Of a stretch of DNA of 64,000 nt, positions 1-64,000 are shown piece by piece (the first letter of the stretch is position 1; every line of letters starts with the position of its first letter). The notes beneath the pieces were generated by a model, which was not told the origin of the DNA, made no database searches, and worked only from the letters and a program-made list of their open reading frames with translations. The position numbers were made by a program, and so were the translations under genes. This DNA is from a virus. Location of the stretch: IMG/VR virus record IMGVR_UViG_3300042386_001493, positions 1 to 64,000 of that record; one strand, 5' to 3'.

Positions 1-191
1 TTTGCTGCAATTGCCTGAAGTCTTACAATTTCAACAGTAGCAACATTAAACGGAACATCTGGTTTAATGATTAATTTAGCAATCATTGTTAAGGCGGTTG
101 TTAACTCTTCGTCATTCATATAGTCAGCAATCTCAGTCAAACCATTGACCATATCTATAGTTGTTCCTGTTTGTTTAACTTGCTCTATCAT
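1..191 (-). CDS. Hypothetical protein, 3' end outside window
   Basis: This leftward gene starts at the ATG at 191-189 and runs off the left edge, so only the first 63 or so residues are visible. They begin MIEQVKQTGTTIDMVNG and contain a short acidic helical stretch followed by LTTALTMIAKLI. I recognise no family. It starts one base after the stop of the nuclease-like gene to its right, so it belongs to the same replication and recombination operon and is probably translationally coupled. A TGCTATAAT motif at 233-241, inside the upstream coding region, could give it an extra promoter, but that is speculative. Confidence 0.7.
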   Translation of the reverse strand, partial: MIEQVKQTGTTIDMVNGLTEIADYMNDEELTTALTMIAKLIIKPDVPFNVATVEIVRLQAIAA

Positions 192-192
192 T

Positions 193-483
193 TTACTTAC
201 CCTCCGTTAGTTGTTCTAAAAGATCCATTTCAATTATAGCAAGCCTTACCTTTGTATTACCTTCTCCAAGTATTACAACAATTGCTGGAGACTTATCAAT
301 CCCCGACTTTATTGAATCAGTAACAGCCTTAGCCCATACATCTTTATTTAATGTAAAAGATTTTCCAACTTCTTTAAAATCAACTATAAAGTTTCTCCAA
401 GTTGCATCGCCTTTTTTATTATTGCGACCAGAGTTTTTATGTTGTTTAGCCCCAATTCTTTTAGATTCGCTTCTTTCACTCAT
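193..483 (-). CDS. Small PD-(D/E)xK nuclease-like protein
   Basis: The 96-residue product starts at the ATG at 483, which has AAGGAT eight bases upstream; an in-frame TTG six bases earlier is less likely. The pattern NSGR, then KGDATW, then VDFKEVGKSF, then AIVVILGE and VRLAIIE matches the layout of small phage PD-(D/E)xK endonucleases. These have a Gly/Asp strand, a (D/E)xK lysine on the next strand, and a hydrophobic strand pair. Such proteins often act as Holliday-junction resolvases or recombination nucleases. Its place directly after recA and a zinc-binding protein fits a recombination role. The lysine motif would be DFK rather than the usual ExK. The family call is from motif layout only. 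Confidence 0.45.
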   Translation of the reverse strand: MSERSESKRIGAKQHKNSGRNNKKGDATWRNFIVDFKEVGKSFTLNKDVWAKAVTDSIKSGIDKSPAIVVILGEGNTKVRLAIIEMDLLEQLTEGK

Positions 484-658
484 TAACAAAATCCTTCTTT
501 TTTCTTTTTGGTGGAATTAACCCAACTTTAGATATATGTTTTTTAGAACACATCCAGGTTGCATCACCAGTTTCTCTCCAATACCTTAAAGAACTAACTT
601 CTTCTTGACAAGTTTTGCATGGAAACTTGCCTGGATATATTGTAAAATTGTTAGACAT
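476..658 (-). CDS. Small putative zinc-binding protein
   Basis: A 60-residue basic protein with a CKTC pair at residues 14-17 and a second ligand group MCSKKH near residues 36-41, which together could form a C-x2-C...C-x3-H zinc knuckle. The C-terminus is lysine-rich (PPKRKKK), which suggests nucleic-acid binding. It overlaps the recA-like gene start by eight bases and the nuclease-like gene by eight bases, so all three are probably translated as a coupled unit. No specific function can be assigned. Confidence 0.7.
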   Translation of the reverse strand: MSNNFTIYPGKFPCKTCQEEVSSLRYWRETGDATWMCSKKHISKVGLIPPKRKKKDFVNE

Positions 659-1664
659 TACTTAGTTTAGTCCTTAACTGTTGTTGTAAGTCTAAATCTT
701 CTTTTATTCTATTAATAATTCCTTCTCTTCCTTGTACCTTTGTACCGTCATCTAATTGATACCAGGCTCCAGTTCTATTTAATAGACCAACTGACTCAGC
801 CGTATCAACAAGATCACCAATAGCGTCAATGCCAATATTATCTCCACGGAAATAGAAATCGTATTCCCCAGATTGGAATCCAGGAGACGTTTTAGAAAAT
901 TGTAACTCCCAACGAATCTTTCTACCAATCTTTTCTTCAATGAGTTTATCGCCAACCTTAATCTTACCTTTGATAGCCTGATTGTCGGACTCAGAGGAAA
1001 ATAACTTGATAACACAAGATGAATAGAATTTAGTAGCCTGCCCACCAGAAGGCTGCTGGCTAGTATACATAGCACTAATATTGTTACGGCTCTGACTAAT
1101 AAGAACCAAAAGAGTTGGCTTAATTTTATTATTTGCATAATTAAGCATTTTCCAAGCGTTACTAAAATCACGAGACTCCGCTCCAATCTGTTTTGTATTT
1201 TCTAAAGCCTTCATTTCATCTGTATCTTTTTCAAAATATATGGCAGGAAGCATAGAAGTTATAGAGTCGATGACAATTAAATCAACTCCAGCATTTATAA
1301 GTCCAACACCAACATCTACCATATCGCTAATAGTTCTTGCTTGAGAGTAAATTAATTTTGTTGGATCAACCCCTAATTTCTTTGCCCAATCTTCAGAGTA
1401 TGACATTTCAGAATCAATCCATGCACAGACCTTGCCTTCTGCTTGCGCCAAAGCAATCATCTGTAAACACATAGATGACTTAGCCGATGACTTACTTCCC
1501 CATACCAGGACTTGTCTACCGTATGGTAGTCCACCGCCTAGGGCACGGTTTAATCCAAAACTTGGTGTTGGTTGATAATCAAAACTAATACCTTCGCCAG
1601 TTCCAAGTCGTTTTCTAAGTCTTGGATCTAATTGAGATAATACATCTTCTACACTAACTGACAT
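651..1664 (-). CDS. recA: RecA-like recombinase
   Basis: A 337-residue RecA-fold ATPase that would form filaments on single-stranded DNA and drive strand exchange for recombination-dependent replication or repair. The Walker A region is GSKSSAKSS at residues 56-64, the catalytic glutamate lies in WIDSE (E86), Walker B is DLIVIDSITS, and the L2-region equivalent contains SGGQATKFYSS. It lacks the long C-terminal domain of bacterial RecA, as is common in phage homologues. The Walker A glycine that normally precedes the lysine is alanine (A61), a departure from GxxxxGK(S/T). It overlaps the dnaE start by 11 bases, so the polymerase and recombinase are co-translated. Confidence 0.88.
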   Translation of the reverse strand: MSVSVEDVLSQLDPRLRKRLGTGEGISFDYQPTPSFGLNRALGGGLPYGRQVLVWGSKSSAKSSMCLQMIALAQAEGKVCAWIDSEMSYSEDWAKKLGVDPTKLIYSQARTISDMVDVGVGLINAGVDLIVIDSITSMLPAIYFEKDTDEMKALENTKQIGAESRDFSNAWKMLNYANNKIKPTLLVLISQSRNNISAMYTSQQPSGGQATKFYSSCVIKLFSSESDNQAIKGKIKVGDKLIEEKIGRKIRWELQFSKTSPGFQSGEYDFYFRGDNIGIDAIGDLVDTAESVGLLNRTGAWYQLDDGTKVQGREGIINRIKEDLDLQQQLRTKLSNV

Positions 1665-4600
1665 TTACATCCTCCATTATAACGGTTCCATCTTTGGTTT
1701 TACCAAAACTAAATTTATACGATTTACCTTCTTCAATATGCATATATGCTTTAGGAAATGCAGTAGGAAATACTGTAACAGAGTGTAAGTCTCTAGCCGT
1801 ATCTGCTAAAGTTAAAGAAGCCATTTTCTTTCCAGCCTTTGTAATTCTTGGTTTAAAAGAAACTACAAACATTTCTTCCTCACTATATGGTAATTGTTTG
1901 TAACCTAAAAACTTAACAAGTGCATTTGAAGATTCTTTTATTTCATCAACAGGAATTGCAGAGACAATCCTATTGTCATTAGCAAGAACCAAATAAGTAC
2001 GACCCGTCTCAATAGTCGTTCCTTCTTCATCAAATATACCAACACTCCCAGTTTTGTCAAGAATTTCAACTCGTGACCATCCCTTTCCTCGTTTAATTGC
2101 TTTAACCATACCCATTAAAATGTATGATCCCTTTTCTTCAAATGAATCAACGTCTTGAATAAATGCATAATAGTGTGAGGGAATTGTTATGTTAAACTCT
2201 GGTAGATTTAAGTATTCATAAATATTTTCTTTAATCTCACTATCGTTTCTTTCATTATCGGCAAAGGTTGCTGCACCAATAAGTCTAAGAGCGTTAAGCG
2301 CTCTACTGTTTACGCCATTACCTTTTGTAAAGGTAAATTCTTCAAGTTCTTTGTATGTTTTAAATGGACGAGCAGCAATATATTTTTCAGCAATGTTATT
2401 AGAAATAAACTTAATTCCTGTTAGCCCAAACCTTATGCCTTTACCTTCAATTTTAAAATCAAGATCTGAATCATTTATATGAGGTAGTTTAACTGATATG
2501 CCCATACGTTTTGCTTCAATTAGATATTCTGTTCTACCGTCTTTATCCTTTTCATTTTTAAGAAGGGCAAACATAAACTCAAGTGGATAGTAGTATTTTA
2601 ACCACGCCGTCCAATACGAGAGCGTAGAGTAAGCAACCGCATGAGACTTGTTGAACGAGTATCCCGCATGCGCCTCAAAGTCATGCCATAGATCACGAGC
2701 CTGATTGGGAGCAATATAGGCAGAAGCACCAGTAATAAAACGTTCTTTATAAATATCGAACTCTTTTGCATCTTTCTTCTTTCCAATAATTTTACGTACC
2801 TTGTCAGCATCAGACATTGACATTCCACCTAGGTGAACACAAGCCTGCATAACTTGCTCTTGATACAGGATACACCCATATGTATCATCTGTGAACTCTT
2901 TCATAATTTGGTGGGTATAGGAAACATTCTGCTTACCATGCTTACGAGCAATATAGTCTTTACCAATAGTATTCATAGCACCTGGACGAACTAAAGCATT
3001 TGATGCTGCTAACTCATTAAAGTTCTTTACTCCCATTTTTACTAGGAGGTTTGTATATGGTGTTGCTTCACACTGGAATACACCTTTTGTATACCCGTCT
3101 GAAAGCATCTCATATACTTTGGGATCTGCCATATCAATTGATAAAAGATCGATGTCTTTGTAGTGATTTTGTTTAATCATATCAATAGCATCTTTTACTA
3201 CGCTTAAAGTTTTAAGACCTAATGCGTCAATTTTAATAAGACCAATCTTTTCAGCCTCTTCCATATCAACACCAACCACAGGAATGCGATCATCGGATCC
3301 AGGAGAAGAGCGAGTTTCCAATGGCGCATACCTAAATATTGGATCCTTACTAGTAACCACACCAGCAGCATGAATGCCAGTACCTCTAATACGACCACGT
3401 AATTGTTCTCCATAAATCTCCACCTCTGGATATTTTTCTCTAAACCACAGTGTAGTTTTAGAGGTACAATATTCATCCCAAGTATCGACTAACTTTAATA
3501 CTTTGTTAACATCTGTTAATGGTATATCTAAAACTCGTGCAACATCTCTTACAACACCTTTATCTTTAAACTCAAGGAATGTAGCAATAGATGCTACGTG
3601 TCTATACTGTCTAACTAAATAATCTTTTACTTCATCACGACGAGTATCTTGAATGTCCGTATCAATATCAGGAAAGTCGTTACGTTCTGGATTAATAAAA
3701 CGGAAAAACAAAAGACCATGTTCTATTGGATCAATTGTTGTAATACCAAGTAAATAACAAACTAAAGAACCAGCAGATGATCCACGACCTGGACCAACTA
3801 AAACACCTTCTTTTTTAGCCCAATTAATCATATTGCTTACTACAAGAAAATATGGTGCAAATTTTTTATTACGAATAATTTCTAACTCTTCGTCAAGTCT
3901 TTGTTCATAAATATCATTTCCAAGCCAGTTGTCGGTAAGCCGATATTTTTCAAGTCCTGCAAACGCTAAGTTTGCTAACTCTTGATCTGGGTTTTTATAT
4001 TGAACTGGTAAAAGATTTAGCCCATCTTTAATGTCATAGTCTTCTACTGTATCTGCTAAAAGTGTTGTGTTTGAGTATATGTCTGGTCGATCAATACCCT
4101 GCAGTTCCATTGCTGCCTTAATTTCTTCATAAGATAATAGATGGATATCAAATTTATTAAATGTTATTTGGCGGTCTTCTCCGTATAAATAGTCAAGTCT
4201 TTCCATCATATCTGTTTTCTTTTTAGACTTTTCGTATGTTGCTTCTTTGTTTATTTTTTCATGTGTATTTAAAATTAACTTAAATTCTTGTATTTCTTTT
4301 TGCAATGTATCTGAATGATGACAGTCTGGTGTAACAACAACCTTTATATCAAACTCATCAGCAAGTTCAATAAGATATTTATTTATTTCTGGTGTGTTGT
4401 GTGGCATAACCTCAATATAGTAATCGCTACCAAAGTTATCTTTAAACCAGTTAATGTTCTTTTTAGCAATTGCAAACTCTTGCTCTTCTAGTGCTTTAAC
4501 AATAACGCTACTAGGACAAGCAGAGGTTACAATAATTCCTTCTTTATACTTTTTAAGAATCTCAAAGTCAAACCTTGGTTTCTTAAAAAACCCATCTGTC

Positions 4601-4941
4601 CATGCAATTTCACTAATCTTGTTAAGGTTTTCCAAACCTTTTTGGTTCTTGGCTAGAAGGACAATGTGGTTATAGACAAGATCTTGTTGACCTTCTCTTT
4701 CAGACTTATCTCTTTTATCAGATATATCTGCACACATGTATCCTTCTAAACCAAGGATTGGCTTAATACCCTTTTCTTTTGCAGCACGATACAACTCTCT
4801 GTGACCAGAAAGTGTACCGTGATCTGTAATTGCAAGAGCGTTCATACCCAACTTGCTAGCACGGTCTACATACTCTTGTGGAGTTGCTATGCCGTCAAAT
4901 AGGGAGTAGTGAGTATGAACATGTAAGCCTACATAGTTCAT
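1654..4941 (-). CDS. dnaE: DNA polymerase III alpha subunit
   Basis: A 1095-residue C-family replicative DNA polymerase. The N-terminus is a PHP domain with metal-binding residues in HVHTHYSLFDG (H7, H9, H11, D16), a TDHG motif and TPDCHHSD. The palm has GPGRGSSAG and PDIDTD, with D425 and D427 as likely catalytic aspartates. The finger and helix-hairpin-helix regions follow (LYQEQVM, AGYSFNKSHAVAY), then a C-terminal OB-fold region around ILMGMVKAIKRGKG. The PHP ligands look intact, and no separate epsilon-type exonuclease is visible here. In actinobacterial DnaE1 the PHP domain is the proofreading exonuclease; the same is inferred here. The gene ends in an 11-base overlap with recA and begins three bases after the SSB-like gene. 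Confidence 0.95.
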   Translation of the reverse strand: MNYVGLHVHTHYSLFDGIATPQEYVDRASKLGMNALAITDHGTLSGHRELYRAAKEKGIKPILGLEGYMCADISDKRDKSEREGQQDLVYNHIVLLAKNQKGLENLNKISEIAWTDGFFKKPRFDFEILKKYKEGIIVTSACPSSVIVKALEEQEFAIAKKNINWFKDNFGSDYYIEVMPHNTPEINKYLIELADEFDIKVVVTPDCHHSDTLQKEIQEFKLILNTHEKINKEATYEKSKKKTDMMERLDYLYGEDRQITFNKFDIHLLSYEEIKAAMELQGIDRPDIYSNTTLLADTVEDYDIKDGLNLLPVQYKNPDQELANLAFAGLEKYRLTDNWLGNDIYEQRLDEELEIIRNKKFAPYFLVVSNMINWAKKEGVLVGPGRGSSAGSLVCYLLGITTIDPIEHGLLFFRFINPERNDFPDIDTDIQDTRRDEVKDYLVRQYRHVASIATFLEFKDKGVVRDVARVLDIPLTDVNKVLKLVDTWDEYCTSKTTLWFREKYPEVEIYGEQLRGRIRGTGIHAAGVVTSKDPIFRYAPLETRSSPGSDDRIPVVGVDMEEAEKIGLIKIDALGLKTLSVVKDAIDMIKQNHYKDIDLLSIDMADPKVYEMLSDGYTKGVFQCEATPYTNLLVKMGVKNFNELAASNALVRPGAMNTIGKDYIARKHGKQNVSYTHQIMKEFTDDTYGCILYQEQVMQACVHLGGMSMSDADKVRKIIGKKKDAKEFDIYKERFITGASAYIAPNQARDLWHDFEAHAGYSFNKSHAVAYSTLSYWTAWLKYYYPLEFMFALLKNEKDKDGRTEYLIEAKRMGISVKLPHINDSDLDFKIEGKGIRFGLTGIKFISNNIAEKYIAARPFKTYKELEEFTFTKGNGVNSRALNALRLIGAATFADNERNDSEIKENIYEYLNLPEFNITIPSHYYAFIQDVDSFEEKGSYILMGMVKAIKRGKGWSRVEILDKTGSVGIFDEEGTTIETGRTYLVLANDNRIVSAIPVDEIKESSNALVKFLGYKQLPYSEEEMFVVSFKPRITKAGKKMASLTLADTARDLHSVTVFPTAFPKAYMHIEEGKSYKFSFGKTKDGTVIMEDVNVS

Positions 4942-4944
4942 CTA

Positions 4945-5601
4945 TTACCAGTCTACGTTGGTAGCAGATGAAGTTGTTGGACCGTCAAAGCCTAAGTAGA
5001 ATGCTTCTTGTTCAGCATAAGGAATTTTCTTTAATGCTAACTCAAGAGGATAAGGCTTAAATGCTGACCAGTCAAATGGCTCTGTATCTGGTGCACCTGG
5101 AATGGTTGTGTAACTTGTTTCAGTACCCTGACCATTTCGCTTTACTTTCCAGACTACGTTTGAGATGCTACCTGTTTCAAGTGCATACTCACGAATTGTA
5201 TTAAATGCTGATTGCTTGCTAACACCCATTGACCAAATAGCCACATACGGTGCTTCAATGCCATCGTCGACTAAAACATTGCAATAGAAACGAAGACGTG
5301 CTCTCCAGCCAGCCTTTACATCTTTACGATGCATTTCTTCTGCCCAGTCACGACCTTCTGATTCCATTGTGTCTACAGCCTTGCGCTTGTAGTCTTTTGG
5401 ATTTGTATGTTCCTTAACGACTAGAGCAAGACCACGGTCTGCATTATAATTTGCAGAGTCTTCATCTAATTCTTCAATGAAACGGATTTTTACTGCTTGT
5501 CCATCGGCAATTTTTAACCATCTTACCTTTGGAGAGTTTTCATCATATTTTGGTTTTTCGAGCAGGGCATTTATATTTTTTAGTCCCTTTACTACGCTCA
5601 T
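4945..5601 (-). CDS. Probable single-stranded DNA-binding protein
   Basis: A 218-residue soluble protein between primase and polymerase genes. Its N-terminal half carries a strand-rich, basic and aromatic region (VRWLKIADGQAVKIRF, RARLRFYCNVLV) followed by SNVVWKVKRNGQG. This is consistent with an OB-fold SSB of the kind seen in other large phages. It lacks a clear zinc site and has only a modest acidic tail, ending NVDW. The start has a good Shine-Dalgarno, GAAGGAGAATATATG. Assignment is by position and general composition, so another replication accessory protein is possible. Confidence 0.45.
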   Translation of the reverse strand: MSVVKGLKNINALLEKPKYDENSPKVRWLKIADGQAVKIRFIEELDEDSANYNADRGLALVVKEHTNPKDYKRKAVDTMESEGRDWAEEMHRKDVKAGWRARLRFYCNVLVDDGIEAPYVAIWSMGVSKQSAFNTIREYALETGSISNVVWKVKRNGQGTETSYTTIPGAPDTEPFDWSAFKPYPLELALKKIPYAEQEAFYLGFDGPTTSSATNVDW

Positions 5602-5623
5602 ATATTCTCCTTCGTTTGTTATA

Positions 5624-6547
5624 TTAGTTTAACATAGTTGATATAGATTTGTCAAATTGAAACTCTATGCTTCGAATTGCCTCATCATCCATATCGCCTA
5701 TATCTTTATATTTTTTATCTATGTTTATTACGGTCACTAATGAGCCAAGTTTTTCAATTAACTTATCTCTCATTATTGAACCAGCCTCGTCATTGTCTGC
5801 AACAAGAACAACATTGTTGAAGTATTTTGCTAACAGTTTGATCTGTGATGCAGATACGTTAGCCCCCAGAGTTGCCACTGCTGGGAATCCTACTTGGTCT
5901 AGCCTTATAGCATCAAAAGATGATTCAACTACATACACAATACTAGATGCTTTAATTCTGTGTAAGTTAAACAATATTTTACCTTTTGGAAGTCCTGGAG
6001 TATTTTTAAACTCTTTACCTTCTACAGATCGACCAACAAAGCCAAGTGTTAATCCATCTGGAGAGTGAACTGGTATAGTCAACATATCTTGTTTTTCTGA
6101 ATAACCAAGTCCAAACTTTTTAACTGAATCTTCTGTTATGTATCTTCCAGCATAATATCTCATTGCTCTTGGAGACTCTAGAGCCTGATTATTTAATCTT
6201 TTAATTAACACCTCGTCATACTGAACAAAATCTGGTGGAGCATACATTGCTTTATTAATTACACTCTCAATATTAGTTTCTGTTTGTTTGCTTTTTATAT
6301 ATCTTGCCGCTTCAAAATAAGTTCTACCAGTTACAAACATTACAAACTCTTCAAGATTTTTAGTTGTTTGACATCCAAAACAAAAGAATAGTCCACTATC
6401 TTTTGCAATTTCAGCAGCAGGAGTTCTAGTGTTATTATGATATGGACAATAGATTATGTAATCATTGCCAAACTCTGCTTCGACATCAATACCTGCACCA
6501 CTAAGCACTCTTTGTATTTGTTCTTTACTATAAATGTTATTTACCAT
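5624..6547 (-). CDS. dnaG: DnaG-type DNA primase
   Basis: A 307-residue primase that would make RNA primers for lagging-strand synthesis. The CHC2 zinc finger is at residues 34-59 (CPYH, then CFGC: C34, H37, C56, C59). The Toprim domain has VVESSFDA (E208) and VADNDEAG (D251, D253). I chose the ATG at 6547 (MVNNIYSKEQ) rather than an in-frame TTG 36 bases upstream, because the zinc-finger domain begins soon after it. It overlaps the helicase stop by 11 bases. It is shorter than bacterial DnaG and lacks the helicase-binding C-terminal domain, as is usual in phages that encode their own helicase. Confidence 0.9.
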   Translation of the reverse strand: MVNNIYSKEQIQRVLSGAGIDVEAEFGNDYIIYCPYHNNTRTPAAEIAKDSGLFFCFGCQTTKNLEEFVMFVTGRTYFEAARYIKSKQTETNIESVINKAMYAPPDFVQYDEVLIKRLNNQALESPRAMRYYAGRYITEDSVKKFGLGYSEKQDMLTIPVHSPDGLTLGFVGRSVEGKEFKNTPGLPKGKILFNLHRIKASSIVYVVESSFDAIRLDQVGFPAVATLGANVSASQIKLLAKYFNNVVLVADNDEAGSIMRDKLIEKLGSLVTVINIDKKYKDIGDMDDEAIRSIEFQFDKSISTMLN

Positions 6548-7760
6548 CTTCGTAATCCTTATATCTGTAATAACCTTTGTCAAAATCTACTTGTACTAAA
6601 AAGTCTCCCATAAAACCGTTACGATTTTTTCTAAATACACATTCAATAATATCACTATTTGTAGCACGACCTAATGCCATAACCCAGTCAGCATCGTAAG
6701 CAATTTGTCTAGACCATGCAGTCTGACCAAGTGTTGGTGCGCTGCTTAAATCTTTTACATCGTCAGGAGTAGCAGAAGAAATAGCAATAATTGGAACCTC
6801 TTCTGATATAGCCATTAACTTTAATTCACGAGAAAGGTTTTTCATTCTAACTGTTTCATTCTCAGATTTTTGATTTGGAGACATAAGTTGTAAATAGTCT
6901 ACAATTATAAAGTCTGGTTTATACTGATCAATTTTTCCACGAATAACAGATGGGTTTACTTCTCCACCACTATCATTAGAGATAATATGAAACTCTGGTT
7001 TGCCTTCTATTTTATTTTTATGCCAATTCTTTAACATATCAATTTCAACTTCACCATTGCTAAGTTTGCGATGAGACCAAAGACCTTCACCCATAATAGC
7101 AAACACACGATTACGAACTTCTGTCTCAGACATTTCTAAAGAAATAACTAATGGAGACTTACCTTGTTTCCATGCCTGAACTGCAAAGTAAAGTGCTAGC
7201 CATGATTTACCAATTCCAGGATAAGCCAAAAAGACACCTAGTTGTCCTGGCATAATTCCAGAAGGTAGGTAGTTATCAAATCCTGGTAAACCTGTTTTAA
7301 TTCCAATTTGACCAGTCTCTTTTTGTTCTTTAATCTTTTCAAAATATGCAACGGCAGACTCTAGGTCTGTTGCATCAATATCACGTATGGCAGATGTATT
7401 CTTTTTTAGTTCAGATGTTTTTGTAATAAGACCATTAAGGGCTTCTGTGCCATTACCAGTTTGAACTTCTCCTGCTGCAGATCTTAAAATATCTTTTAGG
7501 CTATCGTTTAAGTATTCAGTCTGTAACTCTTCAAGATGGTGTTTAGTTGCACCAACATTCTCTACTGGCTGGAAGTCTCTAAACTTTTCTACAACCAAAG
7601 AGGTTGGAGGAACTACACTATTATTTTCAAAATACAACCTTATAAAATTCCAAACATCATTATGAGTCCTAAGAAGGTTTTCAACATTAGCCTGTAGAAG
7701 TACGTGCATTTGTTTGTCTTGTAATAATGCTGAGATAACTCTTGCTTCTGTATTATTCAC
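6537..7760 (-). CDS. dnaB: Replicative DNA helicase, DnaB family
   Basis: A 407-residue hexameric helicase. An N-terminal helical domain (residues 1-90) resembles the DnaB N-terminal domain, and a RecA-like ATPase core follows. Walker A is AYPGIGKSW (residues 179-187), VISLEMS is the strand-2 motif, Walker B is FIIVDYLQLM (D288), and SRQIAYDADWVMAL holds the late motif region. It would unwind the replication fork ahead of the DnaE polymerase encoded downstream. It starts eight bases inside the end of the small upstream gene at 7753-8061 and is followed by primase with an overlap, so helicase and primase are made together. Confidence 0.92.
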   Translation of the reverse strand: MNNTEARVISALLQDKQMHVLLQANVENLLRTHNDVWNFIRLYFENNSVVPPTSLVVEKFRDFQPVENVGATKHHLEELQTEYLNDSLKDILRSAAGEVQTGNGTEALNGLITKTSELKKNTSAIRDIDATDLESAVAYFEKIKEQKETGQIGIKTGLPGFDNYLPSGIMPGQLGVFLAYPGIGKSWLALYFAVQAWKQGKSPLVISLEMSETEVRNRVFAIMGEGLWSHRKLSNGEVEIDMLKNWHKNKIEGKPEFHIISNDSGGEVNPSVIRGKIDQYKPDFIIVDYLQLMSPNQKSENETVRMKNLSRELKLMAISEEVPIIAISSATPDDVKDLSSAPTLGQTAWSRQIAYDADWVMALGRATNSDIIECVFRKNRNGFMGDFLVQVDFDKGYYRYKDYEDGK

Positions 7761-8061
7761 TGAGCCACCTCCTTGCTAATTTTCTTCGCTCTATTCGTTC
7801 TAATGTATCTTTTTCAAAATCTAGTTTACCGTTAATAATCTTTTCTGCATTATATGCAAAATAGTTCCAATTTGGTTCTTGTGCAATACTAAAATAATAT
7901 TCTAGCAAATCATAACAAGCAGAAATACCATAGGACTCTACTAAGGCATCAGCAGACCATTGCTCTACATTTAAATTTAAAGATGGCTTTTGCTCATACT
8001 TTGCTGTATGTAACTTACTGTACCTACTAAGCAAAGCCATGCGGTCTTTGCGTTCAGCCAT
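7753..8061 (-). CDS. Hypothetical protein, possible helicase accessory
   Basis: A 102-residue helical protein directly upstream of and overlapping the helicase gene. It contains LVESYGISACYDLLEYYF and ends with a charged helix, ERRKLARRWLSE. Small helical proteins encoded just before DnaB in phages are sometimes helicase loaders, but I see no diagnostic motif and make this link only from position. It begins at the TAATG junction with the upstream gene, which implies coupled translation. Confidence 0.7.
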   Translation of the reverse strand: MAERKDRMALLSRYSKLHTAKYEQKPSLNLNVEQWSADALVESYGISACYDLLEYYFSIAQEPNWNYFAYNAEKIINGKLDFEKDTLERIERRKLARRWLSE

Positions 8062-8273
8062 TAGTCTTTGCTATCAGCCTCTAATTGTGCTTCTTGAATT
8101 TTTTCAGTTAGTTTGTCTTCAACAAACTTATAGACTCTATCAAAAGCCTGATCTGAGTTTTCACCATCACGCTTAGAATCAACAACCCCTAGATCAATTC
8201 TTAAAGACTGAAAATTGCCCAGATTAAGTGTATATCCTAGAGTTACTGATACTTTTGTATTATTGTTTTCCAT
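8061..8273 (-). CDS. Small conserved-looking phage protein of unknown function
   Basis: A 70-residue protein starting MENNNTKVSVTLGYTLNLGN and ending in an acidic helix. I chose the ATG at 8273 because AAGGTGGGGT lies just upstream; an in-frame start at 8333 would add 20 residues and run into the previous gene. The first half is a beta-hairpin-like stretch (SVTLGYTLNLGNFQSLRIDLGVV) and the second half a helix. Function unknown; it lies in the replication operon. Confidence 0.65.
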   Translation of the reverse strand: MENNNTKVSVTLGYTLNLGNFQSLRIDLGVVDSKRDGENSDQAFDRVYKFVEDKLTEKIQEAQLEADSKD

Positions 8274-8292
8274 ACCCCACCTTTTCTCTATT

Positions 8293-8835
8293 TTAAATGT
8301 TTTCAGACCAGATTGGAATATACCTTCCGTCATCTGTCTTTGTATATGTAAGTATACCTTTTCCCATTCGTCGTGTCAACTCTTGGTTCGTAGGCGTCAT
8401 ATTATTTGTTATTAGTCCATCTTTTCTTGGTTGCCCCATATGTATAGATGCCAGTATATCACGAATCACCTTCACTGCGCTTTCTGAATAGTATGATCTT
8501 ATTTGCCATCCAGTTCTTCCATTAATGGTAGATCCTACTGGTGGCGGAATAACTCCTTTTTTAATTAATGTTGGCATATATTTTCTATGACGATTAATTA
8601 ATCTAGCAGTCTCAGCAACCGTATACGCTTTTTCTCTATTTTTTCTAAAATCAGTTCTTAAGCAAGTCTCAACCCTATCTTTATTAATGTTATATACAGA
8701 CACTAAACCAGTAGATCTTGAACTATGGTAAAGCCTTACAAGGTCTCCATTAAGAAACCAAATTTTTTTACTTCCTTTTACTATAGACTCGTTATTGTAA
8801 GTTTGGCTCTCGATAATTCCTTTGCCAGTAACCAT
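8293..8835 (-). CDS. Putative helix-turn-helix DNA-binding protein
   Basis: A 180-residue protein. Its central part reads KAYTVAETARLINRHRKYMP followed by LIKKGVIPPP, which looks like a MerR or excisionase-type helix-turn-helix with a following wing that contains NGRTGWQIRSYYS. The start at 8835 has GGAGAGGGCAG immediately upstream. It lies at the head of the replication operon, where a regulator of early genes or an origin-binding factor would fit, but neither role can be proved from sequence. It overlaps the end of the zinc-ribbon gene by 55 bases, which is unusually long for this genome. Confidence 0.6.
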   Translation of the reverse strand: MVTGKGIIESQTYNNESIVKGSKKIWFLNGDLVRLYHSSRSTGLVSVYNINKDRVETCLRTDFRKNREKAYTVAETARLINRHRKYMPTLIKKGVIPPPVGSTINGRTGWQIRSYYSESAVKVIRDILASIHMGQPRKDGLITNNMTPTNQELTRRMGKGILTYTKTDDGRYIPIWSENI

Positions 8836-8972
8836 CTGCCCTCTCCGCTTTCAGTTGGTGGATGATAAAACCTTCTTGATCCACACCGAATACAATACGT
8901 TTCCATATGCTGTACGCTTGTATATTGTCTGTCAATAAACAAACGACCAGAACACTTACTACAAAAAATCAT
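8781..8972 (-). CDS. Small zinc-ribbon protein
   Basis: A 63-residue protein if started at the ATG at 8972, with CSKC at residues 4-7 and CIRC at about 27-30. This is the C-x2-C...C-x2-C pattern of a zinc ribbon. An in-frame TTG at 9008 would extend it into the upstream tail gene and is less likely; no strong Shine-Dalgarno precedes either start. It is the first gene after the tail module. Function unknown; zinc ribbons of this size in phages may bind nucleic acid or host RNA polymerase. Confidence 0.55.
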   Translation of the reverse strand: MIFCSKCSGRLFIDRQYTSVQHMETYCIRCGSRRFYHPPTESGEGRWLLAKELSRAKLTITSL

Positions 8973-8985
8973 ACAAAAGTTACTT

Positions 8986-9429
8986 TTAGTTTGGAAGTCC
9001 GACAGCAATTAAGTTTACAGCCAAAGACAAGTTGCCAGAAGCATTAAACCTAACAAAGCCATCAACCTTAGAGGTTGTTATGTCTCGTAAAACAACTGTA
9101 ACGTTTTGTCCTGCTGCTTCGCCAGTAATATTTTTTGCTGTTGCCGTAACTATTGGAGGAAATTTAAATTCACTTTGAAACGAATAAGTAAAAGCCTTTT
9201 CATTGCCTGCGCTAACTGTGCTATTTGAAAAAATTGGAATATAGGCTCCTATTATTTTTGCATTTGATGTTTTTATTGTTTCTTTACTTGACGATCCGTT
9301 ATCAATAGTTGTAAAGTTATAAGTTGCAGAAGAGACCTGTGTAGACAAATCGTTTACTGCTTTTGCTAACTCATAGATATAAGTAACATCTAGTGGTTGC
9401 CCACGCTCTGGTAATGGTATTTTTGACAT
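8986..9429 (-). CDS. Putative minor tail or fibre protein
   Basis: A 147-residue beta-rich protein, last of the tail-tip genes before the replication module. It starts MSKIPLPERGQP with AGGAGG upstream and has its own TGGTATAAT promoter motif ending 15 bases before the ATG. The C-terminal half (FKFPPIVTATAKNI, VVLRDITTSKVDGFVRF) resembles the short receptor-binding or H-lectin-like beta sandwiches found at the ends of phage tail fibres. That resemblance is by eye and not certain. Confidence 0.55.
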   Translation of the reverse strand: MSKIPLPERGQPLDVTYIYELAKAVNDLSTQVSSATYNFTTIDNGSSSKETIKTSNAKIIGAYIPIFSNSTVSAGNEKAFTYSFQSEFKFPPIVTATAKNITGEAAGQNVTVVLRDITTSKVDGFVRFNASGNLSLAVNLIAVGLPN

Positions 9430-9444
9430 TTATCCTCCTGTTTA

Positions 9445-9453
9445 ATTATACCA
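9445..9453 (-). promoter_or_regulatory. Extended -10 promoter for tail protein at 9429
   Basis: TGGTATAAT lies 15 bases upstream of the ATG and overlaps the stop of the upstream gene. AGGAGG lies between motif and start. Confidence 0.6.
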
Positions 9454-9874
9454 AAGAAACTATACTTGATTCAAATATAGTTAATTCAGCATTTCTTGTC
9501 TTGTTAATTCCTTCAACCTGGACTGCAACCCTAACATTTATTGTAGCAGAATCTTTTTTAACAAATCCATATGTGTGTATTGGCGATGTTCCGTGATACT
9601 CATAGGTTCCGTTGTCAAATTTTACAAAAATATCATATTTGGGTCTAGTATTCTCATCACCCCAGACTGCAATTAAACTATTTCCGTTTCTCGAAAGATT
9701 TCCGCTTACAGGCTCAATGGTATTTGCAACTGCTGTAAATATTGAAGAATAATGAGAAGTTCTGTTTTTATCATCAGACACAATCCTGTATCTTAAAACA
9801 TACTCATTGTCGTCATTTACTGGTGGCAATTGACTCCTTGGAATAACTAATTTTTTAATCCCTGCATCAGCCAT
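9446..9874 (-). CDS. Putative tail-tip structural protein
   Basis: A 142-residue beta-rich protein starting MADAGIKKLVIPRSQLPPV. The run EYVLRYRIVSDDKNRTSHYS followed by paired strands resembles a fibronectin type III-like fold. It begins at a TAATG overlap with the preceding gene and is probably co-translated with it. I infer a minor tail role from position between the tail hub genes and another tail-tip gene. Confidence 0.5.
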   Translation of the reverse strand: MADAGIKKLVIPRSQLPPVNDDNEYVLRYRIVSDDKNRTSHYSSIFTAVANTIEPVSGNLSRNGNSLIAVWGDENTRPKYDIFVKFDNGTYEYHGTSPIHTYGFVKKDSATINVRVAVQVEGINKTRNAELTIFESSIVSLV

Positions 9875-11058
9875 TACGACACACCAACAGAAAATCTAAA
9901 TTCAACATAGTTGCTAGTATTGGGAGACTTTATAACGGTTTCTTGATTTTCATTTTTTACAATAGAATACCCCGTTAGTCCATAAAGTGGATTAACTGTT
10001 TGAGTATTTTCTAATCTTAAAGCATCTAATGCAATATAATAGTTATTAGAAGGAACATTAAACTCTCCACTTTCATCTGTAATAACACAAGCATAAATTT
10101 TTATTACAGTTGCTATTTCCCAACTAAAATTTTCTGTTTTGTATAAATCTTGTAATTTTTTTGATATTACAAAATATCTATTTTCTTCAAAGTCTGCAAG
10201 TGTATTGTACTCTCCTTCTGAATCTGCCAAATTTCCAGAACTTCCCTGGTTTAGTTCTGCTTCAAACCTTGCATACTGTGCTCCGTCAGGAGAAGAAAAC
10301 TCAACAAGAATTCTAACTGTTTCAGGTATTGAGGCTGAATTTCCATCTCTGTTTACTAAAGAAAACGCTAATTTTAATTCATCGTTTGGAGAGTTTCTTG
10401 ATAGATCAATGTTGGCTCCTGTTAATCTTATATGATTTGATTCTGATTCAATTACAAAGTGATCAAGGGTTTCATCGCTTTCAGAACTAAGAGTTAAGTT
10501 TGCTTGATCGCCCCTAATTAAAATTACGTTATTTAAAAACCTACACCTTTCATACCTATTTGCACGAGATGGATTAAAGAAAATAGTGTTATCGGCATTT
10601 GTTTTAAATACTACACCGTTATTATCAAGAATTATATTGCCAGCGCCACCATCAAGCGCTTCAGGCTTTGATAGAATTTCTGTCGTTGCAGCGCTAGTAG
10701 CATACTGCCAACCTTCTGTTGTTGTAAATGCAAAAATTGTTTTACTATCGTAAACTCCAGCAGAAGGATTTGATCCAGCAGAGTATAAACCTATTTCTGA
10801 TATTTCATATCTTTCTTCTGTTGGTAATTCTGCAGTAAATACAATTTTGTCAACACCGTTTTCGTTTACAAATCCTCTAGAAGAGATTGGCACTCTAAAC
10901 ATTTCAAATTCTAAATTCTTTTTTAAAGAAAAATCTGCAGAAGTATCGTTAGTATCTAGTGGTGTTGGTCCACATCCAATTGCAATATATGACGCATATG
11001 CTGGAGCCTGGCCAAGCAAATATTTGCCAATAATATTTTTCCCAATACTGGTTATCAT
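9874..11058 (-). CDS. Putative tail fibre or baseplate protein
   Basis: A 394-residue protein whose N-terminus (ASYIAIGCGPTPL, then VFTAELPTEERYEISEIGLY) matches the phage tail-fibre attachment pattern. In that pattern an N-terminal domain contains an AEL..EERY.I.EIGLY segment. The C-terminal half is a beta sandwich with NYYIALDALRLEN and resembles a carbohydrate-binding domain. It starts at an ATGA overlap with the upstream gene. It would attach to the tail tip and contact the cell surface, an inference from position and domain order. Confidence 0.6.
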   Translation of the reverse strand: MITSIGKNIIGKYLLGQAPAYASYIAIGCGPTPLDTNDTSADFSLKKNLEFEMFRVPISSRGFVNENGVDKIVFTAELPTEERYEISEIGLYSAGSNPSAGVYDSKTIFAFTTTEGWQYATSAATTEILSKPEALDGGAGNIILDNNGVVFKTNADNTIFFNPSRANRYERCRFLNNVILIRGDQANLTLSSESDETLDHFVIESESNHIRLTGANIDLSRNSPNDELKLAFSLVNRDGNSASIPETVRILVEFSSPDGAQYARFEAELNQGSSGNLADSEGEYNTLADFEENRYFVISKKLQDLYKTENFSWEIATVIKIYACVITDESGEFNVPSNNYYIALDALRLENTQTVNPLYGLTGYSIVKNENQETVIKSPNTSNYVEFRFSVGVS

Positions 11059-11564
11059 GATTCATTCCCATCAAATTGCACAATATATATTGTACCACTT
11101 GTGCTTAGTTCAACCTCAATTTGCTCATCATTGTTTAAACCTATTGCCTCTATAATTAGATCGCCTTGCCCATCAACGTAAACATTTGCATCATTTAATC
11201 CATTGCCCTTATTTGGAGTTTTTTCATTAAAATTAATAGAAAATCCAGAAAAGTATTGATCTGATGTTTTTTGTAAACCAAGAATGTTATTAGGATTGTA
11301 CTGTTGCTGTAAGGACTTGATGTTTTTTATTGGTTCATAAGATATGTCTTGTCCATTAATTGTGTCATTTCTTGATATGCTTACTAATTCTTGAGCAGAA
11401 AGGTCTTCAAAATATAACGTCGCCATTTCGTTTATTAATTGATCATTATCTTCAAACAATATAATATCTGGTGTTGCTGCTTTTATATGATTAACATTTG
11501 ATGTTGACAGTATTTGATTTAAGGTTGCGGGAGTTTGTGGTGTTGCAGATAAACTAATTGACAT
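11055..11564 (-). CDS. Hypothetical tail-tip protein
   Basis: A 169-residue acidic protein beginning MSISLSATPQTPATLNQILS and ending in a beta-strand pair (GTIYIVQFDGNES). It has a Shine-Dalgarno-like GAGGT upstream and starts two bases after the stop of the large hub gene. I recognise no family. Its position between the hub and a fibre-like gene suggests a structural or assembly role at the tail tip. Confidence 0.55.
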   Translation of the reverse strand: MSISLSATPQTPATLNQILSTSNVNHIKAATPDIILFEDNDQLINEMATLYFEDLSAQELVSISRNDTINGQDISYEPIKNIKSLQQQYNPNNILGLQKTSDQYFSGFSINFNEKTPNKGNGLNDANVYVDGQGDLIIEAIGLNNDEQIEVELSTSGTIYIVQFDGNES

Positions 11565-11566
11565 TT

Positions 11567-14500
11567 TTATACCTCACTTAAATAAATAGTCATATCTGGA
11601 CCATCTATATTTCTTGAATACTCTATATTATATACTACAAACCTATCATTTTCTGTAGCAACTAAATCTAAATCATTAGAATCTTTATAATTAATTGTTA
11701 CAATATCTCCTAGTTGTATTGTTGGTGTAGCAAATATTTTTACACCTATTGATTTTTTAGGAGTCATAATTTTATTAATAATCCATCCCATTAGGGCTTC
11801 TGCATCATCTTCTGTTTGAATATAGTCAGTGCTTATAGAAAATTCATTTTTGCCATAAATCAACCTACTTAATTTAATTTCATCATATTTGTTTTTTTGA
11901 ACTAATGGAGAATAAGTTAAGGTATTTCCTTTAAATGGTGGGTCTGAAAGATTTCCTTTTTTCTTAAAATATTCATCTACTGTTAGTTCGTGAGTTGTGT
12001 TTTGTGTAAAAGCAATACCCTGAATTCTTAACCAATTTCCCGCTGTTTCATCTAACACTAAAAAATTATCTGTTGAATTAAATATTAAAAATTCAGCACC
12101 ATACGAGTCTGAGTAAAAACCAGAAACTGTGTATGCAAGGTTTTTATTGATTGGTGGAGCCAACTTAGAGTATAGGGCTGGATATGCTTTATCATACCTA
12201 ATATTAAAATAGGCGCACTCACGCATTATAGATCCAAACTCTTCAAAATATATGTTATATTTGGGTGGCTGTTGTGCACTTATTCCAGAGAGGTGAGTTG
12301 ATTGAACAACTCCACTCATTGCATACTTTCTAAATGATTCATTAGTGCCAACCTCTTTATTTTTAAATGCAGAGGATAATGTTTCTGTTACGGAAGAGTC
12401 AAAACCTTCAGCATAGTTTCCAGATAAAGCATAAACATGTTCAAACATGCATCTTGAAGATCCACGAGAAAATAATGCCATATTATTGTATATTGGAAGT
12501 GGGTCGGTATCGTCAACAACTTGAATTAACTGATTATTAATATATAGAAAAAACCTTCTTGTATTACCAATATCTTGATATTCTACCGTTAGATCATATA
12601 CCGTTGTGTCTTCTTCTGCTGATACTCTTTGATACCCTGCAAAAGTTCCACTGTCAACATTTATTTGAGTAAGTCCGCCATACAACTTAATTGGAATTGC
12701 CTTGTCTGATGCGGTTTCTTTTTTAATTTTATAGAATACAACATTGTTAATAGAGATGTTTGACTGACCGCTTTGATTTAAATTTAAATACGATTCAACA
12801 TTATTTGCTGTTAATGCAATAATTTCAAAATAATAGCCATTGTTTGTTTCGGGATTAACCAAAATACCAATGCCTCCAGACCCTCCACCAATGTTTGGAT
12901 CTTGAGTTGGCACTGTGCTGCCAGTCTGATAGTATGTCATAGTGCCAAATGGCGTTTGACCCCTTATCTCATTATTTTCTATTTTTCCAACAACTCTAAT
13001 CCTAGTTCCAAATGTTTTAAAGGCACTGTCTAATTTTTTATAAACATAAGAAACAAAATTAATAGGGTTTTCTGTGGGTTTAAATGATGGTCCATTAATA
13101 ATTAAAGCAGAAGCCTGAACAACTCCAGCCCGAGTTGATGATAATTGGTTTACTTCTGTTTCTGTTAAAAAATTTGTAACATTTGAATTTTTAATAATTC
13201 CATTTCTAGATGCTTGTTTTGCTAAGTCATTACTAATTCCTGCAGCACCTATAGATGTTGCGGGTATTGTAGGATTAATTTCTGTTGTAAATAAATATTG
13301 AGATTGCATTTCTATTCCACGAACATTGTTTTTATCAGACCAATAGGGATTTATTCCTGCAAAATGAGAAGTTACTTGAGTTCCAAACTGACCACGACCG
13401 TGTTCATAAACTTCTCCTGCCTGCAACCTTGTTATAGAACCAATTGACTCGTAATATGGTGTTGAAAAAATACGAATAAGACCAGTTCGATATATTTTTC
13501 CGTTAAAAGGAAGGGCTGCAAAATATTTTTGATACTCTTGGTTATTAGAAATGTATACGTTTCCAACTCCAGTAATACTGTATTGTACGGCATCATACCT
13601 TATAATTTCTCCGTTTGAATAAAAATATCCCTGATTTCTTGACAAATAATATACGTTTTCTCCAATGTCAATTGTATTATTAATAATTGAATTACCAAAA
13701 ACAGTTGGTAATTCGTTAGATAAATCTGAGTTTAATGGCATTGCTGCTAAAATATAGTTTCCATTTTCACTTATTTTTTCATTTATTGTTTTTAACGGCT
13801 CGACGTTAGCAACTTCCCAAAGCAAGGTTGGTTTATAAATCCAAGTTTTTTCTTCTTCAAGAACGTTTGCTTGGTTAACAGATCCATAAGATCTTTGAAT
13901 ATACCTTGTTGTATAATTTATTTTGCCATCATTAAATATTGTTTTATCTTCAGCAGTTATTGCAATAATGTTTGGGATATTTGATGTTGTTTGATTTTCA
14001 ATAATGCCAGAAACTGACTGATTATTGTTTCCAAGCAACTGGATATCTGCACTTCTTTGAAGTTCTGTTGGCATTAAGTAGTCTTTGCTCATTACAATAA
14101 AATTGTTATATTCATCAAAAAACATTGATGTTTGTGTTGCTACTGCAAGTTGATTTAAAACTTCAGCAACATTCTGATCTGGTGCTATAAATAAATAAGG
14201 AATTATGGGGTCTTGCTCGTTGTCAACTCTTTTAAAAGAATAATTAGCAAATCCAATATAATCTAGCAATAAACAAATAGCATAACTAAGTGATACATTT
14301 GTAACAAGCATTCTTGGTGCTGGCATAGACTCTAAAAAGAAATAAAAATCTCTTAACTCTAAAGATAAAATACCTCCAGTTACATCAGACTGGGGCATGC
14401 CCTCTGAGTACAAGGTTTTTATAGGTACGCAATAGTCATAGTTTTCTACATTAAGAATTTTTTCATAAAAAGTAAACTTAATATTTTTTCTTAAATAGTT

Positions 14501-15883
14501 GCTAATAATACTATTTGTGTTAATTGGATTAAACGCTTGCTCTGCATCAAAAATAGAAATAGATCCAGTAGATGCTAAAAGTTGTCCAACTGGCAAAGCG
14601 GTGTTTCCAAGATCTGAAAGAGATTTTTTTATGTTGTAACTTATAACTTCATCAGAAATATCAACAACTAGTCTTGGAGACATTTCAATTAAATCAAAGG
14701 TTGAATCTTTTTTATTCATTATTTCTGCAACAATTCTAATACCACGAATGTATGCAAACTCCCTGTATCTAGACTCTCCACTTGTTGGATCTACAAAAAA
14801 TCCTGGCGATACAAGATCTTTTACAAAATTAGTTTTTGGATTTATGGACTCAGATCCAATTGTCCATCCGTAGGTAGGAGTAAATGTTTCATAGGCCTGA
14901 CTTGTACTATTCCAGACATGATATGTTCCTATACTGTTGCTTGTTTCTAAAACAAGATAAGCGTAGCCGTTTATTGAAGATTCAGGAAGCAAGGTAGTTG
15001 AAGAATACGTCTCTGCAAAAACAAAAGTATCGGCATACTCACTTGGAATTATTAACCCATACTCTAGTTCTACATATCCGTCTGATCCAATTATAGGGCT
15101 ACCGTCTGACCTTGTAGAGTTTTCATTAAATGAATATGCATCTACCCAATTATTATTTTTTAAATATTGAACTTTCCATCTTTTAGGAGTAGTCTTGTTT
15201 AATTCTCCAAAAAAAGGATCTGCATTTACTGAAGAAAAATTAATAAAATCTTGTAAGTCTACATTGCCAATGTTTGTTTGCATTTTAATTACAATTCTAT
15301 TTGTTGGTACTTGCTCTTTATAGACCACAAACGGCACAGCATCATCAATGTAATAAGAACCATTTAAAATATTTTTTGCAATACCACGTTCTACATTGTT
15401 TTCTTTTCTGTAAGAGTTCCAATATTTAAATTCATCATACCTAGAGGACATGTAGTATCTGGGTCTTTGTGCCATAAACACTCCAGAGTTTGAAAGATAT
15501 TGATTGCTTCTATCAAAAAACAAAGGCTTGTTAATTCCAGACCTTGGTCTAAATGGTTTTAAACAATCTTCTAATGAGTACAATAGTTTTCTTTTTTGCT
15601 CTATTGATGTAAATAGTTGTGGAAGGTTTTGATCATCTACCCCACCATTTATAGATATTTCAGAATCTGTAGCATCTGTGTAGTAATCTCCAGCATCTAG
15701 TGAGTCAAAAGATGACGGTAGTGTTTGAAATTTAATCTCATCCCCAGTAGGTCTATATCTATAGTTTCCAACATGAAAAATATTATCTGGCATGTTCATG
15801 TTCCATTCAGCAAGAACTAAAGATCTTGTTTGAATTGTTGGAGATGTTTCAAAATGAGTTTTTAATTCTTGACTTACAAACAA
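11567..15883 (-). CDS. Large tail-tip hub / minor tail protein
   Basis: A protein of about 1438 residues. I place the start at a TTG (15883-15881), one base after the upstream stop, with AAGAGG six bases before it. An earlier in-frame TTG at 15949 would overlap the upstream gene and lacks a ribosome site. The centre (LELRDFYFFLESMPAPR, YAICLLLDYIGF, SMFFDEYNNFIVMS) looks like the hub domains of tail-associated minor tail proteins. A later stretch around FFLYINNQLIQVVDD looks like a laminin-G-type sandwich. The C-terminal end (ATPTIQLGDIVTINYK) resembles the closing hub domain. It would form the tail tip that anchors fibres and opens on adsorption. Confidence 0.7.
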   Translation of the reverse strand: MFVSQELKTHFETSPTIQTRSLVLAEWNMNMPDNIFHVGNYRYRPTGDEIKFQTLPSSFDSLDAGDYYTDATDSEISINGGVDDQNLPQLFTSIEQKRKLLYSLEDCLKPFRPRSGINKPLFFDRSNQYLSNSGVFMAQRPRYYMSSRYDEFKYWNSYRKENNVERGIAKNILNGSYYIDDAVPFVVYKEQVPTNRIVIKMQTNIGNVDLQDFINFSSVNADPFFGELNKTTPKRWKVQYLKNNNWVDAYSFNENSTRSDGSPIIGSDGYVELEYGLIIPSEYADTFVFAETYSSTTLLPESSINGYAYLVLETSNSIGTYHVWNSTSQAYETFTPTYGWTIGSESINPKTNFVKDLVSPGFFVDPTSGESRYREFAYIRGIRIVAEIMNKKDSTFDLIEMSPRLVVDISDEVISYNIKKSLSDLGNTALPVGQLLASTGSISIFDAEQAFNPINTNSIISNYLRKNIKFTFYEKILNVENYDYCVPIKTLYSEGMPQSDVTGGILSLELRDFYFFLESMPAPRMLVTNVSLSYAICLLLDYIGFANYSFKRVDNEQDPIIPYLFIAPDQNVAEVLNQLAVATQTSMFFDEYNNFIVMSKDYLMPTELQRSADIQLLGNNNQSVSGIIENQTTSNIPNIIAITAEDKTIFNDGKINYTTRYIQRSYGSVNQANVLEEEKTWIYKPTLLWEVANVEPLKTINEKISENGNYILAAMPLNSDLSNELPTVFGNSIINNTIDIGENVYYLSRNQGYFYSNGEIIRYDAVQYSITGVGNVYISNNQEYQKYFAALPFNGKIYRTGLIRIFSTPYYESIGSITRLQAGEVYEHGRGQFGTQVTSHFAGINPYWSDKNNVRGIEMQSQYLFTTEINPTIPATSIGAAGISNDLAKQASRNGIIKNSNVTNFLTETEVNQLSSTRAGVVQASALIINGPSFKPTENPINFVSYVYKKLDSAFKTFGTRIRVVGKIENNEIRGQTPFGTMTYYQTGSTVPTQDPNIGGGSGGIGILVNPETNNGYYFEIIALTANNVESYLNLNQSGQSNISINNVVFYKIKKETASDKAIPIKLYGGLTQINVDSGTFAGYQRVSAEEDTTVYDLTVEYQDIGNTRRFFLYINNQLIQVVDDTDPLPIYNNMALFSRGSSRCMFEHVYALSGNYAEGFDSSVTETLSSAFKNKEVGTNESFRKYAMSGVVQSTHLSGISAQQPPKYNIYFEEFGSIMRECAYFNIRYDKAYPALYSKLAPPINKNLAYTVSGFYSDSYGAEFLIFNSTDNFLVLDETAGNWLRIQGIAFTQNTTHELTVDEYFKKKGNLSDPPFKGNTLTYSPLVQKNKYDEIKLSRLIYGKNEFSISTDYIQTEDDAEALMGWIINKIMTPKKSIGVKIFATPTIQLGDIVTINYKDSNDLDLVATENDRFVVYNIEYSRNIDGPDMTIYLSEV

Positions 15884-15884
15884 T

Positions 15885-16526
15885 TTAAACCTCTTCCAGA
15901 GATACCGAAATATTCCAAAGGTCGTGATTTGTTCCGCCACGTTTGACAACGCTGTAGTTAAAATCAGAAAAATAAACTTCTACAATTTGATTGTATTTAC
16001 CTAGGTGTCCAAAAGATGCATCTGTGGTTTCTCCATCAACTGGAAAATTAGTATATTTATCATATGCTAAATACATCCAAAAAGGACCTTGATGATTTTC
16101 ATACCAATCTAAAACCTCAACCCCTCCTGCACCACCATCTGCAGTAAACTCTGAACTTGTTCCTTTATTAGGAGATAGTCCAGTTGAAGCAAAATCTGCT
16201 TTGTCAGAATATGCACGGGATGGCAAATTATTCCAAGATACACTCATAGTAAGTTTATCTGCAATATGATAAGACCTCATCCTACCATTGATAGTTCTTT
16301 CTCGTTTTTCAATTCTTTCTGAGTTAAAGGACATGTCTTCTCTGTTGTGATCTGATAATATTAAAAATTGATTAATACCGCCTGTGGTAAGGCTTGAATT
16401 AGCCCCTATTTCTTGTCCAGTTGGCACGTAAAGGCCATTACTCAGGGTTCCCGCATTCTCTGACCATAGAATTGATTGTGGTCTTTGATACCTCTTTCTA
16501 CCCGAAATATACGCTGAGGTTGCCAT
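15885..16526 (-). CDS. Minor tail protein (distal-tail-like)
   Basis: A 213-residue protein immediately downstream of the tape measure and upstream of the hub, the usual place for the distal tail protein of siphoviruses. It contains RMRSYHIADKLTMSVSWNNL and a WMYLAYDKY segment, then ends with short strands NISVSLEEV. It begins at a TAATG overlap with the tape measure gene. The distal-tail assignment is by position; the sequence is only generally consistent with it. Confidence 0.6.
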   Translation of the reverse strand: MATSAYISGRKRYQRPQSILWSENAGTLSNGLYVPTGQEIGANSSLTTGGINQFLILSDHNREDMSFNSERIEKRERTINGRMRSYHIADKLTMSVSWNNLPSRAYSDKADFASTGLSPNKGTSSEFTADGGAGGVEVLDWYENHQGPFWMYLAYDKYTNFPVDGETTDASFGHLGKYNQIVEVYFSDFNYSVVKRGGTNHDLWNISVSLEEV

Positions 16527-19500
16527 TATTTTTGCCCCTTAATTCTTTGATTGTCTATTCGTCTAATTTGTGTCATAACGGTCTTTGCAATATCGTCGGG
16601 ACTTGAATCAGATTTAACATTAACATTTAGACTATAATTATACACTGAAGACCCTCCGTATGAGCCATCATTTATTTTATTAAGATTATTTACTCCAAAT
16701 GAATCAACGGCATTTCTACGAACAACAAACTCTCCAGGAGTAAGCATTGCTGGAATTGTATCAGTACCCCTTGAGTATCCTCCAGAAACATAGTATTTAG
16801 GAATTATACCGCCCATTGCTCTTGCACGATAAGAAACCGTTGGTGTTGCTGCAGCAGAAAATGACGACAAAGGATTGTAAGAAGTTTTTGTAGGTGGGAT
16901 TATTGTATATCCACCACCTCTTGGACCAGATGCGCTTGCTGTTGATGCTGGCTTTGGCACTATTGTTGGCATAACTGGTGTTGGTCCATAAAGACCACCA
17001 GACAACCCCTGATTGTATGCAGTGTTTGTGTTGGTAGGAGGTTTTGATATAGGAGTTTTTTGCAAATCTTTCATAATGTTTGTTAAGTCTGCAAGTTGTG
17101 CTCTGCTTTCTGCAAGAGAGTCGTTATTTTCTTTTGTTATTCTTGCTACTTTTTCTGCATCTGTTTCTGCTGCTGGATTAGCAAATGTTAAAAGTGATGC
17201 AGCGCCTAACTCTTTGCTTGTAATTCCATCCCACAACGCTTTCATTCTTTTAAGCGTGTCTTCGTGACCACGTAAAACTGCTTGATACTCTACACCCCGA
17301 ACTCTTGCACCGTCTACCCCTAAAGCCACAGCCTCCCACTTTGCTCGTTGTGCCTCAATTGCATCAAGTTCTGCTTGAAGTTTAGCCTGTAATGGTAATA
17401 TTGATAATTTGTTTATATTATAATTTGCATCTTGTAATCTTAAAATTTCAGCAGAAACTTTAAGTGAGTCTTGATCAAGTGCATAAACTTTTTCAGAAAT
17501 TGTATAAAGTTTTTCTTCAATTTGTACTCTTGTTAACCCGTTAGTGTTTGTTAGTTTGCCAATTTCTTTTTCTCTTGCAACTTGTAATAAGTTTGAATTT
17601 CTTTCTTTTGCTTTTCTTGCTTCTTCTGCTCTTTGTTGTTGTATTGCCTTTGCTGCAGCAGAAAGGTCTCCTCTTGTTAATGCATCGGCAATTGTAATTC
17701 TTGATGACTCCTTAGCAGCAATATCATCAGTAATATCTGATATTTGTTGAAGGGCCTTTTCTTGTGCATCATATTTTTTATTGATTGACTCTGCAGCCTT
17801 ATCAATTAATGACAGGTCATGATTTAAGATTGTTGACTGTGCATTAAGCAGTGCTATTGGTCTATCGTAATTTTCTTCCATTAGTCGTTGTTGTATATCA
17901 ATTAATTTTTCATTAGCATCAATTAATTTATTTGCAGCATCAATTTGTGGCTGATAAATATTTCTTGCTTCTCTTTCAATAACATCAAAATATTCCATTG
18001 CCATGCTTACTTCTTTTTTTATCCGTTCTGCAGGATTTATTATATCTTGTGTTCTTGTTTGATTTCTTTTAAGTTCTCTTAGTGTAGCAATCATTCTATC
18101 AATTTCTTCTTTTGTTTTACCACTTGCAAAAGCAAGGGCAATTTGCTCATTTGTAACAATTTCTAATGCCTCTGCAGCAGACAGTCCAGCAGCCTTTAAA
18201 TTTGTGAATGTTGCACTCTGTGCTCTTAGTACTTGAGTCTGACTTCTAGCATTGTCTTCAAACTCTCCAAGAGTTGCCTCATTTAGTGCCTTTGCTAATT
18301 TTTTTCCATCTGCAGTTATTTTAACAATACCGTTTTTAATTGTTATAAATTTCTTTTGAATTGCTGGATCTAAATCAGATATAAAATCAATAAGTTCTTG
18401 GTTTATCCCTTGCGCTCTAAGTTGTTGATTAATTCCTTTAAATATTTTAATGTCTCCGCCTGAAGAATTCATTACTCTTCTTAGTTCGTCAATTCCGCCA
18501 CGGGCATTGACTGATGCATCCCTTACTAACTTTAATCTTTTAAGTAGTTCATCTAAAGTTGTATCTCTTTCTCCTGAGCCAGGAGTTGCCCCCTTATTTG
18601 TTCCTTTTTCTATTGCTGCGTTAAAACCTTTTGCTAAGTATGCTGCTATAGCATCTTGTTCTGACATACCTTTAAATTCAGCAAGTGCTGCTGCTCTAAT
18701 TTGTGGATCTACTTTTCCAACTAAATAATTAACAAGCAATGTTTTATTTATAAGTGGTTTACCTTCAGATAATTTATCAAAATTAGTTAAGGCATCTGCA
18801 AATAATGTTGGATTTTCACCAGCAAGTTTTTGAACAACTGTTTTATCTATTTTATCTGGCAGTATTGAAATTTTTGATAATGCATCATTTGCAACTGTTA
18901 ATTGTTTTACTCCATTAGTAGTAAGGTCTAGTTGAACTCCATACTTTTGTTGAAATTTTGCAAGAATATCTAATGCGGTCATGTCTTTATCAAAGGCAAC
19001 TTCGTTAGTGTTTATATAATTAAGCATTAAGTCAATTGTTTTTGCATTTGTACCAGTCTGCGTTATTAACTCAAGAAGTGTGCTTGCCCCTGCAAAACCT
19101 TCTTTTCCTACAACCGTATTTATTTTTGCTTGAATTTCTGGAACTTGTTTGGATGCATCTAAAAGAGCAATTACCGCATTTGGACTTAACTCTCCAGAAG
19201 CAAAACCAATCTGTATGACCTTTTTAAAATCTGTATTTGCAAGATCATTTAATTCATCTTTAGCAATATCTTTAAACACTTTAATGGCATCTGAAGCATT
19301 TTTGTATAAATTATCGATAGATGTTCCAATTGCTTTGTCAAAATTTTCTGTAGATATTTGACCTGATAATTTAATAACATCGTTTATCGTTTGTTGATTT
19401 GCATTATTTAAACTATCTAAACCAATTTTTCTTTGATCTTCAATATCTTTAATTTCTTTTTCAGTTTTTGCATTTTTAAGTTTTAAATCATATTGTTGAT

Positions 19501-22500
19501 TTAATGCATCTACAAGTTGTTGATTTTGAACAATTGCTTCAAGTCCTAGTTGAATGCTTGCAGCATCAAGTTTTGCATTTGCTTGCTGAACTTTATTTAA
19601 ATCAAATGCTGATTTAGTTAATAATGCAATTGATGCGGCTAAAGCAATTGGGGCGCCAAGACCTCCAGTTCCAGCCGTAACTGCGCCTGCTCCTAAAAGA
19701 ATACCAGCAATTCCCTGTGCAGCGGTTCCAGCACTTACTTGTTTTCTATTGTTTTGTGCCTGATCAAATGCTGTTTGTAAGTTTGTTGCAGAATCTTTTT
19801 TAATTGCTAATGCAATTTGAAGTGGATCTTTAGTTAAATTTTCGCCATTTATACCAAATAAAGATACAAGTTCTCCACTAATCATTAATGGTATTTCATA
19901 ACTGCCTAGTTTTTCTCCTAATGCTGAAGCAATACTCTTTGCTTGTTCTGTTGTAACTACTCCCTGCAATATTGCAGTTGATAATTGATTTGCCATATTT
20001 GTTGCAATTTCTTTATCTGTTTTTCCTGCTTTTCCTTGAGTAGCAATATCTGCAATTAAACTTTTTCCAAATTCACTTTCTAAAACATTTTGTCCAAATT
20101 TTCTTTGTTGGTCAACAGTTCCAGAAATAAGGTTTTGTCTTTTTCGATCTGCAGACTCTTTTGATGAAACTGTTCCAGTAATTTTTGATAACTCAATTAA
20201 TTTAGTGTTGGTCATTGACATAGCCTTAGCAAGATTTATGCCTTCTTGTCTAGCCTTTTCCATATCTTTATTAAACTTATAAATTACTGCGGTAATAGAA
20301 ACTAGCCCTGCAACAAATAATCCAAGTGGATTAGTAAGCATAGGGGCAATACTTGCAAGAGCAGAGACACCCATCATCGCCATACCCACGCTATTGTTAC
20401 CAGTCATGAATCCTGCCATTGCTCCAATACCCGCAATTCCAGCAACAGGGCCAGCAACCGATCCAACTCTTTGTGCTCTTTGTGCTCTTACTTCACGTTT
20501 TTGTTCTTTTAATTGTTGTTTGGTTAATGGGGCTGCCTGTGTAGCAAGTTTGTTTTTGTCTTCAATTGTTTTTAATTCTTGTTTTAATGCAACAAGTCTT
20601 CTTTGCTCTACCTTTTCAATTTGACGCCTTAATGATTTTTGTTCAGAACGGAATTGTTTCTCTATTGCTGAAATAGCCATTCCTGGTGATGTTCTAGCAT
20701 CAATTTTTGGAGCATCTGATAGCCCTGCAACTTTTGGTGTTGGTCCAAATTTTCCAAATTTACGAACACTTGCTACTTGTGCTGGATTAAGATTTGTAAC
20801 TCTGTTGTCAAGAGATGGATTTTTAGTTGGCGTTCTGCTACTTCTTGGTTCTGTGTTTTGAGAACTAAATTGAGTAAAGCCTTTATTATTAAGAATTCCT
20901 TCTTTGTTTTGCATAACGGCATATGTTTTTTTATTTACAAAACTTGGCTTGTCTCCAAGTTTAATAATTGATCGTGAAATTTCTTTCCAAATTTGTGGAG
21001 TTCTTACTGCCGATACACCAAGAATACCTTTTGCTTGATAAATCTTTGAAATATTTACTTTGCCTGAATTGTGTGCTTTAACTTCAAGATCTGCTATTCT
21101 TGCAAGGTGTCCTAATTGTTTTGCATTTGTTGGTTGTTTTTCTTGTTGTGCAAAAGCATAACTTTGTTTTAATTTTGAAATATCTCTATCTGTATATCCT
21201 AGTTCTTTTAATATTCTAGGATCATTAATAAGTTTTCCAACAGATTTTTTACCAGCACGGTTTAAATATTGACCAATGCCTTCATGATCAGAAATTGTAA
21301 GCCCACTTTGCCATTTAGTTTTTGGATCTAATGGTTTAAATATATGGGATTCTGATTTCTTTCCCATAAATTTGTTAATTTCATTTGTTGTCAAACCCTG
21401 TTTTCTTAGTTCTTTAGTAAGAGCAAGGTTTTCTCTATCTAAACCAAGTCCAGCAGTTTTTTGATTGTATTTTTGTCTTAATTCTCTTACTTCTCGTGGA
21501 GCACCACTTCCTGCTTTTCCAAGTCTACCAATATATCTATTAAGTGTTTCTGGAATAGTTTTTCTCGTAGACATCGTTCCATATTGGCTAGGTGCTTCTT
21601 TAAAGGCATATTTTATTTGACGGTCAAGTTGTTCTTTAGTAAAAGTAGATTGTATAATACCTTTTTTATCACTGTAAATATATTTTCCAGATTTTTCATC
21701 ATAGGTAATTCTTGAAAGAAGTTCTTGGAATCCTTCTCTGTTCTTTTTGTATGCTTGTTGTGCTTCAGTATCTACTCCTAAGTTGCGGCCATACTTTAAC
21801 TCTATTTCTTTTTGCAATGTTTGATTTGGTGTTCCTGAAGTTTTTCCACTTAGTGCTTGTAAAACAGAAGAGTCTTCTCTATTATATTGTGCTTGTTGTC
21901 CTGCTCTTACTCCAGCAACCATGTTTGCACCGCCACCAGTACCTGCTGTTTTTTCTCTTATTCTGTTGATTGCTTCATCTAGGTTGGTGCCTGCGGGTAA
22001 GGATCTAAACCTTCCAGCCCCAGTAGTTCCATCATCAAATGCTTGTAGTTTTCCATTGACCATTGCATCAATGATTGGCTGGAATCTTGGATCTTGTGCT
22101 ACGTCAGTTGGGATTACCGCTTCTCCAGGCATTAATACTGCTGGTACGTTATCCTTATTTCCTGTTCCTGGAACATAGGTTGACCCCCTTGCAAACTTTT
22201 TAGGAGTAAACCTTCCACCTGGCATCATCATACCTGGATTTGCCATAGCAAATCTTGTTGCTGCTACGGTTGCATCAATATAGGCTTGACGTAATAATCT
22301 AACTGCCGTTGTTTCTACTGCAAATGATTGCGTTAGGCGTGTATGAGCCTGATTTAAAGATGCCGCTACTGTGGCTGCTTCTAGTTGTTCGCTATTTAAA
22401 TAACTTGTTTGTTGGGCAAGAAGGTTTGTATTTGTCCCAGCCCTTAAAAATCCAGAACGCATTGTTATAAATAGTTTTATTATGTTTGCAACACCGTTGG

Positions 22501-24196
22501 CAAGTAAGCCAAAAGTCATTAATAGCACTGGTCCAATAACTCCAACAAGGGTTGATGCTACAACAATAAACTTCTTAGTGCCCTCACCAAGATTATCAAA
22601 CTTGTCTAATAGCCTACCAACTACTTGAACAATTGGTGTAACTGCTTCTAAAAATGTTTTTCCTATCGGCGCTATAGCAACCTTAAGTTTTTCTATTGAC
22701 TCTTTAAAATTAGTTCCAACAGCATCTTCTAAAACACCTAATTCTCGTTCAGATAATATTGCAAGTTCTTCAATTGAAGCCCCCGCAAGATTTAAAACCC
22801 TAGCAGCCTGAGTTCCTTCTTTTGTTACGTTTTGAAATAAAGTTGATAGTCTTGAAAATTGAAACTTACCAAATAGTTGTTCAATAGCACGAGCACGGTT
22901 TAGAGGATCAAGAGTATCTAATGCCTTAGAAAAATCAATTACTGTGTTTCTTATGTTTCCTTTATTAGTTTCAACAATTGCATTAATGTTTACCCCAAGT
23001 TTTCCAAGAAATGCTGCTGCCTTGTCTGATGGATTAATTAAAGAGGCAAGACCTGATTTAAGGGCGTTAGCACCTTCTGATGCATTAATACCACCTTCTT
23101 TCATTGCTGTTAAGAAAAATGCTAGATCTTCAACAGATCCACCAAGTTGTTTTACTACTGGTCCTGCTTTAGGAATTGCTTCTGTTAAATCTTCAATAGA
23201 TACTACAGTTTGGTTTTCAACTGCGTTAAGAAAATTAATTTTACTTGCTAAATCTTCTGCTGCTACACCAAAAGCATTTGTTACTGATATTGTTGTTTCT
23301 AATGCTTGTGCTTGCTCTACTCCGCCAAGAACTGCAAGGCGAGTTGCTTGTGCTACTTGGGCTGTAAGTTCTGCCCCTGTTTTACCCATTGCTGCGGCAT
23401 TAGCAGCCATTTCCATAGTTTCTGTAACTGCAACACCATATTTTGTAAATTCTTTGGCAAGTTGTTCTACATCAGCCAAAGCCTTATTGGTCTGGTCAGT
23501 TGTTGTAAACATATCTCCATAAACACGTTTAAACCTAATGGCTTGTTTTTCAAGATCCATAAATGTTTTAGCAGCGGCGGTACCAAAATAAGCAAGGGGA
23601 ATTGTAAAGCCAACCATAAGTTGACGTCCTGCCCACTGTGTATTCTTACCAAAATTTAAAAGGTTAGTAGATCCCTGTTTTAATAGTTGATTTAACAATG
23701 CTTGTTTTTGTGCTGCTACTGCTAATTTTGTAGAGTAGTCTTTCATGTTTAAAGTGTTTGGAGTTATTGAAATTGCTTTCATTGCTCCAGAAGCATCACG
23801 ACCCATCTTGATATACTGGGTCTGCATCTTCTTAACACGCTCTTCGGCCACCTTGCCAATTGTGTTAAATTCTTGTTTAAATAATCTGCCAAATGTTTTT
23901 GTAGATCCGCCTGCATAACGGAAATACTCACGCATAGAGAGTTTATTTGTCTCCAGTGCGTGAGTAAATGATTCTGTTGAGGTTCTTACTAACCCCATTT
24001 GTGCACGGAATTTACCCGTTGCATTTATTGAATTTAAAAGATTGGTCTGCAAGCCTTTTTGAGCGGCTGCTGCGGCAGCGCTACTTTTTGCTACAGATGA
24101 ATGGAAGGTTGCTAATTGACGTTGGAGATTTTTAAGTTCTGCCAGTGCCGCCGACGTATCAATATGTACGCCAATATTAGCATTTACATCAGCCAT
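16526..24196 (-). CDS. Tape measure protein
   Basis: A 2556-residue protein, largest in the window, that sets tail length and is packed inside the tail tube. It has the expected pattern: long helical and coiled-coil stretches rich in Ala, Lys, Gln and Glu, and a conserved N-terminal region (EDLTEAIPKAGPVVKQLGG, then AMKEGGINASEGANALKSG). Hydrophobic segments near residues 535-575 and about 1250-1310 could cross the host membrane. It has two copies of a glycine-rich DNVPAVLMPGEAVIP / TDTIPAMLTPGEFVV motif near residues 675 and 2475. At about 1.5 angstrom per residue the tail would be roughly 380 nm long. It follows the tail chaperone genes, as expected. No peptidase or muralytic domain was recognised. 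Confidence 0.93.
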   Translation of the reverse strand: MADVNANIGVHIDTSAALAELKNLQRQLATFHSSVAKSSAAAAAAQKGLQTNLLNSINATGKFRAQMGLVRTSTESFTHALETNKLSMREYFRYAGGSTKTFGRLFKQEFNTIGKVAEERVKKMQTQYIKMGRDASGAMKAISITPNTLNMKDYSTKLAVAAQKQALLNQLLKQGSTNLLNFGKNTQWAGRQLMVGFTIPLAYFGTAAAKTFMDLEKQAIRFKRVYGDMFTTTDQTNKALADVEQLAKEFTKYGVAVTETMEMAANAAAMGKTGAELTAQVAQATRLAVLGGVEQAQALETTISVTNAFGVAAEDLASKINFLNAVENQTVVSIEDLTEAIPKAGPVVKQLGGSVEDLAFFLTAMKEGGINASEGANALKSGLASLINPSDKAAAFLGKLGVNINAIVETNKGNIRNTVIDFSKALDTLDPLNRARAIEQLFGKFQFSRLSTLFQNVTKEGTQAARVLNLAGASIEELAILSERELGVLEDAVGTNFKESIEKLKVAIAPIGKTFLEAVTPIVQVVGRLLDKFDNLGEGTKKFIVVASTLVGVIGPVLLMTFGLLANGVANIIKLFITMRSGFLRAGTNTNLLAQQTSYLNSEQLEAATVAASLNQAHTRLTQSFAVETTAVRLLRQAYIDATVAATRFAMANPGMMMPGGRFTPKKFARGSTYVPGTGNKDNVPAVLMPGEAVIPTDVAQDPRFQPIIDAMVNGKLQAFDDGTTGAGRFRSLPAGTNLDEAINRIREKTAGTGGGANMVAGVRAGQQAQYNREDSSVLQALSGKTSGTPNQTLQKEIELKYGRNLGVDTEAQQAYKKNREGFQELLSRITYDEKSGKYIYSDKKGIIQSTFTKEQLDRQIKYAFKEAPSQYGTMSTRKTIPETLNRYIGRLGKAGSGAPREVRELRQKYNQKTAGLGLDRENLALTKELRKQGLTTNEINKFMGKKSESHIFKPLDPKTKWQSGLTISDHEGIGQYLNRAGKKSVGKLINDPRILKELGYTDRDISKLKQSYAFAQQEKQPTNAKQLGHLARIADLEVKAHNSGKVNISKIYQAKGILGVSAVRTPQIWKEISRSIIKLGDKPSFVNKKTYAVMQNKEGILNNKGFTQFSSQNTEPRSSRTPTKNPSLDNRVTNLNPAQVASVRKFGKFGPTPKVAGLSDAPKIDARTSPGMAISAIEKQFRSEQKSLRRQIEKVEQRRLVALKQELKTIEDKNKLATQAAPLTKQQLKEQKREVRAQRAQRVGSVAGPVAGIAGIGAMAGFMTGNNSVGMAMMGVSALASIAPMLTNPLGLFVAGLVSITAVIYKFNKDMEKARQEGINLAKAMSMTNTKLIELSKITGTVSSKESADRKRQNLISGTVDQQRKFGQNVLESEFGKSLIADIATQGKAGKTDKEIATNMANQLSTAILQGVVTTEQAKSIASALGEKLGSYEIPLMISGELVSLFGINGENLTKDPLQIALAIKKDSATNLQTAFDQAQNNRKQVSAGTAAQGIAGILLGAGAVTAGTGGLGAPIALAASIALLTKSAFDLNKVQQANAKLDAASIQLGLEAIVQNQQLVDALNQQYDLKLKNAKTEKEIKDIEDQRKIGLDSLNNANQQTINDVIKLSGQISTENFDKAIGTSIDNLYKNASDAIKVFKDIAKDELNDLANTDFKKVIQIGFASGELSPNAVIALLDASKQVPEIQAKINTVVGKEGFAGASTLLELITQTGTNAKTIDLMLNYINTNEVAFDKDMTALDILAKFQQKYGVQLDLTTNGVKQLTVANDALSKISILPDKIDKTVVQKLAGENPTLFADALTNFDKLSEGKPLINKTLLVNYLVGKVDPQIRAAALAEFKGMSEQDAIAAYLAKGFNAAIEKGTNKGATPGSGERDTTLDELLKRLKLVRDASVNARGGIDELRRVMNSSGGDIKIFKGINQQLRAQGINQELIDFISDLDPAIQKKFITIKNGIVKITADGKKLAKALNEATLGEFEDNARSQTQVLRAQSATFTNLKAAGLSAAEALEIVTNEQIALAFASGKTKEEIDRMIATLRELKRNQTRTQDIINPAERIKKEVSMAMEYFDVIEREARNIYQPQIDAANKLIDANEKLIDIQQRLMEENYDRPIALLNAQSTILNHDLSLIDKAAESINKKYDAQEKALQQISDITDDIAAKESSRITIADALTRGDLSAAAKAIQQQRAEEARKAKERNSNLLQVAREKEIGKLTNTNGLTRVQIEEKLYTISEKVYALDQDSLKVSAEILRLQDANYNINKLSILPLQAKLQAELDAIEAQRAKWEAVALGVDGARVRGVEYQAVLRGHEDTLKRMKALWDGITSKELGAASLLTFANPAAETDAEKVARITKENNDSLAESRAQLADLTNIMKDLQKTPISKPPTNTNTAYNQGLSGGLYGPTPVMPTIVPKPASTASASGPRGGGYTIIPPTKTSYNPLSSFSAAATPTVSYRARAMGGIIPKYYVSGGYSRGTDTIPAMLTPGEFVVRRNAVDSFGVNNLNKINDGSYGGSSVYNYSLNVNVKSDSSPDDIAKTVMTQIRRIDNQRIKGQK

Positions 24197-24218
24197 TCAT
24201 TTACACCTCTTTTATTAT

Positions 24219-24551
24219 TTAGTTGTTTGCAAGCACTGTATTTAAAAGAGCGTTTGCATCTGCTAGTTTAACTCCAGAAGCGGCTTCAATAATTTTATAA
24301 ACTGTTGGAAGGTCTAAGACCTCTTCTAGTTTACTAATATCTTTAGACAGGTCTGGATTGTACTGCTCCATAGCAATTTGTACGCACTCAATAAGAAGAG
24401 TCATTGACTTATCGTTATCTTCTGCTACCCCTGCTACCTGCTCAAACTTTTTCATAAATGGACGAAGCAGAGAAATCTTAAGTGAGCGTACCTTAATTTT
24501 TGTGCCGTCCATGAGAACAAGTTCTTCACCCTCGTGTACTGTTGTTGCCAT
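24219..24551 (-). CDS. Tail assembly chaperone, short paralogue
   Basis: A 110-residue protein directly upstream of the tape measure gene. It matches the N-terminal 100 or so residues of the adjacent 231-residue protein. Shared positions include MATT, the DGT turn, LKI..LR.FM, LIECV.I.M.QY.P and D.PTVYK...AA.G.K. It thus corresponds to the G-only form of tail chaperones, which coat the tape measure until the tube polymerises. It has its own strong Shine-Dalgarno (AGGAGG) and its own TGCTATAAT promoter motif at 24581-24589, so it can be expressed separately from its neighbour. Confidence 0.75.
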   Translation of the reverse strand: MATTVHEGEELVLMDGTKIKVRSLKISLLRPFMKKFEQVAGVAEDNDKSMTLLIECVQIAMEQYNPDLSKDISKLEEVLDLPTVYKIIEAASGVKLADANALLNTVLANN

Positions 24552-24580
24552 TTGTGTATCCTCCTATATAGGCTATGTCA

Positions 24581-24589
24581 ATTATAGCA
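24581..24589 (-). promoter_or_regulatory. Extended -10 promoter for short tail chaperone
   Basis: TGCTATAAT lies 29 bases before the ATG of the short chaperone, in the 46-base gap between the two chaperone genes. A CTATG/CATAG inverted pair flanks it. It allows independent expression of the short form. Confidence 0.6.
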
Positions 24590-24597
24590 TAGGGAAG

Positions 24598-25293
24598 TTA
24601 TTTTGTTAGATCTTCGTAATCCAAACCCATACCTATACCAAACCCTGCTTTCTGTGCATTAGGTCCTTGTAATGCTAAAATATCGTTGCCGTCAACAGTT
24701 TTTCCTTTGCTAAAAACTCTTGCTTTCATATCTTCCCATTCCCTTTGACCTTTATCTTTATTTGATTCTTTGTCTAGGTCTACCCCCTGAATTGCAGCCA
24801 AGAATTTTTTTTCTGTATAGTCTAATTCTCTAATTACCTCTAGGGTTGCCATTAACTCTGGCATTGATAAAGAAGTTTCTAACTCTTGGTAGTCTTTCCA
24901 AATACCGAGCAAAAATACCTCTGCTTCTAGTTTTGCAAGGTCTAGGGTTTCCCAGGTTTGACCACTACCAATTGCTTGATCCTTTACTGGCTCTTCTAAC
25001 TTTTTATTAATCTTAATGCCAGCAGCGGCATCTAGTACTTTATATACGGTGGGCATATCTATACTGTCCTCAACATCCTTAACAGTACCTGAAATTTTAG
25101 GATAGTATTGTTTCATACAGATTCTAACACATTCTATTAATATACCAATTGCGTCATCATCATTTTTTGTGTTTTTAATATTATTAAATGTCAACATGAA
25201 CTCACGAAGATATTTTATTTTTAATGGTATTATTTCTAATTCTGTCCCATCAAATAAATAGACTATATCACTTTTATATATTGTAGTTGCCAT
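24598..25293 (-). CDS. Tail assembly chaperone, long fused form
   Basis: A 231-residue protein. The first 100 or so residues are homologous to the downstream short chaperone. The remainder (LELETSLS-like LETSLSMPELM, then KKFLAAIQGVDLD and a charged tail) looks like the T extension normally reached by ribosomal frameshifting. Here the two parts are joined in one open frame. A TGATAGAAT motif ends eight bases before the ATG and there is no Shine-Dalgarno, so a leaderless transcript is likely. The gene follows the tail tube gene and its terminator, so it opens the tail-assembly transcription unit. Confidence 0.72.
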   Translation of the reverse strand: MATTIYKSDIVYLFDGTELEIIPLKIKYLREFMLTFNNIKNTKNDDDAIGILIECVRICMKQYYPKISGTVKDVEDSIDMPTVYKVLDAAAGIKINKKLEEPVKDQAIGSGQTWETLDLAKLEAEVFLLGIWKDYQELETSLSMPELMATLEVIRELDYTEKKFLAAIQGVDLDKESNKDKGQREWEDMKARVFSKGKTVDGNDILALQGPNAQKAGFGIGMGLDYEDLTK

Positions 25294-25301
25294 AGAATTC
25301 T

Positions 25302-25310
25302 ATTCTATCA
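25302..25310 (-). promoter_or_regulatory. Extended -10 promoter for long tail chaperone
   Basis: TGATAGAAT, one mismatch from the consensus seen elsewhere, ends eight bases before the ATG. No Shine-Dalgarno is present, so the transcript would be leaderless. Confidence 0.5.
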
Positions 25311-25317
25311 CAAACAC

Positions 25318-25347
25318 AACAAAAAACCCACCTCCGAAGAAGTGGGT
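25318..25347 (-). terminator. Intrinsic terminator after tail tube gene
   Basis: In the leftward sense ACCCAC and GTGGGT pair around a 10-base loop (25326-25331 with 25342-25347) and are followed by a run of six T. It separates the abundant tail tube message from the tail chaperones. Confidence 0.8.
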
Positions 25348-25369
25348 ATTTGTTTAATCTGAATTTAGA

Positions 25370-26002
25370 TTATGATTGACCGTATGTGCGATCTACGATT
25401 TTACCGTAAGATCCTGATGTATCTTCTGGCAATAAACGGAATGATACTTCAAACATTGAAGCCTCATCACGCTTTGCTGATACAGTTACGTTTTCAATTG
25501 ACAAAGCACGGTATGCTGTGTAAACTCTTTCAACATCGGCTGCAGTTGCTGGGTTTCCAGTTCCTGGGCCAACAGCAACTAATCCTCGCTCCAATGGAAC
25601 TTCTCCAATGTCGCCAGCAGAAAGATTTAATGTTCTTCCTGTAGATGCTGCCTTGTTTCCTGAAATTTCGTCATCAGAATACGCTAGAGCAAGAAGCAAG
25701 TTTTCTAAAGTTGCTTCGGCAAAGGCTGTTGCAAGATTTACCTGCATACCTTGCTTAAATAGTCTAGCAACGTCAAGAACCTGATCTACCTGGACTTCAC
25801 CGAAATCTGGTTGGAACTGTAATTCAAGACCGTTCATTGTATAACCTACGTTAGTGTAGTCTGCTTCATCTGTAAGTGTATCCTTAAAAGACTCACTTGC
25901 ATCAAATGTTTCCAGTGTTGCTGGAGTTAAAGTTGTGTCAGCAATAAAAAGTGCTGCTGCACCAACGATAATGTTGTTCGACGTACCACGGCTATATGGC
26001 AT
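25370..26002 (-). CDS. Major tail tube protein
   Basis: A 210-residue beta-rich protein with the order and size expected of a siphovirus tail tube subunit. It sits between the tail completion genes and the tail chaperones. It starts MPYSRGTSNNIIVGAAALFI and contains the paired-strand segment NGLELQFQPDFGEVQVD and a long helix (RLFKQGMQVNLATAFAEATL) typical of the tube fold. The ATG has AGAGGT upstream and a TGATATAAT motif about 62 bases upstream. The gene is followed by a strong intrinsic terminator, consistent with independent high expression. The exact family is not proved. Confidence 0.8.
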   Translation of the reverse strand: MPYSRGTSNNIIVGAAALFIADTTLTPATLETFDASESFKDTLTDEADYTNVGYTMNGLELQFQPDFGEVQVDQVLDVARLFKQGMQVNLATAFAEATLENLLLALAYSDDEISGNKAASTGRTLNLSAGDIGEVPLERGLVAVGPGTGNPATAADVERVYTAYRALSIENVTVSAKRDEASMFEVSFRLLPEDTSGSYGKIVDRTYGQS

Positions 26003-26064
26003 GTATTTTACCTCTTTTCATAATAGTAGATATTAAGTTGTATGGCGTTGTTTCCTCGATACTA

Positions 26065-26073
26065 ATTATATCA
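26065..26073 (-). promoter_or_regulatory. Extended -10 promoter for tail tube gene
   Basis: TGATATAAT lies 62 bases before the tail tube ATG, giving the longest leader among these promoters. The leader ends with AGAGGT and includes an out-of-frame upstream ATG at 26021. Confidence 0.55.
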
Positions 26074-26078
26074 CCGTT

Positions 26079-26657
26079 TTAAGAATATCGTTTATTTGAA
26101 CCTTGCACGCTTACCGTATGATAGTCATACTCAATAACTAACTTGTTTAGCCCCAAGGTTCTAGCAGAAGCCAACTCTACGATATCCCTGCTTTCATCTG
26201 CTTGATACACCTTCAAGTTATGAAAAAATACATTTTTAGGGATTACGGCACCCGCCTCATCCTCTATATCATTATTTGCTATCCAAAAGTTTAAGGCTTG
26301 GGCTGCAACATCTTCTCGATCAAGACATTCTATTATTACCCTAGTTGTATCAAATAATTTAGAAAGATTAGGGCTATAAATAAAATATATTAACTGTTCT
26401 CTTTTATGCTTGTAAAATGGGGTAGGTCTAAATCTCATAAGTCTATCAAATATAATTACGGTAGTATCAGGATTATTTCTAATAAAAGGAATGTCATTAT
26501 ATATACCTTCTACACTGTCAGGTACTTGAGCGGGAAAAAATGGCTGAAATGGTTCAAGTCCAGTTGGCATTAAATCAAACTCTTGAAGTTCGCTGTGAAT
26601 AAAAGCGTTAATAAATATTGGGGGAAACCCAGTTTCTTTTGATACTAAAGAGGTCAT
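26079..26657 (-). CDS. Putative tail terminator / completion protein
   Basis: A 192-residue protein between the connector genes and the tail tube gene, the standard place for the tail terminator. It contains YKHKREQLIYFIYSP and VIIECLDREDVAAQALNFW, a strand-helix pattern like that of gpU-type terminators. Near the C-terminus the strand LVIEYDYHTVSV is present. The role is inferred from gene order with moderate sequence support. Confidence 0.6.
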   Translation of the reverse strand: MTSLVSKETGFPPIFINAFIHSELQEFDLMPTGLEPFQPFFPAQVPDSVEGIYNDIPFIRNNPDTTVIIFDRLMRFRPTPFYKHKREQLIYFIYSPNLSKLFDTTRVIIECLDREDVAAQALNFWIANNDIEDEAGAVIPKNVFFHNLKVYQADESRDIVELASARTLGLNKLVIEYDYHTVSVQGSNKRYS

Positions 26658-26661
26658 AATA

Positions 26662-27339
26662 CTATTCTACACCAATCTTTGCATTAACAATCCATCTAAA
26701 TCCAGTATCTACACCTTTTGACTTGCCTAGTCTTGCCCCAGACTTTATTTGTTTTTTAAATATTACTGGTTTTTTAATGTAGTCATATATACCGCTAGCA
26801 CGTAAAAATGATTGTTTAAAATACCTTAAAATAAATTCGTCTATTGTTTTTTCAAAAGATCCTTGAGCCTGACTTCCTCCAGGATTTCTAACTGTTACAG
26901 AATTTTTAGTAAATACAGTTTCACCACCTTCATTAAAAACAAGAACTGGAGATTTTACTGGTTTAATGACAACTGGAATTCCTTCTTCCATAATCTTAGC
27001 CTTATTATAGAATGGCACATTTGATTCTTTTTTTACACTTCTTGATTGTGTAAATGTTGAATTAATGCTTAGTCCTAAATTGCTAACAGTATAATTAATG
27101 TTAAATAGTCTTGCGCTTGGACTGCCTGTTTGATACCACTCATATACGTGCTGAAGTGCTGCAGGATTTCCTCTTGCAGAAACATCTACATATTTAGCCA
27201 TTGCATCTATTGTTTCAATTCCTAAGTTTTTTAAAAAAATTGTTTTACCTTTTTGAGCACCATCTAAAAAACCAAATGCATATTGGACTATGTTGTTCAT
27301 TTCTTTATTAAAACTTGCTGTGTTGGTTCTAACTATCAT
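26662..27339 (-). CDS. Putative neck / tail completion protein
   Basis: A 225-residue protein with a helical N-terminus (VQYAFGFLDGAQKGKTIF) that resembles HK97 gp10-type neck proteins. It has a strand-rich middle and a basic C-terminus with FKKQIKSGARLGKSKG. It overlaps the head-closure gene by one base (TAATG-type junction) and precedes the terminator-like gene, as neck proteins do in other siphoviruses. It would help join the finished tail to the head. Confidence 0.6.
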   Translation of the reverse strand: MIVRTNTASFNKEMNNIVQYAFGFLDGAQKGKTIFLKNLGIETIDAMAKYVDVSARGNPAALQHVYEWYQTGSPSARLFNINYTVSNLGLSINSTFTQSRSVKKESNVPFYNKAKIMEEGIPVVIKPVKSPVLVFNEGGETVFTKNSVTVRNPGGSQAQGSFEKTIDEFILRYFKQSFLRASGIYDYIKKPVIFKKQIKSGARLGKSKGVDTGFRWIVNAKIGVE

Positions 27340-27785
27340 TAGTCTTCTACTGTTTGATTTTCTGTTCTACGTAATAAAAACTTAAAATATTCTACTGATC
27401 CAAAAGGACCAGAAAATGGTTCTACTGTTGCTATCTCATAGATTGTTCCACGTCCAGACCTTGACCCTGCTGTTTCTCTATAAATAAGTTCATCGTTAGC
27501 ATTACGAATATTTGTAATTAAAATGTTTGTAATAGCATTATCTGTTTTATTTGATGATACCCTAGGATCTGATTTTGTTCTTGCTATTAGTTTATTTTCA
27601 TGTTGTAGAAATGCTTCTGGTTTGATTTGTTCAGTACCCGCTCCACCTACAGATGTAGCATTACATATAATTGTTCTATCATAAAACCAAGTTCTGCTTG
27701 CTTGTCCGTATTGAGTTTGATTTATTATTGGATAGTATAAATCAGCCTTCATTGGATAAAGAAAGTCTGTTGTGCAGTCTTCCAT
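27339..27785 (-). CDS. Putative head closure protein
   Basis: A 148-residue protein of the right size and position for the head-closure (gp16-like) component between the adaptor and the neck gene. It starts MEDCTTDFLYPMKADLYYP and contains a beta-barrel-like middle (WFYDRTIICNATSVGG) and ends with YFKFLLRRTENQTVED. The junctions on both sides are TAATG-like overlaps, which indicates a tightly coupled connector operon. The role is assigned from order. Confidence 0.58.
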   Translation of the reverse strand: MEDCTTDFLYPMKADLYYPIINQTQYGQASRTWFYDRTIICNATSVGGAGTEQIKPEAFLQHENKLIARTKSDPRVSSNKTDNAITNILITNIRNANDELIYRETAGSRSGRGTIYEIATVEPFSGPFGSVEYFKFLLRRTENQTVED

Positions 27786-28771
27786 TATAATACTCCTGGA
27801 CGGATGATATTCTCTTTATATTTTTCTAAAATTTTATCTACTAATATATTGCCAGTGCCTTCTATTAAGCGATCATCATATTGAATTTTATATTGATCAG
27901 TGCTAAAACTTTTAACATATCTCTTGTAATAGTCCATTTTGCCACACTTAATATCATCAATTAACATTAATGTTGCATCTTGAATATCATAAGGAACAAC
28001 TTTATATCCAGTCTCTAACAACATAATGTAATCTGCTCCTTCTGGAAATGCAACTCCAGGAACGACAGTTTGAGTATGTCCACTATCTTCTGTATCAAAC
28101 ATGCTAATAGAATCTGAGTATCCTAATGGAATACGTGCATATCTTCGTTCTGCCCGATTTATAGAATCAACTGCCTCCATTGGATCTTTAGTAATTGCTG
28201 TTTTATCTTTAGTAATTAAAAAAGTATAGTCTAATAACTCTGGTCCGTCTGCGTTGTCTATATCATAAACTAGTTGTGCATTTTCATATACTTTTAAAAT
28301 TTTGTGAGTTCTTTTCCAAAGCGGTAAATAATCATTTCCTTGTCCAACAACTTCTAAATAAGTTCTATCATAATAAAATCCACCGACAGCAGCATCAATA
28401 ATTGCTCTTGCTAAATTTTCATAACCTGTATAAAGTGCTATGTCGGTTGCTGTGCCAGATACGGCTAAAGGTGTTGGATCTACGTATGGTCTCATAATTT
28501 CTAAATTATCTTGTACTACAATATCACCACGTACAATGTTTGCTCCAGAAGATCCACCATCTTCATAAATTGTTAAAGCATATGATTTATCATATTTAAC
28601 AAAATCATCATCTAAAGAGTAGGTTATTTTTTTACTAGCATTAGACTCAATGGTCTCTTCAATTTCTGTTAATTCTGCAACATTTTCAATAACAATAACA
28701 TAGTCAGCATTAGCATCTGGAACTGTATAGGTTACAGAAAGTGGATAGGGTGGAAGACGTAATATTTGCAT
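27785..28771 (-). CDS. Putative head-tail adaptor with N-terminal extension
   Basis: A 328-residue protein. The C-terminal part includes DIQDATLMLIDDIKCGKMDYY and QYKIQYDDRLIEGTGNILVDK, a helical bundle pattern typical of phage head-tail adaptors that sit under the portal. The N-terminal 150 or so residues are beta-rich (TYTVPDANADYVIVIENV) and are extra relative to small adaptors of about 100-150 residues. The extension may be a decoration or scaffold domain. Assignment is by position and helical pattern. Confidence 0.55.
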   Translation of the reverse strand: MQILRLPPYPLSVTYTVPDANADYVIVIENVAELTEIEETIESNASKKITYSLDDDFVKYDKSYALTIYEDGGSSGANIVRGDIVVQDNLEIMRPYVDPTPLAVSGTATDIALYTGYENLARAIIDAAVGGFYYDRTYLEVVGQGNDYLPLWKRTHKILKVYENAQLVYDIDNADGPELLDYTFLITKDKTAITKDPMEAVDSINRAERRYARIPLGYSDSISMFDTEDSGHTQTVVPGVAFPEGADYIMLLETGYKVVPYDIQDATLMLIDDIKCGKMDYYKRYVKSFSTDQYKIQYDDRLIEGTGNILVDKILEKYKENIIRPGVL

Positions 28772-28773
28772 TT

Positions 28774-29127
28774 TTATTTACCGTAATATGATGCTACCTC
28801 TTCAGGTGGTGCAATTCTTACCAACCTGTGGGTTAACCATTTTTCGGATGCCTCCTTTGAGACTATGTTGTACCCTACCTTAAGAGCACCTAGGTTATCC
28901 ATGTGTAGGTTTCTTTCTGAGTATAACGCTATTTTGTTTATCATACTTTTTGCTTTATCTGCTTCTTGAACTTGTTCTTCTGTTTTTTCTGGTGGAATCC
29001 AACTAGCCAAGATTTCTAAAATTTCAAGTTTAGTGGTTGATTCAAACAACTCTATATTATTTTTTTTTGCATATGCCTTTAATGCCATTACAGTTTTAGT
29101 CGATAATTCTTCTATTGTTAAACTCAT
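28774..29127 (-). CDS. Hypothetical head-proximal protein with SAP-like N-terminus
   Basis: A 117-residue protein with an N-terminal helical segment (ELSTKTVMALKAYAKKNNIE, then TKLEILEILASW) like a SAP or Rho-N domain. The C-terminal part (GALKVGYNIVSKEASEKW, RLVRIAPPEEVASYYGK) recalls the short adaptor or decoration proteins found after capsid genes. It has AGGAGA upstream and a TGGTATAAT motif about 22 bases before the ATG, and lies just after the capsid terminator. Function unknown. Confidence 0.55.
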   Translation of the reverse strand: MSLTIEELSTKTVMALKAYAKKNNIELFESTTKLEILEILASWIPPEKTEEQVQEADKAKSMINKIALYSERNLHMDNLGALKVGYNIVSKEASEKWLTHRLVRIAPPEEVASYYGK

Positions 29128-29149
29128 AATTCTCCTATGCTTATTTGTA

Positions 29150-29158
29150 ATTATACCA
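29150..29158 (-). promoter_or_regulatory. Extended -10 promoter for gene at 29127
   Basis: TGGTATAAT lies 22 bases before the ATG, just downstream of the capsid terminator hairpin; AGGAGA lies between. Confidence 0.6.
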
Positions 29159-29170
29159 GAATAAGAATAA

Positions 29171-29196
29171 GGCGGGTAGTTTTTACGCTACCCGCC
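29171..29196 (-). terminator. Probable terminator after capsid gene
   Basis: GGCGGGTAG and CTACCCGCC form a 9-bp GC-rich stem around an 8-base loop. The following leftward sequence (TTATTCTTAT) is T-rich but interrupted, so termination may be partial. Confidence 0.65.
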
Positions 29197-29218
29197 CTAA
29201 TATTTGATCTTTTAGATC

Positions 29219-30370
29219 TTAGGAATCAGCGCTATCTGAGTCAACATAAGCGACTGCATCTAGTTCTTCCCATTGGATACCAAAGCGTACAAATACTGTG
29301 TACTCAATTGTATCTTTCTTTGGCTTGTATTCACGGTTTACAGTGATGTCTCTCTGGAAACCCCATACACGGTTCTGAGGGAATGTCAAATCGACATAAC
29401 CTGCAGGGTAGTAAGGAACTTCTAGAACGTCTACACCAAGTACACGGGTTGTGCGTGAGTTGCCAGTTGTCTGTGCACCACCATCAAGGAATGCTTGACG
29501 ATTTGCTTCAGTACTTCCTGGACGGTTAGCAAATGCTTCTGCAACTGCATCAGCAAGTGTACCGTTGTTACGAACAATACCAGCAAAAGCATCAGTACCT
29601 GCGTAGAACTTAAGGTTTGACTTAAGTGCACGATACTTACGAGGCATTGCTAATAGCAAGCCTTGCATTACTGATGTTGAGTAGTTGTTGTCTGAAACTG
29701 TTGCAGCATATTCGTGAGCGTCGTTTCCGACTGTTCCACGAGTTTGCTTAACAAAGCCAGGCATGATGGAAAGGAAGGCATCTGCGCCTGATCCTAGACC
29801 ATTAATTGCAAGGTCTTCAATATCGTTAGCGAATGCATTGGTCATTAAGCGAACTAAATGATCTTCAAGTGCTCCACCTTCAATATTGTCTTCTAGTGCT
29901 TCAGTTGATACTTCCCAATCAAGACGAATCTTTTTGGTAGTTAATTCAACCTTTGAGAATGTTGCACCAATGTTTGTGTAATCTGGTGCGCCTTGTGCGG
30001 CTGCACGGATAACACGCTCTCCAACGTTGACCTTTTCGATCTCCATTGTATTGGCACGCATTGTAACTCTACGACCATCTTTAGCGAGAACTGTTGCATC
30101 CCACACATAGTCGATGAAGCGACGTGCTTGTTCTGGTGCTAGAATACCACCTGCTGCGCCTGTTGGGTTTACTGCGTTTGCTCCAGATGTTGATCCGAAT
30201 GCTGCAGTTGCAGTGTTACCAAGTTGTGATCCTACAGACGCTGCTGCAGAATCTAAACCAGTAGCACTACCTACGCCACCAGATACGAATGAGCCTTGAG
30301 AGTTAATCTCTGCGCCTGCTCCGCCTGATCCTGGGTAGTTTTTTTCTAGGTCTTTATTTTGTTCCGACAT
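29219..30370 (-). CDS. Major capsid protein (HK97 fold)
   Basis: A 383-residue coat protein. I take the ATG at 30370 because a perfect AGGAGGTGA lies just before it; a GTG nine bases earlier is not needed. After a glycine- and serine-rich N-terminal arm it has EQARRFIDYVWDATVLAK, the long spine-helix and E-loop region (RVTMRANTMEIEKVNVGER), a P-domain segment with VRLMTNAFANDIEDLAING, and a strand-rich C-terminus ending VRFGIQWEELDAVAYV. This is the usual layout of HK97-type capsids. It follows the protease/scaffold gene and precedes a strong hairpin at 29171-29196. Confidence 0.9.
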   Translation of the reverse strand: MSEQNKDLEKNYPGSGGAGAEINSQGSFVSGGVGSATGLDSAAASVGSQLGNTATAAFGSTSGANAVNPTGAAGGILAPEQARRFIDYVWDATVLAKDGRRVTMRANTMEIEKVNVGERVIRAAAQGAPDYTNIGATFSKVELTTKKIRLDWEVSTEALEDNIEGGALEDHLVRLMTNAFANDIEDLAINGLGSGADAFLSIMPGFVKQTRGTVGNDAHEYAATVSDNNYSTSVMQGLLLAMPRKYRALKSNLKFYAGTDAFAGIVRNNGTLADAVAEAFANRPGSTEANRQAFLDGGAQTTGNSRTTRVLGVDVLEVPYYPAGYVDLTFPQNRVWGFQRDITVNREYKPKKDTIEYTVFVRFGIQWEELDAVAYVDSDSADS

Positions 30371-30398
30371 TATTTTCACCTCCTAGTGATTTTGTACT

Positions 30399-31718
30399 TT
30401 AGTTAAATAGGTCGGTTGATGTGAGGAAACGACCGCCCCATAGGGATTTCTGAACTTTTGAGGGTTCAAACTGCACGATCTCGCCTAGATCGCCAGACTT
30501 GCGGAAAGCGGTGTCTTGTTCTACAAGATCTACTCGCTTACCAAACTCATTAAAAACTCCCTTTACATTTTTTACTTCATCAGATACGGTCTTAACCTCA
30601 CCTGATACGGTGTCAAGAGACTTACTCAATGCAACAATTTGCTCGTGAAGAGACTTAACGGTTGTTGCTAAATCGCCAAAGGCATTTGTAAGAGAATTTT
30701 TGATTTCTGTAACTGCCTCAACAATTACTTCATCAGACTTTGCTACAACAGTTTCAGTTGCAACAACTTCTCCCTCTTCTGTTTTTTCAACAGAAGAATC
30801 TGCACTACCATCGCTAGATTTAGCAAGAGCAAGTTCTTCAACTGCTGGTGCCTCCTCAGCAACTGCAACAGTTTCTTCAACTGCTACTGGCTGTGCCTCT
30901 GGAGCGACCTTTACTTCTTCAACTGCAGTGTCAACCACTGCTTCTGTTGTTTCAGTCATAGGACTAACCTCCTTTGTAATCTTAATTGTACTAATGCCTT
31001 TAGCACTATCAACTAAGAACTTTAGTGTTTCTGTATTATTTTTGTCTCCCTTTTCAATAAAGCCAATGTTTTGCATTGCCTTTCCTGATGTAGGGCTTGT
31101 TTCGTTTTCAGACTCTGACACCATAACGATTCCAGTTTCTGAATCCCAAAACACATTTTCAATTTCTGCCTTTGAAAGATATCCACTAACAACATTTTTA
31201 CCATCTACCTTTTCGATAGATACAATGTTTGCAAATTGGTTTGCAGGATTATCAACCAACGACAACTCAAATAAATCATATTCTTTAATTACACGTATAG
31301 TTTTGCTTAGTTCTTCGTTGTATGCGTCGTCCCAATTTTTAATGTTACCGCCAATAGAAAAACCTTTGTATGTTCCGTCTAAAACCTTTTCCCATGCATC
31401 TTGTGCACCTTTTGAAACATATGCTGAAACATATACTCCACTATAAAACTTCTTAACTGATGGATCAAAATAACGATCTTCTTTAAATGATACAATTTTT
31501 CCAACTGCGGATGGTTGGTGCATCTCACGCAAGTTTCCTCTAAAATTTTTGAATGCTTCAACGCTTGACTCTGTTGTTACGATGTCGCCTTGCTTATCAA
31601 TATTATCTAAAGTAGCAAAACCAGAAACCATACGACGCTCTATGTCTACTTTACCAATAGGCATTGATAGGCGAACGCTGTCGCCAGTAGTTTCCCAATG
31701 AGCCTTATTTATTAACAT
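30399..31718 (-). CDS. Prohead protease fused to scaffold domain
   Basis: A 439-residue protein. The N-terminal 160 residues look like an XkdF/HK97-type capsid maturation serine protease: the histidine in EMHQPS (H67), the serine in YKGFSIGG (S121), and ELSLVDNPAN at 151-160. The rest is acidic, Ala/Val/Glu-rich and then coiled-coil (residues about 330-410), consistent with a scaffold that the protease removes on maturation. The ATG is preceded by TGGTATAAT ending ten bases upstream with no Shine-Dalgarno, so the message is predicted leaderless. It lies between portal and capsid genes, the standard order. Confidence 0.85.
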   Translation of the reverse strand: MLINKAHWETTGDSVRLSMPIGKVDIERRMVSGFATLDNIDKQGDIVTTESSVEAFKNFRGNLREMHQPSAVGKIVSFKEDRYFDPSVKKFYSGVYVSAYVSKGAQDAWEKVLDGTYKGFSIGGNIKNWDDAYNEELSKTIRVIKEYDLFELSLVDNPANQFANIVSIEKVDGKNVVSGYLSKAEIENVFWDSETGIVMVSESENETSPTSGKAMQNIGFIEKGDKNNTETLKFLVDSAKGISTIKITKEVSPMTETTEAVVDTAVEEVKVAPEAQPVAVEETVAVAEEAPAVEELALAKSSDGSADSSVEKTEEGEVVATETVVAKSDEVIVEAVTEIKNSLTNAFGDLATTVKSLHEQIVALSKSLDTVSGEVKTVSDEVKNVKGVFNEFGKRVDLVEQDTAFRKSGDLGEIVQFEPSKVQKSLWGGRFLTSTDLFN

Positions 31719-31728
31719 ATCGTTATCT

Positions 31729-31737
31729 ATTATACCA
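31729..31737 (-). promoter_or_regulatory. Leaderless-type promoter for protease/scaffold gene
   Basis: TGGTATAAT ends ten bases before the ATG and no ribosome site is present, so initiation of transcription is predicted a few bases from the start codon. Confidence 0.6.
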
Positions 31738-31759
31738 AATATTATTACACTTATCTCAA

Positions 31760-33355
31760 TTATTGAGATGAGCGACCTTCACCCTGTGCATTACGACCAG
31801 AGATGGTTGTAGTAGAGTCAGAATTGTTATTTGTTCGTTCTGCATCTCTTTGACGATTTCCTGCCAAATTAGCCCTTGTATCAGTTGCCTGTCTTGCAGA
31901 CATAACAAATGGCTCATCTCCATCGGCTCTTTGTGGAAGATCTAACTTTTCACGAGCCTCATTTGGAGTCATAACCTGTGTTTTTACATAACGCTCAATA
32001 ATTTGAGATTGAGCAATTTCATCTGTAAGTGTTAGTTCATTAAACTTAAGTTCAAGGATATCTGTTTTTTCACGAATAATTTTATTAACAACCTTTTCAA
32101 GATGCTTTTGTGCTGGACGAGATACTTGCTCTTTAAAGGTACGATCTTGTGATAATGCCGCTGCAATTCCAGAATCTGCTCCACCAAGTTTAGAGATTGG
32201 AACCTGATGTGCAATTAGGATATCATCACGATTTTGTTTGCGATATTCTTTAAATGATCCTTCTTGAATACCGTTTTCAATTGGCTCCATCTTAAACTCA
32301 ACCTTATTGTTTTCAGTATCTCCAGGAAGTGGGATATAAAGAGTTCTATGTGATTGAGATTTTAGTCCTGTTTGTAAAAATCTAAACATCTTGTCTTCAC
32401 CGTCAGATGATAATTTTGCACCCTTTAAGGTTACGATGTATCTAGGAACTGCCTTGTTTTCAAAGTAGTCAATGTTGTATTGTGATGCTAATTGATCACC
32501 AATAAGTGATGGCATAGCAGCAACAATGTCTGGAATACCATAAAATGTATTTAATGGAGAGTATTCTTTATAGTGAATAATCTCATTTGGACGTGCATCA
32601 TTAGTCATTGGGTTTGGATTTTTAGCACCAAAGTTTCTAAAATAAACTACTGAGTTGCCAATAATTTGAACAAAGCCATCATGTAAACGACGAACACGAA
32701 CAGTGGTTGCAGGTATATGACCAACGTAGCCAATTTCACCAGTTACAGTTCTACCAATTTCAATAAACCCATTACCAGTTGCTTGAACATCTGTATAAAA
32801 TTTTTCCATAGTCTTAGTAAATGAATCATCATCGTTAAGGTTTTCTAGCCAATCCTTTAACTCAAGTTTCATTCTTTCAATTCTGTTACGAGCACGATCA
32901 ACTGCTGCTTGATCTTCATTCATTTCAAACCTAAGCATTGTTCTATCTGCAATATCAAAACGGTATCCAAGACCAACTACGTTTTCTACCTTAGCATCAA
33001 TAGCAGCATGATTAGCAAATGATGTGTCATAGAAGTTGGCTAACTCATACATGTTATATGGTGGAGTAATTACGTCAAATAGTCCGTAACCATTTCTATA
33101 TACCGTGCCAGGATTAATAGCCTTTGATCCTGCATCTACTCCAGATGGTGTAGCATTAGCAGAATCTAAATATTCATTTGTTGCAAAGTTCATTGCCTTT
33201 GTAACATTTCTTGCAGTTTTTCTACGGAAATTTTGTTCTAACCCTGTAAAATCTTTTAATGTATCCCAAGTTTTATTAAATGGGTCTTGTTGTGAAAATG
33301 GATTGTCATTTTTTTCTTGTGTGTTTAATCCAACTCTTACGTATTCTTCACTCAT
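31760..33355 (-). CDS. Portal protein
   Basis: A 531-residue phage portal of the HK97/PBSX type that forms the ring through which DNA enters the capsid. It contains NMYELANFYDTSFANHAAID near the N-terminus, the stem and wing segment with FVQIIGNSVVYFRNFG, NEIIHYKEYSPLNTFYGIPD and SQYNIDYFENKAVPRYIV. It ends with a Gly/Arg-rich tail. I place the start at the second of two adjacent ATGs (33355), which lies within the stop of the upstream gene in an ATGAGTGA overlap. Confidence 0.92.
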   Translation of the reverse strand: MSEEYVRVGLNTQEKNDNPFSQQDPFNKTWDTLKDFTGLEQNFRRKTARNVTKAMNFATNEYLDSANATPSGVDAGSKAINPGTVYRNGYGLFDVITPPYNMYELANFYDTSFANHAAIDAKVENVVGLGYRFDIADRTMLRFEMNEDQAAVDRARNRIERMKLELKDWLENLNDDDSFTKTMEKFYTDVQATGNGFIEIGRTVTGEIGYVGHIPATTVRVRRLHDGFVQIIGNSVVYFRNFGAKNPNPMTNDARPNEIIHYKEYSPLNTFYGIPDIVAAMPSLIGDQLASQYNIDYFENKAVPRYIVTLKGAKLSSDGEDKMFRFLQTGLKSQSHRTLYIPLPGDTENNKVEFKMEPIENGIQEGSFKEYRKQNRDDILIAHQVPISKLGGADSGIAAALSQDRTFKEQVSRPAQKHLEKVVNKIIREKTDILELKFNELTLTDEIAQSQIIERYVKTQVMTPNEAREKLDLPQRADGDEPFVMSARQATDTRANLAGNRQRDAERTNNNSDSTTTISGRNAQGEGRSSQ

Positions 33356-33719
33356 CATTACCATACTTATCATAGGTTTGTCGTGCTGCTACCCAAGCAC
33401 CATGATCATTCATGGAAGGAATTAAGCCATTCTTCATTCTATCTAGTTGTTCAGAATGCTCTTCCTCGCTAATTCTTGTAAGTCCAGGAACAAATACTGC
33501 ACTTCCTTCACCGTCATCACCGTAATGAATAGCAACTTTTTTTAATTCTGAAATTTTTGTAATATCACCACGCTCTGCTGGTATGTTTAATATGCTACCA
33601 GAGCCATCTGTAAACCATGAACCATCTGACTTTTTGTACACGTAAAGACCCCAATTGTAATCTTTTTCTATTACTTTGCGTCGGACATTGCCAACTTTTT
33701 TAAGAATATCGTTATTCAT
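33348..33719 (-). CDS. Hypothetical protein upstream of portal
   Basis: A 123-residue protein if started at the ATG at 33719 (MNNDILKKVGNVRR); another in-frame ATG lies at 33725. It has NWGLYVYKKSDGSWFTDGSG, a strand-rich middle and a helical acidic end with EEEHSEQLDRMKNG. It overlaps the portal start by eight bases. In many related operons the gene before the portal is the large terminase; this protein is far too small for that. Function unknown. Confidence 0.6.
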   Translation of the reverse strand: MNNDILKKVGNVRRKVIEKDYNWGLYVYKKSDGSWFTDGSGSILNIPAERGDITKISELKKVAIHYGDDGEGSAVFVPGLTRISEEEHSEQLDRMKNGLIPSMNDHGAWVAARQTYDKYGNDE

Positions 33720-33737
33720 AACCATCAGTATAGCATA

Positions 33738-36700
33738 TTATAGGGCTGAAGCGACAGTCGTTGACCAAGTTACAGCCTGATATATTTGCATTTTGTCTGA
33801 GTCTACACTTAAACCACTTTCATCATCAAATATTATTTTATTAGTGCCTAGGTATGCTCGATAGATGTCTCCTGGATTTACTCCATACAAGTTTGATGAT
33901 CCTATAACCAATGTTTCATACCAAGTTTTATTTGTTTGCCAATAGGACCACGTAAAGTTAATGGCATCCTCTGTTTTTACCCTAAGCCAAGGTCTTGTAA
34001 CTGTTCCCTGAATTTGTTGTAAATTATTTGCTTGATAGTATGCCACATTATTAAAGAGTACAGGGCCATTAATATTAATTGCTCCTAAAAATTCATCAAA
34101 ATTAAGTGCGGTAGAAAAAAATATTCCAAGAACTCCCCACTCTTTAGAAGTAAGGATTGGCTCTCTAACCTCTAGACCATTCCAATAATATTGAAAATCA
34201 TCAACTATTTGACCAGTTGAAAGACTTTTTGCAAAAACTCTTGCTCTTGATCCAGTGTCACTATCTGCTACTATGTAAAATTTAAAGGTATCTTCCTTGT
34301 AAATAATTTCAAACAATTCTGTTGGAACTGGTGGAAACTCATCTTCTGAATATCTAAGCCAAAGTTGTACTGCACTAACAAGATAATCTGAAGACAATGC
34401 CTGATTTATTGGTAAAGAAATACCACGATCTTCTAAAGAAAGAATATCTCCACGAACTTGAATTCCAGAGTCTTTTGTTAAATAAAGGTATGGCGTAGTG
34501 CCTTTATAAATAGTAAAAGGGTTTTTAGATTTATAGTCATAATAAATTCCTGAACGTTTATAGGGAAATAAGTCAACTCCAAATCTTGTTCCAACAGGAT
34601 TAAACGAGTTATCATTAAATGCTTGAGAGGCAAGTTGAAGTCTATTTAATAGAATTGGTTTATTTAATATTCCCCGTACTTTAAATTCTAAATGATAAAC
34701 AATTGCGAGATCATTAAAATCTACAGTTTTACTTGGATAAACTATTGCATTATTTACAACTTCAAACTTTGTTGTTTCCCAATTTTCATATTCATCTACA
34801 TCAATAATGGAGTCACGTAAAACTGGTTGAGTAATGGTAAAATCACTATCTAATAAGTTAGCACCATCTTCGATATATTGAAAAGTTAAATAACATCTAA
34901 CTGCAGAATCCGTGGTGTCATATTTATAAGTTTTTACAGCATTCTGATTGGCATCTTCGTAGTTATTCCATCCAGTTAGTAGTTGATTGTCAAATTGATA
35001 GTATGTTTGTTGAGTTGGTTGAAAATAATTTTGATATAAATCTGCGTAAGTCCAGGCTGAAACAGTTTCATTTTCTATTAAAGAGGTTGGTGACGGAACG
35101 CCTACGTTAAACTGTAAAAAATCTAAATCATAAAATTGATTGCCAACGTCATTGGTTACAAACTGAGCAAAATAAGAAAGCGGCAGATAGTCTTGCCAAG
35201 ATCCAGAGACGCCTATATCTAAAAAGTAAGAATCATAATTTTCTATAGGTAGTAGGGTGTAACTTGATAAATGATTAAATAATGCAATAGCATTCTCTTC
35301 TTCTGTGATACCAGAAACAGACATGTCGTCAAAAATTGCTATACCATCAGAATTAAAATAATCAGATATAAGGGTTGTATTTTTTGTTGTAGCAAACCCA
35401 ACAGAATACATTTTTCCTAAAAAGGTTTTGCTTAAAGAGCCATCTCCACCTATATAAACTTTAAGTGAATTTCGACTACCAAAAAACGTAGAGACATTTC
35501 CGCCAAAAGTTTCTATTAATAACTCTATATTAATACCTGCAGAAAATAATTGATGGGATTCAATAACTTCAGATGTATATATTACTTGGTTGATATCGTT
35601 ATAGTATAGGTTATATGTAATTACATTTTGATCTTGTTCAATTGAAAAATAATTATTGTTTAAAGAATTATAAATTTTAAACAAGGTTTGATTAGAGTTA
35701 AGGTTGTGATTACTAAATACACCGTAAAAACAATCAACCTTAGTATTTAGAATATTAAAATTATCAAAGTTAAGGTAGCAAGTTTTTGTATTCCAAGAAC
35801 TATTAGGCCTAAAGGTTATAAAGGTTTCATCATCAATTGGTCCAGAAACGCTATTTTGAATTGACTTATTATCTTCATACAGTTCGGTTAAAGTTTTATC
35901 TGATAAAAAAATTTCTGGAAGTTCGTATTCAGGAGTTCTTAAAACTTTTGTTGTTGTTGTTAAATTATCAAAAGACCCTTGTTGCCATTGAGCAAAATCT
36001 GGATAACTGTAGTTAGCGGTGTAATCTGCAAAAGAATAATCAATAAATGCAGATGTTCCTCCGTAAGAAGAGTTAATTCCTTCTGGAGAAATAACTCCTT
36101 GTCCATAAACCCATCTCCTTTTTGCTACATTTATAGGAACCTGATAAGAATAAATAGCAACACAGTCTATATCAATTGGAGTAATATCGTTATATGCATA
36201 AAATCCTAGCCAGTCTTGGCTTTTATTTGATTCATTACGTTCTTCTGGTAGTTCAAGGTTATCAGTTTCAATTGTTAAAGATATAACTTCTTCTCCATTT
36301 AAAATTAAACTTGCAGCATTTCTAATTAATCTAATTTGAATAAGCATTGGCCTAAACCATTCTCCAACAAAATGAGAAGAAAAGTTTTTACCTATTACTA
36401 ATGTTAAAAATCCATTATCAGCATAAAGACCATCTTCTGATGCTATTGGACCAAATATTTTTTTAGAAGTAGGAGAGTCTGAATTTATTCTTGCCCAAAA
36501 CTCTACGGTGTAGTCTTTATACTGACCAACTTTATTTAAAAACCCTTTTCCTGGAACAATTAAGGATGGTTCTCCGCTAGGATTTGCTCTAAGAGTTGTT
36601 ATATTTGATGCTCCATAAACTAAAGGTATGCTTGTATTTTTTGCAAAAAGACTATTATCTGAAACTATATGATAGGCATTATCAAGAACATTGTTTCCAG

Positions 36701-37385
36701 ACACTCCGTAGGCTGGTGAAGGAATTACTTGATCTGAAGTTAATGCTATTTCCGCTGGCATTGATATTGGGACAACCCCAAGTGATTGATAATTAAATTC
36801 TTCAGACCATTGACCAACGCTGACTCCATTTATATAATACAAATAGTCAGAGGATGTTGCACCACCAGTTTGAGAAGTTATTTTTATTACAACCCTAAGT
36901 GTTGTATTTTCACTGACTATTTCTGAAGTTTGTGAAACAAAAACCCAAGAATTTTCTGTAAGATTTTCATAAGTTTTTAATTTTTGGACTACACTTGCTG
37001 TTGTTGTGTCTGTGTATTCAAAACCAATAGATATAGAGTTTATGTGTACGCTGTCAACGTATATGTGAGCACCTACACAAAATGTACCAAGATCTGCATT
37101 TAAGTCTGAAAAGTTTACTAACTCTGGGCTGATGCAAACAATATCTGCAGTTGCTCCTGCAGGAACAGTTCCTAATAGTTTATTTACTTTTACTGTAGAA
37201 AATGGTGCGTCTACGTCTGATGTTTCTAAAGAGGCGGTTGCTCCACTTACCGTCCAAAAACTTTGAATATCCTGATAGTTTAAATTAAATAAACTTATAT
37301 AGTCAACAGTTTGATCCAAAGCCCATAGCGCCAGAGGATGCTCAGAAAATATCTTTTCTGCATATAAGTTAGACGGGTTGGCCAT
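33738..37385 (-). CDS. Large structural protein with laminin-G-like domain
   Basis: A 1215-residue beta-rich protein. A segment near residues 285-400 (YTVEFWARINSDSPTSKKIF, IQIRLIRNAASLILNGEEV) has the pattern of a laminin-G or concanavalin-type sandwich. A second segment near residues 620-680 (LLIETFGGNVSTFFG) may be another. These are common in virion proteins that bind polysaccharide. It is unusual to find such a protein between ribonucleotide reductase and portal, where terminase is often encoded. The gene has its own TGCTATAAT promoter motif and AGGAGA Shine-Dalgarno. It could be a head-decoration fibre or a tail protein placed outside the tail cluster. Confidence 0.7.
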   Translation of the reverse strand: MANPSNLYAEKIFSEHPLALWALDQTVDYISLFNLNYQDIQSFWTVSGATASLETSDVDAPFSTVKVNKLLGTVPAGATADIVCISPELVNFSDLNADLGTFCVGAHIYVDSVHINSISIGFEYTDTTTASVVQKLKTYENLTENSWVFVSQTSEIVSENTTLRVVIKITSQTGGATSSDYLYYINGVSVGQWSEEFNYQSLGVVPISMPAEIALTSDQVIPSPAYGVSGNNVLDNAYHIVSDNSLFAKNTSIPLVYGASNITTLRANPSGEPSLIVPGKGFLNKVGQYKDYTVEFWARINSDSPTSKKIFGPIASEDGLYADNGFLTLVIGKNFSSHFVGEWFRPMLIQIRLIRNAASLILNGEEVISLTIETDNLELPEERNESNKSQDWLGFYAYNDITPIDIDCVAIYSYQVPINVAKRRWVYGQGVISPEGINSSYGGTSAFIDYSFADYTANYSYPDFAQWQQGSFDNLTTTTKVLRTPEYELPEIFLSDKTLTELYEDNKSIQNSVSGPIDDETFITFRPNSSWNTKTCYLNFDNFNILNTKVDCFYGVFSNHNLNSNQTLFKIYNSLNNNYFSIEQDQNVITYNLYYNDINQVIYTSEVIESHQLFSAGINIELLIETFGGNVSTFFGSRNSLKVYIGGDGSLSKTFLGKMYSVGFATTKNTTLISDYFNSDGIAIFDDMSVSGITEEENAIALFNHLSSYTLLPIENYDSYFLDIGVSGSWQDYLPLSYFAQFVTNDVGNQFYDLDFLQFNVGVPSPTSLIENETVSAWTYADLYQNYFQPTQQTYYQFDNQLLTGWNNYEDANQNAVKTYKYDTTDSAVRCYLTFQYIEDGANLLDSDFTITQPVLRDSIIDVDEYENWETTKFEVVNNAIVYPSKTVDFNDLAIVYHLEFKVRGILNKPILLNRLQLASQAFNDNSFNPVGTRFGVDLFPYKRSGIYYDYKSKNPFTIYKGTTPYLYLTKDSGIQVRGDILSLEDRGISLPINQALSSDYLVSAVQLWLRYSEDEFPPVPTELFEIIYKEDTFKFYIVADSDTGSRARVFAKSLSTGQIVDDFQYYWNGLEVREPILTSKEWGVLGIFFSTALNFDEFLGAININGPVLFNNVAYYQANNLQQIQGTVTRPWLRVKTEDAINFTWSYWQTNKTWYETLVIGSSNLYGVNPGDIYRAYLGTNKIIFDDESGLSVDSDKMQIYQAVTWSTTVASAL

Positions 37386-37402
37386 AGTTCTCCTATCCTC
37401 TT

Positions 37403-37411
37403 ATTATAGCA
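37403..37411 (-). promoter_or_regulatory. Extended -10 promoter for large structural gene
   Basis: TGCTATAAT is 17 bases before the ATG at 37385; AGGAGA lies between. It lies within the short gap after the ribonucleotide reductase gene. Confidence 0.6.
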
Positions 37412-37420
37412 GGATGAAGG

Positions 37421-39454
37421 CTAGTATAATTTAATTTCGCAAGCGTCTGTTGAGCAATACTTTTCAGACTCTGCGTCAAGATTATCCTTGCCATCATAGA
37501 TAGCGGACCAATCAATTTTACCAATTTTTCCAACGTAAGAGTTATATTCTTCTCTTGTAATATTTGTATATGGTTGTTGAGGATAAGTTTTATTACCCAT
37601 CGGCAGAAATGAAACTGCCTTTAATTGACCTTCATACATGTGTAATGCTGGAGCAATATGCTTAGTCTCAGATTCCTTGTCAAATGATAAAGTTACAGAT
37701 ACTCCATTGTCAGACCAATACTTTTGAGCGGTAGCAGCCAAACCAATCTTTTCAAAAAGACTTACATCTTTTTCAGAACGAGGATGTCCAGATGCTACTG
37801 GGAAATATACTACTGAAGTGTTTGCAGATACTACGTCATCTTCAATTTTATACCCTGCCGCTTTAAATAAATGCACCATTGGATCTGTATTGCCAAACCT
37901 TATAGCACGAAGATAGAATTCTCCTCCTGGACCCCAATGAACTCCTGGTGTTGCACCAGATAATAGGGAAACAGATCCTGAAGGTTTGACGGTAGTTACA
38001 CGAATTGACTCACGTACACATAGCCATTCTGAGTATGAGTGATCGTATGCACGAATCTTTTTATACCCTTCGTCCATCCACTCACGAATTACTGGCATAC
38101 CTTTTGTGTCTGCAAATGATGCAATACCAGTTAGAGATGTTCCAATACGACGATTACGTTGCATAATTCCATTTGTGGTTTGCCAATGTGTTGGCATAAG
38201 TGTAACGGTCTTACCATATAGATATGCAAACTTTAGTGTACGAAGAAAATCTTCTTTGTCTTCATGACGGTTTAAATGAACTTCTACAAGTGTGCATAAC
38301 TCATAACTTTCTAATGGTTGTTCAGCGCAAGGATTAAATCCCATAACACGAGAATCTTTATAGTCTGCAGGATCTGCTAGTCTTCCATAATCTCTAGCAA
38401 CGTCTAGCCAAATAAATCCTGGCTCACCATTGTCTGCAATTAAATTAACATAGTCTTCATATTTTGTTCCAACCTCTGCAGCAATAGAATTATTAGACAT
38501 CCATGCCCATCCTGGATTTTCTGAATCAAATGAGTTTCTGTCTGGAAAAACCTCTGCATTTTTTAAATTAATAAAATCTTTGTCTTCTGGTAATCCTAAA
38601 GCCAAGGTAGCAGAACGACGAACATTTCCAGAAACAACACATGTACCAATAAGGTTAACAATATCTACAATTGCACGAGAATCAAGTTTTTCTCCTGCTC
38701 TACCGCCGATTACTGCGTCTATCTTGTTATGTAGTGCAATGAGTGGTGCTGGACCGCTAGCAACCCCTCCAAAGCCTTTTATAGGGGCACCTAGAGGACG
38801 GATAAGGTCGTAGTTAAACTTTTGTATAGCCTGATTAGGACGTAGGTATGAGTTTAATAACATTCTTACAGAGTCTACCCAACCTTCACGAGTATCTGGA
38901 ATTTCCCATACATTTTCTGGCTCTGTAGGAGCATTAATAGTGATTTCTTTGTCTTGACCGACGGTATCAAAACCTACACCTATACCTAACATTAAAGCAT
39001 CCATAACCCAAGCAAACAATGCTCCTGGATCATTACGATCAATATCACGAGTAGACACCATTGCACAGTTTTGTAGAGAAGCAGAGTTGCGCTTTTCCAT
39101 AGTCATAGGAGTTCCAAATGCCCAAAGACCTCTACCTGGCGGAGTCCATTTTAAATTAAACATACGGTCATATGCTTCTTGAGCAGATTTTTGACTCTTG
39201 TTATCGTTCCACGGTAGACGATTATCTTTAGCGTGGTTTTTTTGTACTGAGTACATTCCTTCAATTACCCGCTTACAAACCTCATGCCATCTTTCTTTTG
39301 TTCCGTCTTCTTTCATACGAGAGTATGTGCGTATAAACGTAATTTCTCCTAATGAATTAGAGCCTGCGTCTGAGAATCCAAAGGGTGCAGGAGTTAATGA
39401 GTACTTTGTTACAAAGTCCTCTGATAGACGAAATGAGAATACGCTTTCTGACAT
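37421..39454 (-). CDS. nrdJ: Adenosylcobalamin-dependent ribonucleotide reductase, class II
   Basis: A 677-residue monomeric class II reductase like the Lactobacillus leichmannii enzyme, which makes deoxyribonucleotides from ribonucleoside triphosphates using coenzyme B12. Key residues are in place: C130 in LQNCAMVS, the NPCAEQPLESYELC segment with C376, E378 and C387 (the same 2- and 11-residue spacing as C408, E410, C419), and a C-terminal CSTDAC (C667, C672) that shuttles electrons from thioredoxin. Because B12 is required, the phage relies on host or environmental cobalamin. It is transcribed divergently from a glycosyltransferase-like gene; a TGATATACT motif lies 61 bases upstream of the start. 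Confidence 0.93.
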   Translation of the reverse strand: MSESVFSFRLSEDFVTKYSLTPAPFGFSDAGSNSLGEITFIRTYSRMKEDGTKERWHEVCKRVIEGMYSVQKNHAKDNRLPWNDNKSQKSAQEAYDRMFNLKWTPPGRGLWAFGTPMTMEKRNSASLQNCAMVSTRDIDRNDPGALFAWVMDALMLGIGVGFDTVGQDKEITINAPTEPENVWEIPDTREGWVDSVRMLLNSYLRPNQAIQKFNYDLIRPLGAPIKGFGGVASGPAPLIALHNKIDAVIGGRAGEKLDSRAIVDIVNLIGTCVVSGNVRRSATLALGLPEDKDFINLKNAEVFPDRNSFDSENPGWAWMSNNSIAAEVGTKYEDYVNLIADNGEPGFIWLDVARDYGRLADPADYKDSRVMGFNPCAEQPLESYELCTLVEVHLNRHEDKEDFLRTLKFAYLYGKTVTLMPTHWQTTNGIMQRNRRIGTSLTGIASFADTKGMPVIREWMDEGYKKIRAYDHSYSEWLCVRESIRVTTVKPSGSVSLLSGATPGVHWGPGGEFYLRAIRFGNTDPMVHLFKAAGYKIEDDVVSANTSVVYFPVASGHPRSEKDVSLFEKIGLAATAQKYWSDNGVSVTLSFDKESETKHIAPALHMYEGQLKAVSFLPMGNKTYPQQPYTNITREEYNSYVGKIGKIDWSAIYDGKDNLDAESEKYCSTDACEIKLY

Positions 39455-39515
39455 TTATTATTTACCTTTCATAGCAAAATTGAGTGAGTACTTCTTATTT
39501 TACGAAGTGGTCTTA

Positions 39516-39524
39516 AGTATATCA
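39516..39524 (-). promoter_or_regulatory. Promoter-like motif for ribonucleotide reductase
   Basis: TGATATACT, one mismatch from consensus, 61 bases before the ATG. The leader contains a small ACTTC/GAAGT hairpin at 39489-39507. Confidence 0.45.
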
Positions 39525-39631
39525 CAAATTTAAAAAGAAAAACACGCTTAAAAAAATATGTAAATCTTTTGTTGAGGGTTAGTGCTTTTGTTTTTTTAAA
39601 GTCTATATGTTATTTATAATGCTTGTTTTTA

Positions 39632-39640
39632 TGGTATAAT
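39632..39640 (+). promoter_or_regulatory. Extended -10 promoter for rightward glycosyltransferase-like gene
   Basis: TGGTATAAT on the plus strand, 30 bases before the ATG at 39671, followed by GGAGGTG. Together with the motif at 39516-39524 it makes the 216-base gap 39455-39670 a divergent promoter region; I see no gene in it. Confidence 0.6.
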
Positions 39641-39670
39641 TATAGAAAGTTTACCACAGCGGAGGTGCCT

Positions 39671-40327
39671 ATGAATAATGTTTGGATAGTAGTTCCAGTT
39701 ATTTCTAACGATATTGATTTAACATCATATGTTGATAGACTATCTGGCGGCTATACCGCCCCAGAAACATATGAAAAAACTGTTTTTAACCCTGAAACAC
39801 AAGCAAGTGAAAAAGAAGATGTGGCTCATCCATATGCTGGTCAAGTGTCACATGATTTTTCAAATAAAATTATTTTTGTAAACAAAGTAGACGGGTACGG
39901 CGAGTATGAAGGCGTAGTTCATTTGGAAGATTTTAATGATATAGGCATATATCGTTATTGGAATACTGGACTAGAGTATGCTTTTGCAAATGGGGCAGAC
40001 TCAGTAATCTTAACAAATGGTGTTTTTGAATTTGATCCATTTGTAATTAAAGAAGCATATGATGAATTTTCTAAGGGTGAATCAGAGGTTATAAATATCT
40101 CTGATGGGGCTATGTTGTTAGTTTCATCATCTTCTAGCCTACGTGCTGATGAGCAATTTCAAATATGGTTTGGTGATAATGATTTTTATCGTAGAGCAGA
40201 GCCTGTATTAGGATATTCTCGTTCAGAATATTTATGGGGAGATTATTTAATTGATTCTAGTTCTACCGAATCTTTTGATAGCATTGTTGCTTCTGATCAA
40301 GTAAAATATAATGCTAAGTGGAACTAA
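39671..40327 (+). CDS. Glycosyltransferase-like protein (GT-A fold, possibly degenerate)
   Basis: A 218-residue rightward gene started at the ATG at 39671, which has GGAGGTG immediately upstream and a TGGTATAAT promoter motif at 39632-39640. It begins NNVWIVVPVISN and includes IYRYWNTGLEYAFANGADSV followed by ILTNGVFEFDP, the pattern of a GT-A nucleotide-sugar-binding domain. The usual acidic DxD is not seen; NG takes its place, so it may be inactive or bind differently. Its stop overlaps the convergent glycosyltransferase by 14 bases. It is one of only three rightward genes in the window. Confidence 0.55.
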   Translation: MNNVWIVVPVISNDIDLTSYVDRLSGGYTAPETYEKTVFNPETQASEKEDVAHPYAGQVSHDFSNKIIFVNKVDGYGEYEGVVHLEDFNDIGIYRYWNTGLEYAFANGADSVILTNGVFEFDPFVIKEAYDEFSKGESEVINISDGAMLLVSSSSSLRADEQFQIWFGDNDFYRRAEPVLGYSRSEYLWGDYLIDSSSTESFDSIVASDQVKYNAKWN

Positions 40328-41288
40328 TTTTTTCAAACAATCTATTCCACTCTTTAGACCTTAAATCCCAAGAGTAATTTTCATTATAAAAATCTGATTG
40401 TTTTTGTAATTTACTTTGTGTTTCTATAGACCAATAATTGTCAATCTCTTCATTTAGTGTTTTTGCATATGCTGGAATAAATGTTTCTGGTACCGCTTGC
40501 ATTGGCATAAGCCTTGCATATTCTGATCCAGTTTCATATAATGCACCAAGATTAGTTGTAACCATACGACATCCCGCAGCACCAGCCTCAACCATAGCCA
40601 AACAACATGTTTCTTCAAACGTACTTGGGTATGCAAATATATGAGATTCTTGTAAGGCTTTTTTAATTACATCATTTGTAGCGTATCCCATATAATTAAC
40701 GTTTTTCATATTACGGGCTATTTCAAAATGTTCTTCGTATACCCCGTTTGTATGAGCCTCATATCCAGTTCCATACATCTTTGCTGATGAATAAATATCA
40801 AGTTCAACATCATCTCTATTTAGCATTTCAAATGCTGGCAAAAGCATGTCTAATCCACGAAATGGGGCAGAAGTATAAATTAACTTTATCTTGCCATCTT
40901 TTGTCTTAGGTTTAAACTCTATTGGGTCAATAGCATTTTTAATTACATATGCATTTTCAAGAGGGATTTTAAATATCCAGCGATACTTTTCATGTTGCCA
41001 GTGAGAAATATATACAAATGAATTTATGGCATTCATAAATAAGGGATCTGTATATCCTGATCTTAACGATTCATCACTATGAGCCAAATGCTGCCATAGC
41101 AAATTCTTTTTTGTATATTTTACATTTTTAAAATATGGATTAGATAGCAAAAGGTTAATATCTTTATGCTGTGCTATATTAGTATATTTATATAGTCCAG
41201 ATTTTAATATTTCTGTACCGCCCATTGGGGGCAAAGATTCTTCTACCACCCCAATATCGTTTTGTGGAACCTGCTGCAACCAATCCAT
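40314..41288 (-). CDS. Glycosyltransferase, GT4-like
   Basis: A 324-residue GT-B protein started at the ATG at 41288, with AGGAGAT just upstream. It has GGTEILKSGLYKYT near the N-terminus, AYVIKNAIDPIEFKP in the linker, KLIYTSAPFRGLDMLLPAFE at the start of the C-terminal domain and the E-x7-E signature EETCCLAMVEAG. It would transfer a sugar from an NDP donor. Its target could be a virion protein or a cell-surface glycan. It is last in a leftward cluster with a sulfotransferase and two GT-A proteins. Confidence 0.8.
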   Translation of the reverse strand: MDWLQQVPQNDIGVVEESLPPMGGTEILKSGLYKYTNIAQHKDINLLLSNPYFKNVKYTKKNLLWQHLAHSDESLRSGYTDPLFMNAINSFVYISHWQHEKYRWIFKIPLENAYVIKNAIDPIEFKPKTKDGKIKLIYTSAPFRGLDMLLPAFEMLNRDDVELDIYSSAKMYGTGYEAHTNGVYEEHFEIARNMKNVNYMGYATNDVIKKALQESHIFAYPSTFEETCCLAMVEAGAAGCRMVTTNLGALYETGSEYARLMPMQAVPETFIPAYAKTLNEEIDNYWSIETQSKLQKQSDFYNENYSWDLRSKEWNRLFEKISST

Positions 41289-41296
41289 GCTATCTC

Positions 41297-42019
41297 CTAA
41301 TTGTAAGTTTTTTTCTGCCAAAACTGTTGTTTATATGAACGAACTATTTTTGATTTTAATAAGAAACCATTTTTACGATTTTCTTCTTCATCAAATTCTA
41401 CAACATCGCTTTTCCAGTCTTCTCTCTTAAATGGAATAACCTGACAGATAGGAGTTCCCTTTTCAAGAATAAAAACATTTTTGTCAATTATGGAATCCAA
41501 TAGTTGAAATGGAAACTCAACACCAAGTTTATACATATCAGTATCCACAACACCAGAAAATGTTCTAAATGGAAGATCGTGCCTGTTTGTTGGGTGCGTA
41601 AACAGACAACTATAGCCTTTTGGAGTAATAACTCTCCATCCTGGTCTCCACTTAAGAAGACTTGAAGAGCCACCAAATGGTCCTGGTAATCCTGGTGCTT
41701 GATCTGGTCCGTGTTGTCCTATAAGATTAATATTTGTTGCCCAACGAACATTAATCATTCCTTTATCATTTTTTCTAAACTCCATATCAAATGGTAATTC
41801 AAACATGTAGCCTGTACTTAAAGCGTCAAGAAAAGGAGAGCATCCCTTTAATGTTAAGTTACTAACTGCAACCCCATCTTTTGATAAACCGTCTAATTTT
41901 TCTTCATCCATTCTTGTTGGCATATCTTTATACCATTGTGGAAGAGACTGAACTGCTGGCTTTGGACTTTCAAACAAAAGTTCTGTTTCTTTATCAAATG
42001 CTTCAAATTGTAATTTCAT
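41297..42019 (-). CDS. DUF6065-like protein
   Basis: A 240-residue protein with a characteristic but functionally unknown pattern: LPQWYKDMPT near the N-terminus, GCSPFLDALSTGY, WATNINLIGQHG, GWRVITPKGYSCLFTHPTNR and FILEKGTPICQVIPFKRE. I recognise this as the family usually called DUF6065, seen in phages and bacteria; the name is from memory and not checked. A second member lies at 57852-58568 beside the oxygenases. Each copy sits within a cluster of modifying enzymes, so it may hold or sense a small-molecule substrate. It is followed by the GT4 gene with an eight-base gap. Confidence 0.55.
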   Translation of the reverse strand: MKLQFEAFDKETELLFESPKPAVQSLPQWYKDMPTRMDEEKLDGLSKDGVAVSNLTLKGCSPFLDALSTGYMFELPFDMEFRKNDKGMINVRWATNINLIGQHGPDQAPGLPGPFGGSSSLLKWRPGWRVITPKGYSCLFTHPTNRHDLPFRTFSGVVDTDMYKLGVEFPFQLLDSIIDKNVFILEKGTPICQVIPFKREDWKSDVVEFDEEENRKNGFLLKSKIVRSYKQQFWQKKTYN

Positions 42020-42723
42020 TATTTATTTTCCTGTGGATAATTTTTTTGTAAAACATCCATCCAATGAAGTTTAAATGTTTTTTGATGAGTTACTCTAACT
42101 TTGGGATCCGCCCAAATTTCAAAACCAGAATTAATGGCTTTTGTGCACCAAGAAAGATCTTCACCAATAAGTATAAACTCAGGATTTGTGTCTTTGTTTT
42201 CATCTGTATTGGGTATTGCTACTGGGCCAAACCAAGGTCTTGGCATTTTTTCAAATACTCCTTGTTTAACGGCTAGGAACCCAAATCCAGCCCCAGCAAC
42301 TTTGAATGGCTCATTCTTATCAAGGAGCATTTGTTCTGGCATCATTCCGCCTCTAGGCTGATTATAAATAGGAACGTGGCGATCTTCCATTAAATAGCAT
42401 CCAGAAATAATATCTTTTTCAGAATTATATAATGCAAAAAAGTCTGATGGCTCCCACTCAATATCTGAATCAATCCAAATAATTTTGTCGTAAGTCCATT
42501 CACCACTACATGGCTCTGTCATATTTATATTATTTGTATCCCAGCCACCAATTGTACACTCACGGGCCATTGCAACTAAAGATCCACCTTGATTTAAAAA
42601 GTTCCAAGATAAGCCTTCTTCATTTAGTATGTATGTTGTTTTAAGAATACTTCTCATATATCCAGGAGTAAATCCATTTCCTGGAGTAGCGATTACTACA
42701 TTAAAATGTGGCTTATTTGCCAT
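42019..42723 (-). CDS. GT-A glycosyltransferase-like protein
   Basis: A 234-residue protein with FNVVIATPGNGFTPGY at the start, IIWIDSDIEW with a DxD-type motif (D85, D87), AGAGFGFLAVKQGVFE and GEDLSWCTKAINSGFEIWAD. The fold is that of a GT-A enzyme; the DSD would bind Mn2+ and the sugar nucleotide. It is clearly paralogous to the next gene upstream (42713-43384) and the two overlap by 11 bases, which indicates tandem duplication. Its start is a TAATG-like coupling with that gene. The acceptor is unknown. Confidence 0.72.
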   Translation of the reverse strand: MANKPHFNVVIATPGNGFTPGYMRSILKTTYILNEEGLSWNFLNQGGSLVAMARECTIGGWDTNNINMTEPCSGEWTYDKIIWIDSDIEWEPSDFFALYNSEKDIISGCYLMEDRHVPIYNQPRGGMMPEQMLLDKNEPFKVAGAGFGFLAVKQGVFEKMPRPWFGPVAIPNTDENKDTNPEFILIGEDLSWCTKAINSGFEIWADPKVRVTHQKTFKLHWMDVLQKNYPQENK

Positions 42724-43384
42724 AGTTATCTAACCTTACCTTTACTTTTTTATAATGCGACAAACTTACTGTAGGATCTAAGTATATCTTAAATCCTGCT
42801 TTCTGTGCTTTTTTGCACCAAGAAAAATCTTCTCCGTAAGGAATAAAAATTTCTTTTTCCCCATCTTCTGAAGTCATTTTTTCAAATACTGACTCAAACC
42901 ATGGTCTTTTTATATTTTCAAATACGCCTTGTTTCATTGCTATAAAACCAAATCCTGCAGCAAAAATTTCTTCTTCCTTATTGCTTTTTAAAATTTTATC
43001 AATTTCTGTTGCTGCATCTTCTACTGCTACAGAAAACATTGGTACCATTTTTTCATTAAAATATAAACCAGAAACAATATCTTTATCAGATTCATATATT
43101 TTCATAAAGTCTGTTATTTCCCATCCAATATCAGAATCAATCCAAAAAATTTTATCATATGTTACTTGTCCACGAACTGGGCTATTATTAAAAGGATCGA
43201 GATATTGATCCCCCATTGCTGTTGCTTCTCTAGCGGTACTAACCATAGATGAATATTCATTTAAGAACATATATGAAATACCTACTTGATTTAGATATGA
43301 AATAGTTTGTATTAGACTTTTTACATATTCTGCTTCCATATTTCTACCAGGAGTAGCGATAAGAATATTTACATGTGGATTCAT
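42713..43384 (-). CDS. GT-A glycosyltransferase-like protein, tandem paralogue
   Basis: A 223-residue protein started at the ATG at 43384, coupled by TAATG to the sulfotransferase and preceded by GGAGAA. It shares the architecture of the neighbouring GT-A protein: NILIATPGRNMEAEY, FWIDSDIGW (D83, D85), AAGFGFIAMKQGVFEN and YGEDFSWCKKAQKAGF. The two may act in sequence on the same glycan or have diverged in donor sugar. The DxD motif is intact. Confidence 0.72.
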   Translation of the reverse strand: MNPHVNILIATPGRNMEAEYVKSLIQTISYLNQVGISYMFLNEYSSMVSTAREATAMGDQYLDPFNNSPVRGQVTYDKIFWIDSDIGWEITDFMKIYESDKDIVSGLYFNEKMVPMFSVAVEDAATEIDKILKSNKEEEIFAAGFGFIAMKQGVFENIKRPWFESVFEKMTSEDGEKEIFIPYGEDFSWCKKAQKAGFKIYLDPTVSLSHYKKVKVRLDNYGK

Positions 43385-44199
43385 TAGTTTCTCCAAAATT
43401 CTTGACCAGAATATTTATTTATTACATATTCAGATAATAGTTCTTGTTTATTTATATTTCGACGGGATATAGAAGATCTTACATCATGTTGTCCTATAAG
43501 TCCATAGACATTATCATCTTCTTTAATGTTGTTTGCTATATTTGAATAATCATGGGTAAATCTTTCAATACCGTAAAAATCATAAATCTTGTTAATTTCT
43601 TCTTCTGGATTTGCTATTAAATCATCGTATTCTACAAAATGGAAATACTTTCTGTTGTCTGGATGCATTGCAAATGCTATACCATATAAGCAGTTATCAA
43701 TAATGCCTTTTGGTCTCATTAAACTATCACACCTAATATCATCTGCTGGACGGTAAAAATTAAATTCCTGTCTTGTCTGTATTTCAGAATCAATAAAATT
43801 ATTTTTATTTGGATTTTTCTTAACTAGACTTATAAATGATGCAAGGATATCTGTTATTCCTCTTATTGGTAGTATTATTTTTGGTTCATATCCAAGATTT
43901 CTTTGCAATACCCCGAAATGTTCAGGCATTGACCATTCTCTTGATTTATCAATAATGATAGGTTTATTTGTATCAGAGTAGTATCCTTCTAATACCCCCA
44001 TAATTGTATTTGGCATTACTACAGGTTTGGGATATGCAGAGTATTGTTCTGATGCCAAAATACTACGTTCTAAATTAAATATCATTCCACACATAGGTGA
44101 ATTTGCTGATGAATAAATATCAGGATTTTGATTTAATATAGATGATATTAGAGTACTACCAGATCTTGGAAGACCTGCCATAAAATAAAAATTTTTCAT
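43384..44199 (-). CDS. Sulfotransferase family protein
   Basis: A 271-residue protein with a 5'-phosphosulfate-binding loop at GLPRSGST (residues 9-16) and a 3'-phosphate segment KIILPIRGITDILASF, the signatures of PAPS-dependent sulfotransferases. It would transfer sulfate to a sugar or protein hydroxyl. It opens the sugar-modification operon; the four genes that follow are coupled by overlaps. The start has GGGGGT upstream and a TGCTATAAT promoter motif at 44218-44226 that sits between the arms of a 7-bp inverted repeat. Sulfotransferases are uncommon in phages, and their substrates there are mostly unknown. Confidence 0.78.
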   Translation of the reverse strand: MKNFYFMAGLPRSGSTLISSILNQNPDIYSSANSPMCGMIFNLERSILASEQYSAYPKPVVMPNTIMGVLEGYYSDTNKPIIIDKSREWSMPEHFGVLQRNLGYEPKIILPIRGITDILASFISLVKKNPNKNNFIDSEIQTRQEFNFYRPADDIRCDSLMRPKGIIDNCLYGIAFAMHPDNRKYFHFVEYDDLIANPEEEINKIYDFYGIERFTHDYSNIANNIKEDDNVYGLIGQHDVRSSISRRNINKQELLSEYVINKYSGQEFWRN

Positions 44200-44210
44200 A
44201 TTACCCCCGT

Positions 44211-44236
44211 AATATCTATTATAGCAGAGAGATATT
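44211..44236 (-). promoter_or_regulatory. Promoter framed by inverted repeat, sulfotransferase operon
   Basis: TGCTATAAT at 44218-44226 lies 18 bases before the sulfotransferase ATG. It is bracketed by AATATCT (44211-44217) and AGATATT (44230-44236), a perfect 7-bp inverted repeat that could be an operator. Confidence 0.5.
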
Positions 44237-44246
44237 TTTTTTCAAA

Positions 44247-47200
44247 TTATGCAAGTTCAATATCAGTTAAATTATAATTAGATATTGGTAATGTCAATGC
44301 TTGAGTAGTCCATGTAGCACCATCAGTTGATACATATATGCCTAGGTTTTCATTTACTGTTGAGGTATTTATGTCTCCTGATCCTGAAATTGCTGTCCAT
44401 AGGTTGTTGCCATAGGCTACTGAAAATATATCATTTACAAAGTTTAAGGTTTTGGTAGTCCAGGTTACTCCATCGGTTGAAGTTCTTAGGGCTCCAAAAT
44501 TGCCACCTGCTACCCAAATACTGTTTCCGTAGGCTATTGATCGTATAGTTCCACTTCCAAAGTTTGAAGTTTGTGTGGTCCAGGTTGTGCCATCTGTTGA
44601 GGTACGGAGTGTGCCTGAAATTCCACCTGCTATCCAGAGGTTATTTCCGTAGGCTACTGATATTATACGTGTAGTTCCAAAGTTAGAGGTGCGTGTAGTC
44701 CAGGTTATGGCATCGGTTGAGGTGCGCAATTGGCCTCCATCCCCACCTGCTATCCAAAGGCTGTTGCCGTAGGCTGCTGACCATATAGTGGTATTTCCAA
44801 AGTTAGAGGTTTGGGTAGTCCAGGTAGTGCCGTCTGTTGAGGTACGGAGTTGTCCTGTATAGCCAGTTGCTACCCAAAGGCTGTTGCCGTAGGCTACTCT
44901 TTGTATTTGTGTATTTCCAAAGTTAGAGGTGCGTGTGGTCCAGGTTGTTCCATCCGTTGAGGTACGTAACTGGCCTGTATTTCCACCTGCTATCCAAAGA
45001 TTGTTTCCGTAGTCTACTGAGTTTATCTGTGTATTACCAAAGTTAGAGGTGCGTGTGGTCCAGGTTGTTCCGTTTGTTGATGTACGGACTTGTCCTGAAC
45101 CACCACCTGCTACCCACAGGTTATTGCCGTAGGCTACTGATGTTATAAAAGTATTGCCAAAGTTGGAGGTTTGTGTTACCCATCTATTTGGTGTTTTTCC
45201 ATCTACATATATTGAATAAGTGTTATTATAAGAATTTACTTTTTCTACCCAACCCAAAACTCCTGTTCTAGTTGAGGCATATGTAGAATTTGATGTATTA
45301 AATGTATAAAATATTCCTTGATCTGATGCTAATATATCTGTGTTTATTGATGTAATAATTGGTGATATTGATGGGGTGTAGGAAATTCGTAGTTGTCCTG
45401 CCTCACCACCTATTGCCCATAGGTTGTTGCCGTAGGCTACTGAGTTTATAACGGTACTTCCAAAGTTAGAGGTTTGGGTAGTCCAGGTTATGGCATCTAT
45501 TGAGGTACGTAACTGGCCTGCATCTCCAACTATTGCCCAAAGGTTGTTAGCGTAGGCTACTGAGTTTATAGTTGTAGCACCAAAGTTAGAGGTGCGGGTG
45601 GTCCAAGTTATTGCATCAGTTGAGGTGCGGAGATTGCCTGCCTCACCACCTGCTACCCAGAGGTTGTTGCCGTAGATTATTTTGTTTATAAGTGAAGCAC
45701 CAAAGTTTGAGGTTTGGGTGGTCCACGTTATAGCGTCTGTTGAGGTGCGGAGTTGTCCTGAATATCCACCTGCTATCCAAAGGCTATTACTATAGACTGC
45801 TGTGCGTATACCTGAAGTTCCAAAGTTTGAGGTTTGGGTGGTCCATGTTATTGTATCTGTTGAGGTACGGAGTTGTCCTGAACCACCAACTGCTACCCAG
45901 AGGTTATTTCCGTAGGCTATTTCGTTTATAAGTGAAGCACCAAAGTTTGAGGTTCTGGTAGTCCATGTTATTGCATCTGTTGAGGTGCGTAGTTGGCCAT
46001 TAGCCCCTCCTATTACCCAAAGGTTGTTGTTATGGGCTAATGCAAATATACTGTCAACAGCAGAAAAGTTAGAGGTTTGGGTAGTCCATGTTATTGCATC
46101 TGTTGAGGTGCGTAGTGTGCTAAAGATTCCACTTGCTACCCACAGGTTATTGCCGTAGGCTATGTCTCTTATAGCAAGGTTTCCAGAAATATTTGAAGTT
46201 TGAGTAGTCCATTGCAAATTTTGAATGGTATATGAAATTAAATTATTACTAGTAACAAAATTATTATCTGCTATTAATCCAAATGCTGTATTTCCAAATG
46301 CAGATATTGACTTTATATTGTTGAATAATGGTGTTACGGTTGAGGTGCGGACTTGGCCTGCACTACCGCCTGCTACCCAAAGGCTGTTGCCGTAGGCTAC
46401 TGATTGTATACGTGTATTTCCAAAGTTAGAGGTTTGGGTATCCCAGGTTGTGCCATCTGTTGAGGTACGGAGTGTGCCTGTGTAGCCAACTGCTATCCAT
46501 AGGCTGTTGGCGTAGGCTATTGACTCTATGCGTGTAGTTCCAAAGTTGGAGGTGCGTGTGGCCCAGGTTATGGCATCTGTTGAGGTACGAATTCGGCCAT
46601 ATACTCCACCTGCTACCCAAAGGTTGTTGCCATAGGCTACTGAGAATATAGTTGTTCCAAAGTTGGAGGTGCGGGTGGCCCAGGTTATGGCATCTGTTGA
46701 GGTACGTATTTGGCTTCCAGTACCACCTGCTACCCACAGGTTATTGCCGTAGGCTATTGCATATATATTTGAGGTTCCAAAGTTGGAGGTTTGGGTGGTC
46801 CAAGTTGTGCCATCGGTTGAGGTGCGGATTTGTCCTGTATAGCCGCCTGCTACCCAAAGGCTGTTGCCGTAGGCTATTGATTGTATCTCTGTATTACCAA
46901 AGTTAGAGGTGCGGGTGGTCCAGGTTATGGCATCTGTTGAGGTGCGGAGTTGTCCTGTATTACCACCTGCTATCCATAGGCTGTTGGCGTAGGCTACTGA
47001 TTGTATAAAAGAGGTTCCAAAGTTTGAGGTACGAGTGGTCCAGGTTATGGCATCTGTTGAGGTACGGAGTGTGCCTGAACTACCACCTACTACCCACAGG
47101 TTATTGCCGTAGGCTACTGATGTTATAAAAAAGTTTCCAAAGTTAGAGGTGCGGGTGGTCCAAAAAATTCCTGCCTGATACAAACTTCTATATTGATTAT

Positions 47201-49412
47201 ATTGATCTGTATTTCTATCAGAATATAAAAGAGATCCATTTATATTTGATATTGCTTTATAGCGTTCTGTTGTTGCTATGCCGCTTGATTTTACGTTGGT
47301 ATCTACAGAAGCAATAGCATTTAAAATACTAATAGTAGTCCATGATATTCTATCAGTAGACACTCTTGTATTTGTTCCTGTTGAAGATGCTACTGTTGAT
47401 ATATTTGGATTATATAATAAGATTGAGGTACGGAGTTGGCCTGACTCTCCACCTGCTACCCAAAGGCCGTTTCCATAGGCTACTGATGTTATACTTGAAG
47501 TTCCAAAGTTGGAGGTTTGCGTAGTCCAAGTTATTGCATCTGTTGAGGTGCGGAGTTGGCCTGTATTTCCACCTGCTATCCAAAGATTGTTTCCGTAGTC
47601 TACTGAGTTTATCTGTGTATTACCAAAGTTAGAGGTGCGTGTGGTCCAGGTCGTACCATCCGTTGAGGTACGTAACTGGCCTGTATCCCCACCTATTGTC
47701 CATAGGTTGTTGCCATAGGATATTGCTCTTATGGCTGTACTTCCAAAGTTTGAGGTACGGGTAGTCCAGGTTATGGCATCTGTTGAGGTACGAAGTGTTC
47801 CTGTATAGCCGCCTGCTATCCAAAGATTGTTTCCGTAGTTTAACCTTAGTATATCCGTATTACCAAAGTTTGAAGTTTGGGTAGTCCAGGTGGTGCCGTC
47901 TGTTGATGTTCGTAGTTGTCCTCTATTTCCACCTGCTACCCAGAGGCTGTTTCCATAGGCTATTGAGTGTATAAAAGAGGTTCCAAAGTTGGAGGTACGA
48001 GTGGTCCAGGTTGTGCCATCTGTTGAGGTGCGTAGTGTTCCTGCATTACCACCTGCTATCCAAAGGTTATTGCCGTAGGCTATTGAGTATATACGTGTAC
48101 TTCCAAAGTTGGAGGTGCGGGTATCCCAGGTTGTGCCATCTGTTGAAATTTGTATTTGTCCAGTATCTCCACCTGCTATCCATAGGCTGTTGCCGTAGGC
48201 TACTGAGCGTATTGTTGTGCTTCCAAAGTTAGAGGTTTGTGTATTCCAACTAGATATTGCATTATTATTTTCAGCAATTTGCACATTATTTATATTACTT
48301 GATCCAAATCCAGCATCTATTGTTGTCCATGATATGGAGTCGGTAGAAAATAAGAGTCTATTATTGTTCCCGCCGACAATATAATTATTTAAAGTAGGAT
48401 TATATGAAATATCGTTTAAAGAATCATCTGCTGAAGTGCGGATTTGTCCTTGATTTCCACCTGCTACCCAGAGGCTGTTGCCATAGGCTACTGAGTATAT
48501 ATCTGAAGTTCCAAAGTTAGAGGTTTGGGTGGTCCAGGTTATGGTATCTGTTGAGGTGCGCAATTGGCCATATTGCCCACCTGCTACCCAAAGACTGTTG
48601 CCGTAGGCTACTGAGAATATACTTGTATTACCAAGGTTTGAGGTTCTGGTAGTCCAGGTTGTGCCATCTGTTGATGTGCGTAGTTGTCCTGAATTTCCAC
48701 CTGCTATCCAAAGGTTATTGCCGTAGGCTATTGAGCCTATAGATGTACCACCAAAGTTGGAGGTTTGGGTAGTCCAGGTTATGGCATCTGTTGAGGTGCG
48801 TAAGGTGCCTGTATTTCCACCTGCTATCCAAAGACTGTTGCCGTAGGCTATTGAGCGTATTGCTGAAGTTCCAAAGTTTGAGGTTTGAGTGGTCCAAGTT
48901 GTGCCATCTGTTGAGGTGCGCAATTGGCCATATTGCCCACCTGCTACCCAAAGGCTGTTGCCGTAGGCTACTGAAAATATATTTGTATTACCAAAGTTTG
49001 AGGTTTGAGTGGTCCAAGTTGTGCCATCTGTTGAGGTGCGCAATTGGCCTGTATAGCCGCCTGCTATCCATAGGCTGTTGCCGTAGGCTACTAATCGTAT
49101 ATCCGTATTTCCAAAGTTGGAGGTACGAGTGGTCCAGGTTATGGTATCGGTTGAGGTGCGAAGTGTGCCAGATTGCCCACCTGCTACCCAAAGGTTATTT
49201 CCATAGGCTACTGCTCTTATCTGTGTGTTTCCAAAGTTTGAGGTTTGTGTGGTCCAGAATGTGCCATTATTTGACGGTATATTAATATCAAAAGTTGTTA
49301 AATCTCCAGTAGATGATCTTAATGTTCCATCAGTTCCAGTAATAAAAAGTTTTTTTAAAAAGTTGAATGTTGATACAAATACAGCGCTAGCAGTAATTCC
49401 TAAGATTGGCAT
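44247..49412 (-). CDS. Giant five-propeller repeat protein, probable tail spike or fibre
   Basis: A 1721-residue protein started at the ATG at 49412, coupled by GCATAATG to the upstream fibre gene; it starts MPILGITASAV. Almost all of it is a 40-residue repeat with the pattern W.T.TSNFG....I.SVAYGN.LW.AGG..G.LRTSTD. There are 35 clear copies in five groups of seven, separated by 38-82 residue spacers. Such W/Asp-box repeats fold as beta-propeller blades, so each group is likely a seven-bladed propeller. The spacers contain weaker repeat-like text, so an eighth blade cannot be excluded. It would be displayed on the virion and bind host glycans. A short unique end (LPISNYNLTDIEL) follows. Confidence 0.82.
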   Translation of the reverse strand: MPILGITASAVFVSTFNFLKKLFITGTDGTLRSSTGDLTTFDINIPSNNGTFWTTQTSNFGNTQIRAVAYGNNLWVAGGQSGTLRTSTDTITWTTRTSNFGNTDIRLVAYGNSLWIAGGYTGQLRTSTDGTTWTTQTSNFGNTNIFSVAYGNSLWVAGGQYGQLRTSTDGTTWTTQTSNFGTSAIRSIAYGNSLWIAGGNTGTLRTSTDAITWTTQTSNFGGTSIGSIAYGNNLWIAGGNSGQLRTSTDGTTWTTRTSNLGNTSIFSVAYGNSLWVAGGQYGQLRTSTDTITWTTQTSNFGTSDIYSVAYGNSLWVAGGNQGQIRTSADDSLNDISYNPTLNNYIVGGNNNRLLFSTDSISWTTIDAGFGSSNINNVQIAENNNAISSWNTQTSNFGSTTIRSVAYGNSLWIAGGDTGQIQISTDGTTWDTRTSNFGSTRIYSIAYGNNLWIAGGNAGTLRTSTDGTTWTTRTSNFGTSFIHSIAYGNSLWVAGGNRGQLRTSTDGTTWTTQTSNFGNTDILRLNYGNNLWIAGGYTGTLRTSTDAITWTTRTSNFGSTAIRAISYGNNLWTIGGDTGQLRTSTDGTTWTTRTSNFGNTQINSVDYGNNLWIAGGNTGQLRTSTDAITWTTQTSNFGTSSITSVAYGNGLWVAGGESGQLRTSILLYNPNISTVASSTGTNTRVSTDRISWTTISILNAIASVDTNVKSSGIATTERYKAISNINGSLLYSDRNTDQYNQYRSLYQAGIFWTTRTSNFGNFFITSVAYGNNLWVVGGSSGTLRTSTDAITWTTRTSNFGTSFIQSVAYANSLWIAGGNTGQLRTSTDAITWTTRTSNFGNTEIQSIAYGNSLWVAGGYTGQIRTSTDGTTWTTQTSNFGTSNIYAIAYGNNLWVAGGTGSQIRTSTDAITWATRTSNFGTTIFSVAYGNNLWVAGGVYGRIRTSTDAITWATRTSNFGTTRIESIAYANSLWIAVGYTGTLRTSTDGTTWDTQTSNFGNTRIQSVAYGNSLWVAGGSAGQVRTSTVTPLFNNIKSISAFGNTAFGLIADNNFVTSNNLISYTIQNLQWTTQTSNISGNLAIRDIAYGNNLWVASGIFSTLRTSTDAITWTTQTSNFSAVDSIFALAHNNNLWVIGGANGQLRTSTDAITWTTRTSNFGASLINEIAYGNNLWVAVGGSGQLRTSTDTITWTTQTSNFGTSGIRTAVYSNSLWIAGGYSGQLRTSTDAITWTTQTSNFGASLINKIIYGNNLWVAGGEAGNLRTSTDAITWTTRTSNFGATTINSVAYANNLWAIVGDAGQLRTSIDAITWTTQTSNFGSTVINSVAYGNNLWAIGGEAGQLRISYTPSISPIITSINTDILASDQGIFYTFNTSNSTYASTRTGVLGWVEKVNSYNNTYSIYVDGKTPNRWVTQTSNFGNTFITSVAYGNNLWVAGGGSGQVRTSTNGTTWTTRTSNFGNTQINSVDYGNNLWIAGGNTGQLRTSTDGTTWTTRTSNFGNTQIQRVAYGNSLWVATGYTGQLRTSTDGTTWTTQTSNFGNTTIWSAAYGNSLWIAGGDGGQLRTSTDAITWTTRTSNFGTTRIISVAYGNNLWIAGGISGTLRTSTDGTTWTTQTSNFGSGTIRSIAYGNSIWVAGGNFGALRTSTDGVTWTTKTLNFVNDIFSVAYGNNLWTAISGSGDINTSTVNENLGIYVSTDGATWTTQALTLPISNYNLTDIELA
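44352..45185 (-). repeat. Propeller block 5, seven repeats
   Basis: Six full units and a seventh, more divergent one (TKTLNFVND) that merges with the C-terminal end. Confidence 0.8.
44971..45065 (-). repeat. 95-bp segment identical to one in block 2
   Basis: By direct reading, 44971-45065 is identical to 47557-47651, although the two lie in propeller blocks 5 and 2. Neighbouring units differ much more, so this looks like recent exchange between blocks. Confidence 0.75.
45369..46214 (-). repeat. Propeller block 4, seven repeats
   Basis: Seven units of 40-41 residues, with two more divergent units at the start (TSNISGNL and TSNFSAVD variants). A 61-residue spacer follows. Confidence 0.82.
46329..47165 (-). 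repeat. Propeller block 3, seven repeats
   Basis: Seven units, one of 39 residues. A 38-residue spacer follows, about the length of a single blade. Confidence 0.85.
47412..48251 (-). repeat. Propeller block 2, seven repeats
   Basis: Seven 40-residue units. The last runs into an 82-residue spacer that contains a degenerate STDRISWTT repeat. Confidence 0.85.
48420..49259 (-). repeat. Propeller block 1, seven 120-bp repeats
   Basis: Seven consecutive 40-residue units, each coded by 120 bases, at the N-terminal side of the giant repeat protein. A 57-residue spacer with one weak repeat follows. Confidence 0.85.
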
Positions 49413-51664
49413 TATGCGCTTAAATCCCCTACAGCCACCCAAGTATTTGCTGCTCTTTTAACAATTGTGGCGACAGACCATTGTCCTCTTAGTTTTAAAC
49501 CAGGACTTCCATTTACTGTTGTAGTTGCTGGAGTTACCGCTGCAATTGTTATTTGTCCTGCTCCAGTTTGTAAAATATTTATTTGTGATCCTATTGCAAA
49601 ATTTGCAGTAGCATCTGTTGGTATATTTAGTGTACCCGCAGTTGCTCCATTACTTAACTCAAGCCATTTATCTTTATCTGCTAGAACTACTGTGTATGCA
49701 TTTGTTGTAAATGTAGGTGTTGAAATAGTTAAAGTAGAAGAAGCAAACTCAACTGCTTGTGACACCGAATTAAGAGTGCCCCCAACAAGAATTTTGTCAT
49801 TAGTAGAATCCCAAGCAATTCTGCCATCTGTTGTAGAAGATGTAGTAGATAGAGTAAGGAGTGGTGTATCAATTGTTGGACTTGTTAAAGTTTTATTTGT
49901 AAGGGTTTCAGATACATCTTTAAGAGCAGTTCCATTCATAGAGTATGACTTACCAGAAGCAAGATTTATGTGTTCCGATGAAGTCCAAGAATCTGTAGAG
50001 TCAACCCAGTTAAAGGTTTTATCGGTTGTGCCTTTAAGTGTAATACCTCCGCCATCGGCAGTTATGTCTGTTGGAGTTTCTACATCTCCAAGAATAATAT
50101 TTTTATCTTCAACAACTAGGTTAGTTGAGTTAATATTTGTAGTTGTACCGTTTACGGTAAAGTTTCCAGATACCGTCAAAGAAGGAACTGTAAATTCTCC
50201 AGATGAAGATACATTAGCAAGGATTGTTCCGCTTGAGTTTTGCCATTCTTGCAGGTTAGCGGTTTGTGATGCTATGCCTCTAATAACTTGTCCAATATTT
50301 GTTGTAGCAGTTGTGGTAACTTCCATTTGTGCGCCGTAGTTAGTAGTACCACCAGTACGCATTTTTCCAGTTGATGTTACAAAAGATACACCTGTAATAA
50401 AATCTGAAACAAATGCGCCATCTGATTGAATTCTTGCCAATAGTGTACCAGCACTATCCTGCCATTGTTGAAGGTTGGCGGTTTGGGAGGTTGCACCACG
50501 AACAACTATCGGAGTAATTGCTGCCGTACCAGCAACAAAACTTCCAACGGCAGACAAAGTAAATGTTCCACCTGTACCTGCTACATCTGTAAATCCTGAA
50601 CCAAGAACCGTAAAGGTTGTTGATGTAACTGCTGTGACTGTCCAAGTTCCATTGTAAGTGCCACCACTTACTGATGCCACTGTAACTCGCTGACCTGCTT
50701 GCACAAGTGATGTGCCACCATAGGTAAAGACTGCAACTGTCGCAGATGTATATGCAGCCGATGTGATTGCCGTAGTAGTTGAACCATTGATGCTTGTGGT
50801 AGTCCCTGCGTATATTTGTCCAGCAGAATTAATTCCTGAAAGAACAGTTCCAGCACTACCCCTCCATTGTTGTAGGTCTGAAGTTTGAGTTGAAATACCT
50901 ATTACTTGTAAAGATGGATAACTTCCTGCTGTTGATGTGACAGCAAAATAGGCAGAATTATTTCCTGATTGAAATACTAGTTGGCTTCCTCCGCCACCTA
51001 CATATCCCATTGAACCTGAAATACGTAAATTACCACTTGCCTGGATTGATGCCAACGTTGTACCAGCATTATTCTGCCATTGTTGAAGGTCGTTTGATTG
51101 TGACGTTGCGCCTCTCACAACTATTCCAGTAGTAGTATTATTTATAGGAATTACTGATAATTGTGTTCCTGTTATTAAGGTTCCAAGATTTAGTGCGCCA
51201 GTATTTCTTAGGCTTGCCCTTACCGTTCCATCAAAATTGTGCCATTCTTGCAGGTTAGCGGTTTGAGATTCGGTGCCCTTTACAATTAAACCAATAGTTT
51301 CAGCATTAGCAGTAGTAATCTGTTGCACTCCACCAGTAAAAGTATTGGCGGTAGCAAGATAAGGAACACCAGTAATTGCTGAACCTGCTGGAATTGTTAC
51401 TGTGCCAGTAAAAGTGGGGGAAGCAAGTGGGGCTTTAGCATCTATCTGAGTTTGAATTGCTGAAGTTACACCATCTACATAATTTAATTCTGTAGAAGTT
51501 GCTGTAAGATCAACGTTCTCGTTAATTTTTGGGGTAGTTAAAGTTTTATTTGTAAGAGTTTGTGTATCCGATGTGGTAATAACTTGATTACCATTGACCG
51601 TAGCAGAGTTTCCTTCTACGATCAAACCATTCTTGACCCTAAAATCTTTATTTGTTGTAGTCAC
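49412..51664 (-). CDS. Tail fibre with repeat shaft
   Basis: A 750-residue fibre that begins with a GTG codon. Its N-terminus (NKDFRVKNGLIVEGNSATV) is shared with the next fibre gene upstream and is probably the virion attachment part. The shaft has LTNKTLT repeats and five copies of a roughly 30-residue unit (TSQTANLQQWQDSAGTLLA and variants). The C-terminal 90 residues (YTVVLADKDKWLELSNG, GLKLRGQWSVATIVKRA) are shared with the fibre at 61050-61778. The gene runs by GCATAATG into the propeller protein, so the two may form one functional fibre. Confidence 0.75.
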   Translation of the reverse strand: MTTTNKDFRVKNGLIVEGNSATVNGNQVITTSDTQTLTNKTLTTPKINENVDLTATSTELNYVDGVTSAIQTQIDAKAPLASPTFTGTVTIPAGSAITGVPYLATANTFTGGVQQITTANAETIGLIVKGTESQTANLQEWHNFDGTVRASLRNTGALNLGTLITGTQLSVIPINNTTTGIVVRGATSQSNDLQQWQNNAGTTLASIQASGNLRISGSMGYVGGGGSQLVFQSGNNSAYFAVTSTAGSYPSLQVIGISTQTSDLQQWRGSAGTVLSGINSAGQIYAGTTTSINGSTTTAITSAAYTSATVAVFTYGGTSLVQAGQRVTVASVSGGTYNGTWTVTAVTSTTFTVLGSGFTDVAGTGGTFTLSAVGSFVAGTAAITPIVVRGATSQTANLQQWQDSAGTLLARIQSDGAFVSDFITGVSFVTSTGKMRTGGTTNYGAQMEVTTTATTNIGQVIRGIASQTANLQEWQNSSGTILANVSSSGEFTVPSLTVSGNFTVNGTTTNINSTNLVVEDKNIILGDVETPTDITADGGGITLKGTTDKTFNWVDSTDSWTSSEHINLASGKSYSMNGTALKDVSETLTNKTLTSPTIDTPLLTLSTTSSTTDGRIAWDSTNDKILVGGTLNSVSQAVEFASSTLTISTPTFTTNAYTVVLADKDKWLELSNGATAGTLNIPTDATANFAIGSQINILQTGAGQITIAAVTPATTTVNGSPGLKLRGQWSVATIVKRAANTWVAVGDLSA

Positions 51665-51692
51665 TGAAGTTCCCTATCCCCTCAGATACATA

Positions 51693-54074
51693 TTAGGCTT
51701 CTATAAGCGTCTTATGCACCTTTACTGTTGTCTCGTCTGATGCCGTTACAAGTAGTCTAACATTTCCGCCTGAGTAATCTGCATTAGTTGTTCCTAAAGA
51801 TGCTGCTGCATTGATTACATCTGCGTATTCTGTAAGAGCAACGTTGTTGCCTCCGTCTACGTTAACAAGGATTTCTATGGTTTGAATTTCTGTACCCTTT
51901 TTCATTTGTACTAAATATTTAGCACTTGAGTATGTGGTTGCTGACCAAGAGTCAACTACGGTTGCAGTTCCACTTGTAAGTGCTTGTGTAGCAGTTCCAA
52001 TTAATGCATCTGTCAGTGTAAGCGATGTTGCAGTTGCTGCACCAATGTTTGGAGTTGTAAGTGTTGGAGAGGTGCCAAATACTAGAGCGCCAGACCCTGT
52101 TTCGTCAGAGATTACTGATGCTAGTTCTGTTGAAGTGGTTGCTGCAAAAACGTCCAATTTGTTGTTTGTAAGAGCAACAGTACCTGTAGCATCTGGAAGA
52201 GTAATTGTTCTGTCTGCAGTTGGATCAGTTACTGTAATAGTTGTTTCATGGTCGTTTGCTGTAGCACCTTCAAGAACGATACTTCCGTCTGAAAGGGTAA
52301 GTCCTGAAATTGTTGGTGATGTTAGAGTTTTGTTTGTTAAAGTGTCCGTTGAAGAGGTAGTGACAACATTAACACCTTCAACAGCAATAACACCTGCTGA
52401 AACTCTTGAAATTGTTGTGTCTGTAGCATGGCCTAACTCAACAGTTCCTACACCTAAAGCGGTGGAAGTTGAAGCAACTAATCCACTAATCGGTAAGCCA
52501 GTTGCATTTGTTAAAGTTCCTGATGCTGGAGTTCCAAGTGCTGGAGTAGTTAGTGTTGGCGATGTGAGAGTTTTATTTGTAAGGGTTTGTGTATCTGTTA
52601 ATGTTACTACAGTTGAATCAATATCAAGAGTGTTTCCAGTCTTGTCTAATCCTGTACCCGCAACAATTTGTCCAAGACCAGTAAACTGAGTAAAGGTAAG
52701 TGCTGTAGTTCCAACTGTAATTGCACCATCGTTAGTTAATACATAACCTTGATCAGCGTTTACAGTTCCTTCTTCTACGAATACCGCAAAATTTGAAGTA
52801 AGTTCAGCACCTTCATCACAATCTTGTGCACGATCTGGATTACCAAATGGTCGAACTATATAAATACCGTTTTCTGAAGCAGTTGATTGATTCTTAACAA
52901 GAATACGCTCATTAACAACAAGAGTTACTCCGTCAATAACATCTCCATTGTTAAGATCACTGAAAAGGTTAACGTTTGCAGTTGTTGCTGCACGTACTGA
53001 TGGTTTCCAGTCAATACCTACAACTGCTGTATCAACATAACCTTTTGTTGCTGCATCTGATGAATCAGTTGGTGTACCAAGACCTGTAATCTTGTAAGTT
53101 GCCATACTGACGTTGCCAGTTGGTGCTCCAACAGCGCTTAGTGCAAACTCTGAAGGGTCTACAGAAATTGCGCCTGTTGAATCATCATAGTCAAGACCAT
53201 TTCCTACAACAGTTCCAATTGCATCTTGTGCTCTTTCGTCTGTGAAGTATTTGTTTGTTGAACCTTCTGCAATATCGTCAGATCCAAGAGTACGTGAACC
53301 ACCAAGAGATGTTGATGTACCGTTAATAGTAATTGCTGAGTTTGATAGTTTATCGTTTGCAATTGATCCTGCAAGCATTGTGTTTGTTACAGAACCTGTA
53401 TCTCCAGTTGTTACAACAGTTCCAGTTACGTCTGGAAGAGTAATTGTACGGTCTGCTGTAGGGTTTGTTACTGTAAGAGTTGTCTCGTTAGCATCTGCTG
53501 ATGAACCTTCAAAAACAATGCTTGAATCTGAAAGTGCAAGTCCTGAAACCACTGGGCTTGTAAGAGTCTTATTTGTAAGTGTTTCAGTTCCTGCAAGAGT
53601 TGCAAAGTCTTGATCTGTTAGTGCTGTATTAAACTCTGCAATAGTTCCTGTAATTGTGTTTGTAGTTAGTGAAACCGATTTGTTTGTAAGTGTATCAGTT
53701 GTGTCTTTAAGAACTACCGTTCCAGTTGCATTTGGAAGTGTAATTGTTCTATCTTCAGTTGGATCGGTTACTTGAAGGGTAGTTTCAAAGTCATTTGCAG
53801 TTGCACCTTCAAATGAAACGCTTGCTTGAAATACTCCAACTGGTTGTGTTTCTTTCCAGGCAATTCCATTTGTTGCTTGATCGTCTGCTGTAAGCACATA
53901 GTTATTTGTTCCAACTGCTAGACGAGTTACTGCATCTGCACCAGATGCAACTAGTAAATCACCTTTTGCGTCTACTAATGCTTCTGTTAATATATCGTGG
54001 TTGTTTACAGTTGCAGTTGATCCTTCAACTACTAGTCCCGCTTTTACTCTAAAATCTTTTGTTACGGTTGCCAT
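51693..54074 (-). CDS. Tail fibre with LTNKTL repeats
   Basis: A 793-residue protein. The N-terminus [18 protein letters not shown] matches the other long fibre. It then carries several LTNKTLTSP repeats and repeated [17 protein letters not shown] segments, as seen in T4-like and marine phage fibres. The C-terminal domain ([36 protein letters not shown]) is related to the one in the next upstream protein (54090-54536). It has AAGGAGAT upstream. It is probably a tail-tip or side fibre that contributes to host recognition. Confidence 0.7.
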
Positions 54075-54089
54075 CTTATATCTCCTTGG

Positions 54090-54536
54090 TTAGGCCTTTA
54101 ATCCCATACGCATGTAGCGTAGGGTTATAGGTGTAATTCCCCCTACTGGAACAACAGTTAGTGAAACTGTGTCTCCAGCCCTTGAAACAGAGATGGTGCC
54201 AATATTCCCATCATTGTCAATTGTTGCATACTGAGTAAAGTTAACATCTGTACCGTCAATCAGAATGCTAAGTTCTGTAGAAAAGTACTTGTTAGCCCCA
54301 CCTACCACATATTTGAGTGAGATCATATATTTCATTGATCTAAACTCGCTTGCTAAAAAGTTATCAAAAACCGTTGGGTTTTCAATTCCATTAATTGTTG
54401 ACTCGTTATTACCATCTGATCCAAGATCGGTAGACCTAGCAGAAGTACTATCAATTAAGTCTATATAGTTTTGTTCCGTTGGTCTATCACCTGTTTGAAA
54501 CAGGGCTTTTACATTGGTGGTTGATATCTTTGCCAT
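54090..54536 (-). CDS. Small fibre-associated protein
   Basis: A 148-residue protein whose second half (EFRSMKYMISLKYVVGG, TDVNFTQYATIDND) resembles the C-terminal domain of the adjacent 793-residue fibre. It may be a short fibre or a tip protein that carries the same terminal domain. A TGCTATAAT motif ends six bases before the ATG and there is no Shine-Dalgarno, so a leaderless mRNA is predicted. Confidence 0.6.
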   Translation of the reverse strand: MAKISTTNVKALFQTGDRPTEQNYIDLIDSTSARSTDLGSDGNNESTINGIENPTVFDNFLASEFRSMKYMISLKYVVGGANKYFSTELSILIDGTDVNFTQYATIDNDGNIGTISVSRAGDTVSLTVVPVGGITPITLRYMRMGLKA

Positions 54537-54542
54537 AGGTCT

Positions 54543-54551
54543 ATTATAGCA
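54543..54551 (-). promoter_or_regulatory. Leaderless-type promoter for gene at 54536
   Basis: TGCTATAAT ends six bases before the ATG; no Shine-Dalgarno. Confidence 0.6.
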
Positions 54552-54556
54552 TTATG

Positions 54557-54817
54557 TTAAAGAATATAGTTAGAAAAACCAATCATCTGAACACCAATTA
54601 CTGGTGGATTGTTTGGGCTATAGCCTTGAATGCCAATATTGGTTATGCTTAGTCTAAATGGAAGAATTTCTGTTAATATAACTACCTTCGAATAATTGAC
54701 TAATGCAACAGGATTTGATGCTGGCTTAATGTCTGAAATTGCTATTGTTGGAGAAATTGTTGCTGCTGAAACTAATACCGCTAAAGCAATACCTTGGGAA
54801 ATCGAGGTTGTTGCCAT
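54557..54817 (-). CDS. Hypothetical protein with hydrophobic N-terminus
   Basis: An 86-residue protein beginning MATTSISQGIALAVLVSAAT. The N-terminus could be a membrane or signal segment, but the context is structural and no cleavage motif is clear. It is coupled by TAATG to the upstream gene. Function unknown. Confidence 0.5.
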   Translation of the reverse strand: MATTSISQGIALAVLVSAATISPTIAISDIKPASNPVALVNYSKVVILTEILPFRLSITNIGIQGYSPNNPPVIGVQMIGFSNYIL

Positions 54818-55263
54818 TATGAATCCTGATCTGTTACTTCACCAAGCATAATCATTTCGCCTTGACATACTGTCCAAATACGATCATTGTCTGTTAGTTG
54901 AATATCAAAAACATCTCCAGTTCTTAACTGTTTTGATTGTACTGCAGATACCGTTACTGTAAATTCTCCTGGATCATCAAACTCTGTTGCATAAGGATAG
55001 ACTGTAAATAATAAATCATCTCCGACATCGTCTGAATACCTTCTAAAATCTCCTTTTATGTCCCAACCAGTGATATCTCCACTTTCATCATTTGTATAAT
55101 CTAAAGGATTTCCTAAATCATCTTCTACGTAAATTCTAAAAGATATAGTATCTCCTATTACAGCAGTCCAGTTAATTAATGGTGGCTTATTGCCAAGGTT
55201 ATATACTGAAGGTGTTGTTACATTTGTAATTGAACTTTCATCAGGGTTTCTATATGTAGCCAT
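54817..55263 (-). CDS. Baseplate-upper-protein-like N-terminal domain protein
   Basis: A 148-residue beta-rich protein. The pattern INWTAVIGDTISFRIYVEDD, then GDVFDIQLTDNDRIWTVCQG and MLGEVTD, matches the BppU-like domain seen at the N-terminus of siphovirus baseplate proteins. Two more genes in this window (62406-62747 and 62880-63281) share it. A TGGTATAAT motif ends six bases before the ATG and there is no Shine-Dalgarno, which suggests a leaderless message. It probably links fibres to the baseplate. Confidence 0.55.
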   Translation of the reverse strand: MATYRNPDESSITNVTTPSVYNLGNKPPLINWTAVIGDTISFRIYVEDDLGNPLDYTNDESGDITGWDIKGDFRRYSDDVGDDLLFTVYPYATEFDDPGEFTVTVSAVQSKQLRTGDVFDIQLTDNDRIWTVCQGEMIMLGEVTDQDS

Positions 55264-55269
55264 TATTTA

Positions 55270-55278
55270 ATTATACCA
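55270..55278 (-). promoter_or_regulatory. Leaderless-type promoter for BppU-like gene at 55263
   Basis: TGGTATAAT ends six bases before the ATG; no Shine-Dalgarno. It abuts the stop of the upstream gene. Confidence 0.6.
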
Positions 55279-55800
55279 TTAAGCAAGTCCATTTTTTAAT
55301 GCCCCCCATGTTCCGTTGCCCTTTGGTTGACCAACAATCAATATTCCAGTAGTTGCATTAGATTTTGCTACTACTGCTACCGCTCCAGAACCAGTTGCTG
55401 GTTGTGTTGCTGTTAATCCTCCACCATCTGCTACATAAAGAACATTGCCAGCAGTAAATGAATTTGTATTTGCATCAAGGATTACACCAGAAATAGTAAC
55501 AACGCCATCTGTATTATTTCCAATTGCAGAACTTGTTAGTCCTAATACTGGAAATGTGGCAATGTTATCAGAGTCACATTTTCCTATTGTTGTTTTTGTA
55601 TTAAATCCAGTAACAAAAACTGGTGTTGCTTTTGCAATACTTGCACCACTTACATTTCTAACCTCTATTGTATGATTTACAAGATCAGGAAGAATTAATT
55701 CAATTTGTTCCGCTAAGTCTTGCAAATCTTCATGAATGTTTACTGGATCGCTAGAAAGCGGAAAGGGAATATCATAATTTGCGGTTGCACCAGTAGCCAT
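55279..55800 (-). CDS. Putative tail or fibre protein with PFPLSSDPVN motif
   Basis: A 173-residue protein starting MATGATANYDIPFPLSSDPV, a start seen in other phage tail proteins. Residues 20-35 (HEDLQDLAEQIE) are helical and the rest is a beta-rich domain (EVRNVSGASIAKATPVFVTG). TGGTATAAT ends nine bases before the ATG without a Shine-Dalgarno. It is the first leftward gene left of the lysozyme gene and heads the fibre cassette. Function inferred from position. Confidence 0.55.
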   Translation of the reverse strand: MATGATANYDIPFPLSSDPVNIHEDLQDLAEQIELILPDLVNHTIEVRNVSGASIAKATPVFVTGFNTKTTIGKCDSDNIATFPVLGLTSSAIGNNTDGVVTISGVILDANTNSFTAGNVLYVADGGGLTATQPATGSGAVAVVAKSNATTGILIVGQPKGNGTWGALKNGLA

Positions 55801-55809
55801 AATCTTATT

Positions 55810-55818
55810 ATTATACCA
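55810..55818 (-). promoter_or_regulatory. Leaderless-type promoter for gene at 55800
   Basis: TGGTATAAT ends nine bases before the ATG; no Shine-Dalgarno. It faces the rightward lysozyme promoter about 70 bases away. Confidence 0.6.
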
Positions 55819-55865
55819 CTTCCTAAAGCAATATTTTTAATAAATGTGCGGGTATATTGATAAAG

Positions 55866-55895
55866 TTGACTTTAATCCCTAAATCATGTTATAAT
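55866..55895 (+). promoter_or_regulatory. Sigma-70-type promoter for lysozyme-like gene
   Basis: TTGACT (55866-55871), an 18-base spacer and TATAAT (55890-55895), with TGT making an extended -10. It is the best -35/-10 pair I found in the window. Transcription would start near 55902, at the base of a hairpin. Confidence 0.75.
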
Positions 55896-55901
55896 TAATA
55901 T

Positions 55902-55917
55902 ACTACCGAAAGGTAGT
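55902..55917 (+). other. 5'-terminal hairpin with GAAA tetraloop
   Basis: ACTACC-GAAA-GGTAGT forms a 6-bp stem with a stable GNRA-type loop and is followed by five T. It begins at the predicted transcription start of the lysozyme mRNA. It could protect the 5' end from decay or act as a weak attenuator. Confidence 0.55.
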
Positions 55918-55942
55918 TTTTGTTTCTAAGGAGGTAACACTA

Positions 55943-56494
55943 ATGAGAAACATTGAAAAGAAGGTTTGGTTGGGGTTACTATCTATTGTTGGTTTGGTTG
56001 CGCCTTTTAGCAATTCTGCTAATGCTTTAGATAATAATTTATTGACTAAACCCTCCGTTGAAGCCGTTCCAGCCCCTACAGGGGCTTTTCTGGTTTCTAA
56101 GGAGAGTATATTAAAAAAATATGAAAATGCTCATAAATTAACTGATAGCCAGTTAGTTGACCTATTGAAGGCTATAGGGTTTAAAGGTGATAAATTAAGA
56201 ACAGCATGTGCAATTGCAAAGGCTGAATCTAATGGAAGACCTTTTGCTTTTAATGGCAACTCAGAAACTGGAGATAGTTCTTATGGAGTATTTCAAATAA
56301 ATATGATAGGAAAACTGGGTCCTGATCGTAGAGAAAAATTCGATCTTGACTCTAACGTTGAATTATTTAACCCAGTTACTAATTCACAAATAACATTTCA
56401 CATGACTAAGGGTGGTAAAGATTGGTCAGCATGGAGTTCTGTGAATGGACCACGGTATCAAGAATGGTACAGCAAGTATCCTTGTAAAGTCTAA
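55943..56494 (+). CDS. Secreted lysozyme-like / lytic transglycosylase protein
   Basis: A 183-residue rightward gene. It has a signal peptide with a hydrophobic core (WLGLLSIVGLVA) and a probable cleavage site after ANA at residue 28. A lysozyme-like domain follows, with E95 in AIAKAESNGRP as the likely catalytic acid and SYGVFQINM at 113-121, the SLT and Rpf-type pattern. It would cut peptidoglycan outside the membrane, as an exported endolysin or cell-wall-active protein. AAGGAGGT lies seven bases before the ATG. It has its own TTGACT/TATAAT promoter and is closed by an intrinsic terminator, so it is a self-contained unit against the direction of its neighbours. Confidence 0.75.
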   Translation: MRNIEKKVWLGLLSIVGLVAPFSNSANALDNNLLTKPSVEAVPAPTGAFLVSKESILKKYENAHKLTDSQLVDLLKAIGFKGDKLRTACAIAKAESNGRPFAFNGNSETGDSSYGVFQINMIGKLGPDRREKFDLDSNVELFNPVTNSQITFHMTKGGKDWSAWSSVNGPRYQEWYSKYPCKV

Positions 56495-56504
56495 TAATTA
56501 AAAT

Positions 56505-56536
56505 ACCCTCCTTGCTTTTGGCTTGGAGGGTTTTTT
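56505..56536 (+). terminator. Intrinsic terminator after lysozyme-like gene
   Basis: ACCCTCC and GGAGGGT form a 7-bp stem around a 13-base loop and are followed by six T on the plus strand. It closes the rightward transcription unit. Confidence 0.85.
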
Positions 56537-56577
56537 ATTTTAAACATTAAACATTTTATTGTAAATATAGGTTTAGT

Positions 56578-57168
56578 CTATTCGTGTTTTTTAATACTTG
56601 CTCTAATTTCTTTTTCAAATATATTATATTTAGTAGGAATCCAAAAAGACGGAGTTGTGTATCTTACGCCTTTAGTTATTTCACGCACACCATGTATGTA
56701 CATAGTATTTGATGGGAAAAAAACTAATGTTCCAGCCTTGGGCTTAAACTCTAGTTTGTGATCTGGAAAATATATTTCTCCACCTTCATAGTCATCATTT
56801 AAATATATAACAGCCCCATAATCAACTATAAATGCTTCATTTGGATGCCCCTCTGGATCTTCTCCATCTGCATGTAATGGTTGATACTCTCCTACATCCC
56901 ATCTTCTTATTCCAGCAGAATTAGTTTCAAGTGGTCTGCCAAAATGAAACTCAATCTCTTTTTGTACCCTATTAATTGCATTTAATAAAATTTTATGAAT
57001 CTCTGGTTTTTCTTTATGAAGTTTTTCTGTAACTTTGTCTGGTATGCCAGCCATTGAATTAGATCCCCAAGAAATTGAATCATCAATTGAAGATAAAATC
57101 AAGTCTAAGTCTTCTTTAGAAATAAAGTTTTCTTTAATAACTATATTTTTTGTTGATCCTATTTTCAT
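56578..57168 (-). CDS. Fe(II)/2-oxoglutarate oxygenase, prolyl-hydroxylase-like
   Basis: A 196-residue enzyme of the P4H-type dioxygenase family. The metal ligands are H99 and D101 in HADGED and H159 in YIHGV; R169 in GVRYTTPSFW would bind 2-oxoglutarate. VIYLNDDYEGGEIYFPD is the typical core strand region. It is closely related to the rightward oxygenase at 59307-59903. Hydroxylation of protein residues such as proline is the most common P4H-type role, but the substrate here is unknown. It ends the leftward oxygenase operon. Confidence 0.8.
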   Translation of the reverse strand: MKIGSTKNIVIKENFISKEDLDLILSSIDDSISWGSNSMAGIPDKVTEKLHKEKPEIHKILLNAINRVQKEIEFHFGRPLETNSAGIRRWDVGEYQPLHADGEDPEGHPNEAFIVDYGAVIYLNDDYEGGEIYFPDHKLEFKPKAGTLVFFPSNTMYIHGVREITKGVRYTTPSFWIPTKYNIFEKEIRASIKKHE

Positions 57169-57179
57169 TATATTTCTCC

Positions 57180-57338
57180 TTAGTTAGGTAATTTATATTG
57201 TTCTGCTATTTCTTTTGCTTTGTCAAAATTTGATACATCAATCATTGAATATAAAACATAGCACAACCATTGGTAAGATGATTTCTCACAATACCCTTTT
57301 GATTGCATTGTTTTAGCAATGTCTTCTATAATTTCCAT
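57180..57338 (-). CDS. 52-residue hypothetical protein
   Basis: A small helical protein starting MEIIEDIAKTMQSKGYCEK and ending EQYKLPN. Its ATG overlaps the stop of the oxygenase gene at 57338-57859 in a TAATG junction, which supports genuine coupled expression despite its size. It contains two cysteines. Function unknown. Confidence 0.5.
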   Translation of the reverse strand: MEIIEDIAKTMQSKGYCEKSSYQWLCYVLYSMIDVSNFDKAKEIAEQYKLPN

Positions 57339-57859
57339 TATTTATATTCCATAAACAAATTAATGGCATATCTAGTTCCTGAAATAACACTATGTGCTAC
57401 GTGTGCATATGGGTAGTTAGAAGGAAATAAAACCATTGAATTTTTTATTGGTTTTTCTTTAATTCCAAAATTAACAAACTCTATTTCTCCGCCCTCATAA
57501 CTATCGTTTAAATAAATAACACAACTTGTTACCCTATTTGATACATGTTTAGATCCATCATCATAATGCATAACATATTTTTGATTAGGCTCATACTTTA
57601 ATGCCTCTATTGTAAAGTATGTTAATTCTGGTAAATAATACATATTCCTATATTGTCCTAAAAATTTATCTATTCCGCTTTGTACAATATTAAAAATTTT
57701 TTCATACTTTTCTTTATCGTTAAAATATATAACAGAGTTAGACCTATCTTCTACTTTAACATTTTCTGGCTTAGACCATTCATACTTATTTATTTCTTCT
57801 ATTAGCATTTCTGGATTTTCTAAAACATCATAATAAAATTCTATACCATTTTTAGACAT
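57338..57859 (-). CDS. Fe(II)/2-oxoglutarate oxygenase
   Basis: A 173-residue enzyme if started at the ATG at 57859 (MSKNGIEFYYD), which has AAAGG upstream. Ligands are H98 and D100 in HYDDG, a distal histidine in YAHVAHSV (H153 or H156), and R163 in GTRYAINLF. VIYLNDSYEGGEIEF is nearly identical in layout to the other oxygenases. It overlaps the DUF6065-like gene by eight bases, so the two proteins are probably translated together. Confidence 0.75.
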   Translation of the reverse strand: MSKNGIEFYYDVLENPEMLIEEINKYEWSKPENVKVEDRSNSVIYFNDKEKYEKIFNIVQSGIDKFLGQYRNMYYLPELTYFTIEALKYEPNQKYVMHYDDGSKHVSNRVTSCVIYLNDSYEGGEIEFVNFGIKEKPIKNSMVLFPSNYPYAHVAHSVISGTRYAINLFMEYK

Positions 57860-58568
57860 TGCTATGCCTTTCGTCTTTTGTATAAAGTTTAATTTTTTTA
57901 ACTTCATGTTCTCCAATTTTATTACCATATTGATCGGTGGCACTTCTATAAAAATCAGACCATTTTGGAATTTTATTGTTTTCTAAAATAACATTTCCAT
58001 AATTTGTTAAATTTTTGTGATATTCATTTATATCGTATGGATTGTTATTTAAAGTCATTGTAGATTCATTTAAGTTAAAAAGAGATATTGGCATTACTGC
58101 CATAAAAGGTTCGTTTGCCTTAAAGGTTATTGAAACATTTGGCTTTGTAATTTTCCAAGAAACTGGTATTGGAGAATTCCAAAAACTTGTACTAATAATA
58201 TTAGTTAGTGGCGATGCTCCGTCAATAACTAGGTTTGGTGGTCCAAAAAACAAAAGACTAACATTTGGATCTGTTTTAAAAAACCACCCAATATTAAAAA
58301 TTAAGGTTGCAGTTCCTCTATTTGTATCAACAAACTCTTGTCCCTCTAAAACCTTTATATGATTTCCTTCTTCTGTGTCGTTTCCATCCCATATTACGGT
58401 TATATCTTTTGGAAATGAGAATCCCCAACCCATTTGATTGGTTAGGGATAATGGAAAACAGCGATATGCATGACCATCAAATGTTTTATCCATCCACTCT
58501 CTTTTTACTGGAAGTTGCTCTATCTTTGCTGCTCCCTGAAAAATTTCGTATGCTTCAATATTATACAT
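57852..58568 (-). CDS. DUF6065-like protein, second copy
   Basis: A 238-residue protein with REWMDKTFDGHAYRCFPLSL, MGWGFSFPKDITVIWDG, IGWFFKTDPNVSLLFFGPPN and FWNSPIPVSWKI, the same pattern as the protein at 41297-42019 and matching what I know as DUF6065. It lies between two oxygenases with an overlap on one side and a direct stop-start junction on the other. The repeated association with modifying enzymes suggests a shared accessory function; none is established. Confidence 0.55.
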   Translation of the reverse strand: MYNIEAYEIFQGAAKIEQLPVKREWMDKTFDGHAYRCFPLSLTNQMGWGFSFPKDITVIWDGNDTEEGNHIKVLEGQEFVDTNRGTATLIFNIGWFFKTDPNVSLLFFGPPNLVIDGASPLTNIISTSFWNSPIPVSWKITKPNVSITFKANEPFMAVMPISLFNLNESTMTLNNNPYDINEYHKNLTNYGNVILENNKIPKWSDFYRSATDQYGNKIGEHEVKKIKLYTKDERHSNV

Positions 58569-59234
58569 TTATGCTGTTGTTCTATTTTTTAAAATTTCAT
58601 TTGCTCCGTGTGCTCGATCATTATAATCAAACATTGTCACTGCTGAATATTTTAATCCTTCTTCTACTGGAAGCGCTGCATGTGAATAAATAAAGGTAGA
58701 TGGAAACAAAACAATATCTCCTTCTTCTGGTTGATAAGTATAATTTAGGTATGGGAAAAATAATCCACCACCAACAAAGTTATCATTTAAATACATGACT
58801 GTTGAAACTGTACAAATATAACTAAAACCATGATCTGAGTGAACTCCAAAATGGTGCCCTGGTCCATACTTTACAAAATTAACTGCTTCTTGATATCTCA
58901 TTTGAATGTTATACATAGAACAATAATGGCTTAAGCATGATTGCAACCTAACATCGATATCTTCATAAATATTTTTTAAATCTGAATTGGCTACAGATGG
59001 ATTATTGGTTATATCATATTTTCTAACTTTAAAGTCTACACAATCTCGGTAATCTTTCATTGTTTGATAGTCGCCTACTTGTGCTTCAGACCACTTAAAA
59101 AATGTATCTTTATCTTTATTATTATCGATTACACTTTCTAATCTTTCTACCAAGTTTAATGATTTATTTAAACTATTTTTGTAAATAAAAACACCATTTG
59201 CTGGATTTAAAATTTCAATATTTGTTGCTTCCAT
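58569..59234 (-). CDS. Fe(II)/2-oxoglutarate oxygenase with altered cosubstrate residue
   Basis: A 221-residue oxygenase. H132 and D134 in VHSDHG and H185 in YSHAALPV are the metal ligands, and VMYLNDNFVGGGLFFP is the core. The position normally occupied by the 2-oxoglutarate-binding arginine is lysine (K195 in GLKYSAVTMF). Lysine is known in some family members, such as collagen prolyl 4-hydroxylases and FIH-type relatives, so activity is still possible. It opens the leftward oxygenase operon and is divergent from the rightward oxygenase gene; the shared 72-base gap holds promoters for both. Confidence 0.75.
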   Translation of the reverse strand: MEATNIEILNPANGVFIYKNSLNKSLNLVERLESVIDNNKDKDTFFKWSEAQVGDYQTMKDYRDCVDFKVRKYDITNNPSVANSDLKNIYEDIDVRLQSCLSHYCSMYNIQMRYQEAVNFVKYGPGHHFGVHSDHGFSYICTVSTVMYLNDNFVGGGLFFPYLNYTYQPEEGDIVLFPSTFIYSHAALPVEEGLKYSAVTMFDYNDRAHGANEILKNRTTA

Positions 59235-59258
59235 AGCAGACCCCTTTTCGTTATTTTA

Positions 59259-59264
59259 ATTATA
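59259..59264 (-). promoter_or_regulatory. Probable -10 for leftward oxygenase operon
   Basis: TATAAT preceded by GGTG lies 24 bases before the ATG at 59234, with AAAGGGG between. TG is present but one base out of the usual extended position. Confidence 0.4.
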
Positions 59265-59291
59265 CACCATATAGAGTTTTATACGCTACTA

Positions 59292-59300
59292 TGGTAAAAT
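59292..59300 (+). promoter_or_regulatory. Leaderless-type promoter for rightward oxygenase
   Basis: TGGTAAAAT ends six bases before the ATG at 59307; no Shine-Dalgarno. It is back to back with the leftward oxygenase promoter. Confidence 0.5.
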
Positions 59301-59306
59301 ATATAG

Positions 59307-59903
59307 ATGATCAATAAAAAATCTATAATCCCGTCTGGATATTATGGCAACTCTAAAGAAAATATAGTAATTATTAATAATTTTATATCTCATGATGATA
59401 TAAAAAAAATAAAAATATTTTGCTCAGAATTAAATACCTTTATGTCTATTCCTGGAGACAATTGGGATAATCGTGTTTGCAATAACTCAATCCTTAAAGA
59501 AATTGCTCCTGATATTGAACAAATATTATCTACTTATCAAAAAAAACATAAAAAAATTATAGAAGATTTTTTTAGTATTGAATTAAAAGATAATGTGCCA
59601 AGCGTTGTTATATGGAGACAGGGTGATCTTCAACCACCACATGCAGATAAAGAAAATCTTGATGGAAGCCCAAACCTATATCCTGAAAACGACATTGCTT
59701 CCTTGTTCTATCTTAATAATGAGTATATTGGCGGAGAAATTTATTTTCCAACACAAGGATTACAATTTAAATTAAATGCTGGAGATGCGGTATTTTTTCC
59801 AGGAGATGTTAACTATCAACATGGTGTTACTGAGGTAACTGAAGGAAAAAGATTTACCTGTCCAGCATTTTGGAATGTTATAAAAAATAATAAAAATATT
59901 TAA
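59307..59903 (+). CDS. Fe(II)/2-oxoglutarate oxygenase, rightward
   Basis: A 198-residue enzyme with ligands H112 and D114 in PHADKE, H172 in YQHGV and R182 in GKRFTCPAFW. It is a close paralogue of the enzyme at 56578-57168 (same HAD, YxHGV and PxFW motifs). The ATG directly follows TGGTAAAAT-N6, so the transcript probably starts at or next to the start codon and is leaderless; there is no Shine-Dalgarno. Its inverted orientation next to three leftward paralogues suggests duplication with inversion. Confidence 0.8.
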   Translation: MINKKSIIPSGYYGNSKENIVIINNFISHDDIKKIKIFCSELNTFMSIPGDNWDNRVCNNSILKEIAPDIEQILSTYQKKHKKIIEDFFSIELKDNVPSVVIWRQGDLQPPHADKENLDGSPNLYPENDIASLFYLNNEYIGGEIYFPTQGLQFKLNAGDAVFFPGDVNYQHGVTEVTEGKRFTCPAFWNVIKNNKNI

Positions 59904-59915
59904 TATTTTATTAAA

Positions 59916-60149
59916 TTATTCTGGTAGTGTAAAAGTATCTGTTTCTGAATTATAAATAACTCCTGCTTGAACAATTCCACCTTCTATAGCAGTTTGACCA
60001 GTAACATCTTTAATTATAGGATTACTCATCATCATTGCATAAAATTTTTCACTTGCTGTAATTACCTGAACAACCTCATTGTCAATTATTAAAGCAATAT
60101 AAAACAAGTTATCTGGCAATGCTGGAACTTCACTATCTTCTATAGCCAT
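59916..60149 (-). CDS. Hypothetical small phage protein
   Basis: A 77-residue acidic protein: IALIIDNEVVQVITASEKFY, then IVQAGVIYNSETDTFTLPE. The strand-helix-strand pattern with a terminal tail-like strand recalls small proteins found in many marine phages. TGCTATAAT lies 23 bases before the ATG. Function unknown. Confidence 0.55.
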   Translation of the reverse strand: MAIEDSEVPALPDNLFYIALIIDNEVVQVITASEKFYAMMMSNPIIKDVTGQTAIEGGIVQAGVIYNSETDTFTLPE

Positions 60150-60172
60150 TTTTTCTCTTTTCTGTTATATTA

Positions 60173-60181
60173 ATTATAGCA
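60173..60181 (-). promoter_or_regulatory. Extended -10 promoter for gene at 60149
   Basis: TGCTATAAT lies 23 bases before the ATG; only a weak purine-rich ribosome site follows. Confidence 0.55.
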
Positions 60182-60198
60182 CTTATGACGCAAAGGCT

Positions 60199-60432
60199 TT
60201 ACCATTTTCCAATCGGACATTTTGAAGCCTCTAGTCTTGTTTTTATTTCCATAAAACAGCCACATTTTTTACATGTTTTTGTTAATTGTATTAATTCTGG
60301 GCAAGATATGCATATGTCTAACCTTTTATTTTTAATTTCAATATCAACCGACTTTGTATTTGGATTTAACAAGTCAAAAGGCGTAGTTCCATATTTTTCT
60401 TTATATTGTTGCCATTTATTTTTTTCTGACAT
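60199..60432 (-). CDS. Small zinc-binding protein (CxxC-CGCF type)
   Basis: A 77-residue protein. ICISCPEL, then CKKCGCFMEIKTRLEASKCP and GKW give a set of six cysteines arranged as a zinc ribbon. The pattern CxxCGCFMxxKTxLxxxxCPxGKW is common in phages; I recognise it as a widespread domain of unknown function but cannot name it with certainty. It lies between the proline-rich protein and another small gene. Confidence 0.6.
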   Translation of the reverse strand: MSEKNKWQQYKEKYGTTPFDLLNPNTKSVDIEIKNKRLDICISCPELIQLTKTCKKCGCFMEIKTRLEASKCPIGKW

Positions 60433-60450
60433 TTTTCCCCCTTTATTTTA

Positions 60451-61050
60451 TTACAAACAGAATAGGAACGTTGTACTTGTACAGACACATTGATAATCAG
60501 ATGAACCGCTAGTGTATACTCCGTCAAAGTAACAATTTCCAAATACATTCAAGCATCCGCCTCCAGCAATAGCACATGGTTGTGGAGAAGGTGGTGGGAA
60601 TGGTGGTGGGAATGGTGGTGGGAATGGTGGTGGGAATGGAGGTGGGAATGGAGGTGGGAATGGAGGTGGTGCTGGGAATGGCGGTGGGAATGGTGGTGGG
60701 AATGAAGGTCCAAATGATGGTGGGAATGAAGGTGCTGGTGCTGCTGGTGTAACTGAACTAGTAGGTGATGAAAAATCAGAGTCTAAAATAGTATTATTTA
60801 ACTTTACTGTAAATGTATATGCAGTTCCATTTGATAATCCAGTTACTACTATTGGTGAACTAGATCCAGTTTGTGAAATTGAACTAGGTGATGAAACAAC
60901 TGTATAAGTTAAAGAAGAATCTGGTTTACCTAAATATGTTGGTACTGTAAATGTTACAGACGCTTGACCGTTACCAGCGGTTGCAGTTCCAATTGTTGGT
61001 GTTCCTGGTGTACGACCAGCAGAAGATAATACGGGTCCTAGTCTTGACAT
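60451..61050 (-). CDS. Fibronectin-III-like protein with FPPP repeat tail
   Basis: A 199-residue protein started at the ATG at 61050, coupled by GCATAATG to the fibre gene. Residues 15-95 look like a fibronectin type III domain (ASVTFTVPTYLG, SNGTAYTFTVKL). Then comes a roughly 55-residue tail of FPPP repeats coded by a 12-base tandem repeat. It ends in a cysteine-rich tip (CAIAGGGCLNVFGNC, CVCTSTTFLFCL) likely held by disulfides. It looks like an exposed spike. Its Pro-rich stretch is a possible substrate for the nearby prolyl-hydroxylase-like enzymes, which is inference. Confidence 0.65.
   Translation of the reverse strand: MSRLGPVLSSAGRTPGTPTIGTATAGNGQASVTFTVPTYLGKPDSSLTYTVVSSPSSISQTGSSSPIVVTGLSNGTAYTFTVKLNNTILDSDFSSPTSSVTPAAPAPSFPPSFGPSFPPPFPPPFPAPPPFPPPFPPPFPPPFPPPFPPPFPPPSPQPCAIAGGGCLNVFGNCYFDGVYTSGSSDYQCVCTSTTFLFCL
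60588..60712 (-). repeat. 12-bp tandem repeat coding FPPP
   Basis: A run of GGTGGTGGGAAT-type 12-base units (plus-strand sense) codes for FPPP repeats in the leftward protein. Units differ by single bases and one is interrupted by GCT. Such arrays can gain or lose units by slippage. Confidence 0.8.
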
Positions 61051-61778
61051 TATGCAACTAAGTCTCCAAGAACAACCCAAGAGTCAGTAGCACGTTTAAT
61101 ACATACGGCAGATGACCATTGTGCTCTTAATTTTAATCCTGGAGTTCCGTCTACAGTTGTAGTTCCTGGAGTAGTTGCTGCAATAGTTACCTGTCCCGTG
61201 CCTGTTTGTAAAATTGTAATTTGTGCACCTGTTGCAAATGCTTGGTTGGCGTTTGTTGGAATTGACAAGGTAACTGCAGAAGCACTTGACACCTCAACCA
61301 TTTTTCCATTATCGGCAAGAACAAGTTCATAAGCAACTGTTTGTGGGTTAATTGAAAGATTTATAACTGGAGCAGTTAAAGTTTTATTGGTTAGTGTTGC
61401 GCTATTAGTAAGTGTAACATCTGGTGTTGTCCAGGCTAGTCCTGATGCCGTTGCAGAGTTGGCTGTTAAAACGGTTCCATTACTTCCAACAGATAAAATA
61501 GATAATGTGTCATTTGCTGAAGCAGAAAGTAGGTCACCTTTTGCTGCAAAATCTGTTTTTAATAGTGCAGTTGAAAGATCAATTGCAGTTATTTGAGTTT
61601 GTAAACTATTAAGTGTATAAGCAATAGATGGACTTACAAGGTTTGCTGCATTAGAGTTTGCCGAATTATAATTTTCGTCTCCATAGTGATATAAACGAAA
61701 TGCTGCCTGTATGTCGGCAGGATCTGATAATCCTGGAATTTTAGTTGGTATTAACGTACCTATTGATTCTGCTGCCAT
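61050..61778 (-). CDS. Tail fibre with shared C-terminal domain
   Basis: A 242-residue protein with one LTNKTLT repeat. Its C-terminal 100 residues (VAYELVLADNGKMVEVSSA, GLKLRAQWSSAVCIKRA) match those of the 750-residue fibre at 49412-51664. The domain occurs just before a variable downstream protein in both cases. It has GAGGTGA upstream and a TGATATAAT promoter motif at 61795-61803. It probably anchors the proline-rich protein to the tail. Confidence 0.7.
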   Translation of the reverse strand: MAAESIGTLIPTKIPGLSDPADIQAAFRLYHYGDENYNSANSNAANLVSPSIAYTLNSLQTQITAIDLSTALLKTDFAAKGDLLSASANDTLSILSVGSNGTVLTANSATASGLAWTTPDVTLTNSATLTNKTLTAPVINLSINPQTVAYELVLADNGKMVEVSSASAVTLSIPTNANQAFATGAQITILQTGTGQVTIAATTPGTTTVDGTPGLKLRAQWSSAVCIKRATDSWVVLGDLVA

Positions 61779-61794
61779 ATATCACCTCATTAGA

Positions 61795-61803
61795 ATTATA
61801 TCA
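61795..61803 (-). promoter_or_regulatory. Extended -10 promoter for fibre gene at 61778
   Basis: TGATATAAT, 16 bases before the ATG, with GAGGTGA between. Confidence 0.6.
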
Positions 61804-61815
61804 TAAAGATATAGA

Positions 61816-62406
61816 CTAAGACTCCTCATCTTCTAAAATTGTTATAAATAAATGTGTTGTTACTTGCCCCTCTAAAACCGCCCAATCTCCATATGGGCCA
61901 GAATCTACATCTGTTCTATGCTCAACTGCTTTAAAGTTTATAACTAAATTTTGATTGTTTCCAGCAAGAGCGGGTATGCTCATAGAGGCTGCAATTGGAT
62001 TATCATTTACAATACTAAATTGAACACTAAAGTTACTAGAAGTTAGTGATGTTAAAGAGGTAATATTTGAAATAGGAATCACAATTTGTGCAATTCCATT
62101 GGTGTAGGTTGTTGTGTGATTAACTGAATAAATTGTTGGATTTAACTCTAGCACCTCAATCCAGGTATTTGCTCCAGGTTGAGATACGTATTGATATAGA
62201 TATCCATAATCTGTACCTGGAGAGGTATTAATATATAGATCATTAAGAAGTGGGGTTTGACCAACTCCCTCTGTATTTGGATTTCCTGCGCCAACAAAAA
62301 CTTGACTTCCACGAGTTCCTGTTGGTCCAATATCTACTAAAAGTTCTACAACTTCTGGGGGACCAAGAACTGTAATGTCATCGTTGTCTAATAAAACATC
62401 AGGCAT
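61816..62406 (-). CDS. Putative fibre protein with collagen-like start
   Basis: A 196-residue protein. The segment IGPTGTRGSQVFVGAGNPNT and LLNDLYINTSPGTDYGYLYQ resembles the collagen-like or trimerising linker in phage fibres that precedes a receptor-binding part. The C-terminus has a strand pattern ending GQVTTHLFITILEDEES. It is coupled by TAATG to the upstream BppU-like gene and is part of a short fibre cassette. Confidence 0.55.
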   Translation of the reverse strand: MPDVLLDNDDITVLGPPEVVELLVDIGPTGTRGSQVFVGAGNPNTEGVGQTPLLNDLYINTSPGTDYGYLYQYVSQPGANTWIEVLELNPTIYSVNHTTTYTNGIAQIVIPISNITSLTSLTSSNFSVQFSIVNDNPIAASMSIPALAGNNQNLVINFKAVEHRTDVDSGPYGDWAVLEGQVTTHLFITILEDEES

Positions 62407-62747
62407 TATACTGCACCTGTTACGTCATCTACTACTGATACTTCTCCTGTAAGAAGTGTATAAATTTGTGTTCCGTCTGTAATCTGAACATCATAAACAT
62501 AAGTAGCAGCAGCAAGAGTTCTACCAACTGCTGGTGTTATTGTACATGTAACAATATCTGTTGTTGCATTCACTACTGCAGAGGCAACGGTCTGTACTCC
62601 AGCAGAACCTCTTACGGTTGAAATTGTAAAAGCAGCGCTATAACCTGCTAAATCAAAAGTCCCGCCATTTGCTGTCTTTGGACGAATTACAAATTGAGAT
62701 GTGTCACCACGGTAATACAAAAAGTTATAAAATCCTGGAAATGCCAT
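62406..62747 (-). CDS. BppU-like N-terminal domain protein
   Basis: A 113-residue protein with YYRGDTSQFVIRPKT near the start, ATYVYDVQITDGTQIYTLL in the centre, and GEVSVVDDVTG at the end. This is the same strand plan as the proteins at 54817-55263 and 62880-63281 and fits the baseplate-upper-protein N-terminal fold. AGGAGG lies upstream and TGGTATAAT ends 15 bases before the ATG. Confidence 0.58.
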   Translation of the reverse strand: MAFPGFYNFLYYRGDTSQFVIRPKTANGGTFDLAGYSAAFTISTVRGSAGVQTVASAVVNATTDIVTCTITPAVGRTLAAATYVYDVQITDGTQIYTLLTGEVSVVDDVTGAV

Positions 62748-62762
62748 TATTCCTCCTAACTT

Positions 62763-62771
62763 ATTATACCA
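62763..62771 (-). promoter_or_regulatory. Extended -10 promoter for BppU-like gene at 62747
   Basis: TGGTATAAT, 15 bases before the ATG, with AGGAGG between. Confidence 0.6.
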
Positions 62772-62793
62772 TTAAGAATTAACTCTGGTAGAA

Positions 62794-62880
62794 TTATTTT
62801 TTTACTTTAAATACTTTTTTACCAATTTTAATAATTGGTGGAAGATTATCCTTTTTCGCTGATATTTTTACTATTGGCAT
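62794..62880 (-). CDS. 28-residue basic peptide
   Basis: A very short gene beginning MPIVKISAKKDNLPP and ending KKVFKVKK. It is coupled to the upstream BppU-like gene by a TAATG overlap. It lies in a gap that is otherwise non-coding, so translation is plausible but not proved. The reading was checked codon by codon. It is lysine-rich and could be a leader or peptide of the cassette. Function unknown. Confidence 0.35.
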   Translation of the reverse strand: MPIVKISAKKDNLPPIIKIGKKVFKVKK

Positions 62881-63281
62881 TATAGACCTGGAGTTACATC
62901 ACCTAGCACGCATATGGTTCCAATTACTGGAGTCCATACTGTGTCTGCGTTTGCACCGCTACCGCCTTCAATTATTACTTGTAAATCAAACTGTAGTTCG
63001 GCAACAATTGAGCGGTATTTAGTACCACCCCAATTTTCAGTAATGTTTGCTGGAGCAAAAATTTCAACATACCCATTACCATCGGTAGTAATAAGTTCAT
63101 CTAAAACATCTCCATTGGAATCATAAGATGTAGCGCTATATGTCCAGTCTGAGGTGTCGTATGGTGTGGTTTCGTCATCTTCAAAAAACTCTACCTTTAG
63201 GGTTGCACTATCTCCACGGACTACTGTCCACTGTATGTTGGCTGGTGTTGCGCCATATTTTTCAATTGTAGATACGCACAT
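62880..63281 (-). CDS. BppU-like N-terminal domain protein
   Basis: A 133-residue protein with IQWTVVRGDSATLKVEFFED near the start, IVAELQFDLQVIIEGG in the middle and TICVLGDVTPGL at the end. It is the third member of the same domain family in this window, and the W/GD pattern is the closest to the protein at 54817-55263. TGGTATAAT ends eight bases before the ATG without a Shine-Dalgarno, so a leaderless transcript is likely. It is the first gene of the fibre cassette. Confidence 0.6.
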   Translation of the reverse strand: MCVSTIEKYGATPANIQWTVVRGDSATLKVEFFEDDETTPYDTSDWTYSATSYDSNGDVLDELITTDGNGYVEIFAPANITENWGGTKYRSIVAELQFDLQVIIEGGSGANADTVWTPVIGTICVLGDVTPGL

Positions 63282-63289
63282 AATATTTG

Positions 63290-63298
63290 ATTATACCA
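63290..63298 (-). promoter_or_regulatory. Leaderless-type promoter for BppU-like gene at 63281
   Basis: TGGTATAAT ends eight bases before the ATG; no Shine-Dalgarno. Confidence 0.6.
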
Positions 63299-63310
63299 TA
63301 AAATATGCTA

Positions 63311-63350
63311 ACCCCTAGGCGCAGTGGGGGGGGTGGGGGCAACCTAGGGG
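63311..63350. other. Inverted repeat around G-rich tract
   Basis: CCCCTAGG (63311-63318) and CCTAGGGG (63343-63350) flank GGGGGGGGTGGGGG (63326-63339). It is the most GC-rich stretch I noticed in the window. Confidence 0.65.
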
Positions 63351-63553
63351 CAGCACTAAAATTATAACATTATATATTAATAGACATTATATTTGTAACA
63401 AAACGTTATAAACCAGATATATAAAAATTGTTATTGAACCGTTATAAAGGTTTGGCATAAAGTTCGAAAAATCCAGGAGTTATGGTGTATACTTAAAATA
63501 TATAAAGAAAAGAATATACTGTAAATAGGTTTTTAAGATATCTTTATATATAG

Positions 63554-63778
63554 TTACTTAGAATGATCTTTTAAATGTTCGATCATTAAGTCAAAAATTT
63601 TTTCAGTCTTCTCTTCTAATCTTGTAATTTGGTCCTTCATCGAGGATCCATTATTGGGCTTCATTTCGTAAACAATATCTTCTACGTATTTTTTAACAAT
63701 CCATCTTACGCCCATTCCAACAATTGCAAGTATGGACAATAAAGTTAAAATCATTCCTGCCCAGTCTTGAGTTGTCAT
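63554..63778 (-). CDS. Holin-like small membrane protein
   Basis: A 74-residue protein with one strong membrane segment at about residues 8-27 (GMILTLLSILAIVGMGVRW) followed by a positively charged stretch and a helical, probably coiled-coil tail (DQITRLEEKTEKIFDLMIEH). This is the layout of XhlA-type and other single-segment holins. The lysozyme-like gene is at 55.9 kb, some distance away. TGTTATAAT ends seven bases before the ATG and no Shine-Dalgarno is present, so the message is predicted leaderless. The holin call rests on topology. Confidence 0.5.
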   Translation of the reverse strand: MTTQDWAGMILTLLSILAIVGMGVRWIVKKYVEDIVYEMKPNNGSSMKDQITRLEEKTEKIFDLMIEHLKDHSK

Positions 63779-63785
63779 GAATCCA

Positions 63786-63794
63786 ATTATAACA
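63786..63794 (-). promoter_or_regulatory. Leaderless-type promoter for holin-like gene
   Basis: TGTTATAAT ends seven bases before the ATG at 63778; no Shine-Dalgarno. Confidence 0.6.
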
Positions 63795-63842
63795 TTATTT
63801 ATTTTAAATTTCGGCGGGAATTAACGAAGCCGAAAAATAGAG

Positions 63843-63943
63843 ATAACAAACCTTCCACCACCTAATATGTATGACACATACACTATGGTGTAATATATGT
63901 CAAACCTTCTATGCGGCTATATGCTCTATATGAGGTTTGTTAT
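63843..63943. other. Structured non-coding element closed by 11-bp inverted repeat
   Basis: ATAACAAACCT (63843-63853) and AGGTTTGTTAT (63933-63943) enclose 79 bases with smaller inverted pairs (GTATG-ACA-CATAC; TACAC-TATG-GTGTA). CAAACCTTC recurs at 63847-63855 and 63901-63909. A further hairpin, TTTCGGC/GCCGAAA, lies at 63809-63835. Apart from the terminal stop codon no gene is seen in 63795-63939. Confidence 0.55.
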
Positions 63944-64000
63944 TTAAAGTGTTTATTGACCAGAGAAACGATAATTGTTATACCTGCCAAAATTGCAAGA
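63940..64000 (-). CDS. C-terminal end of a membrane protein, 5' part outside window
   Basis: The last 19 residues of a leftward gene are visible: LAILAGITIIVSLVNKHFK, then a TAA stop at 63942-63940. The hydrophobic run ending in a charged NKHFK suggests a terminal membrane segment, for example of a holin or lysis protein. The stop codon lies inside one arm of an 11-bp inverted repeat. Too little is visible for identification. Confidence 0.4.
   Translation of the reverse strand, partial: LAILAGITIIVSLVNKHFK

Follow-up and report, generated by a model that had tools for sequence, protein, structure and literature searches.

A phage gene read as a propeller of propellers: seven-bladed cassettes at the loops of a putative hub ring in a candidate tail-fibre adhesin

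Beta-propellers assembled from closely similar blades have been described in several settings. In the available part of PMC9218822, WD40 blade counts are reported to peak at 7 and 14, a recently amplified protein of 14 blades is found to fold as two seven-bladed rings, and AlphaFold models of a very repetitive chain of 47 blades are seen to collapse. Several rings may share one chain: the accessible text of PMC10665379 gives three seven-bladed rings per chain for DDB1. As far as the accessible portion of PMC4901313 goes, phage examples include Gp45 of phi11, with one five-bladed propeller per monomer of a trimer, and gp131C of PhiKZ, a seven-bladed propeller at the baseplate periphery. The Asp-box, a motif of the form SxDxGxTW, also has a shorter variant, mentioned in the part of PMC2716378 that was available.

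We describe here a gene from a window of 64,000 nucleotides (positions 1 to 64,000 of IMG/VR virus record IMGVR_UViG_3300042386_001493), which also carries genes for portal, capsid, tape-measure and minor tail proteins. The gene of interest occupies 49412-44247 of the minus strand and is a single ORF of 1721 aa with its stop codon at 44249-44247. The longest reading of the ORF begins with TTG at 49442; the ATG at 49412, which overlaps the stop of the upstream gene (TAATG), is the likelier start. The same 5163 bases are present with zero mismatches in L001, L002 and L005, which are separate contigs from samples possibly shared with that of the window. The protein is rich in serine and threonine (29% S+T).

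A blade-core pattern occurs in 35 copies, spaced by 39-41 aa and grouped 7+7+7+7+7, which bears out the five groups of seven repeats noticed in the initial annotation. The five blocks together cover 44361-49256. Anchor-to-anchor gaps at the four block borders are 96, 122, 79 and 101 aa, an excess over the repeat period of 56, 82, 39 and 61 aa (57, 82, 38 and 61 had been given before); counted from the final strand of each block up to the opening W of the following block, their lengths are 61, 87, 43 and 66 aa for the four spacers. Among the 27 full repeats of 40 aa, the median identity between blades is 72.5% for protein (range 55-95%) and 75.8% for DNA, with a maximum of 93.3% for any pair at the DNA level, and the protein median lies above the 60% inter-blade identity that marks highly repetitive propellers. 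The repeats carry S-T-D-x-x-T-W, one residue shorter than the Asp-box and at the same place, the loop between strands 3 and 4. Every block opens with W-x-T, a lone fourth strand, and closes after a third strand, with constant phase; this is the order expected of a ring in which the last blade is completed by the N-terminal strand. The profile of DUF6242 (PF19755) scores 69.1 bits, above its curated cut-off of 29. We give this label little weight, since the protein is repetitive and Kelch_6 (58.4 vs 25.3) and PBSX_XtrA (31.8 vs 29.7) pass their cut-offs as well. The parts of the gene and its neighbours are listed in Table 1.

Table 1. Features of the propeller gene, as proposed, and of the neighbouring genes in the window.
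Feature	Position	Strand	Basis or remarks
Hub segment 1 (aa 1-52)	49257..49412	-	MPILGITASAV N-terminus and strands B-C-D of hub blade 1, assigned by eye
Cassette 1 (aa 53-327), seven blades	48432..49256	-	Repeat pattern, AlphaFold2 model and structure match
Hub segment 2 (aa 328-388)	48249..48431	-	Hub blade 2 and strand A of blade 3; blade HMM 19.1 bits in the joined hub
Cassette 2 (aa 389-663), seven blades	47424..48248	-	Repeat pattern and identity to cassette 1
Hub segment 3 (aa 664-750)	47163..47423	-	Hub blade 3 strands B-C-D and blade 4; aligned relatives
Cassette 3 (aa 751-1024), seven blades	46341..47162	-	Repeat pattern
Hub segment 4 (aa 1025-1067)	46212..46340	-	Hub blade 5; by eye and hhalign; no blade HMM match
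Cassette 4 (aa 1068-1344), seven blades	45381..46211	-	Repeat pattern
Hub segment 5 (aa 1345-1410)	45183..45380	-	Hub blade 6 and start of blade 7; by eye
Cassette 5 (aa 1411-1684), seven blades	44361..45182	-	Repeat pattern
Hub segment 6 (aa 1685-1721)	44250..44360	-	Remainder of hub blade 7 and terminal strand A, NLTDIELA; blade HMM 14.1 bits
Fibre-type gene upstream, KDFRVKNGL N-terminus	49412..51664	-	Start/stop overlap with the propeller gene
Second upstream fibre-type gene	51693..54074	-	Best match phrog_38058 tail fibre, E 1.4e-39
Baseplate wedge / tail fibre connector, weak match	54090..54536	-	phrog_967, E 8.1e-6
Sulfotransferase-type protein, next downstream gene	43384..44199	-	PF13469, E 7.5e-13

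Block 1, aligned with 42 other cassettes, was predicted by AlphaFold2 to be a seven-bladed propeller (pLDDT 96.3, pTM 0.92) whose 28 strands comprise a lone D, seven times A, B and C, and six D. The best structural neighbour of this model (VIA) was the designed seven-bladed ring 7big, with Z 33.1 and 2.1 A over 268 of 275 residues. Next came 2ymu (Z 32.3), titled a highly repetitive propeller, which we take to be the amplified 14-blade protein referred to at the outset. Foldseek retrieved many rings with cassette 1, among them Ycf48 (TMq 0.76-0.79); a seven-bladed design reached a TMq of 0.83 against 0.69-0.72 for eight-bladed designs, although the E-values were mostly better for the latter. 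At the level of sequence, Ycf48 is the nearest natural relative of solved structure (E 2.2e-5), ranked below the designed eight-bladed proteins Ika8 and Tako8. The predicted cassette 1 consists of seven four-stranded blades in a closed ring that superposes end to end on solved seven-bladed rings. Its strand order is the one expected of a velcro closure, and the matching phase is seen in all five blocks and in P0001. Structure was predicted for cassette 1 alone, the other four being judged from their 70-77% identity to it; modelled in this way, the cassettes are very probably closed seven-bladed rings, as the initial annotation had supposed of each group of seven repeats. A solenoid was also considered and found no support, the model of cassette 1 being a ring that matches solved rings from end to end.

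Seven is also the commonest unit among the relatives, which are encoded by at least 429 of the 599 stretches among the viral-contig matches listed. Runs of repeats were counted with two callers over complete runs, that is, those not cut by a contig end, and in 82 nonredundant ORFs the commonest complete run was seven. Caller one found 55 of 189 complete runs in these ORFs to be exactly seven and 64 to be multiples of seven, the other 125 comprising 115 runs of 1-6 and 10 runs of 8-12; it allows a gap of up to 58 aa and fuses the two sevens of L009 into 14 across the 20-aa linker between them. Caller two, applied to runs of four or more, counted 59 of 120 as exactly seven and 69 as multiples of seven. 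Its results also include 18 runs of eight, from L008 and window-type proteins, in which a blade of the spacer entered the count. The two callers disagree on divergent relatives, and we suspect that the short runs in such proteins reflect missed blades. Unbroken runs of 14, 21, 28 and 35 repeats are present among the relatives. The phage DSL-LC01 encodes a free-standing protein of 290 aa with seven repeats by eye, in the same phase as the window blocks, which the callers scored as 4+1 or 5+1. In L038, runs of 9, 8 and 9 add up to 28 only on the assumption of two missed blades. The sole exception noticed among hub-type proteins is slot 5 of L195 (L195:1665-2249), which holds five repeats and is possibly a collapsed assembly.

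Tandem genes with one seven-blade run each and differing N-terminal stretches were seen in L034, L037 and L032, cassettes thus occurring also as separate genes; L034 additionally has two genes with 7+7.

The sequence outside the cassettes appears to be propeller-like in its own right. When the two termini and the four spacers were joined into one hub sequence, hhalign matched it to the profile of the cassettes at 97.4% (E 1.1e-11); the alignment spans 216 columns and takes in about six hub blades in their order. Its score is 84.7, the highest of 100 column shuffles being 17.8 and the reversed profile reaching 15.2. A blade HMM gave 29.8 bits for the hub of the window and 42.5 bits for that of L209, the shuffle maxima (best of 500 each) being 8.4 and 6.7. 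The signal is spread unevenly: segment 1 matches this HMM weakly (3.4 bits), segment 3 gives 11.0 bits for hub blade 3, blades 4 and 5 of the window hub have no match with it, and segment 5, where hhalign covers blade 6 only, reaches just -2.3 bits. Against PDB sequences the hub profile found no propeller, the single match being a chance one to CheY (E 0.31), and tblastn of the joined hub against phage genomes gave zero matches even at E 10. The continuity of the hub is apparent in the relatives: segment 1 runs directly into hub blade 2 in L010, L209 and L201, and in L026, which is without cassette 2, segment 3 joins hub blade 2 uninterrupted (by eye).

According to these alignments, with the borders between hub blades, the seventh hub blade and the slot table assigned by eye, hub blade 3 is interrupted by cassette 2 and hub blade 7 by cassette 5, an arrangement that argues against the spacers being simple linkers. 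Alignments with L201 or L007 placed some hub pieces on blades and were left out of the modelling. A joint AlphaFold2 model of aa 1-1067 (hub and three cassettes, six sequences) had a pLDDT of 38.8 and a pTM of 0.30 and counts neither way, so that the nesting rests on comparative evidence. Judged from sequence, it is quite probable that the spacers and both termini form a hub ring in which the cassettes are nested. This hub is probably seven-bladed; its terminal strand A is proposed to close hub blade 1, and the ring as a whole would be closed. The initial annotation had pictured five propellers in a row. The five seven-blade blocks stand, but they are better read as inserted into the loops of a sixth ring, made of the spacers and termini.

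The propeller genes of L008 (L008:10005-10030) and L209 (L209:5080-5110) are interrupted within hub blade 3: one ORF ends in FVGGD followed by a stop, and an ATG just behind it opens the next ORF. Either two chains make up one ring together, or the break is a frameshift.

The slots differ in content among the relatives, as assigned by eye and with several contigs cut. Slot 1 is empty in L010, L209 and L201, and in L010 the N-terminus continues directly into spacer 1. Slot 2 is empty in L026, slot 3 of L007 contains 14 blades, and slot 4 is empty in L008 and L209, both of which carry 14 blades (one degenerate) in the interval from hub blade 6 to hub blade 7. Slot 5 of L201 holds 21 repeats (counted by eye). 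L209 has an extra seven-blade block ahead of its last 14 residues, before the last strand, whereas none is found there in L008. The spacers are retained wherever they are visible and are continuous where a cassette is missing (L010, L209, L201, L026).

Two further syntenic relatives were observed. One of about 1590 aa (L026:4999-9777) begins with MPILGITASAV and has strongly diverged blades; the other, of 610 aa (L216:8178-10007), has a similar start and end and about 14 blades by eye, and is possibly a hub plus one cassette.

Comparison of close relatives revealed replacement by whole blocks. Between the window and L003, block 3 differs at 141 of 822 nt, all between aa 760 and 1022, as against 9-26 differences in each other block and 0-2 per hub segment. 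Between the window and L012 there is one mismatch in the 8000 bases upstream and none in the 825 nt of block 1, whereas block 2 differs at 212 of 825 nt; the first difference lies at aa 380, nine residues before block 2, and, as the L012 contig ends shortly after this block, the upstream breakpoint alone is visible. The hub also varies far less than the cassettes. In one pair, dS is 0.013 for the hub and 0.091-0.107 for the cassettes, and the hubs of L008 and L209 are identical at 322 of 344 positions (93.6%) while their same-slot cassettes share 79-80%. Within a lineage, same-slot cassettes are 71.3% identical (8 pairs) and different-slot cassettes 70.6% (52 pairs); between lineages the values are 69.3% (11 pairs) and 66.8% (49 pairs), a slight excess of likeness in the same slot which indicates that the slots are incompletely mixed. 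The window encodes a UvsX-like recombinase, which makes recombination a reasonable, putative route. Variation by a diversity-generating retroelement was considered and set aside, no RVT_1 reverse transcriptase being found in the 86,251-base record (which is possibly incomplete).

The alternative that survives best is a chain of five independent seven-bladed propellers, like beads on a string, in which the spacers are structured or loose linkers that look like blades because of their descent from decayed ones, and no longer form a ring. It can draw on the fact that a cassette is predicted as a propeller by itself, on the strings of propellers that exist in the family (the 20-aa linker of L009 and the unbroken 28 and 35 repeats) and on the low pLDDT of the joint model. 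We nevertheless regard it as rather unlikely, since the spacers are conserved and mutually continuous where a cassette is missing, the hub varies so much less than the cassettes, and the joined spacers align to a propeller profile with two cassettes falling inside hub blades.

Variability is concentrated at a few positions of the blade. Over 31 repeats, entropy peaks at two positions of the loop joining strand 4 to strand 1 (2.0 and 3.4 bits), at one position where strand 1 begins (3.2 bits) and at two positions of the loop joining strand 2 to strand 3 (2.8 and 2.5 bits). Two positions of loop 3-4 come next with moderate values (1.9 and 1.8 bits), and many others are invariant. In general propeller geometry, loop 4-1 lies on the top face. 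In Asp-box propellers, the top face, which is variable and functional, includes loop 2-3, and the well-defined bottom is where loops 1-2 and 3-4 lie (PMC2716378, in the part available). By analogy, loops 4-1 and 2-3 of the cassettes should lie on the same, top, face, and each ring would then present a variable surface. Between the window and L003, dN/dS is 1.03 at the variable positions, compared with 0.26 for the frame and 0.29 for the hub, figures that come from one pair and mostly one block, with six positions per blade picked after the entropies were known.

The genomic context bears on function. Both upstream neighbours are of the fibre type, the gene at 51693..54074 also matching the head decoration family phrog_2647 (E 4.8e-36). 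In L009, a KDFRVKNGL-like N-terminal motif is fused to cassettes, similar cassettes occurring there in one protein with a collagen-like stretch and in another with a fibre-type N-terminus, and some relatives are situated among collagen-like genes. The spike role suggested earlier for the protein is plausible in this setting. The propeller gene is followed at 40314-44199 by the sulfotransferase-type gene, two phrog_1574 proteins and a glycosyltransferase. Similar downstream genes are present in L007, L008 and L026; among those of L026 no sulfotransferase was noticed. The substrate of such enzymes may be the host surface or the propeller protein itself, with its many Ser and Thr residues. Loci were also fetched by the neighbour gene at 42713-43396, and a propeller-like ORF was present in 33 of 73 (80 minus 7 close kin of the window), by a loose criterion, with redundant loci included and no baseline. 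Further along, at 37421-39454, the window encodes a ribonucleotide reductase with the insertion domain of the B12-dependent class.

It might be argued that the protein is an enzyme or acts in host takeover: sialidases are found among the Asp-box propellers, genes for a sulfotransferase and a glycosyltransferase lie downstream, and propeller-like ORFs recur at the 73 loci. The fibre-type upstream neighbours, and the collagen-like stem and fibre-type N-terminus to which similar cassettes are fused in L009, make this improbable. A tail-fibre adhesin with exchangeable heads has the better claim, and on sequence and context we hold this role to be distinctly likely. The protein would presumably be located on the virion and act as a multivalent adhesin, binding a cell-surface glycan or protein.

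Eight-bladed propellers, formed of seven clear blades and a degenerate one from each spacer, as the initial annotation had also contemplated, are highly improbable: spacer 3 measures about one period (79 aa over two anchors), the spacers have blade-like text and designed eight-bladed proteins top the sequence searches, but sevens persist in relatives that have no spacer (14, 21, 28 and 35 unbroken repeats), a 20-aa linker (L009) or a free-standing form (DSL-LC01), so that the spacers are needless as an eighth blade, and the 275 aa of cassette 1, modelled without spacer and thus with no eighth blade on offer, gave seven blades with the better TMq for the seven-bladed design.

Bringing together what was computed, namely the number of repeats, the fold predicted for one cassette, the unit of seven as the most frequent one, the occupancy of slots, block-wise replacement and the location of variability, we consider it probable that the protein is a tail-fibre adhesin built as a propeller of propellers, in which a hub and five inserted rings give 6 rings and 42 blades. 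For the family, a branched ring whose loops hold 0, 7, 14 or 21 blades per slot, with a conserved socket and heads exchanged by recombination, seems to us fairly probable. Both termini and the four spacers would together make up a divergent hub, with the five cassettes sitting at five hub loops. Each cassette, starting with a lone fourth strand and ending with a third strand, would close on itself, which would explain why multiples of seven persist, and every ring would show a surface that varies on a frame that does not. Whole cassettes would then be swapped, added or removed by homologous recombination within the conserved segments of the hub, a route that we infer, and the binding heads would be re-mixed with the fold undisturbed.

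If this is true, the gene offers a clean natural case of evolution at the level of domains, in which ring closure allows whole rings alone to be gained, lost or swapped, so that copy number changes in steps of seven. It would also explain how a phage can change its binding heads without breaking the fibre. Finally, the hub would be a ready socket for displaying several rings per chain, that is, a natural combinatorial display scaffold.

Repetitive propellers as such are already known, and the novelty of the present case would lie in the nested, exchangeable arrangement; nested or cassette-like phage propellers were not recognised in the literature searched, which was thin on subscription papers, so this is a weak indication. 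The highly repetitive propellers resemble the present protein in their recently amplified, similar blades (median identity here 72.5%), but in the available part of PMC9218822 they appear as consecutive rings or as parts of one ring, whereas the rings proposed here are inserted and replaced as units. Ycf48 is the closest natural sequence relative among solved structures and has a similar fold, the difference being that the matched solved chains of about 300-320 aa form a single ring, as against five rings and a proposed hub. In DDB1, one ring is interrupted by others. This eukaryotic ubiquitin ligase adaptor has only three rings, however, as far as the accessible text of PMC10665379 describes it. 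Gp45 of phi11 and gp131C of PhiKZ are propellers in phage host-recognition devices, and the available text on them does not describe cassette arrays. A last parallel is the umbrella toxin UmbA, in which, according to the accessible part of PMC13274773, a core is surrounded by multiple copies of diversified lectins, many of them propellers, that serve to recognise targets; there they are separate lectin subunits on the spokes of a bacterial particle, whereas here the rings are carried in one chain.
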